Translations under genes and position numbers: made by a program
Origin: Citrobacter sp. Cu233
Lineage (GTDB): Bacteria; Pseudomonadota; Gammaproteobacteria; Enterobacterales; Enterobacteriaceae
NCBI RefSeq assembly: GCF_030332225.1
Contig: NZ_JAOWIF010000033.1
Span: 186,001-250,000, forward strand
Length of the DNA stretch: 64,000 nucleotides
Reading direction: 5' to 3'
The notes under the pieces: model-generated
What the model saw: the letters and a program-made list of their open reading frames with translations, nothing else
The model's database searches: none
What the model was told of the DNA's origin: nothing
Shown here: piece by piece, positions 1 to 64,000 of the stretch
Layout: each line of letters opens with the position of its first letter
How positions within the stretch are numbered: position 1 is the stretch's first letter

Positions 1-112
1 CCCGGTGACCGGATGTGGTTTTTCACACATCGTAATGACGATCAACCGACAACGAAGTTACTCCCCTTTGCGGGTTACAAAATATTACAGGCCATGCTTT
101 CAGTCAATGGCC
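1..112 (-). promoter_or_regulatory. Partial leader of alx, yybP-ykoY (manganese) riboswitch candidate
   Basis: In E. coli and relatives alx lies directly downstream of ygjR and is preceded by a long structured leader, the PRE element of the yybP-ykoY manganese-riboswitch family. Read on the minus strand this edge contains AAAGGGGAGTAAC (around 57-69), close to the conserved core of that family, followed by paired segments towards position 1. The alx coding region is outside the window, so only the 5' part of the leader is visible. The family call comes from gene order and the core motif; the full fold cannot be checked here. Confidence 0.6.
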
Positions 113-114
113 TG
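88..114 (-). terminator. Hairpin between ygjR and the alx leader
   Basis: An 8-bp perfect stem, CAGGCCAT/ATGGCCTG, with an 11-nt loop follows the ygjR stop codon. On the minus strand it is followed by TAATATTTTG, a weak U-rich tract. It may terminate ygjR transcripts or be the first stem of the alx leader; the sequence does not separate the two. Confidence 0.4.
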
Positions 115-135
115 CAACATTCGTTTTACATACTT

Positions 136-1134
136 TTACGCAGTCAGCGGTATCTGAGCATCATCTGCGGGGAAAATAACGCCGGTCTGGCGGCGAATCT
201 CTGTCTGCAGTTTGGCGGTAATACGACTGACGTTCAGTGCCGGATGATCCACTTCGCCGGAATCAACCAGATGAGCAAAAGCCTCTGCCTCATAAAGCAT
301 AGTATTGATATGCTGAGGCACCGTCAGATCCTGCGTTTTGCCGCCGCGCGGAATAAAGCACACTTTCTGACATTCGGAAATCTTCTCGACAACCAGCAAC
401 CCTGATTCGCCCTGAATTTCACTGGCCAGCACGGAATCACTGACTTTCGAGTGCTGCAACGTGACGCTAAAATCGCCGTAATTGAGTACGACCACGCCGT
501 GGGCATCGACGCCGCTTTCCAGCAGGCTGGCACTTGCCTGAACGCTTAGTGGTTCCCCCCAGAGCGCAACCGCAGCGGCCAGGCAGTAAAAGCCGATATC
601 CATAATCGAACCGTTAGAAAACACCGGATTAAACGTATTGGGATTTTCACCGTCCAGATAACGCTGATAACGTGAAGAATACTGGCAGTAATTGATCAGC
701 GCTTTCCTGACTCGCCCAATTTTTGGTAGTGATTGCTGTAATAGCAGGAAATTAGGCAGGCTGGCGGTCTTAAATGCTTCAAACAGCACGACCTGATTTT
801 CGCGCGCGCAGGCGATAGCGGCTTCGGCTTGTGCCAGGTTAGAGGCCAGCGGTTTCTCGCAAATGACATGCTTTTTGTGTTGTAGAAACAGCGTTGTCTG
901 CGGGAAGTGCAGAGAGTTCGGGCTGGCAATGTAAACGGCATCAATGGCGTCACTTTGCGCCATTGCCTCCAGCGAGGTAAACAGATGCTCGACGGGATAA
1001 TCATTGGCGAAGGTCTGTGCCTGTTCAAGGCTACGGGAATACACTGCGGTTAACTTATATTTGCCGGTTTCATGGGCGGCATCCACAAACTGGCGGGTGA
1101 TCCAGTTTGTGCCAATCACTGCGAAACGTATCAT
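136..1134 (-). CDS. ygjR: Gfo/Idh/MocA-family oxidoreductase YgjR
   Basis: Predicted cytosolic NAD(P)-dependent oxidoreductase of 332 residues; its substrate is not known. The N-terminus has a Rossmann-type start (IGTNWITRQF in place of the classical GxGxxG, then the strand YKLTAVYSRS). The family signature CEKPLASN, carrying the lysine near the catalytic site, is at about residues 92-99. The C-terminal half is the alpha/beta domain that shapes the substrate pocket. It lies upstream of the alx leader on the same strand and 72 bp from ygjP, as in E. coli but without ygjQ between them. The ATG at 1134 fits the family length. Orthology is secure; function is inferred from the fold only. Confidence 0.88.
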   Translation of the reverse strand: MIRFAVIGTNWITRQFVDAAHETGKYKLTAVYSRSLEQAQTFANDYPVEHLFTSLEAMAQSDAIDAVYIASPNSLHFPQTTLFLQHKKHVICEKPLASNLAQAEAAIACARENQVVLFEAFKTASLPNFLLLQQSLPKIGRVRKALINYCQYSSRYQRYLDGENPNTFNPVFSNGSIMDIGFYCLAAAVALWGEPLSVQASASLLESGVDAHGVVVLNYGDFSVTLQHSKVSDSVLASEIQGESGLLVVEKISECQKVCFIPRGGKTQDLTVPQHINTMLYEAEAFAHLVDSGEVDHPALNVSRITAKLQTEIRRQTGVIFPADDAQIPLTA

Positions 1135-1206
1135 AAATGCCTTCAGGCTGCGAAAAGGGATCCTTGCGTCAATTTAGCATGCTCTGAAGACAAAGCCAGT
1201 GCGTGA

Positions 1207-1707
1207 CTACGCAGTTTGCTTCAGCGATTGTTGCGTGAGCCACAGGCGGGTATCAAACTCCAACTGGTGGTACTGCGGTTCCATATGACAGCACAACTGA
1301 TAAAACGCTTTGTCGTGCTCTTTTTCTTTCAGATGTGCCAGTTCATGCACGACGATCATGCGTAAAAAAGGTTCAGGTGCAGAACGGAAGACGGTAGCGA
1401 CGCGGATCTCCGCTTTGGCTTTGAGCTTGCCACCCTGCACGCGGGAGACGGCAGTATGCAGACCCAGCGCATTTTTCAGCACGTGTATCTTACTGTCATA
1501 CATGACTTTATTCAGCGGCGGGGCGTTTCGCAGGAACTGATTTTTCAGATCCTGGGTATATTGCCAGAGCGCTTTGTCAGTCGCGAAGTCATGTGTACCG
1601 GGATAACGCTTTTCCAGCACCGCCCCCAGACGCTGTTCAGCAATCAGCGTACGAACCTGGGAAAGTAAATTCTCCGGGTAGCCTTGCAGATAGGTCAACT
1701 GACTCAT
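1207..1707 (-). CDS. ygjP: YgjP family zinc metalloprotease-like protein
   Basis: A 166-residue protein of the YgjP/WLM group of predicted metal-dependent hydrolases. It carries the zinc-binding helix HELAHLKEKEH (HExxH plus a third ligand, around residues 121-131), followed by a conserved His/Cys segment (YQLCCHMEP). There is no signal peptide, so it should be cytosolic. It starts with ATG at 1707 and is transcribed away from rlmG, with an 84-bp divergent promoter region between them. Length and order match E. coli. Its natural substrate is not established. Confidence 0.88.
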   Translation of the reverse strand: MSQLTYLQGYPENLLSQVRTLIAEQRLGAVLEKRYPGTHDFATDKALWQYTQDLKNQFLRNAPPLNKVMYDSKIHVLKNALGLHTAVSRVQGGKLKAKAEIRVATVFRSAPEPFLRMIVVHELAHLKEKEHDKAFYQLCCHMEPQYHQLEFDTRLWLTQQSLKQTA

Positions 1708-1791
1708 TAGTGCCCCATATAAAGTATAAAAAGTGTATACTCACGCACCCTTTTCAGGGATACGCCGAAATTTTACCATTCAGGAGGGCCG

Positions 1792-2928
1792 ATGAGCCAC
1801 ATAGACAACGGTTTCCGTTCGCTGTCACTTAAACGTTTCCCGGAAACGGATGACGTTAACCCGCTGCTGGCGTGGGAAGCTGCAGATGAATATCTGTTGC
1901 AACAGCTGGACGATACCGAGATTAGCGGCCCGGTGCTGCTCCTGAATGATACTTTCGGCGCGCTGGGCTGTGCACTGTCGGAACATACGCCATACAGCAT
2001 TGGCGACTCTTATTTAAGCGAACTGGGGACGCGTGAAAACCTGCGCCATAACGATATCGCGGAATCCAGCGTCAAGTTTCTCGACAGCACCGCTGAATAC
2101 CCGCAGGCGCCGGGCATTGTGCTGATTAAAATTCCCAAAACGATGGCGCTGCTGGAACAACAGCTCCGTGCGCTGCGTCAGGTTGTTACGCCGCAAACGC
2201 GCATCATTGCAGGGGCGAAGGCGCGTGATATTCATACCTCAACGCTTGAGCTGTTTGAAAAGGTGCTGGGCCCAACCACTACCACGCTGGCGTGGAAAAA
2301 AGCCCGTCTGATTAACTGCACCTTCAGCAATCCAGAACTGGCTGATGCCTCGCAGACGCTGAGCTGGAAACTGGAAGGCACCGACTGGACTATCCATAAC
2401 CATGCCAACGTCTTCTCCCGTACCGGGCTGGATATTGGCGCGCGTTTCTTTATTGAGCACCTGCCGGAAAATCTGGAAGGGGAGATTGTCGATCTTGGTT
2501 GTGGCAACGGTGTGATTGGCCTGACTTTGCTGGAGAAGAACCCGCAAGCGAGCGTGGTGTTTGTGGATGAATCACCGATGGCGGTGGCATCAAGCCGCCT
2601 GAACGTCGAAAGCAACATGCCTGAAGCGTTGGATCGCTGTGAATTTATGATCAACAACGCGCTGTCTGGCGTGGAGCCTTTCCGCTTTAACGCCGTGCTG
2701 TGTAACCCGCCGTTCCATCAGAAACATGCGCTGACCGATAACATCGCCTGGGAGATGTTCCACCATGCCCGCCGCTGCCTGAAGATCAACGGCGAACTGT
2801 ATATTGTGGCTAACCGTCACCTCGACTACTTCCACAAGCTGAAGAAGATTTTCGGCAACTGCGAGACCCTCGCCACCAACAATAAGTTTGTGGTGCTGAA
2901 AGCGGTCAAAACGGGTCGTCGCCGCTAA
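1792..2928 (+). CDS. rlmG: 23S rRNA (guanine-N2)-methyltransferase RlmG
   Basis: RlmG methylates N2 of G1835 in 23S rRNA using S-adenosylmethionine. The protein has 378 residues, the usual length. The N-terminal half is a degenerate methyltransferase-like domain. The C-terminal catalytic domain has the SAM-binding loop [12 protein letters not shown] (about residues 232-243) and the N6/N2-methylase motif NPPF (about 305-308). AGGAGG lies just before the ATG at 1792. It is transcribed divergently from ygjP and followed by a REP pair. Confidence 0.93.
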
Positions 2929-2935
2929 TCGCGTG

Positions 2936-3018
2936 TGCCGGATGGCGGCTAACGCCTTATCCGGCCTACAACGCGCTACCCCGTAGGCCTGATAAGCATA
3001 GCGCCATCAGGCCTACGA
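2936..3018. repeat. REP pair (BIME) between rlmG and fadH
   Basis: Two imperfect palindromes of the GCCGGATGGCG...CGCCTTATCCGGC type lie in opposite orientation: 2938-2965, and the variant GTAGGCCTGATAAGC...GCGCCATCAGGCCTAC at about 2983-3016. They sit between the convergent genes rlmG and fadH. This is the standard enterobacterial REP/BIME arrangement and could form stem-loops that protect mRNA 3' ends. Confidence 0.85.
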
Positions 3019-3029
3019 GGTACATTTTG

Positions 3030-5069
<2,040 letters not shown>

Positions 5070-5184
5070 TTATTGTTATGTGGTCGGATGAGTTACTAAT
5101 TTAGCCGTCGCCGTGTAAAAGGGAAAAGGGGAATGCCGTGATTGTGATGGGATTCAAAAAAGGAGCGGGGCCAGAGAACGAATT

Positions 5185-5220
5185 TGCCGGATGGCGATAC
5201 TAACGTATCGCCATCCGGCA
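5185..5220. repeat. Perfect REP-type palindrome between patA and fadH
   Basis: Two perfectly complementary 16-base arms, TGCCGGATGGCGATAC and its complement, flank a 4-base loop (TAAC), starting 4 bases beyond the patA stop codon. The outer GCCGGATGGCG is the REP core, but the arms have no mismatches. It probably acts as the 3' stem-loop of the patA mRNA. Confidence 0.85.
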
Positions 5221-5224
5221 GTGG

Positions 5225-6739
<1,515 letters not shown>

Positions 6740-6747
6740 TTAACATT

Positions 6748-6763
6748 TGCTGGCATTTTGCCC
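6748..6763 (-). promoter_or_regulatory. Candidate sigma-54 promoter of patA
   Basis: The minus strand reads GGGCAAAATGCCAGCA, which has the GG-N10-GC spacing required by sigma-54 and fits TGGCAC-N5-TTGCW in most positions. The transcript would start near 6737 and give a leader of about 130 nt. E. coli patA is known to depend on sigma-54 under nitrogen limitation, which supports the assignment. An NtrC site was not searched for rigorously. Confidence 0.5.
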
Positions 6764-6957
6764 AGGTTTAGGCGCGTAAAACCGACGGGAAAAACGCGTT
6801 ATTGCGCTAAAAGTGGGCAATAATTGCACTGTTGCGGTGCGCAGAGTGAAGGTGTGTTGAATAGTTACGTAATGAAAGTATTTTAAATCAATGAATTAGA
6901 AAACATACAAATTTTGAGGTTTAATCGCAAATTGCGATCTAAATCAAATTTAACAAC

Positions 6958-6984
6958 TAAAGTTAAAAAGATTAGCGCCGAAAT
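6958..6984 (+). promoter_or_regulatory. Sigma-28 (FliA) promoter of aer
   Basis: TAAAGTTA, an 11-base spacer and GCCGAAAT match the flagellar sigma-28 consensus TAAAGTTT-N11-GCCGATAA at 14 of 16 positions. Its distance to the aer start (about 45 nt of leader) is normal. This puts aer in the flagellar/chemotaxis regulon. Confidence 0.85.
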
Positions 6985-7034
6985 AACATAAGCCGAAAGA
7001 GTTAACAACCAGATAACCTGCACAGGACGCAACC

Positions 7035-8555
7035 ATGTCTTCTCATCCCTACGTTAGTCAGCAAAATACACCGCTGGATGATGATATCACCCTCATGTCG
7101 ACTACCGATTTACAAAGCTATATCACCCATGCGAACGATACCTTTGTCCAGGTCAGCGGCTATCAGCTGAATGAATTGCTTGCTCAGCCGCACAACCTGG
7201 TTCGTCACCCGGACATGCCGAAAGCGGCGTTTGCGGATATGTGGTACACCCTGAAACAGGGGGAACCGTGGAGCGGTATTGTGAAAAACCGGCGGAAGAA
7301 TGGCGATCACTACTGGGTGAGGGCCAATGCGGTGCCGATGGTGCGGGAAGGGCGCGTAACCGGGTATATGTCGATCCGTACCCGGGCGACGGAAGCGGAA
7401 ATTGCGGCGGTCGAACCTTTATATAAAGCACTCAATGAAGGCCGTTGTAATCGGCGCGTCCATAAGGGGCTGGTGGTACGTAAAGGCTGGTTGGGTAAAC
7501 TCCCGTCGCTTCCGGTTCGCTGGCGGGTACGCAGTGTCATGGCTTTCATGTTTGTTATCCTGGCAACTGCGCTACAGCAGATGGGGGCTGAATGGCCGCA
7601 ACTGTTAGTGAGCGCACTGGTGATGATGCTGGCGACGGTTATTTTCGAATGGCAGATTGTGCGCCCAATCGAGAATGTGGCCCAGCAGGCACTGAAAGTA
7701 GCGACTGGCGAGCGCAACAGTGTGACCCATCTTAACCGTAGCGATGAACTGGGTCTGATGCTACGGGCGGTGGGGCAGTTAGGGTTAATGTGCCGCTGGC
7801 TTATTCATGACGTGTCGAGTCAGGTCAGCTGTGTGCGCAATGACAGTGAAACGCTGGCGAAAGGCAGTGATGATTTAAACAAGCATACACAGCAGACGGT
7901 AGAGAATGTGCAGGAAACGGTCACCACCATGAATCAGATGGCGGCATCAGTGAAGCAAAACTCTGCGACAGCAGCAGCAGCTGACAAGCTGTCTATTGCC
8001 GCCAGCAGCGCGGCGACACAGGGCGGTGAGGCGATGGATACGGTCATTAAAACAATGGACGATATTGCCAACAGCACCCAACGGATCGGCACTATCACGA
8101 CCCTGATTAACGATATCGCCTTCCAGACAAATATTCTGGCGCTGAATGCGGCGGTTGAAGCGGCCAGGGCTGGGGAACAAGGAAAAGGATTTGCGGTGGT
8201 GGCCGGAGAAGTACGCCATCTTGCCAGTCGTAGTGCAAGCGCAGCAAATGACATCCGTAAACTGATTGATGCCAGCGCCGACAAGGTGCAGTCCGGCTCC
8301 GATCAGGTTCATGCCGCAGGGCGGACAATGGATGATATTGTGGCGCAGGTCCAGAATGTGACACAGTTGATTGCTCAAATTAGCCATTCAACGCTGGAGC
8401 AGTCAGATGGACTTTCCAGCCTGACCCGTGCCGTTAATGAGTTGAGCAGCATTACGCAGAAAAATGCCGAACTGGTCGAAGAGAGCGCACAGATTTCAGC
8501 AATGGTAAAACATCGTGCCGGTCGCCTGGAAGATGCGGTGACTGTGCTGCATTAA
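7035..8555 (+). CDS. aer: Aerotaxis receptor Aer
   Basis: Inner-membrane redox sensor that binds FAD and signals to CheA/CheW for movement towards oxygen or energy-rich sites. The 506 residues divide into an N-terminal PAS domain (about 10-120; [24 protein letters not shown]), a central hydrophobic hairpin (about 165-205; [15 protein letters not shown] and [17 protein letters not shown]) serving as membrane anchor, a HAMP region (about 207-260) and the cytoplasmic signalling domain. The hairpin tip has the conserved [20 protein letters not shown]. No C-terminal CheR-binding pentapeptide is present, as is normal for Aer. It follows a sigma-28 promoter. Confidence 0.96.
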
Positions 8556-8581
8556 TTCTCTCCCCATCCTATTTTCCCGCC

Positions 8582-8613
8582 AAACGCTTATCGTCCCCGG
8601 TAGGCGTTTTTTT
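8582..8613 (+). terminator. Rho-independent terminator of aer
   Basis: AAACGCTTA and TAGGCGTTT form a 9-bp stem (one G-T pair) around a short loop and are followed by seven T residues. It lies 27 bases after the aer stop codon and separates aer from the next chemoreceptor gene. Confidence 0.85.
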
Positions 8614-8808
8614 GTAATAACTTTGTTAATTATATATTAAATGATACCACTTTGGTATTACGGTACTATTTTCCTTATTCCGCTCTGACAGCAAGTGTTT
8701 CGTTTTTAAATATTTTGAAATATCGCTTATATAACGATCGGTCTAGCTTGATTCATCGTCAAAAACTATTTAGTAACATTGGTGTAAATTAAAAAACGAT
8801 CAATATCA

Positions 8809-8835
8809 TAAAGTTAGGTGAATGCTGACCGATAA
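8809..8835 (+). promoter_or_regulatory. Sigma-28 (FliA) promoter of the chemoreceptor gene
   Basis: TAAAGTTA, an 11-base spacer and ACCGATAA match the flagellar sigma-28 consensus at 14 of 16 positions. The leader to the ATG at 8875 would be about 35 nt. The 319-bp gap after aer otherwise holds the aer terminator and AT-rich sequence without recognisable genes. Confidence 0.85.
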
Positions 8836-8874
8836 GGATATCTGTCTGAAGAAAACTGTCTCCAGGGAGAAAAT

Positions 8875-10440
8875 ATGTTCTTGCATAACGTAAAGATTCG
8901 CTCGAAATTATTTATCGCGTTTGGTTTGTTTATTGTACTGATGATGGTGAGTTCGGGCCTTTCGCTGTTGAGTCTGGATCGTAGTAACAGTGGGATGCAG
9001 AACATCATTACCAATGACTATCCGATTACGGTAAAAGCCAATCTGCTCATTGATAATTTTCAGGAGTTTGTCAGTACTCAACAATTGATGTTATTGGATG
9101 AGGAAGGTAAATGGACCCAGGCGTCCCAGAAAAAGCTCGATACCATCAGCCAGCAAATTTCTGCTCTGCTGGATGCGCTGAGTGCTGCGCCTCTCAATGA
9201 TGCTTCTAAAAAAATTATTGCGGATATCCGCGATGTGCGTGAGCAGTATCTGGCTTCCCGATTCCGCATTCTGCAGGCGTTGCAGAATCACGATCGCTCT
9301 GGTGCGATGCACGAGATGATGACCCGCACGGTGAATGTGCAGCAGGCTTATAAAGCAAAAGTGCAGGAATTGATCGCTATTGAAGATGCCCAGATGCAGA
9401 AGGCGGGTGCTCAGGTGGAATACGATTTCCATACCAATCGCGCACTGTTGATTACTCTGGCGCTGATAAGCATTGCTGCCGGTTGTGTGATGGGTTGGTA
9501 TATTGTGCGGTCAATTACCCGACCTCTTAATGAAGCAGTGCAGTTTGCTGAGGCGATTGCGCAGGGCGATCTCACTCGCAACATCAGTATGGAACAGAAG
9601 GATGAGATCGGTGTGCTGCTGCAAGCGCTGATGGCAATGAAAAACCGACTGCTAGAGATTGTCGAGGAAATGCAAAACGGCTCCGAGAATATCTCTGCCG
9701 CGGCGGCACAGATTGTAGCGGGTAACCAGGATTTGGCTGCGCGTACCGAAGAACAGGCAAGCTCGGTAGAACAGACCGCAGCGTCGATGGAACAAATTAC
9801 CGCGACGGTCAAAACGACGGCAGACCATACCCATGAAGCGACGAAGCTGTCTACGGGAGCGGCGACGGTCGTGAAAAACAACGGTGAGATGATGAATCAG
9901 GTGACGCAGAAAATACGCGTGATTAATGAAACCTCTAACCGTATGTCAGAAATTATCAACCTGATAGATTCGATTGCGTTTCAAACCAATATTTTGGCGC
10001 TAAATGCGGCTGTCGAAGCGGCACGCGCCGGTGAGCATGGGCGTGGTTTTGCGGTAGTTGCTGGAGAAGTGCGTCAACTGGCGCAAAAAAGCGCATCGTC
10101 CGCCAGCGAGATCCGCAATCTGATTGAAGACTCCACCAGTCAAACCCGGGAAGGACTGGCGCTGGTTGAAAAAGCCAATGCGTTGATCAATGGAATGGTC
10201 ACTAACGTTGAAGAAATGGATGTGATATTACGGGAAATCGGTCAGGCCAGCCGTGAGCAGACGGACGGTATTTCGCAGATTAACAGTGCGATTGGCCTGA
10301 TCGACACCACCACGCAACAGAACTCCTGTCTGGTAGAAGAGTCCGTTGCGGCAGCGGCGTCATTAAACGAACAGGCATTACACTTAAAAGAGATGATTAA
10401 AGTGTTCCGCGTGCGCAAAGAGGATGCGCAGCCTGCTTAA
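8875..10440 (+). CDS. Methyl-accepting chemotaxis protein, 4HB sensor type
   Basis: Transmembrane chemoreceptor of 521 residues. It has a first membrane helix (about 10-30), a periplasmic four-helix-bundle sensor (about 35-190), a second membrane helix (about 191-212; [21 protein letters not shown]), a HAMP linker, and a cytoplasmic methylation/signalling domain with the tip [20 protein letters not shown]. The C-terminus ends in ...EDAQPA and lacks the NWETF-type pentapeptide that tethers CheR/CheB, so it probably needs help from major receptors for adaptation. A receptor gene beside aer is also known in Salmonella (McpC). The ligand cannot be read from sequence. Its stop codon overlaps that of convergent yqjI. 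Confidence 0.9.
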
Positions 10441-11117
10441 TCAAGCTGGGTGATGTCCAGCGATGCGCGATCGATAATACCGATGATCTTCTTGATTTGC
10501 GCTTCGCTGGTGTCACCGTGATTGACCCGCAGATCCAGCACGGCTTTAAAATTCTCCAGCGCTCTTTTCATCTGTGGATTCTTGCGTAATTCAAAGCCGA
10601 CACTGCGTGCTTTAATACGTTCGTGGATATGTTCCAGATGTTCCCGGTTCTCCTCCAGCCATTGCAGGCCTTGCTCTGTGATTGTTATTTGCTTACGTCC
10701 ACCTTCCTCGTCACGGATGGCGATAAGCGACTGATCCTGTAAGAAATCCAGTGTCGGGTAAATAACGCCCGGGCTTGGGGTGTAATTACCCTGAGTCAAT
10801 GTTTCAATCGCTTTGATTAGCTCATAACCGTGGCTGGCATCGCGGGTCAAAATATCCAGAATCACCAGACGTAATTCGCCGTGGCCGAAGAAGCGCTGAC
10901 GTCGACCGCCACCACCGCCGCCACCGTGGCGATGTCCGCAGCCATGTTCATGGCGGTGTTCTTTGTTACAGCCTTCGTGACGACGTTCTTCACCTTTGCA
11001 GCAACCTTCGTGGTGTTCGCTGTGGTGACCTTCGTGGCGATGCCCTTCGCCTTTACAGCAGCCTTCGTGCTGGTGTTCTGCATGTTTGCAGCAACCTTCA
11101 TGATGATCTTGCATCAT
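10437..11117 (-). CDS. yqjI: PadR-family nickel-responsive repressor YqjI
   Basis: Transcription repressor of 226 residues. The N-terminal 85 residues are a His/Cys-rich metal-binding tail with repeated HEGCCK units, and the PadR winged-helix domain follows ([38 protein letters not shown]). In E. coli YqjI represses its own gene and yqjH and is relieved by nickel. The tail here contains five HEGCxK units and a [11 protein letters not shown] linker, so it is longer than in E. coli. It is divergent from yqjH and convergent with the chemoreceptor gene, whose stop codon overlaps by 4 bases. Confidence 0.93.
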
Positions 11118-11138
11118 TCATCTCCTGATGTTGTTTCG

Positions 11139-11160
11139 ATATATCTAATTTATATCTAAA
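11139..11160. promoter_or_regulatory. Candidate YqjI operator near yqjI
   Basis: GATATATCTAAT followed by TATATCTAAA places two TATATCTAA half-motifs about 20 bases upstream of the yqjI start codon. The same motif recurs beside yqjH. The position suits autorepression, which is known for YqjI. Confidence 0.55.
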
Positions 11161-11290
11161 CTTTTTGCATTTGCAAGTCTACTCGCAAATAATAATGCAA
11201 CTTACTGATTTGTATGTTTTTATTTTTACATCTGACGTTAGGAATGGTCCGTCATGACTCTATCAAAAAAGTTCTTGCAATATTCTTAAT

Positions 11291-11331
11291 TAGCAATCAT
11301 TATCATTTGAAATTTGTTTAGATATATCTAA
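11291..11331. promoter_or_regulatory. Candidate Fur box and YqjI operator before yqjH
   Basis: Bases 11291-11305 match 12 of 15 positions of the Fur core TGATAATCATTATCA. Directly after it, 11318-11331 is a perfect 14-bp palindrome, TTAGATATATCTAA, sharing the ATATCTAA motif found in front of yqjI. In E. coli yqjH is controlled by both Fur and YqjI, and this layout supports the same dual control. Confidence 0.65.
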
Positions 11332-11353
11332 TCTCTGTCACGAAGGCGAAAAA

Positions 11354-12136
11354 ATGACAAATAACACTTCACGCTATCCACAGCGCGTTCGCAATGAGCT
11401 GCGCTTCCGTGAACTGACCGTCCTGCGCGTTGAACGTATCAGCACAGGTTTTCAGCGCATTGTACTGGGCGGTGACGCTCTGGATGGTTTCAGCTCACAG
11501 GGTTTTGACGACCATACCAAGGTCTTTTTTCCTGAACCTGGCAGTCACTTTGTGCCACCCGTAGTGACGGATGAGGGGATTGTCTGGCCAGAGGGTGTGC
11601 GTCCGGTATCCCGTGATTACACGCCGTTGTATGACCAGGCACGCCATGAACTGGCGCTGGATTTTTATATCCACGACGGCGGTGTGGCGAGTACGTGGGC
11701 GATGAATGCTCATGAAGGTGACAAATTGACGATTGGCGGACCACGTGGCTCGCTGGTGGTACCAGAAGACTATGCGTACCAGGTTTACGTTTGTGATGAA
11801 TCTGGAATGCCAGCGCTACGTCGTCGGCTGGAGGCGATCGGCCGTTTAGCGGTACGTCCAGACGTGACGGCGCTGGTCAGCGTACGCGATGCAGCGTATC
11901 AGGACTATTTTGCTCATCTCGACGGTTTTACCATTCAGTGGTTTGTCGGCCATGACGAACAGGCAGTGAATGAGCAGCTTTCACAGCTGACCGTGCCTGC
12001 ACAGGATTATTTCATTTGGATAACTGGCGAAGGAAAAGTGGTGAAAAACCTGAGCGCCCGCTTTGCTACTGAGGCTTTCGATCAGCAGTTGGTGCGTGCA
12101 GCAGCTTACTGGCATCAACGCCGGAACGTTAATTAA
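11354..12136 (+). CDS. yqjH: NADPH-dependent ferric-chelate reductase YqjH
   Basis: Cytosolic flavoprotein of the siderophore-interacting-protein family that reduces ferric chelates and so releases iron. The 260-residue protein has an N-terminal FAD-binding beta barrel with the family motif VSRDYTPLYD (RxYT; about residues 83-92) and a C-terminal NADPH-binding region ending in YFIWITGEGKVVKNL and AAAYWHQRRN. Expression is likely raised by low iron (Fur) or high nickel (YqjI), given the sites upstream. Its 3' end overlaps the end of the convergent AraC-type gene by 4 bases. Confidence 0.93.
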   Translation: MTNNTSRYPQRVRNELRFRELTVLRVERISTGFQRIVLGGDALDGFSSQGFDDHTKVFFPEPGSHFVPPVVTDEGIVWPEGVRPVSRDYTPLYDQARHELALDFYIHDGGVASTWAMNAHEGDKLTIGGPRGSLVVPEDYAYQVYVCDESGMPALRRRLEAIGRLAVRPDVTALVSVRDAAYQDYFAHLDGFTIQWFVGHDEQAVNEQLSQLTVPAQDYFIWITGEGKVVKNLSARFATEAFDQQLVRAAAYWHQRRNVN

Positions 12137-12918
12137 TAATGTGACGGTGAAACGCCAAATGCCTGGCGGAAGGCATAACTAAACGCTGCGGTGCTCGAAT
12201 ACCCCACATCGAGCGCCACGGCGGTTACGCTTTTATTTTTCTTCAGCATAAGTACGGACTCCAGAATTCGCATTTTTTGCTTCCAGACGCTGAAGGGTAA
12301 TCCGGTTTCTTTTTTGAAATGACGCGAAAAGGTACGGGCAGACATACCTAAATGTTGTGCCCAATACTCAACGGAATGTTCCAGCGCCGGAGACGCTTGT
12401 ATTGTTCGGCACACTTTGGTTAATTCGCGATCCTGCGGCCACGGTAATACAAAGGCGACTTCTGGTAATTGCAAAATAATGTCCACCAGTACACTGACCA
12501 GTTTGCCTTCTTTTGACTGATTATCATAATGGCCTGAAATTAAGGTGGTCGCGTAATGAATAAACTCTCTGGCGAAATCACTGATCGCCACAACTTTACA
12601 CTCATCGATTCTTTCCTCGAGAAAGCCTGGCTTAATATCCAGATTCTCTAAATGCACATCATCCAGCGCCCAAACTGCATGCTCAGTATTATTGGGGATC
12701 CAGATGCCGTAATGCGCGGGGATTATCCAGCACTTGCCGGCGACATCAATGCGCATACTGCCTTTGCGGGCAAAATGAAACTGCATAAAAGCATGTGAGT
12801 GCTGCGGAACATGGTGGTTGGCTTCAAGGACATAAGAGCGAAAGTAAACGTCCTGCGGCAGCTCGGCCATGGAGTCGTCGGGGAAGGCGTTCCACTGTTT
12901 TGGGGGGAAAGTATCCAT
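12133..12918 (-). CDS. AraC-family transcription regulator
   Basis: Regulator with an N-terminal cupin sensor and a C-terminal AraC double helix-turn-helix. From the ATG at 12918 it has 261 residues. The cupin has HHVPQHSHAFMQFHFARKGSM, giving several possible metal or ligand histidines, and GIWIPNNTEHAVW. The DNA-binding domain shows LGMSARTFSRHFKKETGLPFSVW and VGYSSTAAFSYAFRQAFGVSPSHY. The frame extends upstream to 13083, but that would overlap the divergent cfa-like gene; the 12918 start leaves a 130-bp divergent promoter region. The sensor resembles the NimR/YeaM type. The target is inferred to be the neighbouring synthase; the inducer is unknown. Confidence 0.85.
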   Translation of the reverse strand: MDTFPPKQWNAFPDDSMAELPQDVYFRSYVLEANHHVPQHSHAFMQFHFARKGSMRIDVAGKCWIIPAHYGIWIPNNTEHAVWALDDVHLENLDIKPGFLEERIDECKVVAISDFAREFIHYATTLISGHYDNQSKEGKLVSVLVDIILQLPEVAFVLPWPQDRELTKVCRTIQASPALEHSVEYWAQHLGMSARTFSRHFKKETGLPFSVWKQKMRILESVLMLKKNKSVTAVALDVGYSSTAAFSYAFRQAFGVSPSHY

Positions 12919-13048
12919 ATTCAAAGAAGTGATTCTCCCGGTCAGGTGGCCGCTGCTCGATAGATCTTGTCCGCAAATCATAATACATACACTCTTTTTT
13001 CCATAATAATCTTGCGTAATAATTATTGGCCCACTTTTGGTAAATACC

Positions 13049-14203
13049 ATGAACACGCTTTGTTCAGATGCTGTCATCGTCAATGAAACAAATGATAACT
13101 GGACCCGAATGGGAAAAGAGCTGCTCCAGCAAGCAGATATTCAGATCAATGGTTCCCGCCCCTGGGATATTCAACTTCATCATGCCGGTTTCTTTAAACG
13201 GGTGCTGCAACAAGGCTCCTTAGGGCTTGGCGAAAGCTATATGGAAGGCTGGTGGGACTGCGAACGGCTTGATGTTCTGTTCTGCAAAATCCTGAAAGCA
13301 AAACTCGACCAGCAAATGCCGGGAAATCTGAAGGATATATTGCGCATTGCCAGCGCCCGTCTGTTTAATTTGCAGTCTCGCAGTCGAGCGTGGATTGTCG
13401 GTAAAGAACACTACGATATTGGCAACGATCTCTTTGCGCTCATGCTGGATCCCCACATGCAATATTCCTGTGGCTACTGGAAAGAGGCAACCACCTTAGA
13501 CGACGCGCAAAATGCCAAATTAAAAATGATTTGCGAAAAGCTGCAACTGAAACCGGGCATGCGTTTACTGGATATTGGTTGTGGTTGGGGCGGACTGGCC
13601 GAATATGCGGCGCGTCATTATGGCGTAGCGGTAGAAGGCGTCACTATCTCGAAAGAGCAGCAAAAAATGGCGCAGCAGCGCTGTGAAGGCCTGGATGTGA
13701 CCATTCTGCTTCAGGATTATCGTGACCTCGACAAGCACTACGATCGTATTGTCTCCGTAGGGATGTTCGAGCATGTGGGGCCAAAAAATTACGATACCTA
13801 TTTCAGTATTGCTGACCGCTGTTTGAAACCGGACGGATTATTCCTGCTGCATACCATTGGCAGCAATAAAAAAGGGATGAGCGTTGATCCGTGGATCAAT
13901 AAATATATTTTCCCGAATGGCTGCTTACCGGCGATTTCTCATATTGCTGAAGCGAGCGAATCGCGATTCGTGATGGAAGACTGGCATAACTTTGGCAGTG
14001 ACTATGATAAAACGCTGATGGCCTGGCATGCGCGGTTTAATCAGGCGTGGCCAGAGCTGTCATCGCGTTATTCCGCGACCTTCAGAAGGATGTTCAATTA
14101 TTACCTGTGCGCTTGTGCCGGAGCGTTCCGCGCCAGAGACATTGAGCTGTGGCAAGTATTGTTTAGCCGGGGCGTAGAAGGCGGTATTCGCGTCTATCGC
14201 TAA
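13049..14203 (+). CDS. Cyclopropane-fatty-acyl-phospholipid synthase paralogue
   Basis: SAM-dependent enzyme that methylenates cis double bonds in membrane phospholipid acyl chains, giving cyclopropane fatty acids. The 384-residue protein aligns along its whole length with E. coli Cfa. The bicarbonate-site residues are kept: C141 (MQYSC), E241 (VGMFEHVG) and H268 (LLHTIG), plus the SAM loop LDIGCGWGGLA. It sits in an accessory block with its own AraC regulator, whereas cfa of the family lies elsewhere, so it is probably a second copy; this cannot be tested inside the window. The ATG at 13049 is preferred over a TTG four codons upstream. No strong ribosome-binding site is visible. Confidence 0.88.
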   Translation: MNTLCSDAVIVNETNDNWTRMGKELLQQADIQINGSRPWDIQLHHAGFFKRVLQQGSLGLGESYMEGWWDCERLDVLFCKILKAKLDQQMPGNLKDILRIASARLFNLQSRSRAWIVGKEHYDIGNDLFALMLDPHMQYSCGYWKEATTLDDAQNAKLKMICEKLQLKPGMRLLDIGCGWGGLAEYAARHYGVAVEGVTISKEQQKMAQQRCEGLDVTILLQDYRDLDKHYDRIVSVGMFEHVGPKNYDTYFSIADRCLKPDGLFLLHTIGSNKKGMSVDPWINKYIFPNGCLPAISHIAEASESRFVMEDWHNFGSDYDKTLMAWHARFNQAWPELSSRYSATFRRMFNYYLCACAGAFRARDIELWQVLFSRGVEGGIRVYR

Positions 14204-14208
14204 TATGC

Positions 14209-14289
14209 AGCCGGATGGTGGCGCAAGCGCTTTATCCGGCCTACAACAGTGTGCAAACGGTAGGCCTGGAAGCAGCGCGCCACCAGGCT
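14209..14289. repeat. REP pair (BIME) between the cfa paralogue and dhaK
   Basis: GCCGGATGGTGGCGCAAGCG followed by CTTTATCCGGC (14210-14240) and the inverted variant GTAGGCCTGG...CACCAGGC (14270-14289) lie between two convergent genes, as typical for REP elements. Confidence 0.8.
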
Positions 14290-14297
14290 GTTATGAT

Positions 14298-15956
14298 TTA
14301 ACCCAACTCACTCTCAGTCAGTGCTTTAAATACCATAGCGACAGCGTGTGCGCCGGGGTCCATATTGCCCAGCAGGCTATCGCCGCTGAGATACGATGCG
14401 CGACCCGCGTTGGCTTTGCTCGACAGACAGGTACGCTCTGCGCCTGCTTGTGCCGCGTCAAAAGCAGCTTGCAGGTTTTGCGGTTGTGCCAGCAGAGACG
14501 TCAGCGCGGGTTGCAGCGCATCAATCATCGTACGGTCACCTTCGTCTGCACCGCCGTAGAACTTCATCTGCGCCAGCCCTGTATTCAGTGCTTCGGCAAC
14601 ATCAGCCCCTTGCCCCAGCTTCTGCCCGGCGGCGGTAAAGAAGATTGACATCAGTACGCCGCTGGACCCGCCCATCACCACGGTCAGGCGTTCGCCGATC
14701 AGTGCGAACAGCGTGGCGAGGTTATCCAGTGGAAGCTGCTGACGATGCAGCAGGTCAGCGATTTCACGTGCACCAGCGGCAAAAGTTGAACCTGTATCCC
14801 CATCACCTACTTTGGCATCCAGCGCGTTGAGGTGTGCTTCCAGATCGGAAAGCGTTCCGGTGACATGCTCAATAATCCTGGCGACCAGCGTATTGGCTGA
14901 AGGCTGGAATTCTACACACGCGCTGCGCTGCGATGATGGCACACAGTTGATTTCGCGTGGTGGGACAGGTGTCGGCCAACTGCTGGTTTCTACTTCGGTT
15001 AACAGCGCTTTTTCGATGCTTTCTTCCAGTACGATGGCGGTCAGCGAGAAACCTTTCATATCCAGGGCGGTGACCAGCGAGGCCGGGCCAATCAGCCAGT
15101 CGATACGCGGATGCAGTGGGCTGTTTGCCAGTTCCCGAGTGATGATAGCCATTTCAGCAACGGACACGCCGCCCAGATTATTAATCATCACTGCCAGACG
15201 GCCGGTTTCAGGCAGTGCCGCCATCAGTTTATCGACCATCAGAGTCACCACCTGCGCACTGTTTTGGGTCGCGATAACCGAGGCGCCAGGTTCGCCGTGA
15301 ATGCCCATGCCCAGTTCGGCATGGCCCGCATGATGGCGTGGTGCAGCGTCGGTTTCCTGCGGCAGATGGCAACTGGAAATGGCGACGCCCAGGCTGAAGG
15401 TGTTACTTGCTGCATACTGTGCTTCACGCAGGACGGTAGCGAGGTTGTAGCCGCGTTCAGCGAAATAGCCTGCCACTTTATGTACCAGGATAGTGCCCGC
15501 AATCCCGCGAGGATGCTTGTTATCCGGCAGGGAGATATCGTCGCCGACAATCAGCATTTCGACGTTATAGCCAAGGCGGCGTGCTTTTTCGGCGGCGAGG
15601 CCGAAGTTAAGACGATCACCCGTGTAATTTTTAACGATCAACAGACAGCCAGCATCGCCAGTTACCGCCTGGATTGCGGTAAGCACTGCATCTACGCTCG
15701 GGGACGCAAACACGTCACCACAGACTGCCGCGGTCAACATCCCTTTGCCGATAAAGCCAACGTGGGCGGGTTCGTGTCCTGAGCCGCCACCGGAGATCAC
15801 CGCCACGTTATCTTTGTTGAGATCGCGACGAACCACGATGCGAATAGCCGGATCGCTTTCCAGACGCGCCAGATTGTTCCACGGACTGGTGATAATCGTA
15901 CCGTCGATGACGTCGTTAACGAGTTGGGTACGCTGATTAAAAAAGAATTGAGACAT
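14298..15956 (-). CDS. dhaK: ATP-dependent dihydroxyacetone kinase
   Basis: Phosphorylates dihydroxyacetone made by DhaD to DHAP, the last step of the oxidative branch of anaerobic glycerol use. With the ATG at 15956 it has 552 residues, identical in length to the C. freundii enzyme. The N-terminal K domain (about 1-330) carries the GGGSGHEPAH loop and H220 in GMGIHGEPG, the histidine that binds substrate covalently. The C-terminal L domain (about 350-552) binds ATP/Mg through DAKVGDGDTGSTF. As a single two-domain protein it uses ATP, unlike PTS-dependent DhaKLM. It is divergent from dhaD, with paired operator-like sites between. Confidence 0.96.
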   Translation of the reverse strand: MSQFFFNQRTQLVNDVIDGTIITSPWNNLARLESDPAIRIVVRRDLNKDNVAVISGGGSGHEPAHVGFIGKGMLTAAVCGDVFASPSVDAVLTAIQAVTGDAGCLLIVKNYTGDRLNFGLAAEKARRLGYNVEMLIVGDDISLPDNKHPRGIAGTILVHKVAGYFAERGYNLATVLREAQYAASNTFSLGVAISSCHLPQETDAAPRHHAGHAELGMGIHGEPGASVIATQNSAQVVTLMVDKLMAALPETGRLAVMINNLGGVSVAEMAIITRELANSPLHPRIDWLIGPASLVTALDMKGFSLTAIVLEESIEKALLTEVETSSWPTPVPPREINCVPSSQRSACVEFQPSANTLVARIIEHVTGTLSDLEAHLNALDAKVGDGDTGSTFAAGAREIADLLHRQQLPLDNLATLFALIGERLTVVMGGSSGVLMSIFFTAAGQKLGQGADVAEALNTGLAQMKFYGGADEGDRTMIDALQPALTSLLAQPQNLQAAFDAAQAGAERTCLSSKANAGRASYLSGDSLLGNMDPGAHAVAMVFKALTESELG

Positions 15957-16068
15957 AACGGCTCCTCGAGGTTGAGTGTAAGACAAACCCCCGAATGCAT
16001 TGTCATGGTGCGGAGGCGATGGGGAGATTCTGGCGGAGTCTGCGTGGAAAAAAACAGCGGCAAAATGA

Positions 16069-16114
16069 GTTTCATTACGGAACGTAATTGTTATTTTTTG
16101 TTCCGTAATGAAAC
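16069..16114. promoter_or_regulatory. Candidate DhaR operator pair upstream of dhaK
   Basis: GTTTCATTACGGAAC (16069-16083) and its exact reverse complement GTTCCGTAATGAAAC (16100-16114) lie 31 bp apart, about three helical turns, upstream of dhaK. They share the pattern GTTTC-N5-GGAAC with sites beside dhaD and dhaB. The rest of the 562-bp dhaK-dhaD gap is AT-rich with no convincing gene. Confidence 0.65.
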
Positions 16115-16322
16115 GTATTTGTGAGGGGAACGATCACAATGCGAGCCCGCTCGACTTTTTTATCGCTTTTTCAGTGCTGGCCACACCGCATAGTAAACGT
16201 TTTGTTACTGCTTTTAATGGGGGCAGAGAGAGGCAAAGGGAATTCGATTTTCGCGTTCTGCAAGGATTTGCCGGTAAATGAACGGATCGGGATCGCAAAC
16301 CTTAGTTTTTTTATGGTTAATT

Positions 16323-16369
16323 GTTTCAATATGGAACGCATATCATTTTTATCTGTTTCATATCAGAAC
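16323..16369. promoter_or_regulatory. Candidate DhaR operator pair upstream of dhaD
   Basis: GTTTCAATATGGAAC (16323-16337) and GTTTCATATCAGAAC (16355-16369) are 32 bp apart, start to start, and end about 150 bp before dhaD. They have the same 5-5-5 pattern as the pairs at dhaK and dhaB. Both are in the same orientation, unlike the inverted dhaK pair. Confidence 0.65.
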
Positions 16370-16518
16370 AAAAAGACGAATGATTTTTTTGTTCCCGCCT
16401 CGCCATACAGTTATTGCATCGCTCCGGTACCTCCCGTTTTCGCCGTTCGCAACAGGCTAAACAGGTTAACGCCAGGGCTCACCATGTAAAAACATGTACT
16501 TATTTGAGGATGAAAGGA

Positions 16519-17616
16519 ATGCTAAAAGTTATTCAATCTCCAGCCAAATATCTCCAGGGTCCTGACGCTTCTACCTTATTTGGTCAATACGCTAAAAATC
16601 TGGCAGACAGCTTTTTCGTGATTGCAGATGACTTCGTCATGAAACTGGCGGGAGACAAAGTACTCAATGGTCTGCACAGCCACGGTATTAGCTGCCACGC
16701 GGAACGCTTCAATGGCGAATGCAGCCATGTTGAAATTAATCGCCTGATTGCCATTCTGAAGCAGCACGGTTGCCGTGGTGTGGTTGGGATTGGCGGTGGG
16801 AAAACGCTGGATACCGCCAAAGCGATTGGCTACTACCAGAAACTGCCGGTGGTGGTGATTCCAACTATCGCCTCAACTGATGCGCCAACCAGTGCACTGT
16901 CTGTTATCTATACCGAAGCCGGTGAGTTTGAAGAATATCTGATCTACCCGAAAAACCCGGATATGGTTGTCATGGATACGGCAATTATCGCCAAAGCGCC
17001 GGTACGCCTGCTGGTGGCCGGGATGGGCGATGCGCTCTCGACCTGGTTTGAAGCAAAAGCGTGTTATGACGCCAGAGCGACCAGCATGGCGGGGGGGCAG
17101 TCCACAGCGGCAGCCCTGAGCCTGGCGCGCTTGTGCTATGATACGCTTCTGGCAGAAGGTGAAAAGGCGCGTCTGGCGGCGCAAGCTGGCGTGGTGACCG
17201 ATGCTTTGGAACGTATTGTGGAAGCGAATACCTATCTCAGCGGTATTGGCTTTGAAAGCAGTGGCCTCGCGGGGGCACACGCCATCCATAACGGCTTCAC
17301 CATTCTGGAAGAGTGTCACCATTTGTACCACGGTGAAAAAGTGGCGTTTGGTACGCTGGCGCAACTGGTACTGCAGAACAGCCCGATGGAAGAGATCGAA
17401 ACGGTGCTGAATTTCTGCCAGAAAGTGGATCTGCCGGTAACGCTGGCGCAAATGGGCGTGAAAGATGGCATCGACGCTAAGATTATGGCCGTTGCGAAAG
17501 CCACCTGCGCGGAAGGTGAAACCATTCACAATATGCCGTTCCCGGTGACGCCTGAAAGCGTCCATGCCGCTATTCTGACGGCAGACCTGTTGGGACAGCA
17601 GTGGCTGGCGCGTTAA
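16519..17616 (+). CDS. dhaD: Glycerol dehydrogenase (NAD+)
   Basis: Oxidises glycerol to dihydroxyacetone, the first step of the oxidative branch. With the ATG at 16519 the protein has 365 residues, the family length; GAGGA lies 8 bases upstream. It belongs to the metal-dependent polyol dehydrogenase family: NAD-binding GIGGGKTLDTAKA, TIASTDAPTSALSV, and the metal ligands in GMGDALSTW (Asp), AGAHAIHNG and YHGEKVAFG (His). A second ATG at 16510 would add three residues. It is followed after 86 bp by dhaR, probably in one transcript. Confidence 0.95.
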   Translation: MLKVIQSPAKYLQGPDASTLFGQYAKNLADSFFVIADDFVMKLAGDKVLNGLHSHGISCHAERFNGECSHVEINRLIAILKQHGCRGVVGIGGGKTLDTAKAIGYYQKLPVVVIPTIASTDAPTSALSVIYTEAGEFEEYLIYPKNPDMVVMDTAIIAKAPVRLLVAGMGDALSTWFEAKACYDARATSMAGGQSTAAALSLARLCYDTLLAEGEKARLAAQAGVVTDALERIVEANTYLSGIGFESSGLAGAHAIHNGFTILEECHHLYHGEKVAFGTLAQLVLQNSPMEEIETVLNFCQKVDLPVTLAQMGVKDGIDAKIMAVAKATCAEGETIHNMPFPVTPESVHAAILTADLLGQQWLAR

Positions 17617-17702
17617 TCAGACGTCGGTAAGCCTTCTATTCGGCATTTTCTCCCCCTCTGACAGTCTCTGCCGGAGGGGTTGTCTATGGTCAAACAGCGG
17701 AA

Positions 17703-19634
17703 ATGGATATGACGGCGCACACTCATGGCATCGGGAAGGAAGTTTCTTCGGTCATTGCTCAGTCATGGCATCGTTGCAGCAAGTTTATGCAGCGGGAAAC
17801 CTGGCAGGCACCGCATCAGGCGCAGGGACTGACTTTTGAGTCGATTTGTCGCCGTAAGACGGCACTGCTGACGATTGGACAGGCCGCGCTGGAAGATGCC
17901 TGGGAGTTTATGGATGGACGTCCCTGTGCGCTGCTGATTCTGGATGAATCGGCTTGTATTCTCAGCCGGTGCGGCGATCCGCAGACGGTGGAACAGCTGG
18001 CGGAACTTGGCTTTCGTGACGGTAGTTACTGTGCGGAAAGCATTATCGGCAGTTGTGCGCTATCGCTGGCAACGATGCCAGGGCAGCCGACAAAAACCTC
18101 TGGCGATCAGCATTTTAAGCAGGCACTGCATCCGTGGTCGTTCTGCTCTACCCCGGTCTTTGATAACCATGGGCGGCTGTTTGGCTCTATTTCTCTGTGC
18201 TGCCTGGTGGAGCATGAATCCGTTGCCGATCTCTCCCTGACGCTGGCAATTGCCAGAGAAGTCGGTAACTCTTTGCTGACCGACAGCCTGTTGGCCGAAT
18301 CTAACCGCCATCTTAATCAGATGTATGGGCTGTTAGAGAGCATGGATGATGGCGTAATGGCATGGAACGAGCAGGGCGTTCTGCAGTTTCTTAATGCCCG
18401 TGCCGCTTTGCTTTTACATCTGGATGCACAGGCCAGCCAGGGAAAAAACATTAATGACCTGGTTAATCTGCCCACCTTGCTGCGCCGGGCGATCAAACAT
18501 GCTCGCGGCCTGAATCACGTCGAAGTGACTTTCGAAAGTCAGCACCAGTTTGTTGATGCTGTTATTACTCTGAAACCCATCGTTGAAGAGCAGGGCAACA
18601 GCTTTATTCTGCTGCTTCATCCCGTTGAACAAATGCGTCAGTTGATGACCAGCCAGCTCGGGAAAGTCAGCCACACCTTTGAACAGATGTCGACGGATGA
18701 CCCGGAAACCCGTCGGCTGATCCATTTTGGTCGCCAGGCGGCGAGAGGGAGTTTCCCTATTCTGTTGTGTGGTGAAGAGGGGGTGGGTAAAGAGCTACTG
18801 AGCCAGGCTATTCACAATGAAAGTGAACGTGCCAGCGGGCCTTATATCGCCGTTAACTGCCAACTGTATGCCAACAGCGTGCTGGGGCAGGATTTTATGG
18901 GCAGTGCGCCAACCGATGATGAAAACGGTCGGCTGAGCCGCCTTGAGCTGGCGAACGGCGGTACGCTGTTTCTGGAAAAAATTGAGTATCTGGCACCCGA
19001 GTTGCAATCCGCGTTGTTGCAGGTAATCAAGCAGGGTGTATTGACCCGCCTTGATGCCCGCCGCCTGATCCCGGTAGATGTGAAAGTGATTGCCACTACC
19101 ACGGTTGATCTCGCCAACCTGGTGGAGCAAAACCGCTTTAGCCGCCAACTGTATTACGCATTACACTCCTTTGAAATTGTTATTCCGCCGCTGCGGGCAC
19201 GGCGTAACAGCATTCCGGCGCTGATTCATACACGCTTAAATAGCCTGAAAAAACGCTTTTCATCCAGTCTGAAGCTGGACGATGACGCGCTGGCACAACT
19301 GGTTGCCTACTCGTGGCCGGGCAATGATTTTGAGCTCAACAGCATTATCGAAAATATTGCCATCAGTAGCGACAACGGCCATATTCGCCTGAGTAATCTG
19401 CCAGATTATCTGTTTGCCGAACGTCCGGGTCTGGAGACGGCGTCTTCACTGCTGCCAGCCAGCCTGACGTTTACCGCCATCGAAAAAGAGGCGATTATCC
19501 ATGCCGCCCGCGTCACCAGCGGACGTGTGCAGGAAATGTCGCAACTGTTGAATATTGGCCGCACAACCTTGTGGCGCAAGATGAAACAGTACGACATCGA
19601 TGCCAGCCAGTTTAAGCGCAAACATCTGGAGTAG
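17703..19634 (+). CDS. dhaR: Transcription activator of the dha regulon
   Basis: A 643-residue regulator built like a bacterial enhancer-binding protein: an N-terminal GAF-like sensor (about 50-190), a PAS-like segment (about 205-300), an AAA+ central domain and a C-terminal Fis-type helix-turn-helix (about 605-635; VQEMSQLLNIGRTTLWRKMKQY). The Walker A loop is GEEGVGKE (357-364). The GAFTGA sigma-54 contact motif is replaced by FMGSAPTD (about 398-405), and Walker B reads GGTLFLEKIE instead of FLDEI. It is therefore expected to work with sigma-70 RNA polymerase, as known for E. coli DhaR. A second ATG at 17709 is possible. Its 3' end overlaps convergent orfW by 23 bp. Confidence 0.94.
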   Translation: MDMTAHTHGIGKEVSSVIAQSWHRCSKFMQRETWQAPHQAQGLTFESICRRKTALLTIGQAALEDAWEFMDGRPCALLILDESACILSRCGDPQTVEQLAELGFRDGSYCAESIIGSCALSLATMPGQPTKTSGDQHFKQALHPWSFCSTPVFDNHGRLFGSISLCCLVEHESVADLSLTLAIAREVGNSLLTDSLLAESNRHLNQMYGLLESMDDGVMAWNEQGVLQFLNARAALLLHLDAQASQGKNINDLVNLPTLLRRAIKHARGLNHVEVTFESQHQFVDAVITLKPIVEEQGNSFILLLHPVEQMRQLMTSQLGKVSHTFEQMSTDDPETRRLIHFGRQAARGSFPILLCGEEGVGKELLSQAIHNESERASGPYIAVNCQLYANSVLGQDFMGSAPTDDENGRLSRLELANGGTLFLEKIEYLAPELQSALLQVIKQGVLTRLDARRLIPVDVKVIATTTVDLANLVEQNRFSRQLYYALHSFEIVIPPLRARRNSIPALIHTRLNSLKKRFSSSLKLDDDALAQLVAYSWPGNDFELNSIIENIAISSDNGHIRLSNLPDYLFAERPGLETASSLLPASLTFTAIEKEAIIHAARVTSGRVQEMSQLLNIGRTTLWRKMKQYDIDASQFKRKHLE

Positions 19635-20142
19635 TTTCTTCGATCCTCGCCATCGAGAAGAGGGCATCTGACAGACGATTGATGTAACGCTTAAGTTCAT
19701 CACGCAGCGTCAACGTTCTGTCCATGGCGATGAGAAGTCGCTCCAGCCGACGCGCCAGCGTGCGCGCAACATGCAACTGTGCCGATGCGAGGTTTTTCCC
19801 CGGAACAACAAACTCTTTTAGCGGGCCACTTTGCGTCATATTGCGATCAATAAGCTGCTCCAACGCCTGAATATCCTCGGGGCTAATCGTCTGCGTTAAG
19901 CGAGCAAGGCCCTTCTCATCACTGGCAAGTTCTGCGCCGAGCACAAACAGCGTCTTCTGGAGGGTATGTAAATCCTGGCGAAGCGCTGTCAGGCGCGTGC
20001 TGGCGTAGCAGACGCCAAGCTGGGAAATCAGTTCGTCCACGGTGCCATAGGCATTCACGCGGATATCGTCTTTGTCGATACGGCTGCCGCCAAACAGCGC
20101 GGTCTTGCCCTTATCACCAGTGCGGGTATAGATACGGTACAT
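19612..20142 (-). CDS. orfW: PduO-type ATP:cob(I)alamin adenosyltransferase (OrfW)
   Basis: Makes adenosylcobalamin, the cofactor of glycerol dehydratase, from cob(I)alamin and ATP. The 176-residue protein has the N-terminal family signature TRTGDKGKTALFGG (residues 6-19) and the conserved INRLSDALF near the C-terminus. The ATG directly follows the orfX stop codon (TAA|ATG), so translation is probably coupled. Last gene of the orfY-dhaT-orfX-orfW operon; its end overlaps convergent dhaR by 23 bp. Confidence 0.9.
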   Translation of the reverse strand: MYRIYTRTGDKGKTALFGGSRIDKDDIRVNAYGTVDELISQLGVCYASTRLTALRQDLHTLQKTLFVLGAELASDEKGLARLTQTISPEDIQALEQLIDRNMTQSGPLKEFVVPGKNLASAQLHVARTLARRLERLLIAMDRTLTLRDELKRYINRLSDALFSMARIEETTPDVCA

Positions 20143-20496
20143 TTATTTTATCTCGCTGAAAGGAAGCACTTTGACCAGTTGACCGGCATTGGCGCCAAGC
20201 GTGCGGATCTGCGCAATTCCGGCAGTGATATGACCACGGACCAGCGCCCGATCCTCGGGCAACTGGGCGTGGGTTAAAGCAATATCACCCGTGGCGTTGA
20301 GACCAAGACCGACACGCAGCATTGAGCTTTTGGCCGCAAGTTTGCTCAAGGCCAGCGCACAGTCATTCTCGTCGCAACAGACAGTCCGGCATGGGACGCC
20401 TTGCTCTTCCAGTCCCCAGCACAGTTCATCAAGCGCGCGGGTATCCTGCCAGCGTGAGTGATAAAACAGATGTACGCTCGGTGATGAAAGTGACAT
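20143..20496 (-). CDS. orfX: Glycerol dehydratase reactivase small subunit (OrfX)
   Basis: A 117-residue protein of the DdrB/DhaG family. With the large subunit OrfZ it exchanges damaged B12 cofactor on glycerol dehydratase for intact adenosylcobalamin using ATP. It has the small alpha/beta fold with CALALSKLAAKSSMLRVGLGLNATGDIALTHAQLP, the part that in the family swaps with the dehydratase beta subunit. It lies between dhaT and orfW on the minus strand; the large subunit is encoded about 4.7 kb away in the dhaBCE operon, as in C. freundii. Confidence 0.9.
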   Translation of the reverse strand: MSLSSPSVHLFYHSRWQDTRALDELCWGLEEQGVPCRTVCCDENDCALALSKLAAKSSMLRVGLGLNATGDIALTHAQLPEDRALVRGHITAGIAQIRTLGANAGQLVKVLPFSEIK

Positions 20497-20511
20497 TGCG
20501 CCCCCTTTGGA

Positions 20512-21675
20512 TTAGAAAGCCTGACGGAAGATCTCAGCGATCTCTTTCTCGTTCCCTTTACGCGGGTTCGAGAACGCGTTGCCGTCTTTTAGCGCCATTT
20601 CCGCCATGTAAGGGAAATCGGCCTCTTTGACGCCCAGCTCCTGTAAATGCTGTGGAATACCAATATCGGCGGAAAGACGGGCGATGGCGTGAATGGCCAG
20701 CTCAGCGGCATCCATGGTTGACAGCCCGTCGGTGTTCTCGCCCATAAACTCAGCGATATCGGCAAATTTCTCCGGGTTGGCGATGAGGTTATAACGGGCT
20801 ACGTGTGGCAGCAGTACCGCATTTGCCACGCCGTGCGGCATGTCGTACAGGCCACCGAGCTGGTGTGCCATCGCATGAACATAACCGAGGTTGGCGTTGT
20901 TGAAAGCCATACCGGCCAGCAGAGAGGCGTAGGCCATATTTTCACGGGCTTTCAGGTTGCTGCCCAGCGCGACGGCCTGGCGCAGGTTACGGGCGATCAG
21001 ACGGATCGCCTGGATAGCGGCGGCATCGGTGACCGGATTAGCATCTTTGGAAATGTAAGCTTCCACGGCGTGGGTCAGGGCGTCCATCCCGGTTGCGGCG
21101 GTAAGTGGTGCTGGTTTACCGAGCATTAGCAGCGGGTCATTAATGGAAACCGACGGCAGGTTACGCCAGCTGACAATCACAAACTTCACTTTGGTTTTGG
21201 TATTGGTCAGCACGCAGTGGCGGGTGACTTCGCTGGCCGTACCCGCGGTGGTATTGACCGCAACAATTGGCGGCAGCGGATTGGTCAGCGTTTCAATCCC
21301 GGCGTAACTGTAGAGATCGCCTTCGTGCGTGGCCGCGATGCCGATACCTTTACCGCAGTCATGCGGGCTACCGCCGCCGACGGTAACGATGATATCGCAC
21401 TGCTCTTTACGAAATACCTCCAGACCGTCGCGCACGTTAGTGTCTTTAGGGTTCGGCTCTACACCGTCAAATACGACCACCTCAATCCCGGCTTCACGCA
21501 GATGTGCCAGCGTTTTATCTACCGCACCGTCTTTTATCGCCCGCAGACCTTTATCGGTGACCAGCAGTGCTTTTTTACCGCCTAACAGTTTGCAACGTTC
21601 GCCGACAACGGAAATAGCATTTGGGCCAAAAAAGTTAACATTTGGCACAAGGTAATCAAACATACGATAGCTCAT
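20512..21675 (-). CDS. dhaT: 1,3-propanediol dehydrogenase
   Basis: Iron-dependent alcohol dehydrogenase that reduces 3-hydroxypropionaldehyde to 1,3-propanediol with NADH, closing the reductive branch and recycling NAD+. The 387-residue protein shows the NAD-binding GGGSPHDCGKG (about residues 96-106) and the family iron ligands (one Asp and three His) around GMDALTHAVEAYIS and GYVHAMAHQLGGLYDMPHG. AAGG lies before the ATG at 21675. It is preceded closely by orfY and followed 15 bp later by orfX. Confidence 0.96.
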   Translation of the reverse strand: MSYRMFDYLVPNVNFFGPNAISVVGERCKLLGGKKALLVTDKGLRAIKDGAVDKTLAHLREAGIEVVVFDGVEPNPKDTNVRDGLEVFRKEQCDIIVTVGGGSPHDCGKGIGIAATHEGDLYSYAGIETLTNPLPPIVAVNTTAGTASEVTRHCVLTNTKTKVKFVIVSWRNLPSVSINDPLLMLGKPAPLTAATGMDALTHAVEAYISKDANPVTDAAAIQAIRLIARNLRQAVALGSNLKARENMAYASLLAGMAFNNANLGYVHAMAHQLGGLYDMPHGVANAVLLPHVARYNLIANPEKFADIAEFMGENTDGLSTMDAAELAIHAIARLSADIGIPQHLQELGVKEADFPYMAEMALKDGNAFSNPRKGNEKEIAEIFRQAF

Positions 21676-21697
21676 AATATACCTTCTTAGATTTAAA

Positions 21698-22126
21698 TTA
21701 TAATTCGGAAAAACAATTCAGTGCGGTCTCAGCCAATAATCTATCTTGTTCCACGGTACCGCCACTAACGCCGACAGCACCGATTAATTGTCCGTCTAAT
21801 ATAACAGGTAAACCGCCACCAAAAATAACGATTCGTTGTTGATTGGTGAGCTGTAAACCATATAGAGAAGCACCTGGTTGTACTGCATCAGTAATTTCAT
21901 GGGTGCCCTGTCGCAGACAGCAGGCGGTCCAGGCTTTATTGAGAGAAATATCACAACTGGTGACAAACGCCTCGTCCATGCGCTGCATCAGTAGCGTGTT
22001 TCCGCCGCGGTCAACCACGGAAAAGACCACCGGAACGTTGATTTCAAGCGCTTTTGCCTCGACGGCAGTCGCCATTTTCTTTGCTGCCGCCAACGTAATG
22101 GTGGCGATTTGTTGGCTCTTATTCAC
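21698..22126 (-). CDS. orfY: GlcG/HbpS-family protein OrfY
   Basis: A 142-residue protein of the GlcG/HbpS (PduO C-terminal-like) family, always found in dha and pdu loci; its role is not proven but a part in cobalamin or heme handling is proposed for the family. The glycine-rich stretch IFGGGLPVILDGQLIGAVGVSGG is diagnostic. The GTG at 22126 is chosen because AGGAGA lies 4 bases upstream and the length then equals C. freundii OrfY; a TTG at 22141 would extend it by five codons. First gene of the dhaT operon. Confidence 0.88.
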   Translation of the reverse strand: MNKSQQIATITLAAAKKMATAVEAKALEINVPVVFSVVDRGGNTLLMQRMDEAFVTSCDISLNKAWTACCLRQGTHEITDAVQPGASLYGLQLTNQQRIVIFGGGLPVILDGQLIGAVGVSGGTVEQDRLLAETALNCFSEL

Positions 22127-22341
22127 AGTATCTCCTGACAAGGTTGTAGGGCTGAGGTCGCAAAAAATATCGCGCTACAGCTATTTTTTTTCTCATTGGG
22201 TTTTCTGTATTTTCTCGCGACGCGTTATTAAGTCAATAGCGTGGTTTTTTCTAAAGTATTAATTTTATTTCCTGCGTTCGGCATTTATTGATAATGATCA
22301 TTTAAGCGTGTCACAATTCTTTGTGGATATTCCTGTTGACC

Positions 22342-22387
22342 GTTTCAATATGAAACGCTGACATTTAAATATGTATCAAATTGGAAC
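22342..22387. promoter_or_regulatory. Candidate DhaR operator pair between orfY and dhaB
   Basis: GTTTCAATATGAAAC (22342-22356) and GTATCAAATTGGAAC (22373-22387) lie 31 bp apart in the 395-bp divergent region between the orfY-dhaT and dhaB operons. They match the pattern of the dhaK and dhaD pairs. Shared control of both operons is likely. No sigma-54 -24/-12 element with correct spacing was found. Confidence 0.65.
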
Positions 22388-22521
22388 GTAATTAATTTTA
22401 TTTTTTTATCGGCCTGCTCATTTAAAGTTCGGCTATTGCTGATAAAGGCGATTGCTGGGGTGGTAGAGCACCAGCGATACAGCCTGGCGTCCCTATTCTT
22501 TATCTTTTGAGTCCATAAACT

Positions 22522-24189
22522 ATGAGAAGATCAAAACGATTCGAAGTCCTTGCGAAGCGTCCTGTAAATCAGGATGGGCTTATTGGCGAATGGCCGGAAG
22601 AAGGTCTGATAGCCATGGAAAGTCCCTACGATCCGGCCTCTTCTGTGAGGGTGGAAAAGGGTCGTATTGTGGAACTGGACGGCAAGAGCCGCGCACAGTT
22701 CGACATGATTGACCGCTTTATTGCCGACTACGCGATAAACGTGGCTGAAACCGAGCGCGCCATGCAGCTCGACGCTTTGGAGATCGCCAGAATGCTGGTG
22801 GATATCCACGTCAGTCGCGAAGAGATCATTGCCATTACCACCGCTATTACCCCGGCGAAAGCGGTGGAGGTGATGGCAAAAATGAACGTGGTAGAGATGA
22901 TGATGGCGCTGCAGAAAATGCGCGCCCGACGCACGCCCTCCAACCAGTGTCACGTGACTAACCTGAAAGATAATCCGGTGCAGATTGCCGCCGATGCCGC
23001 TGAGGCGGGGATTCGTGGTTTTTCCGAGCAGGAAACGACGGTCGGGATTGCCCGCTATGCGCCGTTTAACGCCCTGGCGCTGTTGGTCGGTTCTCAGTGT
23101 GGTCGCCCTGGCGTACTGACACAATGTTCCGTTGAAGAGGCTACTGAGCTGGAACTGGGAATGCGCGGGTTAACCAGCTACGCCGAAACGGTATCGGTCT
23201 ACGGTACGGAGTCGGTGTTTACCGATGGCGATGATACGCCGTGGTCAAAAGCGTTTCTCGCCTCGGCCTATGCATCTCGTGGCCTGAAGATGCGCTATAC
23301 CTCCGGCACCGGTTCGGAAGCCTTGATGGGCTATTCCGAGAGTAAATCGATGTTGTACCTGGAATCCCGCTGCATTTTCATTACCAAGGGTGCGGGTGTG
23401 CAGGGGCTGCAAAACGGTGCGGTCAGTTGTATCGGGATGACGGGCGCAGTGCCGTCGGGTATTCGCGCAGTGCTGGCGGAAAACCTGATTGCGTCGATGC
23501 TCGACCTTGAAGTGGCCTCGGCCAATGACCAGACCTTCTCACACTCCGATATTCGTCGTACCGCCCGCACCCTGATGCAGATGCTGCCTGGCACCGACTT
23601 TATCTTCTCTGGCTATAGCGCCGTCCCTAACTACGACAACATGTTTGCTGGCTCTAACTTCGATGCTGAAGACTTCGATGATTACAACATACTGCAACGT
23701 GACCTGATGGTTGACGGCGGTCTGCGCCCGGTAACTGAAGAAGAAACCATCGCCATCCGTAACAAGGCGGCACGGGCTATTCAGGCGGTATTCCGCGAAC
23801 TGAGCCTGCCGACAATCAGTGATGAGGAAGTGGAGGCTGCCACCTATGCTCACGGCAGCAAAGACATGCCTGCGCGCAATGTGGTGGAAGATCTGGCGGC
23901 GGTGGAAGAGATGATGAAGCGTAACATTACCGGGCTGGATATCGTCGGGGCGCTAAGCGGTAGCGGATTTGAAGATATCGCCAGCAATATTCTCAATATG
24001 TTGAGACAGCGCGTGACCGGCGATTACCTGCAAACATCGGCCATTCTGGATCGTCAGTTCGACGTGGTCAGCGCCGTGAACGACATCAATGATTATCAGG
24101 GACCCGGCACCGGCTATCGCATCAGTGCCGAACGCTGGGCGGAAATTAAAAATATTGCGGGTGTGGTTCAGCCCAGTTCGATTGAATAA
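22522..24189 (+). CDS. dhaB: Glycerol dehydratase large (alpha) subunit
   Basis: Catalytic subunit of coenzyme-B12-dependent glycerol dehydratase, which converts glycerol to 3-hydroxypropionaldehyde. The 555-residue protein has the length of the C. freundii subunit and forms the TIM barrel holding the substrate. Characteristic stretches include [45 protein letters not shown] and SVPSG-like [10 protein letters not shown]. It begins the dhaB-dhaC-dhaE-orfZ operon with gaps of 11, 2 and 10 bp. The operon faces away from orfY-dhaT. Confidence 0.97.
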
Positions 24190-24200
24190 GGCGGTACATC

Positions 24201-24785
24201 GTGGAATGCACAACTGAACGTAAGCCCGTTTTTACCTTGCAGGTCAGTGAAGGTGAGGCGGCAAAAGCAGACGATCGCGCCGACGAAGTGGTGATTGGCG
24301 TCGGGCCGGCCTTTGGCAAGCACCAGCATAAAACCCTGATTGATATGCCGCACAACGCGATTCTGAAAGAGCTGGTGGCAGGGATTGAAGAAGAGGGACT
24401 GCATGCGCGAGTGGTGAGAATTCTGCGCACTTCGGATGTCTCTTTTATGGCGTGGGATGCGGCGAACCTCAGCGGCTCCGGCATCGGGATTGGTATTCAG
24501 TCAAAGGGAACGACAGTTATTCATCAGCGTGATTTGCTGCCTCTGAGTAACCTTGAACTCTTCTCTCAGGCCCCGCTGCTGACGCTGGAAACGTATCGCC
24601 AGATTGGAAAGAACGCTGCGCGCTATGCACGCAAAGAGTCGCCCTCGCCGGTTCCGGTGGTCAATGACCAGATGGTGCGCCCCAAATTTATGGCCAAAGC
24701 CGCGTTGTTTCACATTAAAGAAACCAAGCATGTGGTGCAGGATGCTGCGCCTGTCACGCTGCATATTGCATTAGTAAGGGAATGA
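24201..24785 (+). CDS. dhaC: Glycerol dehydratase medium (beta) subunit
   Basis: Binds the lower face of the B12 cofactor together with the large subunit. The 194-residue protein has the expected length and the family stretches [22 protein letters not shown] and [19 protein letters not shown]. It starts with GTG at 24201. Its N-terminal region (about 30-60) is related to the reactivase small subunit OrfX, the basis of subunit swapping during reactivation. Confidence 0.95.
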
Positions 24786-24787
24786 CA

Positions 24788-25216
24788 ATGAACGACAACA
24801 TCATGACCGCGCAGGATTATCCTTTAGCTACCCGCTGCCCGGAGAAAATCCTGACCCCCACCGGGAAACCGTTAACCGATATCACTCTTGAGAATGTGCT
24901 GGCGGGACATGTGGGGCCGCAGGATGTGCGTATTTCCCAGCAAACGCTGGAGTATCAGGCGCAGATTGCCGAGCAGATGCAACGTCACGCCGTGGCGCGC
25001 AACTTCCGTCGGGCGGCGGAACTGATTGCCATCCCGGATACCCGCATTCTGGAAATCTACAATGCACTACGTCCGTTTCGCTCTTCATTCGCGGAGCTAC
25101 AGGCGATCGCTGATGAGCTGGAACATACCTGGCATGCGACAGTGAACGCCGGATTTGTGCGTGAGTCGGCAGAGGTGTATCAGCAGAGAAACAAGCTGCG
25201 TAAAGATAGCCAGTGA
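24788..25216 (+). CDS. dhaE: Glycerol dehydratase small (gamma) subunit
   Basis: A 142-residue helical subunit that wraps the large subunit in the (abc)2 dehydratase complex. Family stretches include DYPLATRCPEKILTPTGKPL and ARNFRRAAELIAIPDTRILEIYNALRPFRSS. The ATG at 24788 gives the known length. An ATG at 24782 overlaps the dhaC stop codon (ATGA) and could also be used, so translation is coupled in either case. Confidence 0.95.
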   Translation: MNDNIMTAQDYPLATRCPEKILTPTGKPLTDITLENVLAGHVGPQDVRISQQTLEYQAQIAEQMQRHAVARNFRRAAELIAIPDTRILEIYNALRPFRSSFAELQAIADELEHTWHATVNAGFVRESAEVYQQRNKLRKDSQ

Positions 25217-25226
25217 CGGAGGGAAT

Positions 25227-27041
25227 ATGCCGTTAATTGCAGGGATTGATATCGGCAACGCCACCACGGAAGTGGCGTTGGCGCAGCATGGCCGGTTTAT
25301 CGCCAGCGGGATTGTCGCGACCACGGGCATGAAAGGAACGCGGGACAATATTGCCGGGGTGGTCGCTTCCCTGCAGCAGGCGCTGGAAAAAACGCCATGG
25401 TCGCTTAAAGATGTGGCGAAAATCTGTATCAATGAGGCCGCACCAGTAATTGGTGATGTGGCGATGGAAACGATCACGGAAACCATCATTACTGAATCGA
25501 CGATGATTGGTCATAACCCGCAAACCCCTGGCGGGGTCGGCGTGGGGATGGGGACCACGATCGCCGTGGAGCGCCTGGCATCGTTGAACGAGCCTCAGTT
25601 TGCCGAGGGTTGGATCCCATTGGTGGGTGAGGAAATGGATTTCCTCGAAGCCGTTTGGCTTATCAATGAGGCGCTGGATCGTGGCGTCAACGTGGTGGCG
25701 GCGATCCTGAAAAAAGATGATGGCGTACTGGTCAATAATCGCCTGCGTAGAACGATGCCGGTGGTTGATGAAGTCACGCTGCTGGAAAAAGTGCCGGAGG
25801 GGGTATTGGCGGCGGTCGAAGTCGCGGCCGCGGGCCAGGTTGTTCGTGCGCTGTCTAACCCCTACGGCATCGCCACGTTCTTTGCCCTGACGCCGGAGGA
25901 AACGCAAACCATCGTCCCTATTGCCAGGGCGCTGATTGGTAACCGCTCCGCCGTGGTGCTGAAAACGCCGCAGGGCGATGTGCGCTCAAGGGTGATCCCG
26001 GCGGGTAAGATCTTTATCCGCGGAGAAAGGCGCGGCGGCGAGGCTGACGTGGCGCAAGGGGCGCAGGCTATCATGCAGGCGATGAGCGCCTGTGCGCCTG
26101 TGTGTGACATTCGCGGTGAAGCGGGAACGCACGCAGGCGGTATGCTGGAACGCGTGCGTAAGGTGATGGCATCGCTGTCCGGGCATGACATGAACGCGGT
26201 GCATATTCAGGATTTACTGGCAGTTGATACGTTTATTCCTCGTAAGGTTCAGGGCGGCATCGCCGGGGAGTGTTCGATGGAAAATGCTGTCGGCATTGCG
26301 GCGATGGTGAAATCCGATCGTTTACAAATGCAGGCTATTGCCAGCGAGTTGAGCGCGCGGTTAAACACCTCTGTTGAAGTGGGGGGGGTAGAGGCCAATA
26401 TGGCCGTGACTGGCGCGTTAACGACGCCTGGATGTGCTGCGCCGCTGGCGATCCTCGATTTAGGCGCAGGTTCCACTGATGCTGCCATCATCAATAGCGA
26501 AGGTGCAGTAAAGGCGGTACATCTGGCCGGGGCAGGGAACATGGTCAGCCTGTTGATTCAGACGGAGCTGGGGCTGAGCGATCCGTTTCTGGCCGAGGAA
26601 ATAAAAAAATACCCGCTGGCGAAAGTAGAGAGCCTGTTCAGTATTCGTCATGAGAACGGTGCGGTGGAGTTTTTCCGCGAACCACTCAGCCCGTCGGTTT
26701 TTGCCAAAGTGGTGTATCTGAAAGACGGCGAGCTGATCCCCGTGGATAACCAGACTTCGCTGGAAAAAATTCGTCTGGTGCGACGTCAGGCTAAGGAGAA
26801 GGTCTTTGTGACGAACTGCCTGCGTGCATTACGGCAGGTGTCACCCGGCGGTTCCATTCGTGATATCACTTTTGTGGTGCTGGTGGGTGGCTCGTCGTTG
26901 GATTTTGAAATTCCGCAGATGATCACCGACGCGTTGGCGCATTACGGTGTCGTCGCAGGACAGGGCAATATCCGAGGGACCGAAGGGCCGCGTAATGCGG
27001 TGGCAACCGGCCTGGTTTTAGCCGGGGAAGCAAAAAAATAG
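25227..27041 (+). CDS. orfZ: Glycerol dehydratase reactivase large subunit (OrfZ/DhaF)
   Basis: Hsp70/actin-like ATPase that with OrfX removes damaged cobalamin from the dehydratase. From the ATG at 25227, preceded by GGAGGGA, it has 604 residues. The N-terminus carries the ATPase phosphate loop LIAGIDIGNATTEVAL, repeated in the centre as AILDLGAGSTDAAI, and the C-terminus has VVLVGGSSLDFEIPQM. Last gene of the dehydratase operon; a weak hairpin (27057-27076) without a T-tract follows. Confidence 0.94.
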   Translation: MPLIAGIDIGNATTEVALAQHGRFIASGIVATTGMKGTRDNIAGVVASLQQALEKTPWSLKDVAKICINEAAPVIGDVAMETITETIITESTMIGHNPQTPGGVGVGMGTTIAVERLASLNEPQFAEGWIPLVGEEMDFLEAVWLINEALDRGVNVVAAILKKDDGVLVNNRLRRTMPVVDEVTLLEKVPEGVLAAVEVAAAGQVVRALSNPYGIATFFALTPEETQTIVPIARALIGNRSAVVLKTPQGDVRSRVIPAGKIFIRGERRGGEADVAQGAQAIMQAMSACAPVCDIRGEAGTHAGGMLERVRKVMASLSGHDMNAVHIQDLLAVDTFIPRKVQGGIAGECSMENAVGIAAMVKSDRLQMQAIASELSARLNTSVEVGGVEANMAVTGALTTPGCAAPLAILDLGAGSTDAAIINSEGAVKAVHLAGAGNMVSLLIQTELGLSDPFLAEEIKKYPLAKVESLFSIRHENGAVEFFREPLSPSVFAKVVYLKDGELIPVDNQTSLEKIRLVRRQAKEKVFVTNCLRALRQVSPGGSIRDITFVVLVGGSSLDFEIPQMITDALAHYGVVAGQGNIRGTEGPRNAVATGLVLAGEAKK

Positions 27042-27175
27042 CGCAGAAAACAGTCGCCGCAAGCGTTTAGCTGCGGGGTAAATCAAATAAAGGCAACGTT
27101 CTCTTTGATATCCCGGCTGAGTTGGGTACATAGTATAAATGTGTCTCTCACGTGGTTAATTTTAAGGATAAGAGC

Positions 27176-27475
27176 ATGCCAACAGCAATTGAGAAAGCAT
27201 TGGATTTTATTGGTGGTATGAACACCTCGGTGTCAGTACCCCATTCAATGGACGAAAGTACCGCTAAGGGAATCTTAAAGTATTTGCATGACTTAGGTGT
27301 GCCAGCGAGTCCGGAAGTTGTGATGGCACGGGGTGAGCAGGAGGGATGGAATCCTGAGTTCACGAAAAAAGTGGCCGGATGGGCAGAAAAAGTGGCCTCC
27401 GGCAACCGTATCCTTATCAAGAATCCAGAGTATTTTTCGACCTATATGCAGGAGCAGCTCAAAGAACTTGTGTGA
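27176..27475 (+). CDS. DUF1889 (YoaC-like) small protein
   Basis: A 99-residue cytosolic protein resembling E. coli YoaC, a DUF1889 protein of unknown function. Matching stretches as recalled include MDESTAKGILKYLHDLGVPAS, QEGWNPEFTKKVAGWAEK and IKNPEYFSTYMQEQLKEL. The ATG at 27176 follows AAGGATAAGAGC, a suitable ribosome-binding site; nine codons lie in frame upstream but lack one. It sits 134 bp after orfZ on the same strand and may have its own promoter (TATAAA near 27134). A link to glycerol use is suggested only by position. Confidence 0.8.
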   Translation: MPTAIEKALDFIGGMNTSVSVPHSMDESTAKGILKYLHDLGVPASPEVVMARGEQEGWNPEFTKKVAGWAEKVASGNRILIKNPEYFSTYMQEQLKELV

Positions 27476-27491
27476 GCTGACTATCGCATAA

Positions 27492-27539
27492 AACGCTAAC
27501 GGACGTTTCCATCTCTGGATGGCAGCGTCCAAAAGCGTT
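27492..27539. repeat. Interrupted inverted repeat after the YoaC-like gene
   Basis: AACGCT...AGCGTT encloses GGACG...CGTCC, which encloses CCATC...GATGG, so a long interrupted hairpin can form 16 bases after the stop codon. There is no T-tract, so it may stabilise the mRNA end rather than terminate. The rest of the gap to 27910 is AT-rich and shows no gene; it must hold the promoter of the next operon. Confidence 0.5.
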
Positions 27540-27910
27540 GCCATAATTCTGATTAATCTCGATTGCCATCCTGGTGCGTTTAAAACGCGTGGCTAACTCT
27601 ATATCTTAAAAATAACCACGTTTTTATTATCTGGTTAACCTCTGACGATCTCCATTTCATAAAATACGCCATTTCGTTTTGTCCCTCTGGGCAAAATACA
27701 AATATGAATCTAATCAGGTCAGCGGTACCTGCGGAATCGTTGTGATCGCAGCGCAACCTACTCTGAGCGGCGTCTGCTCACCAACACGAAGTGTGTTTTT
27801 ATACTTTCCCGCCTGGAATCATCGTTTTTTCATGAATGTGTCACTATAGCCAAAAGCCTCATTGACGAATATCTCATTACTCAGCCATTCGTTACCCCAG
27901 GAATATATCT

Positions 27911-29332
27911 ATGTCTGCTAAAACGTTGTATGAAAAATTAGTTGAATCGCATACCGTTCGGGAACTTGATAACGAAGGGCATGTTTTACTTTATATCGAT
28001 CGTTCGATACTCAATGAATATACCAGTCCACAAGCATTTAGCGGGTTAAGGGAACGGGGGCGGCCGGTGCGGCATCCGGAAGCCTTTCTGCTGAATGTTG
28101 ATCATGTTAATCCCACCCGAACACAGCGCGATATGCTGATGACGGATCCCGGCGGTCAGTTGCAGGTTGATTATTTTCGGGAAAATGCCGCTGATTTTGG
28201 TATCACGTTATTTGATGTGCTGGACCCACGACAAGGGATAGAACATGTCGTTGCCCACGAGCAGGGGCTGGTCATGCCCGGAATGGTGATTGCGGCTGGC
28301 GACAGCCATACCACCACGTACGGTGCGTTCGGCGCTCTGGGATTTGGTATCGGTACGTCGGAAATCGAACACCTGCTGGCTACTCAGACGCTGGTCTATC
28401 GTAAGCTGAAAACCCTGCGTGTCAGCGTTAAGGGTGAATTACCTTTTGGTTGTTCTGCAAAGGATATCGTTCTTGAATTACTCGAACGTACTGGCGCAGA
28501 TGGCGCGACAGGATATGCCATCGAATTCGACGGTGAAACAATCAGTGCCCTGAGTGTTGAGGGGAGAATGACGCTTTGCAATATGGCCGTGGAGGCAGGG
28601 GCTCGCGGTGCGATTATTGCGCCGGATGCAAAGGTTTTTGACTATATCTACGGGAAGCCGCAAATGCCCACAGGTGAACTCTGGCAACAGGCATTGCAGG
28701 AATGGTCGCAGTTGAGTAGTGATGCCGATGCGGTTTTTGATAAGACCGTGACGATCGACTGTCTCGATCTTGAGCCTAAAGTGACCTGGGGGATCAGCCC
28801 GGATCAAACCTGTGCGATCACCGGCTATGTCCCATCCCCGGAACACGAAACGCATCCACTTAAATGCCTCGCGCTTGAGAAAGCTCTCCAGTATATGGAT
28901 CTGCGGCCCGGTACGCCGATGAGTGACATTCGTATTTCGCACGCTTTTATTGGCTCATGCACGAATGGTCGCATTGAGGATCTGCGGGCCGTCGCGAAAG
29001 TCGTGGCAGGACGCAAAATTGCCAGCCATGTGCGCGGGATTATTGTGCCCGGTTCAACGCAGGTGAGGTGCCAGGCGGAAGACGAGGGGCTGGCGAAAAT
29101 CTTCATTGACGCTGGTTTTGAATGGCGTCAGTCAGGTTGCTCAATGTGCCTTGCGATGAATGAGGACGTGCTGGCAGCAGGCGATCGCTGCGCATCGGGT
29201 ACGAACCGTAATTTCCCAGGGCGGCAGGGTGCAGGGGCAAGAACGCATCTAATGAGCCCGGCGATGGTCGCGGCAGCAGCGGTAGCAGGGCATCTGGTCG
29301 ATGTTAGGACATTACTTCAGGCGGGGGAATGA
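27911..29332 (+). CDS. Aconitase/LeuC-family hydro-lyase large subunit
   Basis: Large subunit of a two-subunit [4Fe-4S] dehydratase/isomerase. The 473-residue protein aligns end to end with LeuC of 3-isopropylmalate dehydratase. Cluster cysteines are at C350 (FIGSCTNGR), C410 and C413 (SGCSMCLAMN), and GDSHTTTYGAFGALGFGIGTSE is intact. LeuC has SCTNSR where this protein has SCTNGR. It is not in a leuABCD operon but next to a hydrolase and a TtdR-like regulator, so the substrate may differ: isopropylmalate, citramalate and maleate-type hydratases share this fold. AGGA lies 8 bases before the ATG. Confidence 0.85.
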   Translation: MSAKTLYEKLVESHTVRELDNEGHVLLYIDRSILNEYTSPQAFSGLRERGRPVRHPEAFLLNVDHVNPTRTQRDMLMTDPGGQLQVDYFRENAADFGITLFDVLDPRQGIEHVVAHEQGLVMPGMVIAAGDSHTTTYGAFGALGFGIGTSEIEHLLATQTLVYRKLKTLRVSVKGELPFGCSAKDIVLELLERTGADGATGYAIEFDGETISALSVEGRMTLCNMAVEAGARGAIIAPDAKVFDYIYGKPQMPTGELWQQALQEWSQLSSDADAVFDKTVTIDCLDLEPKVTWGISPDQTCAITGYVPSPEHETHPLKCLALEKALQYMDLRPGTPMSDIRISHAFIGSCTNGRIEDLRAVAKVVAGRKIASHVRGIIVPGSTQVRCQAEDEGLAKIFIDAGFEWRQSGCSMCLAMNEDVLAAGDRCASGTNRNFPGRQGAGARTHLMSPAMVAAAAVAGHLVDVRTLLQAGE

Positions 29333-29333
29333 G

Positions 29334-29960
29334 ATGGATACGTTTAAGCAAATTAGCGGGCGAATTGCGCCAATGCTGGAACCGAATATCGACACCGATG
29401 TGATTATGCCGAAACAGTTCCTGAAAGGGATCGATCGTCAGGGATTGAATAAAGGGGTGTTTTTCGATCGCCGTTTCCTGGGCAATGGTCAGCCTAATCC
29501 CGATTTTATTCTCAATATGCCGGGCTGGCAGGACGCGACGTTTTTGCTGGTCGGCCCCAATTTTGGCTGCGGATCGAGCCGTGAACATGCCGTTTGGGGA
29601 TTAAAACAGTTGGGCATCCGGGCGCTGTTAGGTTCCACTTTCGCCGGGATTTTTGATGACAACTGCCAGCGCAACGGGATCCTGACAATCTCTTTGGATG
29701 ACGCGTCTCTGGCTCGTCTGGCACTGTTAGCAGCGAAGGCTGACAGCAATTTGATCACGGTTTCTCTTGAACGCTGCGAGATTGTGACAGCAGACGAAAC
29801 ACTTCCTTTTGTCATTAGTGAACTCAAACGAGAGATGTTGGCCGCTGGCGAAGATGCGATTGCCTGGACACTGCAATATCTGCCAGAGATCGAAAATTTC
29901 GAGGCGCAGCATTACGCACGTCGCCCATGGTTAAAGCGTCCGGTATCCACAGGTGGCTAA
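29334..29960 (+). CDS. Aconitase/LeuD-family hydro-lyase small subunit
   Basis: Small (swivel-domain) subunit partner of the preceding gene; only one base separates the stop codon from this ATG, so translation is coupled. The 208-residue protein has the family motifs NIDTDVIMPKQFLKG, FFDRRFLGNGQPNPDFILN and NFGCGSSREHAVWGL. The GSSREHAVW loop sits over the active site. The C-terminal tail (about 185-208; EAQHYARRPWLKRPVSTGG) is longer and more basic than in E. coli LeuD as recalled. Confidence 0.85.
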   Translation: MDTFKQISGRIAPMLEPNIDTDVIMPKQFLKGIDRQGLNKGVFFDRRFLGNGQPNPDFILNMPGWQDATFLLVGPNFGCGSSREHAVWGLKQLGIRALLGSTFAGIFDDNCQRNGILTISLDDASLARLALLAAKADSNLITVSLERCEIVTADETLPFVISELKREMLAAGEDAIAWTLQYLPEIENFEAQHYARRPWLKRPVSTGG

Positions 29961-30021
29961 GAAAAGAGATGGCGATGAAACGGGTGCAATGTCGGGCAAG
30001 CAATGAAGACAGGAGACAGTG

Positions 30022-30936
30022 ATGAGTACAGTTATTGAATGCGGCGCTTCTCCATTTATTCCAGGGTTTGCATTAAAGGATGTACGGCTGCCAAATGGTT
30101 TAACAATCCGGGTTGCCACCGGAGGAAACGGTTCGCCGTTGGTGCTCTTACATGGCCATCCGCAGAACCACATCACATGGCGCAAAGTCGCACCGGAATT
30201 GGCGAAAAGCCATACGGTGATTTTGCCGGATTTACGGGGCTATGGAGACAGCGACAAGCCGGCGAGTGACCCGGCACATCGTACCTATTCAAAGCGTATG
30301 ATGGCGCAGGATATTGTCATGCTGATGGCGATTTTGGGTTATCCGCGGTTCGCTTTTGTCGGGCATGACCGTGGAGGACGAGTGGGACATCGGCTGGCCC
30401 TGGATTATCCTGACAGTGTGACGTGTTGCACGTTCATCGACATAGCCCCGACAGCCACAATGTACGCGTTAACCAATAAGGCGTTTGCCACGCGCTATTT
30501 TTGGTGGTTTTTCCTGATCCAACCTTTTCCATTACCGGAAACAATGATCGCGCTCGATCCGGCATTTTTTCTGCGTAAGCATATTGCAGGCCAGTTGAAA
30601 ACTGCGGGGGCGACATCAGAAGATGCGTTCAATGAATACCTGCGCTGTTACCAGAATCCAGAGATGATCCATGCGGTCTGCGAAGATTATCGTGCTGCGG
30701 CATCGATTGACCTTGAAGACGATGCTGCGGATGCGTCTGCACGTATTGAGTGTCCGTTACTGCTGCTGTGGGGAGCTCAGGGCACGGTCGGGCAGTTGTA
30801 TGATGTGGTGGATACCTGGAGAGAAAAAGCGACGCACGTGCAGGGTGAAGCATTGCCTTGCGGGCATTCTCTGCAAGAGGAGATCCCAGAGATCTTCATG
30901 CAGAAACTGCAGTCATTTTTGCGATCGGTGTTATAA
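30022..30936 (+). CDS. Alpha/beta hydrolase of the fluoroacetate dehalogenase type
   Basis: A 304-residue alpha/beta hydrolase resembling fluoroacetate/haloacetate dehalogenases. Visible elements are the oxyanion region LLHGHPQNHITW, the nucleophile D116 in GHDRGGRV with R117 and R120 (the pair that binds the substrate carboxylate in dehalogenases), D140 in FIDIAPT, Y223 in CEDYRAA and the base H282 in CGHSLQEE. The His-Trp halide pair of the true enzyme appears here as W161-W162. The Asp nucleophile fits halide or ester cleavage next to a carboxylate. AGGAGA lies 5 bases before the ATG. The substrate is unknown. Confidence 0.8.
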   Translation: MSTVIECGASPFIPGFALKDVRLPNGLTIRVATGGNGSPLVLLHGHPQNHITWRKVAPELAKSHTVILPDLRGYGDSDKPASDPAHRTYSKRMMAQDIVMLMAILGYPRFAFVGHDRGGRVGHRLALDYPDSVTCCTFIDIAPTATMYALTNKAFATRYFWWFFLIQPFPLPETMIALDPAFFLRKHIAGQLKTAGATSEDAFNEYLRCYQNPEMIHAVCEDYRAAASIDLEDDAADASARIECPLLLLWGAQGTVGQLYDVVDTWREKATHVQGEALPCGHSLQEEIPEIFMQKLQSFLRSVL

Positions 30937-30969
30937 CATTGTCATTTTCCGTCATCTCGCTGCGATGTT

Positions 30970-31935
30970 ATGAAAACGACGCCTGTAGGTAAAAAGCATC
31001 GCCAGCCTCTTGAGGGCTGGCCTTCTGTTGAAGATCTTTTCGTTTTTGTCACCGTTGCCCGCAACGGTGGATTTGCCCGGGCAGCGCTGGAGCTGGGGCT
31101 ATCCCCCTCCTATATCAGCAAACGTATCGCTATTCTTGAAAAATGCCTCAACATCCGGCTTTTTTTCCGTAATAACAGAGTGATGCGTCTCACTCCGGAA
31201 GGTGAAAATGCGCTGGATGGGGCGATGCAGGTCGTCAGTGAAATGGATGGCTTTGTCAGTCGTCTGGATAATCAACGTGGCGTGTTGGCGGGTCATATCA
31301 CCATCAACTGCTCATTTGGTTTTGGGCATAAATATGTCGCAGAGGCGCTGTCGTCATTTATGATCGCCTACCCTGATATCACGGTAAAACTCATGCTAAC
31401 AGATCGTGAAGTGGATCTTGTGGAGGAGGGAGTCGATATTGAGATTCGTGTTGGGGATGACATCAATGAATTGTATATCGCAAGGCAATTGGCCACTAAT
31501 CGCCGGATCCTTTGTGCTTCCCCTGAGTATCTCGAACGCCACGGTAAACCAGAGTCTGTTAGTGCGCTTGTGCAACATGATTGCCTGATGATTCAGGAAA
31601 AAAACTCGGCATTTGGCAACTGGATATTAACGGATGGCAGGCAGCAGACACATTGCCGACTAAACGGTTTTCATTCTTCCAACAGCGGTAGCGTGGTGCT
31701 CATTTGGGCACTGAAAGGTCATGGCATTACATTGCGATCGGAATGGGATGTTGCGCAGTATATTGCACGCGGTGAACTGGTTCACGTATTGTCCCAGTGG
31801 TATCAGGAAGCGAATATCTGGGCCGTATATACCCGGCGTTCATCAAGCTCTGATCGTATCAAAACCTGCATAGATTTCCTCACTGAATATTTCGCGCAAT
31901 GCTTGCCGGGCGGCAAAGCACTCGACAGATTGTAA
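30970..31935 (+). CDS. LysR-family regulator related to TtdR/DmlR
   Basis: A 321-residue LysR regulator with an N-terminal winged helix-turn-helix (about 20-80; RAALELGLSPSYISKRIAILE) and a periplasmic-binding-type effector domain. It shares many stretches with TtdR encoded at 46862 in this window: CSFGFG, RILCA.P.YL, HDCL, SSNSG and LRSEWDV. TtdR and its relative DmlR sense tartrate or malate, so a hydroxy-dicarboxylate effector is plausible. Unusually for a LysR gene it is last in the same-strand cluster, 33 bp after the hydrolase, rather than divergent. Confidence 0.88.
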   Translation: MKTTPVGKKHRQPLEGWPSVEDLFVFVTVARNGGFARAALELGLSPSYISKRIAILEKCLNIRLFFRNNRVMRLTPEGENALDGAMQVVSEMDGFVSRLDNQRGVLAGHITINCSFGFGHKYVAEALSSFMIAYPDITVKLMLTDREVDLVEEGVDIEIRVGDDINELYIARQLATNRRILCASPEYLERHGKPESVSALVQHDCLMIQEKNSAFGNWILTDGRQQTHCRLNGFHSSNSGSVVLIWALKGHGITLRSEWDVAQYIARGELVHVLSQWYQEANIWAVYTRRSSSSDRIKTCIDFLTEYFAQCLPGGKALDRL

Positions 31936-31959
31936 GCAGTAGGCTGGCGCCGGATGCTC

Positions 31960-32142
31960 TTACTTACGTTTACTGTTGGGTGTTCTTTTTGCCAGCACCC
32001 AGTGGCTTTTAGGACTTTGCGTTGGTGGCGCGGTTTTGTTGTCCGCGATAGTGGCAAAGTTATCTTTTACCCCACCACGTGGCCCGACCTCCACATAGAT
32101 ACCTCCGTTGTTACCGGAGTTCTCACCTGGTTTTAGCGTCAT
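31960..32142 (-). CDS. YjzC-family small protein
   Basis: A 60-residue hydrophilic protein. AGGAGGT lies 5 bases before the ATG at 32142, a near-perfect ribosome-binding site that supports a real gene. The N-terminus LKPGENSGNNGGIYVEVGPRGG and the C-terminal SHWVLAKRTPNSKRK resemble Bacillus YjzC (KPGEKAPNNGVYVEIG...WTYKRKP). The function of the family is unknown. It is convergent with the LysR gene and lies 160 bp from tRNA-Ile2. Confidence 0.75.
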   Translation of the reverse strand: MTLKPGENSGNNGGIYVEVGPRGGVKDNFATIADNKTAPPTQSPKSHWVLAKRTPNSKRK

Positions 32143-32303
32143 ATTTTACCTCCTGATTTTTGGGTGACGATTATCGGAGGTTGAGGGGAAGATTAATATC
32201 GACCAGATGGCGTTGGCTGAAAGGCATAAACACTGGGGGTAACTTATGAGAGGAATAATCGGTACTAAAAAGGGCCTGCAATTTCTCGCAAGCCCTTGAA
32301 ATT

Positions 32304-32379
32304 TGGTGGCCCCTGCTGGACTTGAACCAGCGACCAAGCGATTATGAGTCGCCTGCTCTAACCACTGAGCTAAGGGGCC
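32304..32379 (-). tRNA. ileX: tRNA-Ile2 (CAU anticodon)
   Basis: A 76-nt gene with the encoded CCA end. The minus strand starts GGCCCCTTAGCTCAG, and the anticodon loop CTCATAATC carries CAT. The acceptor GGCCCCT pairs with AGGGGCC and the T-arm is CTGGTTCAAGTCCAG. A CAT anticodon in this location (beside mug/rpoD) is ileX, in which TilS converts C34 to lysidine so that AUA is read as isoleucine. A methionine tRNA would look alike by anticodon alone; gene order decides. Confidence 0.93.
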
Positions 32380-32503
32380 GTGGCGGTGGATTATAAAGTA
32401 ACTCCGCGTTGCAATCCAGATATAAGCGTACGGATGCTGTTTTTATAAACAATGTATTTTCAGTCCGTTATACTTGTCCCTTGATGTATTGTTCGGAGTA
32501 ATT

Positions 32504-33010
32504 ATGGTTAAGGACATACTGGCGCCGGGGCTGCGGGTGGTATTTTGCGGCATCAATCCGGGGCTGTCTTCTGCGGGGACCGGCTTCCCATTCGCGCATC
32601 CGGCTAACCGCTTCTGGAAGGTTATCCATCAGGCGGGATTTACCGAACGCCAGCTAAAGCCGGAAGAGGCGCAACACCTACTGGACTTCCGCTGCGGTGT
32701 CACCAAATTCGTCGACAGACCAACGGTACAGGCCAATGAGGTTAAGCTACAGGAGATGCGTAGCGGTGGCCGTAAGCTCATCGGGAAGATAGAAGAGTAC
32801 CAGCCAGATGCGCTCGCAATCCTCGGGAAGCAGGCATTTGAGCAGGGGTTCAGTCAACGTGGCGCGCAGTGGGGAAAACAGACACTGACGATTGGTGCAA
32901 CGCAGATTTGGGTATTGCCGAACCCCAGTGGGTTAAGCCGTATGACGCTGGATACGTTAGTGGGAGCGTATCGGGAGTTGAATGACGCGCTAATTATGCG
33001 CGGGCTGTAA
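32504..33010 (+). CDS. mug: G/U mismatch-specific DNA glycosylase
   Basis: Excises uracil or ethenocytosine opposite guanine. With the ATG at 32504, preceded by GGAG, it has 168 residues, as in E. coli. The catalytic motif GINPGLSSA (with N18) and the intercalating wedge NPSGLSR are present. Ten additional in-frame codons upstream from a TTG lack a ribosome-binding site. It is convergent with rpoD. Confidence 0.95.
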
Positions 33011-33015
33011 ATAAA

Positions 33016-33037
33016 AACGCCACCTTGCGGTGGCGTT
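33016..33037. terminator. Bidirectional terminator between mug and rpoD
   Basis: AACGCCACC and GGTGGCGTT form a perfect 9-bp stem with loop TTGC. It has AAAAA on the left and TTT on the right, so it can serve both mug (plus strand) and the rpsU-dnaG-rpoD operon (minus strand). Confidence 0.85.
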
Positions 33038-33061
33038 TATGCTTATACGGCTGTAACGAGA

Positions 33062-34909
33062 TTAATCGTCGAGGAAGCTGCGCAGTACTTCAGAACGGCT
33101 CGGGTGACGCAGTTTGCGTAACGCCTTCGCTTCGATCTGACGGATACGTTCGCGGGTAACGTCGAACTGTTTACCGACTTCTTCCAGCGTATGGTCAGTG
33201 TTCATATCGATACCGAAACGCATACGCAGAACTTTCGCTTCACGTGCGGTAAGCCCAGCCAGAACGTCGTGCGTTGCAGCACGCAGGCTCTCAGTGGTGG
33301 CAGAATCCAGCGGCAGTTCGAGGGTGGTATCCTCGATGAAATCTCCCAGATGCGAATCTTCATCGTCGCCGATCGGCGTTTCCATGGAGATAGGCTCTTT
33401 AGCGATCTTCAGCACTTTACGGATCTTGTCTTCCGGCATCAGCATACGTTCAGCCAGTTCTTCCGGCGTCGGTTCGCGACCCATCTCTTGCAGCATCTGG
33501 CGGGAGATACGGTTGAGCTTGTTGATGGTCTCAATCATATGTACCGGGATACGGATGGTACGCGCCTGATCCGCGATCGAACGGGTGATCGCCTGACGGA
33601 TCCACCAGGTTGCATAGGTGGAGAACTTGTAACCACGACGGTATTCAAACTTATCAACCGCTTTCATCAGACCGATGTTACCTTCCTGAATCAGATCCAG
33701 GAACTGCAGACCACGGTTGGTGTATTTCTTAGCGATGGAGATAACCAGACGTAAGTTTGCTTCAACCATCTCTTTTTTCGCACGGCGGGCTTTCGCTTCA
33801 CCGATGGACATACGACGGTTGATGTCTTTAACCTGCTCGATGGTCAGGCCGGTTTCTTCTTCAATTTGCTGCAGTTTCTGCAGGCCGCGGTGAACATCAT
33901 CTGCCACATCGTGCAGTTTTTCAGACCACGGTTTGTTCATCGCGATTGCCGCGTTGAACCAGGTTTCGCTGGTTTCGTTGCCGGTGAACAGAGTGATGAA
34001 GTTCTTCTTCGGCATTTTGCACTGCTCAACGCAGAGCTTCATGATCAGACGTTCCTGAGTACGCACGCGGTCCATCATGACGCGCATGCTGTTTACCAGG
34101 TAGTCGAACTGTTTTGGCACCAGGCGGAACTGTTTGAATACTTCAGACAGCTTCTGAATTTCTTCCTGCGCGGCTGCATGGCTGCGGCCTTTCGCTTTGA
34201 TCGTGTCGCGGGTGATTTCGTACTGGGTACGCAGTTCACCGAATTTCTCGCGCGCTAATTCAGGGTCGATGCTGTTGTCGTCGTCGCTGCTGTCGTCGTC
34301 GCCGTCTTCTTCATCTTCGTCTTCGTCGTCATCCATCTCTTCCTGAGAGAGTTCAGAGCCGACGTGGGTCGCGGTTGGCGCCATGTCTTCTTCTGCGTTC
34401 GGATCGACAAAGCCGGTGATCAGATCGGAAAGACGAGCTTCTTCAGCTTCTACGCGATCGTATTGCTCAAGCAGATAGGTGATGGCTTCCGGGTATTCGG
34501 CAACGGAGCATTGAACCTGGTTAATCCCGTCTTCGATGCGCTTAGCGATGTCGATTTCGCCTTCACGGGTTAACAGTTCAACGGTACCCATTTCGCGCAT
34601 GTACATGCGGACCGGGTCAGTTGTACGACCGATTTCGGATTCAACGCTGGACAGGACCTGGGCAGCCGCTTCTTCCGCGTCTTCATCGGTACTGTTGGAG
34701 GTTTCGGCAAGCAGCAGATCATCGGCATCCGGTGCTTCTTCCATCACCTGAATACCCATGTCATTGATCATTTGGATGATGTCTTCGATTTGATCTGAAT
34801 CGACGATATCTTCCGGCAGATGGTCATTGACCTCGGCATAGGTCAGATAGCCTTGCTCCTTACCACGTTGGACAAGAAGCTTCAGCTGTGACTGCGGGTT
34901 TTGCTCCAT
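33062..34909 (-). CDS. rpoD: RNA polymerase primary sigma factor (sigma-70)
   Basis: Directs RNA polymerase to housekeeping promoters. With the ATG at 34909 it has 615 residues, two more than E. coli. Region 1.1 is at the N-terminus; the acidic non-conserved insert is seen as [19 protein letters not shown] (about 185-205); region 2 has [24 protein letters not shown]; region 4.2 has [32 protein letters not shown]. It is the last gene of the macromolecular-synthesis operon rpsU-dnaG-rpoD. Confidence 0.98.
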
Positions 34910-35074
34910 AAGACGGTATCCACACTTAATTCGTTTGATTGGTGTTGGGCGGTAAAACCGCCAACGGCAAAACGAGGGCATACTTATATTTTGCCGCTGC
35001 CTCTCCGTGCGGCTGTCGGGGGCTTCCCGATCGATATTCGGCAGTTAAGCCGTTAAATACTGTTGTCTTTCAGT

Positions 35075-36820
35075 TTATTTCTTGGCCAGTTCCTGGTTCA
35101 GCGTCCAGAGTTCCCGGCGTTCTTCGCTGCTTAAACCGTGTGTGCGCTCACGAGCTATCAACTCTTCCTGGCGCAGTTCAAGCATCGAATCAAACATATG
35201 GTTGAGTGAGTCGGTGAAGGTTTTTTCTGCGATATCTTTATCTGCTATATCGTCCCACATCGACAGTTTTTCAAGGGTCGCAGCATCATTTGTACCGCGA
35301 TAGTGCTCTAAAAGTTGTCCGGTGGTCAGACCTGGCTGAGACAGACAAGTGTTGACCAGTTCTCTGAATAAGCCAAGTCCAGGCAGCCTATTTTGATCCA
35401 GTGCGCCTAACGGCGGAACCAGCGGGGCCAAATCCGGGTTTTGCACCAGTAACCCTATAAGTATACGCATGGTCGTACGTTTTAGCTGTGGAACAGGGCG
35501 GGAAGCCCCATTTTCTGCCAGTTTTGGCATTAAACGTTCAAGCTGGCTGTCATCCAGGATGCCGAGCTTGTTCCCTAACTCCTGTCGCAGATAAATGCGC
35601 AACGTTTCGCCTGGAACCTGAGTGATCAGCGGTAGCGCCAGCGTACTGAGCTGTGCGCGCCCGTCCGGGGTACTCAAATCGACCTGCGGCAACAGGCTGT
35701 TGAACAAAAATGCGGAGAGCGGTAAAGCCTGCTCCATTCGGGCTTCGAAAGCCTCTTTCCCTTCTTTACGCACCAGCGTATCGGGGTCTTCGCCGTCAGG
35801 TAAAAACATAAAACGTAGCTGGCGGCCGTCTGTCATATAAGGCAGTGCGGTTTCCAGCGCGCGCCATGCTGCGTCGCGCCCGGCGCGGTCACCGTCGTAG
35901 CAGCAGATGACGTTGTTCGTCGCACGGAACAACAGCTGAATGTGATCGGCGGTGGTTGACGTCCCCAGGGATGCCACGGCGTAGTTAATGCCGTATTGCG
36001 CCAGGGCGACCACATCCATATAGCCTTCGACCACTAACAGACGCTGCGGATCGGCGTTATCCTGTTGGGCTTCATAAAGGCCATACAACTGGCGACCTTT
36101 ATGGAAAATATCGGTTTCCGGGGAGTTCAGGTACTTCGGCAGGGCATCGCCCAGCACACGTCCACCAAAACCAATGACCCGGCCACGTTTATCACGAATG
36201 GGGAACATCACCCGTTCGCGGAAGCGATCGTAACTGCGTCCTTGATCGTTGGTGACCAACATTCCCGCGTCGATCAGCGATTTGCGATTCTCGGGATTGC
36301 CGCCAAACCGTTTCAGGACGTTGTCCCAACCGGGGGGCGCAAAACCAATGGCAAAACGGGTGATAACGTCGCTACTTAATCCTCGCTTTTCCAGGTACTG
36401 GCGCGCAGGGGTAGCGGCGGGTTGCATCAAAGACTGTTGATAAAAAGTGTTCAGGCCGTCCATCAATTGATAAAGACTTTGCCGTTGATGGCGCTCTATC
36501 TGACTGGGGCCACTGCCTGCTTCATAGGGCACTTCTAAGTTGTGCATTGCGGCCAGTTCTTCGACGGTTTCCACGAACTCGAGCTTGTCGTAGTTCATGA
36601 GAAAGTCGACGGCGTTGCCGTGTGCACCACACCCAAAGCAGTGATAAAACTGTTTTTCACCGTTTACGGTGAAAGAGGGGGTTTTTTCGTTATGGAACGG
36701 ACAGCACGCGTGATAATTTTTGCCCTGCTTTTTCAGCTTTACCCGCGCGTCGATGAGATCGACAATGTCGGTTCTTGCCAGCAGGTCATTAATGAATACG
36801 CGAGGAATTCGTCCAGCCAT
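35075..36820 (-). CDS. dnaG: DNA primase
   Basis: Makes RNA primers for replication. The 581-residue protein has the N-terminal CHC2 zinc finger (CCPFHNEKTPSF...FYHCFGCGAHG; ligands C40, H43, C61, C64), the TOPRIM catalytic core (VVEGYMDVVAL; CYDGDRAGRDAA) and the C-terminal helicase-binding domain. Length equals E. coli. It lies between rpsU and rpoD; the ERIC element and terminator T1 upstream may reduce its level relative to rpsU. Confidence 0.98.
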   Translation of the reverse strand: MAGRIPRVFINDLLARTDIVDLIDARVKLKKQGKNYHACCPFHNEKTPSFTVNGEKQFYHCFGCGAHGNAVDFLMNYDKLEFVETVEELAAMHNLEVPYEAGSGPSQIERHQRQSLYQLMDGLNTFYQQSLMQPAATPARQYLEKRGLSSDVITRFAIGFAPPGWDNVLKRFGGNPENRKSLIDAGMLVTNDQGRSYDRFRERVMFPIRDKRGRVIGFGGRVLGDALPKYLNSPETDIFHKGRQLYGLYEAQQDNADPQRLLVVEGYMDVVALAQYGINYAVASLGTSTTADHIQLLFRATNNVICCYDGDRAGRDAAWRALETALPYMTDGRQLRFMFLPDGEDPDTLVRKEGKEAFEARMEQALPLSAFLFNSLLPQVDLSTPDGRAQLSTLALPLITQVPGETLRIYLRQELGNKLGILDDSQLERLMPKLAENGASRPVPQLKRTTMRILIGLLVQNPDLAPLVPPLGALDQNRLPGLGLFRELVNTCLSQPGLTTGQLLEHYRGTNDAATLEKLSMWDDIADKDIAEKTFTDSLNHMFDSMLELRQEELIARERTHGLSSEERRELWTLNQELAKK

Positions 36821-36845
36821 ATGCCCCTGTTTTTTTGATGACTCA

Positions 36846-36972
36846 TATACACAAAATCATTCAGGATGCATCAAGGCGGCAAGGGAGCGAATCCTCAGGA
36901 GCGTACATTAGTACGTGACTGGGGTGAGCGACTGCAGCCAACACAGAGGCAGCTTGAATGATGACGTGTATA
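36846..36972. repeat. ERIC (IRU) element between rpsU and dnaG
   Basis: This 127-bp element matches the enterobacterial repetitive intergenic consensus in length and sequence: terminal TATA ends, AAGGCGGCAAGGGAGCGAAT, the central inverted repeat CAGGAGCGTAC/GTACGTGACTG, GGGGTGAGCG and CAGCTTGAATGATGACG. It lies inside the transcribed rpsU-dnaG spacer, so it is part of the operon mRNA and can fold there. Confidence 0.9.
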
Positions 36973-36983
36973 AACGAAAATAA

Positions 36984-37010
36984 GCCGCGCATTCCTTCCG
37001 GAAGCACGGC
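36984..37010 (-). terminator. Terminator T1 between rpsU and dnaG
   Basis: On the minus strand GCCGTGC pairs with GCGCGGC and the inner TTCC pairs with GGAA, followed by TTATTTTCG. It corresponds to the internal terminator of the E. coli operon, which lets most transcripts end after rpsU. Confidence 0.75.
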
Positions 37011-37058
37011 CTTACAACTACAACTCAGTCTGAATTGAGAGCGTTGGCTCTCAATGGA

Positions 37059-37323
<265 letters not shown>

Positions 37324-37510
37324 CTTATTTCAAAATGGTGCGGAATTTTACTGCAATTGCTGCTGCTTTGTAAAGCACCGACGCGATTTTGAAAGGGACT
37401 TTTATAAGGACAAGGAGTATACACGAGCGGAACTCCTGGGGCGAACAAAGTTTTACATCAACCCGCATTGGTCCTACACTGCGCGGTAATAGAGCGAGGT
37501 AAAACAAGTC

Positions 37511-38524
37511 ATGCGTGTATTGGGCATTGAAACATCCTGCGATGAAACCGGCATCGCCATTTACGACGATGAAAAAGGTCTTTTAGCCAACCAATTGTAT
37601 AGTCAGGTGAAATTACATGCTGACTACGGCGGCGTGGTGCCAGAACTGGCTTCGCGCGATCATGTGCGTAAAACCGTACCGCTGATCCAGGCCGCGCTGA
37701 AAGAGGCGGGACTGACAGCCAAAGAGATTGACGCGGTAGCTTATACCGCAGGTCCTGGCCTGGTTGGTGCGCTGTTGGTCGGCGCAACCGTGGGGCGTTC
37801 GCTGGCATTTGCCTGGGGCGTTCCGGCAATTCCTGTACACCACATGGAAGGCCATCTGTTAGCCCCAATGCTGGAAGAAAATCCGCCTGCATTCCCGTTT
37901 GTCGCGCTACTGGTTTCCGGCGGTCATACTCAGCTGATTAGCGTCACCGGAATTGGCCAGTATGAACTGCTGGGCGAATCGATTGATGATGCGGCAGGTG
38001 AAGCATTCGATAAAACTGCCAAGCTGCTGGGGCTGGATTATCCTGGTGGTCCAATGCTGTCAAAACTGGCATCACAGGGCGTCGAAAAGCGTTTTGTCTT
38101 CCCGCGTCCAATGACTGACCGCCCGGGGCTGGATTTCAGCTTCTCTGGTCTGAAAACGTTTGCTGCGAATACCATTCGCAATAACGAAAATGACGATCAG
38201 ACTCGCGCAGATATCGCCCGAGCCTTTGAAGATGCGGTAGTCGATACGCTGATGATCAAGTGCAAGCGCGCACTGGATCAAACCGGTTTTAAACGTCTGG
38301 TGATGGCGGGGGGCGTCAGTGCGAACCGTACGCTGCGTGCAAAGCTGGCCGAGATGATGCAAAAACGCCGTGGTGAAGTGTTCTATGCGCGTCCGGAATT
38401 TTGCACTGACAACGGGGCAATGATCGCCTATGCCGGCATGGTGCGTTTTAAAGCTGGCGCGACGGCCGACCTTGGCGTGACGGTACGTCCACGCTGGCCG
38501 CTGGCGGAATTACCGGCGGCATAA
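37511..38524 (+). CDS. tsaD: tRNA N6-threonylcarbamoyladenosine transferase
   Basis: Catalytic partner of TsaB/TsaE that places the threonylcarbamoyl group on A37 of ANN-decoding tRNAs. The 337-residue protein has the ASKHA start [15 protein letters not shown], the metal ligands in HHMEGH (H111, H115) and the phosphate loops [11 protein letters not shown] and [13 protein letters not shown]. It is divergent from rpsU, as in all enterobacteria. Confidence 0.97.
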
Positions 38525-38540
38525 GCTCACAATATCGTAG

Positions 38541-38566
38541 GCCCGGGAAGCGCAGTGCCACCGGGC
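38541..38566. repeat. REP-like palindrome between tsaD and ureG
   Basis: GCCCGG...CCGGGC with inner TGCCACCGGGCAAT is a REP variant lying between convergent tsaD and the urease cluster. It marks the right border of the tsaD backbone segment. Confidence 0.6.
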
Positions 38567-38572
38567 AATACG

Positions 38573-39190
38573 CTACATCCGCAGCATCCCCTTCTCTTCC
38601 AGAAACGCGATAATGGTTTCCAGACCCTCTCCGGATTTTAAGTTGCTGAATGTCCATGGCCGCTCGCCGCGCATGCGCAGGGTATCGCGTTCCATGACCT
38701 CCAGCGAGGCACCTACGTAGGGTGCCAGATCGGTTTTGTTGATCACCAGAAAATCAGATTTTGTGATCCCAGGGCCACCTTTGCGCGGGATCTTTTCGCC
38801 CTCGGCAACGTCGATCACGTAGATCGTCAGGTCGGCCAGTTCCGGACTAAAGGTGGCACTCAGGTTATCGCCGCCACTTTCCACGAAGATCAGATCCAGA
38901 TTACCAAATTTGTCGCTCAGCGCTTCAACTGCCGCCAGGTTCATTGACGCATCTTCACGGATTGCGGTATGTGGGCAGCCGCCGGTTTCCACGCCGACAA
39001 TCCGTTCAGGCTCCAGTGCGCCAGCCTCGGTGAGAATGCGCTGATCTTCTTTGGTGTAGATATCGTTGGTCACGACGGCAAGTTGCCAGGTGTTGCGCAT
39101 GGCTTTGCATAATGCCTCCAGTAGCGCGGTTTTTCCGGAACCCACCGGGCCGCCTACGCCCACGCGCAGGGGGTGTTTGTGTGCACTCAT
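38573..39190 (-). CDS. ureG: Urease accessory GTPase UreG
   Basis: SIMIBI-class GTPase that drives nickel delivery to apo-urease. The 205-residue protein shows the P-loop [11 protein letters not shown] (residues 12-22), the nickel-binding CPH motif in [27 protein letters not shown] and the base-recognition NKTD. Last gene of ureDABCEFG, 9 bp after ureF. Confidence 0.96.
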
Positions 39191-39199
39191 GTTTTCTCC

Positions 39200-39871
39200 T
39201 CAGGAGCGGAATAGTCGGGAATATTGCGTTTCATGCCGGGCAGAGGCGATGGCGGCCAGTGGCGTAGAGGAGCCGAGACAAATGTCAGGGCAAGCCAGTG
39301 CCTGTGCCAGACCCTGCGCATAGCGATCGCAAAGCGAGATAATCAAGCGCTGCGCCGCCTGCTGACCAAAGGGGACCAGTTTGACGCCGGCCATCACCGC
39401 ACTTTCAATCCAGCTGTAGCCGAAGCTTAACGCCAGCTCTGTCAGTGGGATTTTCCAGCGCACGCCCAGCCAGGCCATGCCGCAAAGCTGGCTTTCACTA
39501 AAGAGCGCGCGCCATTGCGGGGAACAACCGGGCTCCCAGTCGGTGACCAGGCGCGTAAAGGCTATGCCCCGGCTGCGTTCTTCATCCCGCAGTTCGCGGG
39601 TTTCCCGACAGGCCAGCAGGTAAGCAGTCCAGCGGCGCGCGGCGGCGAGATCGTCCTGCTCACAGGCGCGATACAATCTCGCCAGCAGCGGCATGTCGAC
39701 GGTAAAAAAATTGTGCTCCATCTGCTGGATTTGCCAGTCAGAGAAGTCATCGACGCCTGTCACCCAGCCGATCTCGACCGCCCACTCCAGCCCCTGGGAC
39801 CAGGTAAACGCTCCCACCGGTAAACTGCTGCTGGCAAGCTGCATCAGGCGCAGCTGTTGGGTGCTATGCAT
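39200..39871 (-). CDS. ureF: Urease accessory protein UreF
   Basis: Helical GTPase-regulating protein that bridges UreG and the UreD-urease complex. It has 223 residues with family stretches [22 protein letters not shown] and [19 protein letters not shown]. Its ATG overlaps the ureE stop codon by one base (TGATG), so translation is coupled. Confidence 0.93.
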
Positions 39872-40329
39872 CAGTGCGCATGACCGTGATGATGGCCGTG
39901 TGACTCGCTGGCATAAGCGCCAGCTTCCGGTTCAAACGGCAACTGGGCGAACGTGACCTCAAGGTTGAACTGGCGCAGCATATCGTCCAGCACATGATCG
40001 TGGTGGTAGCGCAATTCAGCGGGCAGGATTTGCAGAGGAACGTGGCGGTTGCCGAGGTGATAACAGGCTTTAGCGAGCAGGAAAGGATCGGCGCAGCGCA
40101 CGACAGAAACCGACTCCGGCGCGGCGATGACTTCGATGACTTCGCTGCCTTCGTCGTTGGTCAGCAGATCGCCGCCGCGCAACAGTAAGCCTCTCGGTAG
40201 CATCAGCCCGGCTTCGCGGCCGTCGTTCAACGCGACTCTGGCGCGACTTTTTACCCGAACATCAATGGGTAGCGTGACGCTTGCAGTGACAGGATGGGCG
40301 TGGTTAAGGCGTTGGGTCAGATAGATCAT
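39871..40329 (-). CDS. ureE: Urease nickel metallochaperone UreE
   Basis: Nickel-binding dimer that donates Ni to UreG. The 152-residue protein has the peptide-binding N-terminal domain, the metal-binding core RHVPLQIL...[11 protein letters not shown] and the short His-rich tail [11 protein letters not shown]. The ATG at 40329 is chosen because AAGGAG lies 5 bases upstream; an ATG at 40332 and a GTG at 40335 are in frame but too close to it. Confidence 0.93.
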
Positions 40330-40338
40330 CATCACTCC

Positions 40339-42042
40339 TTAAAACAGGAAATAGCGTTGCGCCATCGGCAACACATCTGCCGGTTCGCTGGTGATAAGTT
40401 CGCCATCAATACGCACCTCGTAGGTTTGGGCATCGACGGTGATATTGGGCTGTAGGCTGTTGTGGATCATGTCGGCTTTTTTCACCGTCCGGCAGCCCTT
40501 AACGACAGCGATGGCACTTTGCAGATTGAGCTGTAGCGGGAGGTTTAGCGCATCAGCAGCCTGAGAGATAAATGTCAGACGACTGTGATGCCGCGCCGCG
40601 CCGAGCGCGCCAAACATCATGCGGTAATGCACCGGCTGCGGAGTCGGGATCGAGGCATTGATATCGCCCATCGGCGCACAGGCAATCATCCCGCCCTTAA
40701 CGATCGTTGCCGGTTTTACACCAAAGAATGCCGGTGACCACAGCACCAGGTCAGCCAGTTTACCAACCTCAATGGAACCGACTTCGTGGGCGATACCGTG
40801 GGTCAGCGCCGGGTTGATGGTGTATTTGGCGATATAGCGTTTAACGCGTTGGTTATCGTTATCGCCGGTTTCTTCCGCCAGCGGACCGCGCTGTACCTTC
40901 ATGCGGTGCGCCACTTGCCAGGTACGCAGGATCACTTCTCCCACGCGTCCCATGGCCTGAGAATCCGATGAGGTCAGGGAAAATGCGCCAATATCGTGCA
41001 GCACATCTTCGGCGGCGATCGTTTCCCGACGAATACGCGATTCGGCAAAAGCTACGTCCTCGGCGATATCCGGGTCGAGGTGGTGACAGACCATTAACAT
41101 ATCGAGGTGCTCGTCGATGGTGTTGACGGTGTAAGGCAGCGTTGGGTTGGTAGAAGAGGGCAGTATATTCGCGTGTGCGCAGGCGGTGATGATGTCCGGC
41201 GCATGGCCACCACCTGCCCCTTCGGTGTGGAAGGTATGAATAGTGCGATTGCCAATTGCCGCCAGCGTATCTTCGACGAAGCCAGACTCATTCAGCGTGT
41301 CGCTGTGCAGCGCGACCTGAATGTCCATTTCATCAGCGACGGTCAGTGCGCAGTCGATAGCCGCCGGGGTGGCACCCCAGTCTTCGTGGATCTTAAGGCC
41401 AATCGCCCCTGCAGCGACTTGTTCGCGTAACGTGTCGGGATTCGAACCATTGCCCTTGCCCAACAGACCGATATTGACCGGCAGCGCGTCAGCCGCCTGG
41501 AGCATACGGGCGATATACCATGGGCCTGGCGTACAGGTGGTGGCATGGGTTCCTGCTGCCGGTCCCGTGCCACCGCCGATCATTGTCGTCACGCCAGAGA
41601 CCAGAGCCTCTTGCGCCTGCTGCGGGCAGATCCAGTGAATATGGGTGTCCACACCGCCAGCGGTGACGATCTTACCTTCTCCGGCGATCGCTTCTGTGCC
41701 AACGCCGACAGGGATCGTGACGTCAGGTTGAATATCCGGGTTACCTGCCTTGCCAATGGCGAAGATCCTGCCGTTTTTGATGCCAATATCCGCTTTAACG
41801 ATCCCCCAGTGATCGACGATCAGCGCGTTGGTTATCACCAGATCCACACACGCTTGCGTGCGCATTTGACCCTGCCCCATACCGTCGCGGATCACTTTTC
41901 CGCCGCCGAATTTGACCTCTTCTCCGTAGGTGGTGAAGTCTTTTTCTACTTCGATCCACAATTCCGTATCTGCCAGCCGTACTTTATCGCCGGTTGTCGG
42001 GCCAAACATGTCAACGTAAGCCTGCCGGGACAGTTCATTCAT
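40339..42042 (-). CDS. ureC: Urease alpha subunit
   Basis: Catalytic subunit hydrolysing urea to ammonia and carbamate. With the ATG at 42042 it has 567 residues, as in Klebsiella. Nickel-site features are present: [11 protein letters not shown], the carbamylated lysine in [21 protein letters not shown] and [14 protein letters not shown]; the mobile flap contains the active-site histidine in VCHHLDP. It overlaps ureB by 8 bases. Confidence 0.97.
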
Positions 42043-42355
42043 TGTCTGCCTCCAGTGCACCCATGACTTCACCGCGAAAACCCACGATCCGCTGTGCACC
42101 GGCCACACGCACCAGTTCGACTTCCCGCTTTTGTCCGGGTTCGAAACGTACTGCGGTACCCGCAGCAATATTCAGGCGAAAACCACGTGCGGACTGACGG
42201 TTAAAATGTAGCGCCGGATTGACTTCGTAAAAGTGATAGTGCGATCCCACCTGGATGGGGCGGTCGCCATGATTTTCCACTACGATCGTGCGGGTTGTCC
42301 GGCCCGAATTGATCGCGATAGTTCCCGTTGAGATCTGATATTCACCAGGGATCAT
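42035..42355 (-). CDS. ureB: Urease beta subunit
   Basis: Structural subunit of the (abc)3 urease. It has 106 residues with the family stretches [29 protein letters not shown] and [17 protein letters not shown]. The 3' end overlaps the ureC start by 8 bases. Confidence 0.96.
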
Positions 42356-42364
42356 TGCTGCTCC

Positions 42365-42667
42365 TTAAACGATCGGGGTATGGACGGTGACCAGCTTAGA
42401 ACCGTCCGGAAACGTGGCTTCTACCTGAATATCCGGGATCATCTCCGGAACGCCTTCCATCACTTGATCGCGGGTGAGAACGTGGCGACCGTCTTCCATC
42501 AGTGAGGCAACAGTTTTGCCATCGCGCGCACCTTCCATAATAAAAGCGCTAATCAACGCCACTGATTCCGGGTAGTTCAGCTTTAGCCCGCGGGCCAGGC
42601 GCCGCTCCGCCACCAACGCAGCGGTAAACAACAACAGCTTGTCTTTTTCTCGGGGGGTCAGTTCCAT
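42365..42667 (-). CDS. ureA: Urease gamma subunit
   Basis: Small structural subunit of 100 residues, starting [23 protein letters not shown] and containing [22 protein letters not shown]. It lies 9 bp before ureB and 10 bp after ureD. Confidence 0.97.
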
Positions 42668-42677
42668 AATGGCTCTC

Positions 42678-43448
42678 TTAGGTTTGCCAGATTCGCGGGA
42701 GTACGGGAGATTTCTGCATAAGCAGTGGGCGTAGGAATTGCCAGATATCGCGCATCACGCGCTGAACGACCAGGTTGTCATCTGCCAGAAAACGTAGCGT
42801 AAGCAACGCGTCGTTAAGCGTGGCTCCGGCGTAATTTCCCAGTGGTGTAAGCCGTTCGCGTACACCTTCCAGCATATTTTCGTTCGCCGGGTAGCACAGC
42901 AGTGTGCCGACCCAGGGATGCCGGGCAATGCTGCTCAAGTCTCCACCTTGCAACTTTAGGCGTTCTACCAGGAGCGGTTGTCCGTCCCGCCATACTTCCA
43001 GACGGTTCTGCAGCGTGCCGTGACTGAACGTTTCCTGCAGTACCGGTCGTCCGAGACACAAGAGATCCCAGGCAAACAGATGACTTTCATGTGTCAGGTG
43101 AAAGACTGACTGGAGAGTGGCATTGGCGCCGGGAAAGAGGATCGTGTCCTGCGGTAGCCACTCCAGTGTGGCGTGTGGGGCGAGGGTAAAATGCTGGCGT
43201 AGCTGCGCCTGCGGTCCACGGCTACGATAGAACTTGCCCGCACCGGGCATTGTTATTAAGGCATGGCTGTGTTCGTTGAGTGAAACGGAAATATGCAACT
43301 CGTCACCGCCGACAATGCCGCCGGGAGGATGAAGTAAATAGAGATGACAGACGTCGTTTTCCGGGTAAAACGGGCGCTGGACTGTTAACGGACCGTGATG
43401 ACGCGACGAGGCAAGCACCGTTTTGTGTGTGGTGCGGGTAAACTGCAA
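42678..43448 (-). CDS. ureD: Urease accessory protein UreD, 5' end uncertain
   Basis: Scaffold of the UreD-UreF-UreG activation complex. The visible part has 256 residues, including [46 protein letters not shown] and CQRVMRD-like [14 protein letters not shown]. Homology continues upstream of 43448 in the same frame (GWQAELD, as in Klebsiella UreD), yet no ATG or GTG occurs before the in-frame stop at 43572-43574. The TTG at 43448 is therefore a minimal start; a CTG or a frameshift are alternatives. It is the first gene of the cluster. Confidence 0.8.
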
Positions 43449-43624
43449 ATCCAGTTCGGCCTGCCAGCCCCGTGTATGTGTCTCGTGCGCAACGGTATCC
43501 AGAGCGTTTCCCTTATCGGCATGAGGGTATTTGTGTACAAAAAAGTATGCCTCAGCACAGTGGGAAAAGGGTCATATGAGAAGCTTATGGAAAAAGGGGC
43601 GGCAATACGCCGCCCCAGTGGGGT

Positions 43625-45088
43625 TTACAGTAAAACGAGGGGCATCCAGACCAGGCCGGTTATCACCAGCAGCACGAGGAAGATCAGGCCAAAAATGGCA
43701 CCTAATCGCCAGTAATCTACCGTTGGCAAATAGCCGCTACCGTAGTAGATAGGGCTTGGGCCGGTTGCATAGGGGGTCAGAATGCTGCCCAGACCAATCG
43801 CCGCCCCCACCATCAGGCAGAAGACTGGCAGTGGGATAGCGGGCATCGCCAGAGCGGCGGCAATCATCATCGGCGCCAGTGCCGAGGTGTATGCCGTGGC
43901 GCTGGCAAAGAAGTAGCGCAGCAGATAAAACACCACGATCAGTGCCACCATCACCATCATTGGCGAGTAACCGCTTAGCCCGTTTGCCAGCAGCTTGCCA
44001 AACCAGGTGATAAAGCCGGTGTTATTGAGTCCAGTGGCGAGCGTTATCAGTGAGGCCAGCCAGAAAAAGACGTTCCACGCGGCTTTATTACTGACGATGT
44101 CATCCCAACTGATGATGCGCAGCACCAGCATTAGTGCCACCACGCTGTAACCGACCATCGCGGCATCGATATAGTCACCGCCGAAGATCCACAGCACCAG
44201 CGCGCCAACCATCAGCACCAGCATCTTTTTCTCACGCGCGCACAGCGGTCCCATTGCTTTTAGCTCGGTGTCTGCCCAGCGCGGTACCTGGTCGCCGGAT
44301 TTCAGTACCGGCGGGTACAACACGTATGCCAGCCAGGGCACGATCAACACCAGCAAAATACTCAGCGGCAGCATCCCTAAGAACCAGTCTCCCCAGCTTA
44401 GCGCCGTGTGAGATGCACCTTTCATCAGACCGATTAGCAGCAGGTTTGGTGCCATCGCCGTTAAGAAAATAGCGCTGGTAACGCAATCAGCGACAATCCC
44501 CATCCACATAATGTAAGAGCCGATGGAGCGGGCGCTGGGATCATTGGGCTGTGAGTTATACAGCGGCGGCAGGTTGCGGATGATCGGGTAGATAATCCCG
44601 GCGCCACGCGCAGAGTTGGAGGGCGTGACAGGAGCAAGGATCAGTTCAGAGAACATCACCGCGTAGCCGAGAAACAACGTACGGTGCCCCATCTTTTTCA
44701 CCAACATCAGCGCGATACGTCGACCAAGTCCGGTTTTCTCATAGCCGGTGCCAAACATAAAAGCAGCGAAGATCAGCCAGATAACCGAGTTAGAAAAACC
44801 CGATACCGCCCATGACAGCGATTTGGCGGTATATTTAAAACCGTCCTGCGCGAGTTGTTCAGGGCTAAACAGGATCCACGGCGACAGTACAGCGATAATC
44901 GAAATACCTATCATCGCGACGACCGCCCCCGGAACAGGTTCCAGAATGAGCCCCACAATCACGCCGGTAAAGACGGCAAAATAGAGCCAGGTGTGGCTCT
45001 CAAGACCGGTGGGAACGGGCAGAACAGCAATAATGGCGATAACCACCAGCGGAGCCAGGTATCGCCACCAACCAGCTAAAGGTGCCAT
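43625..45088 (-). CDS. ttdT: L-tartrate/succinate antiporter
   Basis: Inner-membrane DASS-family carrier that imports L-tartrate in exchange for succinate during anaerobic growth. The 487-residue protein has about twelve hydrophobic segments and the family stretches SNSVIWLIFAAFMFGTGYEKTGLG, LAPVTPSNSARGAGIIYPI and GSILTPYATGPSPIYYGSGYL. It follows ttdB after 50 bp. In E. coli tsaD is the next gene; here the urease cluster intervenes. Confidence 0.95.
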   Translation of the reverse strand: MAPLAGWWRYLAPLVVIAIIAVLPVPTGLESHTWLYFAVFTGVIVGLILEPVPGAVVAMIGISIIAVLSPWILFSPEQLAQDGFKYTAKSLSWAVSGFSNSVIWLIFAAFMFGTGYEKTGLGRRIALMLVKKMGHRTLFLGYAVMFSELILAPVTPSNSARGAGIIYPIIRNLPPLYNSQPNDPSARSIGSYIMWMGIVADCVTSAIFLTAMAPNLLLIGLMKGASHTALSWGDWFLGMLPLSILLVLIVPWLAYVLYPPVLKSGDQVPRWADTELKAMGPLCAREKKMLVLMVGALVLWIFGGDYIDAAMVGYSVVALMLVLRIISWDDIVSNKAAWNVFFWLASLITLATGLNNTGFITWFGKLLANGLSGYSPMMVMVALIVVFYLLRYFFASATAYTSALAPMMIAAALAMPAIPLPVFCLMVGAAIGLGSILTPYATGPSPIYYGSGYLPTVDYWRLGAIFGLIFLVLLVITGLVWMPLVLL

Positions 45089-45137
45089 TGTTGTATCCCT
45101 GCGAAAGGGGGAGGAGCACAGCGCCCCTCCGGGTGGG

Positions 45138-45743
45138 TTATTTGATGTAGTGCACGTGCTCGCAGATTTCTTCCACGATCGGATCCCGGCGTTCAGCGAA
45201 CAACTTTTTGTTTTCAGCGATCAGGTTATTGCCGTGGGTGTCGATGGAGACAATCAGCGGGCCGAACTCTTTTACCCGGCATACCCACAGAGATTCCGGC
45301 ATGCCCAACTCCGTCCAGTGCACTTCTTCGATCTCTTCAACCTGGGTTGCCGCAACGACTGCACAGCCTGCCGGGAAGATCACGTGCAGCGCTTTGAACT
45401 GTTTGCAGCCTTCTTCCGTCAACGGCCCCATACCGCCTTTACCTACCACCAGTTTCACACCTGTTTGCTCAATGAACTCTTTCTCAAAGGCTTCCATACG
45501 CATGCTGGTGGTTGGGCCAACGGAAACCATCTCCCATTTTTCACCGTTCTTACGTACGATTGGACCTGCATGGAAAATGGCTTTGCCGCTCAGGTCATAC
45601 GGTATCGGGCGCTTAAGTTCGATCAGGCGGCGGTGGCACACGTCGCGACAAGTCACCAGCGTACCGGTCAGGTAAATCACATCGCCAACGCGGATGTCTT
45701 CCAGATCTTCGGCTTTGATCGGGGTTGTCAGGATCTTTTTCAT
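45138..45743 (-). CDS. ttdB: L-tartrate dehydratase beta subunit
   Basis: Small subunit of the [4Fe-4S] class I hydro-lyase that converts L-tartrate to oxaloacetate. It has 201 residues, with [18 protein letters not shown] and [15 protein letters not shown]. The start overlaps the ttdA stop codon by 4 bases (45740-45743), implying coupled translation. Confidence 0.95.
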
Positions 45744-46648
45744 AACGCGCTCCGGGTGTGAGACAGATTTTCGAAGGAGAGGTCAGCATGAACCAGCAGC
45801 GTGCCGCGACGGTGCGCCCAGCAGCCTGTAGAGACGGCGACGCCGATAGTGGAGGGATGGCGTGCGGCAGATTCGATATGTACGCCCATTACGGAGCTAT
45901 TCCCGGTCAACCCTTGCGGGCCAATGCCCAGACGGTTAAGCCCCTCTTCCAGGCGCAGTTCCAGTTCAGCCGCTTTCGGGTTCGGGTGACGTGACCCGAT
46001 AGGACGCAGTACCGCTTTTCGTGACAGCACGGCCGCGGTTTCTACCGAGGTAGCAATACCGACACCGACCAGTACCGGCGGGCAGGCGTTGACCGCCAGC
46101 GTTGAGATATTTTCGAAGACAAATTTCACTACGCCTTCGTAGCCTTCAGAAGGCATTAACACTTTGGAACGTCCCGGTAGCGTACAGCCACCGCCCGCCA
46201 TGTAGACTTCGATTTCTGCATCGTCGCCGTCAGGGATGATATCCCAGGTGACCCATGGCACACCGGTGCCGGTATTTTTACCGGTATTCACTTCGTCAAA
46301 AATCTCGACCGCGTTATGACGTAGCGGCGCTTTGACGGTCGCGTCCTCAACGGCTTGTTTCAAAATGCTTTGCAGTTCGCCCAGCAGCGGAAAGCGGGAG
46401 CCGACCTTGACAAAGAACATGATTTCGCCGGTGTCCTGACAGGCCGGGCGGTTCAGGTCGATAGCCTTCTGCATGTTGTCAAACATGGTGTGGTAAATGA
46501 TTTTACCCATTGGTGACGTTTCACCTTCGCGTAGCTGTTTTAATTTATCTACGACGTCGTCGGGCATGCGGGTAGAAATCATGGCGGTAAAATTCGCGAC
46601 AATGCTAGTCAGCGTGTTTATCGCATTTTGGTTATTTTGCTTGCTCAT
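45740..46648 (-). CDS. ttdA: L-tartrate dehydratase alpha subunit
   Basis: Large subunit carrying the iron-sulfur cluster. With the ATG at 46648, preceded by GGAG, it has 302 residues, close to E. coli. Family features are [40 protein letters not shown] and [14 protein letters not shown], each with a conserved cysteine available for the cluster. First gene of ttdABT; divergent from ttdR. Confidence 0.95.
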
Positions 46649-46861
46649 TATGCTAACTCCAGTTCTTTTATTTATCTGGAAATAAATTCTCCGGCACAAA
46701 CTACCACTAAAAATGTGGCTTTATATTATTTGCCACTGTGAATATCCAATTAACAGTTCGTGAATGATGTCCAGATAAGGCAATAAAAATTGCGCAAGGG
46801 CAGGGTTTAATTCGTATCAGAGAATTACACTGCGGTTAACAACATCACGGATATACTGAAC

Positions 46862-47803
46862 ATGCTGAACACTTATCCCCTGGCGAAAGACCTGCAGGTG
46901 CTGGTTGAGATTGTTCATAGTGGCAGCTTTAGCGCAGCCGCCGCGACGCTTGGACAAACGCCTGCGTTTGTGACAAAACGCATTCAGATCCTCGAATCTA
47001 CGCTGAGCACGACACTGCTTAGCCGCTCTGCACGCGGCGTGGTATTAACGGAAAGCGGGCAACGCTGTTATGAACATGCGCTGGAGATCCTTGCCCGTTA
47101 TCAGCATCTGGTGGATGATGTCACACAAATCAAAACGCGTCCGGAAGGGATGATTCGTATCGGCTGTAGCTTTGGATTTGGGCGTAGTTATATTGCTCCT
47201 GCTATTACCGAATTGATGCACAGCTATCCTGAATTACAGGTGCATTTTGAGCTTTACGATCGGCAAATTGATTTAGCTCAGGATAATATCGATCTGGATA
47301 TTCGGATTAATGATGATATTCCTGATTATTATATTGCGCATTTGTTAACGAAAAACAAAAGAATATTGTGTGCCGCACCGATATATTTACAAAAATATGG
47401 CCTGCCGATGACGTTACAGGAATTAAGCCATCACGATTGCCTGGTAACGAAAGAGCGCGATATGACCCACGGGGTATGGGAGCTCGACAATGGTCAGGAG
47501 AAAAAAACGGTTAAGGTAGCAGGGCACCTCTCGTCCAACAGCGGTGAGATAGTGCTGCAGTGGGCGCTGCAAGGAAAGGGGATTATGTTACGCTCCGAAT
47601 GGGATGTGCAGCCGTTTCTGCGCAGCGGCGAGCTGGTTCGCGTACTGCCAGACTACGCGCAGAGCGCCAACATTTGGGCGGTTTATAAGGAGCCGCTGTA
47701 TCGCAGCGTTAAGTTACGCGTGTGCGTGGAGTTTCTGGCAACGTGGTGTCAGCACAGATTGGGGAAGCCTGTTGAGGGGTATCAGATTCCACAAGCCGGA
47801 TAA
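46862..47803 (+). CDS. ttdR: LysR-family activator of ttdABT
   Basis: A 313-residue LysR activator of L-tartrate fermentation, acting from the divergent promoter region shared with ttdA (213 bp). The DNA-binding helix is [21 protein letters not shown]; the effector domain has [14 protein letters not shown] and LRSEWDV. A REP palindrome begins inside its last codons. It is clearly related to the LysR encoded at 30970. Confidence 0.94.
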
Positions 47804-47828
47804 GACGCGCTAGCGTCGCCATCCGGCA
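47795..47828. repeat. REP element overlapping the ttdR stop
   Basis: GCCGGATAAGACG...CGTCGCCATCCGGC is a standard REP palindrome. The ttdR stop codon (47801-47803) lies inside its left arm, so the repeat supplies the last residues and the mRNA end. It separates convergent ttdR and plsY. Confidence 0.85.
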
Positions 47829-47834
47829 AGAAAA

Positions 47835-48452
47835 TCACTCAGGGTCTTTTTCGCGCTTTTTCTTTAGCTTGGTCCAGATTTTTGTCTCCTGACGACGCCA
47901 CAGACGCTGGATGTTGTCATGGTGACGCAGCAGAATTAAGCATGACAGCATGGAGACCGGGAAGGTGAACTGAGGGTTGAACCACCAGACGTAGAACGGC
48001 GCAATCAGCGCGCTGACGATAGCGCCTAATGATGAATAGCCGCTCAGCAGGACGGTTAGCAGCCAGGTACCGGCCATTACGCCAGTAAGATCCCAGCCAA
48101 TCGGCGCAATCGCGCCAAAGGCGGTGGCTACGCCTTTTCCACCTTTAAAACCGAAAAATATCGGCCAAATATGCCCCAGGCAGGCTGCGATAGCGATCAA
48201 TCCCAACCAGAAGGGGCTGACGCCTAGCGCGTATGCCCCCCAGACGGGTAACATACCTTTCAGGACGTCGAAAATCAGCACGGCGACGGCGGCCCCTTTG
48301 CCTCCAATTCGCAGCACGTTTGTCGCGCCCGGATTCCCAGAGCCGCTTGCACGCGGGTCCGGCAATCCAGCGAGGCGGCATACCAGAATGGCACTGGAAA
48401 TTGAGCCGCAGAGGTACGCGAAGATGATCATTCCAGGCGCGATTGCACTCAT
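47835..48452 (-). CDS. plsY: Acyl-phosphate glycerol-3-phosphate acyltransferase
   Basis: Polytopic inner-membrane enzyme that adds the first acyl chain to glycerol 3-phosphate from acyl phosphate. With the ATG at 48452 it has 205 residues, as in E. coli. The three catalytic loops are visible: [27 protein letters not shown] and RHHDNIQRL. It is divergent from folB. Confidence 0.95.
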
Positions 48453-48558
48453 AAGCTGTTCCGTTTTGAAAATGTCGTGTAAAACGCTACTTCTGTGGAT
48501 AATACGCATATTTCGCCGGAAGTGGTATCCGGGTTAGCCAAAAAGCAGGCAGGTCGTG

Positions 48559-48927
48559 ATGGATATTGTATTTATAGAGCAACTTTCAGTAATCACCACT
48601 ATCGGTGTTTATGACTGGGAACAAACTATCGAACAAAAACTGGTGTTCGATATCGAAATGGCATGGGATAACCGTAAATCTGCCAAAAGTGATGATGTCG
48701 CTGATTGCCTGAGCTATGCTGATATTGCTCAAACAGTTGTTAATCATGTGGAAGGTGGGCGTTTTGCGCTGGTTGAACGTGTGGCGGAAGAGGTGGCGGA
48801 TCTCCTGCTTAGCCGCTTTAATTCCCCGTGGGTACGCATCAAGCTCAGCAAGCCTGGGGCGGTAGCCAGGGCGGCAAACGTCGGCGTTATCATCGAGCGT
48901 GGCAATAATCTGAAAGAAAATAATTAA
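48559..48927 (+). CDS. folB: Dihydroneopterin aldolase
   Basis: Folate-pathway enzyme splitting 7,8-dihydroneopterin into 6-hydroxymethyl-7,8-dihydropterin and glycolaldehyde. It has 122 residues from the ATG at 48559 (a GTG directly before it is in frame). Family motifs: IGVYDWEQ with the substrate-binding region, and IKLSKPGAVARAANVGV with the catalytic lysine. Confidence 0.95.
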   Translation: MDIVFIEQLSVITTIGVYDWEQTIEQKLVFDIEMAWDNRKSAKSDDVADCLSYADIAQTVVNHVEGGRFALVERVAEEVADLLLSRFNSPWVRIKLSKPGAVARAANVGVIIERGNNLKENN

Positions 48928-49017
48928 CTTAATAATATTTAAACCAAACAGGTATAAAAGAGTCCTGACGTCGGCTCTTTTTTGCCGTGCTTTTTCTCTT
49001 TCGTTAGGGGTTTATTG

Positions 49018-49836
49018 ATGAGTGATATGCACTCGCTGCTGGTAGCGGCAATTTTGGGTGTGGTCGAAGGGCTGACGGAGTTCCTACCCGTTTCCAGTAC
49101 CGGCCATATGATAATTGTTGGCCACCTGTTAGGTTTTGAGGGCGATACCGCAAAAACGTTTGAAGTCGTGATCCAACTGGGTTCCATTCTGGCGGTCGTG
49201 GTGATGTTCTGGCGACGTCTGTTTGGTTTAATTGGCATTCACTTTGGTAAGACCCCGCATGAAGGCTCTGGTAAAGGGCGACTGACCCTCGGGCATATCC
49301 TGTTAGGGATGATCCCGGCGGTGGTACTGGGATTGATTTTTCACGATACTATCAAGTCACTGTTTAACCCGGTCAACGTGATGTATGCGCTGGTGGTGGG
49401 GGGCGTGCTGCTGATTGCCGCAGAATGCCTGAAACCAAAAGAGCCGCGTGCGCCGGGGCTGGATGATATGACTTACCGCCAGGCGTTTATGATTGGTTGC
49501 TTCCAGTGTCTGGCGTTGTGGCCGGGTTTTTCACGCTCCGGGGCGACCATTTCCGGCGGTATGCTGATGGGGGTGAGCCGCTATGCGGCATCTGAATTCT
49601 CATTCCTGCTGGCGGTACCGATGATGATGGGCGCGACGGCGCTGGATCTCTACAAGAGCTGGTCGTTTCTCAGCGCATCAGATATCCCGATGTTTGCCGT
49701 CGGTTTCGTGACGGCGTTTATCGTGGCGCTGGTAGCGATCAAAACCTTCCTGCAATTGATTAAACGGATCTCGTTTATTCCCTTTGCGATTTACCGCTTT
49801 ATTGTTGCTGCCGCGGTTTACGTCGTGTTCTTCTGA
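49018..49836 (+). CDS. uppP: Undecaprenyl-diphosphatase
   Basis: Inner-membrane enzyme (BacA) that recycles undecaprenyl diphosphate for wall synthesis; extra copies confer bacitracin resistance. With the ATG at 49018 it has 272 residues. The active-site segments [15 protein letters not shown] and [13 protein letters not shown] are intact. It follows folB after about 90 bp, with a REP element after it. Confidence 0.95.
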
Positions 49837-49850
49837 TTACTTACTGTGGT

Positions 49851-49880
49851 GCCGGATGGCGGCGTTCCGCCTTATCCGGC
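49851..49880. repeat. REP element between uppP and cca
   Basis: GCCGGATGGCGGCG and CGCCTTATCCGGC form a standard REP palindrome 14 bases after the uppP stop, between convergent genes. Confidence 0.85.
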
Positions 49881-49890
49881 AACGCATTGT

Positions 49891-51126
49891 CTATGCTTTC
49901 GGGCAACGCTGCTCCTTCCAACTGGCCACTGCTGCAATGCGACGTCGGGTCAGTTCCTCGCGAATTGCCGGTCCTTTAAAACCAGCCTCGACAACCTCTT
50001 TTGTGGGTACCGCTTGTGCAACCTGCCAGGCTTCGCGCAGCAATCTGCCCTGCGGATAATCTGCTGCTTCAAAACCCGTTCGACCACGTACGTCGGCCTC
50101 GCTGGTCAGGGCGATTTGTTCCACACGTTGTGGTTTACGCCAGGCATCAATGGAATCAAACAGCTTCACGATGGTTTTGGGCTGCAGGAGCGGGAAGGTG
50201 TGAATCAGATCGTGAAATTCGGCTACCAGTTTGGCTAAGTCGCGGATGTCATTAGGCACGCGCATGCGTTGGCACAGTTGTTCTACCAGCTTAACGCCTG
50301 CCGGGCCGTGACCATGGTGGCGCGGCCAGAGTGCTTTGGGTGTCAATGCTTTACCGAGATCGTGACACAGCGTGGCGAAACGCACGTCGATCTCCGGGCT
50401 TAACATGGCCGCCATCGACAGCGTCATCAGCGTGTGAATGCCGGTGTCGATTTCCGGATGCCATTGTGCGGGGGCTGGAACGCCAAACAGAGCATCTACT
50501 TCCGGGAACAGCACGCACAGGGCATCGCAATCGCGCAGGACCTGGAAAAATACCTGCGGATTACGGGTGGTTAAGGCGCTTTCTGTCTCTTTCCACACGC
50601 GTTCTGGTGTCAGGTGTTCCAGCTCTCCAGTGGCGGCCATGTTGCGCATCAGCATCATGGTTTCATCAGCAACACGAAAGCCAAGGTGTGCATAGCGGGC
50701 AGCAAAACGCGCCACGCGCAGGACGCGCAGCGGATCTTCACTAAAAGCAGGGGATACATGACGCAACAAACGATTTTCCAGATCGCCACGACCGTTATAC
50801 GGATCGATAATCTCTCCGTCGTCGTCACGGGCCAACGCGTTGATCGTCAGATCCCGGCGCTGTAGATCGGCTTCCAGCGAAACGTCCGGCGCGGCATAAC
50901 AGGTGAATCCAGTGTAACCTGAGCCCGATTTTCGTTCGGTGCGCGCCAGCGCATACTCTTCCCGGGTGCGTGGGTGGAGAAACACGGGGAAATCGCGACC
51001 GACCTGCTGATAGCCCGCGTCAAGCATCTCCTGCGGCGTGGCGCCGACAACGACCCAATCTTTATCTTTAATCGGTAGCCCTAATAACGCATCCCGAACA
51101 GCACCACCGACCAGATAAATCTTCAC
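49891..51126 (-). CDS. cca: Multifunctional CCA tRNA nucleotidyltransferase
   Basis: Adds or repairs the CCA end of tRNAs. The 411-residue protein has the nucleotidyltransferase start [13 protein letters not shown], the metal-binding DKDW (D21, D23), the [10 protein letters not shown] motif and a C-terminal HD phosphohydrolase domain ([12 protein letters not shown]). One residue differs in length from E. coli. Confidence 0.96.
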
Positions 51127-51188
51127 GCCACTTTCCTTTTGAAAAACAGTATTCCTTAATCATATGTCAGTGTGACAGAGAAGGCGAT

Positions 51189-51809
51189 TCAGTTCATCCA
51201 GCGATCTTTGCGCTTCCGGCTCGGGATCATGTGTGGCAGAACCAGACCGAGAAGCAGGCCGAGTCCGAGCACGCCGCCGCCATACATGAACCATTGCATG
51301 ATGATAGTACGTTGCTTGTCATCAAGCTGCAGGTTAGCGGCGCTGACTTTCTTTTGCGCCACAATAAGCTCGTTCTTCAGCTTCTGGTTTTCTTCCTTCA
51401 ACCCGTCGATCACGCTGTCGCTTTGCGATACTTTTTGCTGCATATCGGCGGTGCGTTGATTCCAGGTGGTATCGATATTATTGAGCTTATCGGTCAGTGT
51501 CTTAACCTGGTTTTCCAGGTCGGGTACACGGGTACGCAGGCTTGGCGTACTGTTCAGCTCTTTAAGTGGGATCCACGCGGTACGTCCAGTGCTGTCTTTC
51601 ACCTGGGCGTAGTTGGTGTTGGCGTCAGTCTGTAAAAGCGTTACTTCCTCGCCGGCGTTAACCGTGCCCACGAGGCGATAATTATCTCCCGGACCGCTGC
51701 GGACCCAGGTGTTCAGTTCATCAGAGACATAGCGCTTCTCTTCGGCATGAGAGACTGCAGTGGCGCTAAGTGCGAGTAAAGTTAATCCAATCAGGCGTAA
51801 TTTTGGCAT
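51189..51809 (-). CDS. ygiM: SH3-domain membrane protein YgiM
   Basis: A 206-residue envelope protein with a signal peptide (cleavage after about residue 22, SHAEE), a bacterial SH3 domain (about 25-90; VRSGPGDNYRLVGTVNAGEEVTLL), a coiled coil (about 95-165) and one C-terminal membrane helix (about 172-193; FMYGGGVLGLGLLLGLVLPHM). The topology suggests a periplasmic SH3 head on the inner membrane. Function is not firmly known. Divergent from ygiF. Confidence 0.92.
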   Translation of the reverse strand: MPKLRLIGLTLLALSATAVSHAEEKRYVSDELNTWVRSGPGDNYRLVGTVNAGEEVTLLQTDANTNYAQVKDSTGRTAWIPLKELNSTPSLRTRVPDLENQVKTLTDKLNNIDTTWNQRTADMQQKVSQSDSVIDGLKEENQKLKNELIVAQKKVSAANLQLDDKQRTIIMQWFMYGGGVLGLGLLLGLVLPHMIPSRKRKDRWMN

Positions 51810-52050
51810 CAGGCTGTCGTTATTGTCATAGAAAGTGGAACGATAGTAGTGGCATCAGTGTCTCTACGCAAAGCATTCGACATCAATCGGAATCATCTGT
51901 GTCCTTTTTGCCACCACTCGAAACTTTTACGCCCGTCAAATTGCTCGTTGCATGGCAATTTGGCGCAAAATACTATCTACTGACAATCAAGAATGCACTT
52001 AGTTCGCAGTCTGTTTACTCAACTGTGACATAACCCATAAGTACAAGAAC

Positions 52051-53352
52051 ATGGCCCAGGAAATCGAATTAAAGTTTATCGTCAATAGTGATGCTGTAGA
52101 TGCGCTACGTGAACGTCTGAATACATTGGGGGGAGAGCATCACGCCCCCAGCCAGTTGCTGAATATTTACTACGAAACCCCGGATGCCTGGTTGCGAGGC
52201 CATGATATGGGGCTGCGTATTCGCGGTGAGAACGGTCGTTATGAAATGACCATGAAAATTGCCGGACGGGTAACGGGCGGTCTGCATCAACGACCAGAAT
52301 ATAATGTCGCCTTGAGCGCGCCGGAACTGGATCTCACCCAGTTTCCTGCTGAGGTTTGGCCCAATGGTGAACGGCCAGCCGATCTTGCCTCTCAGGTGCA
52401 ACCGTTGTTCAGCACCGATTTTTACCGCGAGAAATGGGTGGTTGATGTCGACGGCAGCCGGATTGAAATCGCTCTCGATCTGGGGGAAGTGAAGGCCAGC
52501 GAGTGTGCAGAACCCATCTGCGAGCTTGAACTTGAGTTGTTGAGCGGCGATACCCGTGCGGTACTGAAGCTGGCAAGTCAGCTGGTGTCACAAACCGGTT
52601 TACGCCAGGGCAGTCTGAGCAAGGCGGCTCGTGGTTATCATCTGGCACAGGGGAACGCGCCGCGTGAAATCAAACAGACGGGCATTCTGAAAGTCCCTGC
52701 GAAAGCGAGCATTGAGCAAGGACTGGAAGCGGCGCTGGAACTGGCATTATCGCAATGGCAATACCATGAAGAGTTGTGGGTACGTGGTGTTAAAGGGGCG
52801 AAAGCCGAGGTGCTGGCGGCAATGGGGTTGGTTCGTCATATTCTGATGCTGTTTGGCGGTAATGTCCCGCGTAAAGCGAGCGCTCACTTACGTGATTTGC
52901 TGACGCAGTCGGAAGCCACCATTGCCTCAGAGGTTTCTGCTGTCTCGGCGGTTTACAACACGCAAACGGCGATGGCAAAACTGGCGCTTACTGAATGGCT
53001 GGTGACCAAAGCGTGGCAACCGTTCCTGGATGCGAAGGCGCAGGGAAAAATTGCCGACTCTTTTAAACGCTTTTCCGATACCCATCTCTCACGCCATGCT
53101 GCTGAACTGAGAACGACGTTTGGTCAACCGTTAGGCGATCAGTATGCTGACCAGATCCCACGCCTGAATCGCAATATCGATAGCATTCTGATGCTGGCTG
53201 GTTACTACGATGAGAATGTCGCATCGGAATGGATTGCCAACTGGCAGGGGCTGCGTCATGCCATCGAAACCCGCCAACATATTGAAATTGAACACTTCCG
53301 TAACGAAGCTATCTCTCAGGAACCGTTCTGGCTGCATAGCGGAAAACGATAA
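52051..53352 (+). CDS. ygiF: Inorganic triphosphatase YgiF
   Basis: Cytosolic CYTH-domain triphosphatase fused to a CHAD domain. The 433-residue protein begins MAQEIELKF, containing the ExExK metal/substrate motif (E4, E6, K8); the CYTH tunnel spans about 1-205. The C-terminal CHAD domain (about 215-430) has regularly spaced histidines, expected to bind polyphosphate. E. coli YgiF hydrolyses tripolyphosphate. It lies upstream of glnE on the same strand. Confidence 0.95.
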   Translation: MAQEIELKFIVNSDAVDALRERLNTLGGEHHAPSQLLNIYYETPDAWLRGHDMGLRIRGENGRYEMTMKIAGRVTGGLHQRPEYNVALSAPELDLTQFPAEVWPNGERPADLASQVQPLFSTDFYREKWVVDVDGSRIEIALDLGEVKASECAEPICELELELLSGDTRAVLKLASQLVSQTGLRQGSLSKAARGYHLAQGNAPREIKQTGILKVPAKASIEQGLEAALELALSQWQYHEELWVRGVKGAKAEVLAAMGLVRHILMLFGGNVPRKASAHLRDLLTQSEATIASEVSAVSAVYNTQTAMAKLALTEWLVTKAWQPFLDAKAQGKIADSFKRFSDTHLSRHAAELRTTFGQPLGDQYADQIPRLNRNIDSILMLAGYYDENVASEWIANWQGLRHAIETRQHIEIEHFRNEAISQEPFWLHSGKR

Positions 53353-53382
53353 TCAGGCCTCTGGGGACAGAACAGTGTGTAA

Positions 53383-53412
53383 GCCGGATAAGGCGATGCG
53401 CCGCCATCCAGC
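53383..53412. repeat. REP element between ygiF and glnE
   Basis: GCCGGATAAGGCG and CGCCGCCATCCAGC form an imperfect REP palindrome in the 83-bp spacer between same-strand genes. Confidence 0.75.
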
Positions 53413-53435
53413 ACCATTCAAAGGATAACCCGTAG

Positions 53436-56276
53436 ATGAAGCAGCTCTCTTCACCATTACAGCAGTACTGGCCGACCGTTGTTGAGCGGCTGCCAGCAGC
53501 AATATCTGAGTCTTCACTTAGTGTGCAAGCGAAGTCAGTGCTTACATTCAGTGATTTTGTTCGCGACAGTGTGATTGCCCATCCTGAGTGGCTGGTGGAG
53601 CTGGAAAGCGCCGCGCCACAGGCTGATGAATGGCAACACTATGTCACCTGGTTACAGCAAGCGTTGAACGACGTCAGTGATGAAGCGATGTTGATGCGTG
53701 AACTTCGCCTGTTCCGCCGTCGCATTATGGTGCGCATTGCCTGGGCGCAGACACTGTCGCTGGTGGCTGAAGAGAGTATTTTGCAACAGCTAAGTCACCT
53801 GGCGGAGACGCTGATCATTGCCGCACGTGATTGGCTGTATGACGCCTGTTGCCGTGAGTGGGGAACGCCCTGTAATCAGGATGGCACCCCACAACCGCTG
53901 CTGATTTTAGGGATGGGAAAACTCGGCGGCGGCGAGCTGAATTTTTCTTCCGATATCGATCTGATTTTCGCCTGGCCGGAACATGGCTCTACACAGGGTG
54001 GACGGCGTGAACTGGATAACGCGCAGTTCTTTACCCGTATGGGGCAGCGGCTCATCAAGGTGTTGGATCAGCCAACAATGGATGGGTTTGTTTATCGGGT
54101 AGACATGCGCTTACGTCCGTTTGGCGACAGCGGTCCGTTGGTGCTGAGCTTCTCCGCGCTGGAGGATTATTACCAGGAGCAAGGGCGCGACTGGGAACGC
54201 TATGCAATGGTAAAAGCACGTATTATGGGCGATGTCGACGGTACTTATGTCAGCGAGCTTCGCGCCATGCTACGACCGTTTGTCTTCCGTCGCTACATCG
54301 ATTTCAGTGTGATCCAGTCCCTGCGTAACATGAAAGGAATGATTGCCCGTGAAGTTCGCCGTCGCGGTCTGAAGGACAACATTAAGCTGGGTGCGGGCGG
54401 TATTCGTGAAATTGAATTTATCGTTCAGGTATTCCAACTGATCCGCGGCGGGCGTGAGCCTTCTCTGCAATCCCGTTCGCTTTTACCGACACTAAGCGCC
54501 ATCAATGCGCTGCATTTGCTGTCTGATACCGATACGGAACAATTGCGGACGGCCTATCTCTATTTACGCCGCCTGGAAAATCTGCTGCAGAGTATCAATG
54601 ACGAACAGACCCAAACGCTGCCGGGCGATGAGCTGAACCGGGCAAGACTGGCGTGGGGGATGCGTGTCAATGACTGGCAGCAACTGACCGATGTGCTGGC
54701 GGCACACATGAGTAATGTGCGTCGGGTGTTTAATGAGTTGATTGGCGATGACGACAGCGAAACCCAGGAAGAGTCGCTGTCGGAACAGTGGCGCGAGCTG
54801 TGGCAGGATGCGTTGCAGGAAGATGATACTACGCCAGTGCTGATGCATCTGGCGGATGACGATCGCCGCCGTGTGCTGACGCTGATCGCCGATTTCCGCA
54901 AAGAGCTGGATAAGCGCACGATAGGCCCGCGGGGGCGTCAGGTGCTGGATCATTTGATGCCGCATCTGCTGAGCGATGTCTGTTCCCGCGATGATGCTTC
55001 CGTGCCGCTGTCGCGTATTACTCCGCTGCTGGTGGGTATTGTCACTCGCACGACTTATCTGGAACTGCTGAGCGAATTCCCAGGGGCGCTTAAACACCTG
55101 ATTTCGCTGTGCGCTGCTTCACCCATGGTGGCCAGCCAACTGGCACGCTATCCGCTGTTGCTCGATGAACTGCTGGATCCTAACACGTTGTACCAACCCA
55201 CGGCGACTGACGCCTATCGCGATGAGCTACGTCAGTATTTGCTGCGGGTACCGGAAGATGATGAAGAGCAGCAACTGGAAGCGCTGCGTCAGTTTAAGCA
55301 AACGCAGTTGCTGCGTATTGCGGCGGCTGATATCGCCGGGACGCTGCCCGTCATGAAGGTGAGCGATCACCTGACCTGGCTGGCGGAAGCCATTATTGAT
55401 GCCGTAGTTCAGCAGGCATGGACGCAAATGGTCGCCCGCTACGGGCAACCAACGCATCTTGGCGATCGTGAAGGCCGCGGTTTTGCCGTTGTTGGCTACG
55501 GCAAACTGGGCGGTTGGGAGCTGGGTTATAGCTCCGATCTCGACTTGATCTTCCTGCATGATTGCCCGATGGATGTGATGACTGACGGCGAACGTGAGAT
55601 TGACGGGCGGCAGTTCTATCTGCGCCTGTCGCAGCGCATTATGCATCTTTTCAGTACCCGCACCTCATCTGGCATTTTGTATGAAGTGGATGCACGGCTG
55701 CGTCCGTCCGGTGCGGCGGGAATGCTGGTGACCTCAACAGAAGCTTTTGCTGACTACCAACGTAACGAAGCCTGGACGTGGGAGCATCAGGCGCTGGTGC
55801 GGGCTCGTGTGGTGTACGGCGACCCGCAACTAACCTCTCAGTTTGATAGGGTGCGGCGCGATATCATGACGCTCGCCCGTGATGGAAAAACGTTGCAGAC
55901 AGACGTGCGTGAAATGCGTGAGAAAATGCGCAGCCATTTAGGCAATAAACATCGCGATCGTTTTGATATCAAAGCAGATGAAGGTGGTATCACCGACATT
56001 GAGTTTATTACGCAATACCTGGTGCTGCGCTATGCCCACGAAAAACCCAGGCTGACGCGCTGGTCGGATAACGTGCGCATTCTGGAATTACTGGCGCAAA
56101 ACGACATTATGGACGAACAGGAAGCGCTGGCGCTTACCCGCGCTTACACAACGCTGCGCGATGAACTTCACCATCTTGCCCTGCAGGAACTTCCGGGCCA
56201 TGTCGCGCCGGAGAGCTTCAGTGCTGAACGTACGCTGGTGCGTGACAGCTGGCAGAAGTGGCTGGTTGCCGAGTGA
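53436..56276 (+). CDS. glnE: Glutamine synthetase adenylyltransferase/deadenylylase
   Basis: Bifunctional regulator of glutamine synthetase responding to PII and glutamine. The 946-residue protein contains two related nucleotidyltransferase domains: the N-terminal deadenylylase ([21 protein letters not shown], about residue 165) and the C-terminal adenylyltransferase ([22 protein letters not shown], about residue 690). Length equals E. coli. It is followed by hldE after 59 bp, probably in one operon. Confidence 0.97.
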
Positions 56277-56335
56277 AGTATGCTATTATCGCGCGCAAAT
56301 TTTAAGACCCTCAGAGAATCTCTCAGGAGACAGGA

Positions 56336-57772
56336 ATGAAAGTAACGCTGCCAGAGTTTGAACGTGCAGGAGTCATGGTTGTCGGTGATGTGATGCTGGA
56401 TCGCTACTGGTACGGCCCTACCAGCCGTATCTCCCCAGAAGCGCCGGTCCCGGTGGTAAAAGTGGATACCATTGAAGAACGTCCCGGTGGCGCAGCAAAC
56501 GTGGCGATGAACATTGCCTCCCTGGGAGCGAATTCGCGTCTGGTGGGGCTGACTGGCATTGACGATGCGGCGCGTGCACTCAGTAAAACGCTGGCGGATG
56601 TAAACGTAAAATGTGACTTCGTTTCCGTGCCGACGCATCCGACGATAACCAAGCTGCGCGTGCTTTCCCGTAACCAGCAGTTGATTCGCCTGGACTTCGA
56701 GGAAGGCTTTGAAGGTGTGGATCCGCAGCCACTGCATGAGCGTATCAATCAGGCACTGGGCTCTATCGGTGCGCTGGTGCTGTCGGACTACGCCAAAGGT
56801 GCGCTGGCAAGCGTTCAGCAAATGATTGCACTGGCACGTAAAGCTGGGGTTCCGGTACTTATCGATCCGAAAGGGACCGATTTTGAACGTTACCGCGGCG
56901 CGACACTGTTGACGCCGAATTTGTCCGAATTCGAAGCGGTCGCGGGTAAGTGCAAGAGCGAAGATGAACTGGTTGAACGCGGCATGAAGGTGATTGCTGA
57001 TTTCGGGCTTTCTGCATTGTTAATCACGCGCTCCGAACAGGGAATGACGCTGCTGCAACCGGGCAAAGCGCCATTGCACATGCCGACGCAAGCGCAGGAA
57101 GTGTATGACGTGACCGGTGCGGGCGATACGGTTATCGGCGTGCTGGCAGCGACGCTTGCCGCGGGTAATTCGCTGGAAGAGGCGTGCTATTTTGCTAACG
57201 CGGCTGCGGGTGTCGTGGTCGGTAAGCTGGGGACGTCCACCGTTTCGCCTATTGAGCTGGAAAACGCCGTGCGCGGTCGGGCTGATACCGGCTTCGGCGT
57301 GATGAGTGAAGATGAGCTGAAGCAGGCTGTCGCCAGCGCCCGTAAACGTGGTGAGAAAGTGGTGATGACCAACGGTGTCTTTGACATCCTGCATGCGGGC
57401 CATGTCTCTTATCTGGCAAATGCGCGCAAGCTGGGTGACCGTCTGATCGTCGCGGTTAACAGCGATGCGTCCACCAAACGTCTGAAAGGCGAAACTCGCC
57501 CGGTCAATCCGCTTGAACAGCGCATGATCGTGCTGGGTGCGCTGGAGTCCGTCGACTGGGTCGTCTCTTTTGAAGAGGATACTCCGCAGCGTCTGATTGC
57601 CGGTGTTCTGCCGGATCTGCTGGTAAAAGGCGGTGACTATAAGCCGGAGCAGATTGCGGGCAGCGAAGAGGTATGGGCGAACGGCGGTGAAGTGCTGGTG
57701 CTGAACTTCGAAGACGGTTGCTCAACGACCAATATCATCAAAAAGATCCAGAAAGACAGCGATAAATCGTGA
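56336..57772 (+). CDS. hldE: Bifunctional heptose kinase/adenylyltransferase
   Basis: Makes ADP-heptose for lipopolysaccharide core. The 478 residues comprise an N-terminal ribokinase-type domain (about 1-318; [15 protein letters not shown] and the catalytic [14 protein letters not shown]) phosphorylating heptose 7-phosphate, and a C-terminal cytidylyltransferase-type domain (about 343-478; [16 protein letters not shown]) that adds AMP. AGGAGA precedes the ATG. The Ibs/Sib locus follows. Confidence 0.97.
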
Positions 57773-57851
57773 ATGCTGGAGAGGCATCGAACATTTCGTT
57801 TCGGTGCGCATCTCGATGTTGACGCTGCTGTTTTTTCGACCTAAAGTAAAA

Positions 57852-57998
57852 GAATAAGGGTGAGAGGGGATTTATCCCCCCTCTGATTGACTGTTAGTAA
57901 GTGGGGAAACTTATCAGTAACAGCACAACCAGTATGATGACGAGCTTCATCATAACCCTTTCCTTATTAAAGCCCCTTCTTCGAGAGGGGCTTTCTCG
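57852..57998 (+). ncRNA. Sib antisense RNA (type I antitoxin)
   Basis: About 145 nt closely resembling E. coli Sib RNAs: AAGGGTGAGAGGGGA at the 5' end, CCCCCCTCTGATTG, and the region complementary to the ibs reading frame. It ends in a strong terminator with the 8-bp stem AAGCCCCT/AGGGGCTT (57970-57993). It is transcribed opposite to ibs and would pair with its mRNA to block translation. E. coli has sibD/sibE beside hldE; here one copy is seen. End points are approximate. Confidence 0.85.
57894..57953 (-). CDS. Ibs type I toxin peptide
   Basis: A 19-residue hydrophobic peptide, MMKLVIILVVLLLISFPTY, encoded opposite the Sib RNA. It matches the Ibs family: double Met, a Lys, then an aliphatic membrane helix ending near Tyr. 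AAGGAAAGG lies just before the ATG. In E. coli such peptides insert in the inner membrane and depolarise it when the Sib RNA is absent. Too short for ordinary gene callers. Confidence 0.88.
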   Translation of the reverse strand: MMKLVIILVVLLLISFPTY

Positions 57999-58038
57999 TT
58001 GCAGTCCTTGCTGACAAGGCGATTGTTGGTGAGTGTCC

Positions 58039-58206
58039 ATGCAGGCACAAGGGCTTTCTCATCTCGATTTTCTATTGCTGGATCGGCTACGCAAAAAGAG
58101 CTTTTCCTGGAAGGCTGAACGTAGAACTGTCCGTGAACGTAATCCAGTCGTTGAACTTCATTATTGGTTTAACGCTTATTCCCTCAAATTTCGTGGAAAA
58201 GTGTGA
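58039..58206 (+). other. Small open frame of doubtful status before glgS
   Basis: A 55-codon frame starting MQAQGLSHLDFLLLDRLRKK and ending KFRGKV, with GGTGAG about 8 bases before its ATG. I recognise no family. It lies in the 320-bp gap between the Sib RNA and glgS, which otherwise must carry the glgS promoter and leader. It may be chance or a remnant. Confidence 0.2.
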
Positions 58207-58322
58207 AGCAGGGCCCTTATTTTGCGCACATAATGTACAGAACAGCTTCGCGTATAGAGAAATACTGAAATCAGAAAAAGCATATGGCCTTAACAGATAT
58301 TCAATAACTGGAGGGTATGCTC

Positions 58323-58523
58323 ATGAACAGCAATATGTATTCACTGAACAATTTCGATTTCCTGGCCCGGAGTTTTGCCAGAATGCAGGCTGAGGGCCGA
58401 CCCGTTGATATTCAGGCTGTAACTGGAAATATGGATGAGGAACATCGCAGCTGGTTTTGCAAACGCTATGTACTTTACTGCCAGCAGGCAACAGAGGCGA
58501 AAAAATTAGAACTGGAACACTAA
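58323..58523 (+). CDS. glgS: Surface composition regulator GlgS (ScoR)
   Basis: A 66-residue helical protein that in E. coli lowers flagella and fimbriae synthesis and affects glycogen. The core [33 protein letters not shown] and the ending KKLELEH match the family. The ATG at 58323 is chosen because GGAGGG lies 7 bases upstream; an ATG at 58317 is too close. The fimbrial yqi genes and yqiJK that neighbour glgS in E. coli are missing here. Confidence 0.93.
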
Positions 58524-58529
58524 CACATT

Positions 58530-58549
58530 AACGGGCCTTACGGCCCGTT
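58530..58549. terminator. Bidirectional hairpin between glgS and ubiK
   Basis: AACGGGCC and GGCCCGTT form a perfect 8-bp stem around TTAC between the convergent genes. The T-tracts are weak on both sides. Confidence 0.65.
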
Positions 58550-58556
58550 GTCGTCT

Positions 58557-58853
58557 TTATACTTGTGGATCAACTGGCGGGATTGCGGGCGCAGGCTTAA
58601 CTTCAGCCGTTTTCTCACGCGCTTCAAGCTCAGTCAGACGTTGCTCAAGCAGCGCCAGTTTTTCACGGGTACGCAGTAAAACCTGGGTTTGTACGTCAAA
58701 CTCTTCGCGGCTTACCAGATCCAGACGTGTCAGCTGCGACTGCAGCGTTTGGCGAATTTTTTTCTCGACGTCTTCGCCAAACTCCCGGATCCCTTTCGGC
58801 ATCGACTCGTGAACCTGACGAGCAATCTGCTCAATTTTTTTCGGGTCAATCAT
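58557..58853 (-). CDS. ubiK: Ubiquinone biosynthesis accessory factor UbiK
   Basis: A 98-residue protein (YqiC) assisting the soluble Ubi complex in aerobic ubiquinone synthesis. It starts [21 protein letters not shown] and has a C-terminal coiled coil ([23 protein letters not shown], about 60-82) that forms trimers, then a proline-rich tail. The ATG at 58853 is that of the family; longer frames upstream lack support. Divergent from the ribB leader. Confidence 0.93.
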
Positions 58854-58989
58854 TATGGTTTCCCTGAACTGGTACGTGTTGCTGCCTATTGTAGTGCGAA
58901 CTGCCCCAGGCATAAACCAGAATTGTGTGAAGCTAAGTCGAGTAAAGGCGTTGATGAAGGTAATCAATAGCGTTATAGTTAACCCGCTT

Positions 58990-59140
58990 ATTCTCAGGGC
59001 GGGGCGAAATTCCCCACCGGCGGTAAATCAACGAATGTTGAAAGCCCGCGAGCGCTTTTTGCTACGGTAAAAAGGTCAGCAGATCCGGTGTAATTCCGGG
59101 GCCGACGGTTAGAGTCCGGATGGGAGAGAGTAACGATCCA
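58990..59140 (+). promoter_or_regulatory. FMN riboswitch (RFN element) of ribB
   Basis: The conserved RFN parts are all visible: TTCTCAGGGCGGGGCGAAAT, TCCCCACCGGCGGTAAAT, AGCCCGCGAGCGC, GGTCAGCAGATCCGGTG, CGACGGTTAGAGTCCGGATG and GGGAGAGAGTAACG. FMN binding would lower ribB expression. Downstream, GCCGCTTTGACGGC and T-rich sequence form the likely expression platform. This leader yields the SroG RNA in E. coli. Confidence 0.97.
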
Positions 59141-59241
59141 GTCGGGCATGGACCCGCTCACGTTATTTTTTTGCCGCTTTGACGGCACTCCTAAGACTGC
59201 CCTGATTCTGGTAACCATAATTTTAGTGAGGTTTTTTTACC

Positions 59242-59895
59242 ATGAATCAGACGCTACTTTCCTCTTTTGGTACGCCTTTCGAACGTGTTGAACATGCGCT
59301 TGCTGCGCTGCGTGAAGGACGCGGTGTGATGGTGCTTGACGATGAAGACCGTGAAAACGAAGGTGATATGATTTTCCCGGCAGAAACCATGACTGTTGAA
59401 CAGATGGCGCTGACCATCCGTCACGGTAGTGGTATTGTTTGCCTGTGCATCACTGAAGACCGACGCAAACAGCTCGATCTGCCTATGATGGTGGAAAATA
59501 ACACCAGCGCTTACGGTACGGGTTTTACCGTGACCATTGAGGCTGCAGAAGGTGTGACTACCGGTGTTTCCGCAGCAGACCGTGTCACTACAGTTCGCGC
59601 GGCGATTAAAGATGGCGCTAAACCTTCCGATCTGAACCGTCCGGGTCACGTTTTCCCGCTGCGCGCTCAGGCTGGTGGTGTGTTAACTCGCGGTGGCCAC
59701 ACCGAAGCAACCATCGATCTGGTGACGCTGGCTGGTTTTAAACCGGCTGGTGTACTGTGCGAATTGACTAATGATGATGGCACCATGGCGCGTGCGCCGG
59801 AGTGCATCGAATTTGCCGGTAAGCATAATATGGCGGTGGTTACTATTGAAGACCTGGTGGCTTACCGTCAGGCGCATGAGCGCAAAGCCAGCTAA
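59242..59895 (+). CDS. ribB: 3,4-dihydroxy-2-butanone-4-phosphate synthase
   Basis: Converts ribulose 5-phosphate to the four-carbon riboflavin precursor and formate. The 217-residue protein has the acidic loop [11 protein letters not shown] (about 33-43), the Mg/substrate histidine in [22 protein letters not shown], and the usual length for the monofunctional form. Controlled by the FMN riboswitch upstream. Confidence 0.97.
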
Positions 59896-59934
59896 TTGCT
59901 GACTACCGCGATAACCGTGGTAGGGATAAAAAAA

Positions 59935-59958
59935 CCGAAGTCAGTTTTCTGGCTTCGG
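59935..59958. terminator. Bidirectional terminator between ribB and dsbI
   Basis: CCGAAG...CTTCGG, extended by AAAACCGAAGtCAG/CTGgCTTCGGTTTT, has A-runs on the left and T-runs on the right, so it can end transcripts from both convergent genes. Confidence 0.9.
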
Positions 59959-59979
59959 TTTTTTGTTATTGCGGCCAGG

Positions 59980-60657
59980 CTATTTTGATCTGGCCAGTTT
60001 TGAAGCCCAGGCACCGCTCATCACCAGCAGCAGCATTAAACACAAACCAAAGGCGAGCAAGCAGGCTTGTGCCATATTCATGAACTGCCACGGTGGCAGC
60101 AGATACCAGCCTTCAGACTGTTGATACAGATCGACAAACCACTTCTGCATGCTGCTCAGCACCACGCCATCAGGAACAATCGGGGCGTCATACCCGCAGT
60201 CTCCGGTAGGCTTAAACCATTCCGGAGCCCAGTCTGCCAGCGGCAAATTGAACGGGAAGGTTGGGTCAGTTGAACATCCCTGCACGCCAAAGAGTGAATC
60301 CGGGTCTGGGTTGTGTACCGCATGATGAATGTCATTAAGTTTTATCGAGAACTTAATACCCGAGAGGCTGCCGTAAAACGCCATGACGCAGCCAGTCAAC
60401 TTCAACACCACGTTTTTAGGGTTTACTGCTGCAATAAGCCCGCCAAAAACCATCACGAACATGGCAAAGCGAATGTAGACACATTGCTCGCAGGGGGCCA
60501 TGTAGAGATAGATCTGAAAGAACGAGTGCGCCAGGATAATCAATCCCCCCATTGCACAAGCCATCAGCAACCACAGAAAGCGTCGTTCCTGCCATCTCAC
60601 CAGAGTATCAACTGGCGTAGTACGTAAGTCTCGCCACAATCTTTTTATGAAAGCCAT
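59980..60657 (-). CDS. dsbI: Protein-disulfide oxidoreductase DsbI
   Basis: DsbB-like inner-membrane protein that reoxidises DsbL with quinone. The 225 residues hold four to five membrane helices, the quinone-linked pair C56/C59 (APCEQC) and the second pair C128 and C154 in the periplasmic loop. It ends the assT-dsbL-dsbI operon, 14 bp after dsbL, the arrangement known from uropathogenic E. coli and Salmonella. Confidence 0.94.
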
Positions 60658-60671
60658 AGCCGGGTCCCTGT

Positions 60672-61340
60672 TTATTTTGCTGCCAGCTCTCTGATAAGCT
60701 CAGCCATGGAATCAATGGATTTGATACTTTTGGTGTAGATCAGGTATTTACCATTGACGACATAGGCCGGGACGCCCTGAATTTTGGCGACATCATACGC
60801 CGCTTTCCATTTCTCCAGCGTTTGCTGAACGGCGGGATCTTGCAGCGCGGCGTCAAAATCCGCCTGACTCATTCCTGCTGCATCCAGACCCGTTTTGATG
60901 AATGCGGCAGGATCTTTACCGTCTGACCAACGCTCCTTCTTGTCGTGATAGGCTGCGTAATAAGCGAACTTGGCTTTTTTGAACTGTGATTTGGCATCAA
61001 ACAATGAAATACCTGCCGTCTGGTCCCTGGCAATCATTACGGCAAAGATTTCACTGGCCTGTTTGCCATACTCCCCTTTTGTTTCCAGATGAAATGGTGT
61101 GAAAGTGACGACATCGGCGACTTTGTCTGAAACGAGTTCTGTTACCGCTTTGTCGTATTTGTAGCAGAACGGGCAGGCGTAGCTGAATACTTTAATCAAC
61201 GTTTTATCCGCGTTGGGAATCGGTTTTTCCAGCACCATATAGTCAGTACCTTCGGTAAACGCCGATGCAGCAAATGATGAGGCAAGTGCAACGGTTAATA
61301 CCATGCATTTAAATAATGAAGTGATCCATTTAGATGACAT
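60672..61340 (-). CDS. dsbL: Thiol:disulfide interchange protein DsbL
   Basis: Periplasmic DsbA homologue dedicated to AssT. The 222-residue precursor has a signal peptide (about 1-27), the active site C56-P-F-C59 typical for DsbL (DsbA has CPHC) and the cis-Pro loop GVPAY. It is 23 bp after assT. Confidence 0.95.
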
Positions 61341-61363
61341 AATTAATCCTTAATCTGACGTGA

Positions 61364-63160
61364 TTATTTAAACATGTGCTGTGGGTGAACCAGCAATGCA
61401 CGGTAGTGAGTTTGGTTTGGCTTATCGGACAGGACATTAATTTCAACTTTGACTTCTTTTGTTTTGTAGTCAATTTCGTTGATTTTGCCGATGGTTGGCT
61501 GTCCAACGTCGAATAAATTAATTGAACCACCAAATCCAAACATGGTATCGCGATCTTTTTGATATTCGATTACTGAAGTGATGGGACTGTAAAAATCGTA
61601 GCCGCGTTCTTTGCCGTATTCCCAGATTTGCTGGACGGTGCCTTTTTTCTCGTCAATTTTATATTCGACGAAACGGGAGTATTTCATCGTTGGCAATGCT
61701 GGTTGTTCGAGTCCACGACCATCTCCATTGTCAAAGACAGTTAATGTCCCCTTGCTGGAAAGCCAGGCGGTGTGTTGGGTGTAGGTAAAATCGAAATCGG
61801 TATTCTCGCACTTACCGTTTTCGTTACATTTTAACGCGTTGCCTTTGCCATCAACCGGTTTTAACAGCTTACTTGCCAGCGCCTTATTCCAGCCTTTAGA
61901 CGGCGCCAGAATCCACTTCACTTGCTTATCACGACCGATTTTAACGACGCCCTGATGGCGGGAAGAGAGAATAATGGAGTCGTCTTTGGCATCATAGGCG
62001 ATAGAGTTGACGTGTGCCCAGTTACGGCCAGCGCCCACGCCGAGGGCGTCGCCGTATGGTGTATCGGGCTCCAGTTTCGCCTGCTGTCCTGCATGCGCGA
62101 GGTCGACATTAACGCACACTGCACCGGCGTCTAATGCACCCAACAGGGCATCCCGCAGCGGGTCGAGAATTTTTGTCAGGTCCCAGACGTCAACAACCCG
62201 ACCCGATTTATCGACTTCGAGGATTTGGTCACGAATGGTATGTACATGCATGCCATCTTCTTTACGGTAATTACGCTTACCTACACGCAGTAATACCGTG
62301 CCTTTAACTGTTTCGATAGACTCATGCGTAGCATCAAGGAATCCGCGTGGCAGTTTATGATTTTCCAGTACCTGTCCCAGCATATCGAATTCATACCAGT
62401 GTTGCCCCTGTACCGCGGTAAACGTTCCGCGTGGCGTTTCGCGAATCCCCATCAGGTAACCACGTTTATTGATATCAACATCATGACCGTCATAGAACGT
62501 CTCTTGATCCAACCACCAGCGGTACTCGCCTTCCGTGTCGACAACGAAAGTAAACGGAGCGATGTCAAAGGGGAGAGCGCCTCCGGCCGGACCAGCATCA
62601 AGAATGCCGGCATTTTTGTCTTTTTCACCGTGCCAGTGAAGATCTGAGCCCTGAGAAGTAAAGGTGTGGGTATTTACCATATACAGGCGGTCTTCAAAGC
62701 CAGGCGCGACCTTAACAACGTTTGTTTGCTGTAAATCGGAAATAGAACGGTTATCCATATAGTGATTAACGATGGCGGATGTCTGCACCACGTAATCTTC
62801 TTTTATGGCTTTGCCATTTTCGTTATATTCAACAGTGACTTTATTAGCGAATTTTTGATAAAGACCAAAAATAGGTACACCGTCATAGGTTGCTAACGAT
62901 TCTTTGCCAACGGTATAAGTTACAGGAACCCCTTTCTCACCTTTACCGTGGACGGTGACTTTAACATCTGAAATAACGTGGCTGTCTAATTCAATCAGGG
63001 CGGTAAGTGGCGCATTTCCATAAGGGTCAACAATTATTGCTCCTAACTTTCCTGCGGGTTTGGCAGGTTGAAAACCCGCTGCAAAAGAATTTACGGCGGT
63101 TAACCCGCATGTCAGGGCGATAGCGCCAACGAGGAGTGTTTTACGGTATTGTTTAAGCAT
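61364..63160 (-). CDS. assT: Arylsulfate sulfotransferase
   Basis: Periplasmic PAPS-independent enzyme moving sulfate between phenolic compounds. The 598-residue precursor has a signal peptide of about 27 residues. Residues corresponding to the studied CFT073 enzyme are all present (precursor numbering): H463 in TQHTAW, which carries the sulfate, H279, H383 and R401, and the disulfide pair C445/C451 in KCNENGKC formed by DsbL. The AT-rich region upstream (63161-63553) must hold its promoter. Confidence 0.96.
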   Translation of the reverse strand: MLKQYRKTLLVGAIALTCGLTAVNSFAAGFQPAKPAGKLGAIIVDPYGNAPLTALIELDSHVISDVKVTVHGKGEKGVPVTYTVGKESLATYDGVPIFGLYQKFANKVTVEYNENGKAIKEDYVVQTSAIVNHYMDNRSISDLQQTNVVKVAPGFEDRLYMVNTHTFTSQGSDLHWHGEKDKNAGILDAGPAGGALPFDIAPFTFVVDTEGEYRWWLDQETFYDGHDVDINKRGYLMGIRETPRGTFTAVQGQHWYEFDMLGQVLENHKLPRGFLDATHESIETVKGTVLLRVGKRNYRKEDGMHVHTIRDQILEVDKSGRVVDVWDLTKILDPLRDALLGALDAGAVCVNVDLAHAGQQAKLEPDTPYGDALGVGAGRNWAHVNSIAYDAKDDSIILSSRHQGVVKIGRDKQVKWILAPSKGWNKALASKLLKPVDGKGNALKCNENGKCENTDFDFTYTQHTAWLSSKGTLTVFDNGDGRGLEQPALPTMKYSRFVEYKIDEKKGTVQQIWEYGKERGYDFYSPITSVIEYQKDRDTMFGFGGSINLFDVGQPTIGKINEIDYKTKEVKVEINVLSDKPNQTHYRALLVHPQHMFK

Positions 63161-63434
63161 GGATATATCTCCTTATATTACTTATAAATATAATTTATGT
63201 GAATGAAATATATTTCCGGAAGCAATAATTAAATGATATCTTTCGAGTGCTTGTTATAAATAAATGTATTTATTGGTTTGGAATATATAAGTTATCAATG
63301 ATTAGTGTTTTTATTTCTTTTTGATAGTAGGTTGGAGGTATTTCCAGAACAATAATTATTATTCTGTAGTGTGATCCTTGCGACATTGTTTTATTTCTAA
63401 TACACGTTTTGCAATTGGCTTTAGCTATTGATTT

Positions 63435-63480
63435 ATATGATCGAAATCATATGTTTGTTTCTGAATTGTGCCACTATAGT
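63435..63480 (+). promoter_or_regulatory. Candidate FNR-dependent promoter
   Basis: ATATGATCGAAATCATAT (63435-63452) contains TGAT-N4-ATCA, the FNR core, in a perfect 7-bp inverted repeat. A -10-like TATAGT lies at 63475-63480. The expected transcription start near 63486 puts the FNR centre at about -42, the class II position. It points to the small gene at 63554, which would then be induced without oxygen. Confidence 0.55.
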
Positions 63481-63553
63481 GGTAGGTTGAAATAAGATTA
63501 TGTGAAATTTTAACGTTAAATGTTTAATGATGTTAAATTTTAAGGGTGAAAGA

Positions 63554-63730
63554 ATGTTTATTGCCTGGTATTGGATGGTATTAATTGCACTGGTTGCTGT
63601 GGGTTATTATTGCCATATGAAGCGTTATTGTCGGGCATTCCGGCAAGACAGAGATGCCTTACTTGAGGCGCGAAATAAACTATTTCGTCGCTCTGGCGAA
63701 GATAGCAGCGCGATTAAGGAACAGAAATAG
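63554..63730 (+). CDS. Small single-helix membrane protein, unknown function
   Basis: A 58-residue protein with one N-terminal membrane helix (about 2-20; FIAWYWMVLIALVAVGYYC) and a basic cytoplasmic tail (KRYCRAFRQDRDALLEARNKLFRR) likely to form a short helix. The ATG at 63554 follows AAGGGTG at a suitable distance; two ATGs at 63527/63530 are in frame but have no ribosome-binding site. I do not recognise a named family. An FNR-like promoter lies upstream; divergent from assT, so a link to anaerobic or envelope function is possible. Confidence 0.65.
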   Translation: MFIAWYWMVLIALVAVGYYCHMKRYCRAFRQDRDALLEARNKLFRRSGEDSSAIKEQK

Positions 63731-63795
63731 TCTTTCACTTTCTGCTATGGATGAGCGGATGCTGTTAATTAGCAGGGGGCATCCGCCCTTTGAAT

Positions 63796-64000
63796 TAACC
63801 AATTCCCATGGACTGGAGGATGACGAGGCTTAACCCCATCACCGACATGCCACAAAGTACCCCATAGCTGGGATTATTATTCGGGTCGATCTCTTTTGCC
63901 AGCGGCATTAGCTCGTCGACGGACAGCGCCACCATAATACCCGCGACAGCCGCCATTATTGCCGCCATCACGATCGGCGAGATGAGACTTCCCAGAATTA
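63796..64000 (-). CDS. zupT: Zinc transporter ZupT, C-terminal part
   Basis: ZIP-family divalent-metal importer of the inner membrane; only the last 67 codons are in the window. The visible part has [40 protein letters not shown] and the terminal helix ending ILQSMGIG, as in E. coli. The stop codon is at 63796-63798; the gene continues beyond the right edge. ZupT next to ribB is the conserved order, here split by the assT module. Confidence 0.94.

Follow-up and report, generated by a model that had tools for sequence, protein, structure and literature searches.

The presence of a second pair of leuC- and leuD-like genes in Citrobacter sp. Cu233, beside genes for an alpha/beta hydrolase and a LysR regulator, raises the question of what this pair does. 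The locus lies in the window analysed here, a stretch of 64,000 nucleotides, where the module is found downstream of a diol dehydratase reactivase gene and upstream of tRNA-Met and rpoD. An earlier note on this DNA had described four genes on one strand separated by gaps of 1, 61 and 33 bp, and the ORF coordinates confirm this arrangement (Table 1). An alternative in-frame GTG start for the hydrolase is present at 30019. The DUF1889 gene adjoins the module both here and in a Salmonella-like copy (97% protein identity) and is probably a passenger. A promoter scan returned 7 candidates versus 5.4 in shuffled sequence (sd 2.5), which is the shuffle level, while a terminator scan returned 9 versus 5.3 (sd 2.4), which is slightly above it.

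Table 1. Coordinates, in the window, of the module genes and adjoining features.
Feature	Position	Strand	Description	Basis
DUF1889 gene	27152..27475	+		Pfam
240-bp segment	27544..27783	+	Occupies the place of ~1.5 kb, including an MFS transporter gene, in the Salmonella-like copy	blastn against L272
leuC2	27911..29332	+	LeuC-family [4Fe-4S] hydro-lyase large subunit, PRK12466 type	ORF, Pfam, NCBIfam, trees
leuD2	29334..29960	+	Small subunit, starts ATG (MDTFKQ)	ORF, NCBIfam
61-bp gap	29961..30021	+	Place of an FAH-family gene in other copies
hydrolase	30022..30936	+	Alpha/beta hydrolase, fluoroacetate dehalogenase/epoxide hydrolase superfamily; ATG start
lysR	30970..31935	+	LysR regulator gene	ORF, Pfam, NCBIfam

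The features that define the LeuCD-type hydro-lyase superfamily (three cluster cysteines, the GSSRE motif and two subunits) are all found in LeuC2-LeuD2. LeuC2 matches Pfam Aconitase (517.9 bits) and scores highest with the NCBIfam model PRK12466 (798.5 bits), and its Cys350, Cys410 and Cys413 are the expected cluster ligands; LeuD2 matches Aconitase_C and has an intact GSSRE motif. This architecture is shared with isopropylmalate isomerase LeuCD (EC 4.2.1.33), from which LeuC2D2 differs in forming a separate clade, in its LeuD loop, in its lack of leuB linkage and in its partner genes. The loop reads FLKG(I/V)DR in LeuD2 and differs in leuB-linked LeuD. Overall, 34 LeuC and 13 LeuD positions distinguish 34 core module rows from 36 leuB-linked rows, with Gly32 and Asp34 of LeuD present in every module row (34/34).

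The earlier note had proposed that the pair is something other than the leucine enzyme, and had suggested a search for a second leuCD and a tree as checks. Both bear the proposal out. The same genome contains another leuC with leuB adjoining (C32:353770-355122), to which LeuC2 is 52% identical, the corresponding value for LeuD being 38%. An ORF near that leuC and leuB resembles LeuA by eye. Using module rows selected by similarity and neighbourhood, the LeuC tree separates module LeuC2 from leuB-linked LeuC (the genome's own leuC was entered twice, as L001 and L176, among the 37 of this tree), and a combined LeuC and LeuD tree splits 22 module rows from 18 leuB-linked rows at 100/100. Two leuB rows (L071 and L143) that had no LeuC row were left out of the combined tree, and the leuB-linked L153 fell with the leuB group. 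A tree uniting both leuCD pairs of the Citrobacter genome is rejected (p-AU 0.003), and placement inside housekeeping LeuC/LeuD was not seen. Also as the note had stated, no isopropylmalate dehydrogenase gene is nearby, as a search for isopropylmalate/tartrate dehydrogenase-type genes across the window's contig was empty. Because the other leuC lies beside leuB and the trees set this pair apart, LeuC2D2 is not the housekeeping isopropylmalate isomerase. It could be argued that it is merely a spare isomerase for leucine synthesis, as module genes are named for leucine biosynthesis in the annotated records examined and the pair passes the equivalog cut-offs (leuC, 620.7 versus 560.25 bits; leuD, 171.4 versus 116.25 bits); these models, however, do not tell the module clade from the leuB-linked clade. 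The separate 100/100 clade, the catabolic neighbours and the lack of leuB linkage make this reading very improbable, as does the fact that Salmonella leuD mutants with the supQ-newD locus remain leucine auxotrophs unless supQ is mutated.

The module is conserved in Enterobacterales, Moraxella, rhizobia and Caballeronia, and is present on 60 Klebsiella plasmid records (85 plasmid records at an identity of at least 60%); megablast of E. coli genomes gave no match. In tblastn searches of 35 enterobacterial loci (L006-L040), leuD2 adjoins leuC2 in 35/35, a related LysR is found in 35/35 (about 8 kb off in L033) and a related hydrolase in 30/35, indicating that the association is not due to chance. 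The hydrolase is linked to LeuCD in 15 of 17 loci where it is at least 69% identical (window included), in 11 of 13 where it is 46-52% identical, and in L152, L154, L230, L233 and L234; two more 47% matches, to which no locus was assigned, stand outside this count. The hydrolase occurs with no LeuCD nearby in L089/L167, L094/L169, L106/L165 and L112/L163. This linkage supports the proposal that hydrolase and hydro-lyase work together but leaves the order of their steps unset, so that the earlier interpretation as a whole is partly supported. The hydrolase is absent from five of the 35 enterobacterial loci and from those of Bradyrhizobium and Sinorhizobium, and the L148, L149 and L231 pairs sit amid other genes (CitMHS, AtuA, PrpD, HpcH/HpaI); consequently, members of the clade need not share one substrate.

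The fuller form of the module found elsewhere is MFS-leuC2-leuD2-FAH-hydrolase-lysR, and the Citrobacter copy has neither the MFS nor the FAH gene. Alignment with the Salmonella-like copy shows 845 bp at the FAH site there versus 14 unmatched bp in the window. No MFS or FAH remnants were detected in the window by tblastn, and the 61-bp gap sequence gave no match in plasmids. All four Citrobacter genes are nevertheless under purifying selection (dN/dS 0.04-0.08). These observations, together with those below, favour the view that the cluster is a shortened version of an operon, spread by horizontal transfer, for the catabolism of a C4 (hydroxy)dicarboxylate. No paper on this module was among those listed in searches of open-licence literature, a scope within which most older genetics papers do not fall.

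The regulator had been assigned to the TtdR/DmlR kind, an assignment that holds. Its top NCBIfam model is TtdR (303.9 bits, below the equivalog cut-off of 398), and it is 44% identical to a DmlR-like protein beside the genome's DmlA-type gene, which exceeds the TIGR02089 cut-off, and 40% identical to a TtdR-like protein beside a fumarase/TtdA-family gene. The TtdAB-TtdR, TarD and DmlA-DmlR systems involve C4 hydroxy-diacids, as the module probably does, and have a related regulator; their dehydratases and dehydrogenase belong to families other than that of LeuC2D2. The transporters adjoining the pair come from families for dicarboxylates, 2-hydroxycarboxylates or tricarboxylates: a 2HCT transporter of citrate/malate type in Lelliottia/Atlantibacter (485 bits, below the 549 cut-off), another in Bradyrhizobium, a sodium:dicarboxylate symporter in L152 and L234, and TctC in L159. 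These transporter families and the likeness of LysR to DmlR- and TtdR-like proteins make a catabolic C4-diacid role likely, the direction and substrate both being assigned by association. LeuC2-LeuD2 would then be a dedicated [4Fe-4S] hydro-lyase that has departed from its isopropylmalate function, and the LysR protein would sense the acid. Some of the same neighbours point to an acid with five carbons (citramalate/citraconate) or to a tricarboxylate, in line with other LeuCD/homoaconitase relatives. The relatives with solved structures are an isopropylmalate/citramalate isomerase and a homoaconitase, TctC and CitMHS genes adjoin some members, and a citrate symporter family gives the highest score for the 2HCT protein of Lelliottia. 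Such a substrate is unlikely given the dicarboxylate symporters in two distant clade members and the DmlR/TtdR-kind regulator.

The hydrolase (Pfam Abhydrolase_1) is a close homologue of PDB 4nvr and aligns with the solved fluoroacetate dehalogenase 9c9f at 294 bits. Its HDRGGR segment matches the Asp nucleophile and Arg pair, which are kept in 46/51 aligned hydrolase rows (a set with some redundancy, as L028/L164 and L031/L161 each seem to be a single locus). The His-Trp-Tyr set forms the halide site of fluoroacetate dehalogenase; the window's hydrolase retains the Trp and the cap Tyr, and its halide-site His is replaced by Trp, as in 34/51 aligned hydrolases in all. The 16/51 that retain His are more distant, some also beside LeuCD. 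Thus the "dehalogenase-like" description stands for the Asp and Arg pair but not for the halide site. Although the score with 9c9f and the conserved Asp, Arg pair and cap Tyr are in keeping with a haloacid/fluoroacetate detoxification operon, the His-to-Trp replacement makes fluoroacetate dehalogenase activity, and with it this reading of the cluster, unlikely. The fold, Asp nucleophile and cap Tyr are also common to Cif-type epoxide hydrolases, and the Trp at the halide-site His and the association with LeuCD distinguish the window's hydrolase from both groups. This cap Trp also stands in place of the His of a His-Tyr epoxide-opening pair, which weakens an epoxide reading for this subtype. 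Mechanistically, the Asp nucleophile would attack the carbon next to a carboxylate gripped by the Arg pair.

Within the C4 reading, the favoured reaction for LeuC2D2, held tentatively and with a probability no higher than that of maleate hydration, is the conversion of meso-tartrate to oxaloacetate. As (2R,3S)-tartrate is the analogue of (2R,3S)-3-isopropylmalate with OH in place of isopropyl, the stereochemistry of the family would give the enol or hydrate of oxaloacetate. The hydrolase may supply meso-tartrate by opening, with inversion, trans-epoxysuccinate or a different alpha-substituted succinate. In copies that retain the FAH protein, this protein may handle the enol or decarboxylate oxaloacetate. 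A complete trans-epoxysuccinate/meso-tartrate pathway, with the hydrolase as trans-epoxysuccinate hydrolase (EC 3.3.2.4) and LeuC2D2 as a meso-tartrate dehydratase using isopropylmalate isomerase chemistry, is a more speculative proposal. To our knowledge, both are orphan activities with no reference sequence. The usual lid His is catalytic; in the module FAH it is Lys wherever the position could be read (10/10 rows; an eleventh row, from a 35% relative, was unreadable), so that its oxaloacetate tautomerase activity is only putative. Comparison with FAH-family oxaloacetate tautomerases draws on the accessible part of PMC10825186. A TarD-type protein occurs in the Winslowiella cluster. However, of 38 places listed for TarD, 20 loci were inspected, the genome's own at C24:168470 included, and none carried LeuCD2, FAH or the hydrolase; a TarD-FAH link was rejected as a general marker for the metabolism of tartrate. 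The PA2206 region was set aside as a relative, the accessible passages being uninformative.

The close rival, equally tentative, is that LeuC2D2 hydrates maleate to D-malate for oxidation by the DmlA-type enzyme, with the hydrolase or FAH protein freeing maleate from a precursor. Maleate falls within the same C4 class. One published study reportedly describes a LeuCD-type maleate hydratase, and HbzIJ (maleate hydratase) and DmdAB (dimethylmalate dehydratase) are LeuCD-family hydro-lyases in catabolism, as LeuC2D2 probably is; the annotated part of the module's neighbours, in contrast, holds no gentisate or nicotinate genes. The DmlR-like protein closest to LysR, dicarboxylate transporters and a weak match of the module FAH to maleylpyruvate hydrolase, an FAH-family member (71 bits), also fit maleate. 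Conversely, 2HCT transporters carry 2-hydroxy acids, which maleate is not, the annotated part of the neighbours holds no ring-cleavage gene, and the hydrolase would have no clear task.

For the meso-tartrate reading, physiological support comes from Salmonella ST313, which respires meso-tartrate despite a ttdA pseudogene (accessible parts of PMC4372345), and, from the accessible part of PMC3565967, meso-tartrate is not a substrate of FumA or FumB. Against it, the same parts of PMC4372345 trace the variation in L- and meso-tartrate use to ttdA, show less use of meso-tartrate by SL1344 than by ST313, and do not mention this locus; nothing on it was found in PMC3810377. The Salmonella-like copy of the module, likewise an additional leuC/leuD-like pair near proA, begins 4.1 kb past that gene. 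This position agrees with that of the classical supQ-newD locus, whose NewD can replace LeuD; the Citrobacter copy differs in lying elsewhere in the genome and lacking MFS and FAH.

The recognition of a separate, probably catabolic clade corrects a leucine-biosynthesis annotation and offers a likely chemical class. If the trans-epoxysuccinate/meso-tartrate proposal is true, the pathway would account for meso-tartrate use by ttdA-lacking Salmonella, would represent the native role of supQ-newD, and would travel on Klebsiella plasmids. The normal role of supQ-newD and two orphan activities thereby become directly testable.

The four-gene cluster of the window is a real, mobile catabolic module that is probably functional. 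This module comprises leuC2, leuD2, an alpha/beta hydrolase gene and lysR, joined in fuller copies by genes for an FAH-family protein and an MFS transporter, and the genes of the window copy are separated by 1, 61 and 33 bp. The earlier note described a catabolic cluster with a LeuCD-like hydro-lyase, a dehalogenase-like hydrolase and a TtdR-like regulator, and domain searches matched these domain assignments. LeuC2 retains Cys 350, 410 and 413 and LeuD2 retains GSSRE; with these residues intact, the LeuC2-LeuD2 hydro-lyase should be active. A tRNA-Met gene (window 32304-32379) lies ~370 bp past the cluster, and the copy in the Salmonella-like genome (G260) is likewise near a tRNA gene. About 14 kb from the cluster, window 45800-47749 holds a gene of the fumarase/TtdA family and one for a TtdR-like regulator.

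Genes of the window cluster
Gene	Position	Strand	Basis
leuC2	27911-29332	+	ORF and domain searches
leuD2	29334-29960	+	ORF and domain searches
alpha/beta hydrolase gene	30022-30936	+	ORF and domain searches
lysR	30970-31935	+	ORF and domain searches

Comparison with housekeeping isopropylmalate isomerases indicates that leuC2-leuD2 is not the leucine enzyme. The other LeuC of the genome (C32:353770-355122) adjoins leuB and an ORF resembling LeuA by eye, and shares 52% identity with the window copy (38% for LeuD); two more aconitase-family genes look AcnA- and AcnB-like by length. The LeuC tree (103 rows) places 37 module rows on a single branch (SH-aLRT 95) containing none of the 37 leuB-linked rows, in which the genome's own leuC is counted twice, while 24 rows belong to neither group. 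The joint LeuC and LeuD tree (22 module and 18 leuB-linked rows, 40 in all) splits the groups with 100/100 support, and a topology uniting the window pair with the genome's own leuCD was rejected (p-AU 0.003). Between 34 core module and 36 leuB-linked rows, 34 positions in LeuC and 13 in LeuD are discriminating (a residue shared by 90% or more of the module rows that occurs in no more than 10% of the rest), the changes not being independent since the rows are related. The LeuD positions include G32 and D34 in the loop FLKG(I/V)DR; L159 and L234, two distant members, have FLRGIDK and FLRIIDK, respectively. By itself D34 does not identify the module, as the solved LeuD 2hcu likewise has ID in this loop.

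The linkage of the module has been probed from two starting points. At 35 enterobacterial leuC2 loci (L006-L040), tblastn detects an adjoining LeuD2 in all 35, a related LysR in all 35 (in L033 about 8 kb away) and a family hydrolase in 30. In a hydrolase-first survey of 392 genomes drawn from the family, with 1.5-kb flanks inspected, LeuC2 or LeuD2 was near the hydrolase at 15 of the 17 loci whose hydrolase is at least 69% identical (the window among them) and at 11 of the 13 with 46-52% identity. No close hydrolase turned up in the other five same-genus genomes of this draw (best E 1.5e-6), so that the module is patchy within the genus, although it is present in Citrobacter sp. wls619 and C. 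youngae. The hydrolase-LeuCD link is kept in Moraxella (L230), Methylobacterium (L233), Caballeronia (L234) and two Pseudomonadota loci grouping with Methylobacterium (L152, L154); at loci of Bradyrhizobium and Sinorhizobium, the LeuCD pair occurs with no hydrolase of the module type. Of the 87 plasmid records that match LeuC2 with an E value no worse than 1e-160, 60 are from Klebsiella (records redundant, one inspected). On a Klebsiella plasmid (L229), the full module is flanked by IS elements and lies near pco copper-resistance genes. The module lysR of a Moraxella osloensis plasmid (L230:9977-10538) is annotated in two pieces, with TIR/SIR2-type genes upstream. A plasmid record named Pseudomonas (L055) holds a copy split into short ORFs, adjoined by a gene that shares 86% identity with a Pantoea neighbour.

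The order MFS, leuC2, leuD2, FAH, hydrolase, lysR is observed in G260 (L168, L272) and the Klebsiella pneumoniae plasmid (L229). In a DNA alignment of the window with G260, 240 bp stand against ~1.5 kb of G260 that includes the MFS gene; at the site of the FAH gene, where G260 has 845 bp, the window has 14 bp without a match. FAH also stands at this position in loci of Pluralibacter, Rouxiella silvae, Raoultella and Sodalis, which makes its loss in Citrobacter the simpler account. Each of the four genes that remain is under purifying selection, with dN/dS of 0.042-0.068 against C. youngae, whose copy has the same reduced form, and 0.044-0.080 against G260 (rough ratios, dS >1 for three genes); the reduced operon thus appears to be still in use. 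The dS of lysR is 0.34 (window 30970-31935 vs L272:12665-13615) and that of neighbouring genes 1.0-1.5, which suggests recombination at the lysR end.

The leuC2 gene of G260 starts at 372774, 4.1 kb from the end of the proA match (368645) and beyond a tRNA-Thr gene. Between proA and leuC2 lie a diol dehydratase reactivase copy truncated to begin at residue 362, a DUF1889 gene and the MFS gene. This region aligns with window 26319-27543 at 89% DNA identity, and the reactivase gene is whole in Citrobacter; the Salmonella-like copy thus resembles part of a Citrobacter-like locus that was brought next to proA. In L272, the reactivase fragment (5908-6631) adjoins DUF1889, and transposase-looking sequence, judged by eye only, separates it from the tRNA-Thr gene. 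Classical genetics placed the supQ-newD suppressor locus of Salmonella close to proAB, and once supQ is mutated NewD can take over from LeuD. The match between supQ-newD and the Salmonella-like copy is strong in content and place, the genetic side being drawn from general background.

The nearest solved relatives of the hydrolase are 4nvr (named a putative acyltransferase), Alr0039 and dehalogenase-type proteins. In an alignment of 51 hydrolases, not made non-redundant, the Asp and both Arg are kept in 46, making carboxylate binding likely, and this part of the "dehalogenase-like" reading stands. The cap reads F-W-W in 34, window included, and x-H-W, as in dehalogenases, in 16, so that for the F-W-W subtype the dehalogenase idea fails at the halide site, where W replaces H. 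With the exception of the window's own hydrolase, all matches of the Caballeronia hydrolase (12 of 12) read x-H-W. Among the aligned hydrolases, the F-W-W form is found within LeuCD clusters and also in L167 and L169, two copies that lack LeuCD across the 14-15 kb retrieved.

Transporters next to the pair vary by lineage and are of the same class throughout: a 2-hydroxycarboxylate (citrate/malate-type) transporter in Lelliottia/Atlantibacter (score under the family cut-off) and in Bradyrhizobium from peanut, sodium:dicarboxylate symporters in L152 and L234 (56% alike), TctC in L159, and MFS in Salmonella-like, Klebsiella and some other copies. The window LysR shares 44% identity with a protein adjoining the genome's DmlA-type gene and 40% with one adjoining a fumarase/TtdA-family gene, which are equated with DmlR and TtdR; the inducers of these regulators are D-malate and L- and meso-tartrate. 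The Winslowiella cluster has an extra protein matching Bll6730, a D-tartrate dehydratase, over its length (743 bits). Transporters, regulator and Bll6730-type protein together point to C4 hydroxy-dicarboxylates. Counting against this substrate class, module genes were found near none of 20 D-tartrate dehydratase-type (TarD) loci inspected, gammaproteobacterial loci L148 and L149 neighbour CitMHS, 2-hydroxyacid dehydrogenase, AtuA and PrpD, and the Sinorhizobium locus adjoins ETF and HpcH/HpaI genes. The genome's own D-tartrate dehydratase-type protein (G000:C24:168470-169630, L209) is 91% identical to the Winslowiella protein and has no module genes nearby.

In LeuCD-family stereochemistry, (2R,3S)-3-isopropylmalate with OH replacing the isopropyl group is meso-tartrate. 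The Asp-nucleophile hydrolase would open trans-epoxysuccinate with inversion to meso-tartrate, which LeuC2D2 would dehydrate to enol-oxaloacetate; full isomerisation would yield oxaloacetate hydrate. Hydration of maleate to D-malate by LeuC2D2 is a close rival. With regard to meso-tartrate, excerpts of published work state that it is no substrate for FumA or FumB (PMC3565967), that Salmonella ST313 respires it despite a ttdA pseudogene, the authors linking the shift in tartrate use to ttdA and naming, in that text, no other gene (PMC4372345), and that it does not induce Salmonella ttdA (PMC11237755). On these excerpts, a separate meso-tartrate route may well exist, for which the leuCD2 locus is a candidate. 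The module is mis-named in databases; it is new as a defined variant of a kind of system already known, and its substrate would be cheap to test.
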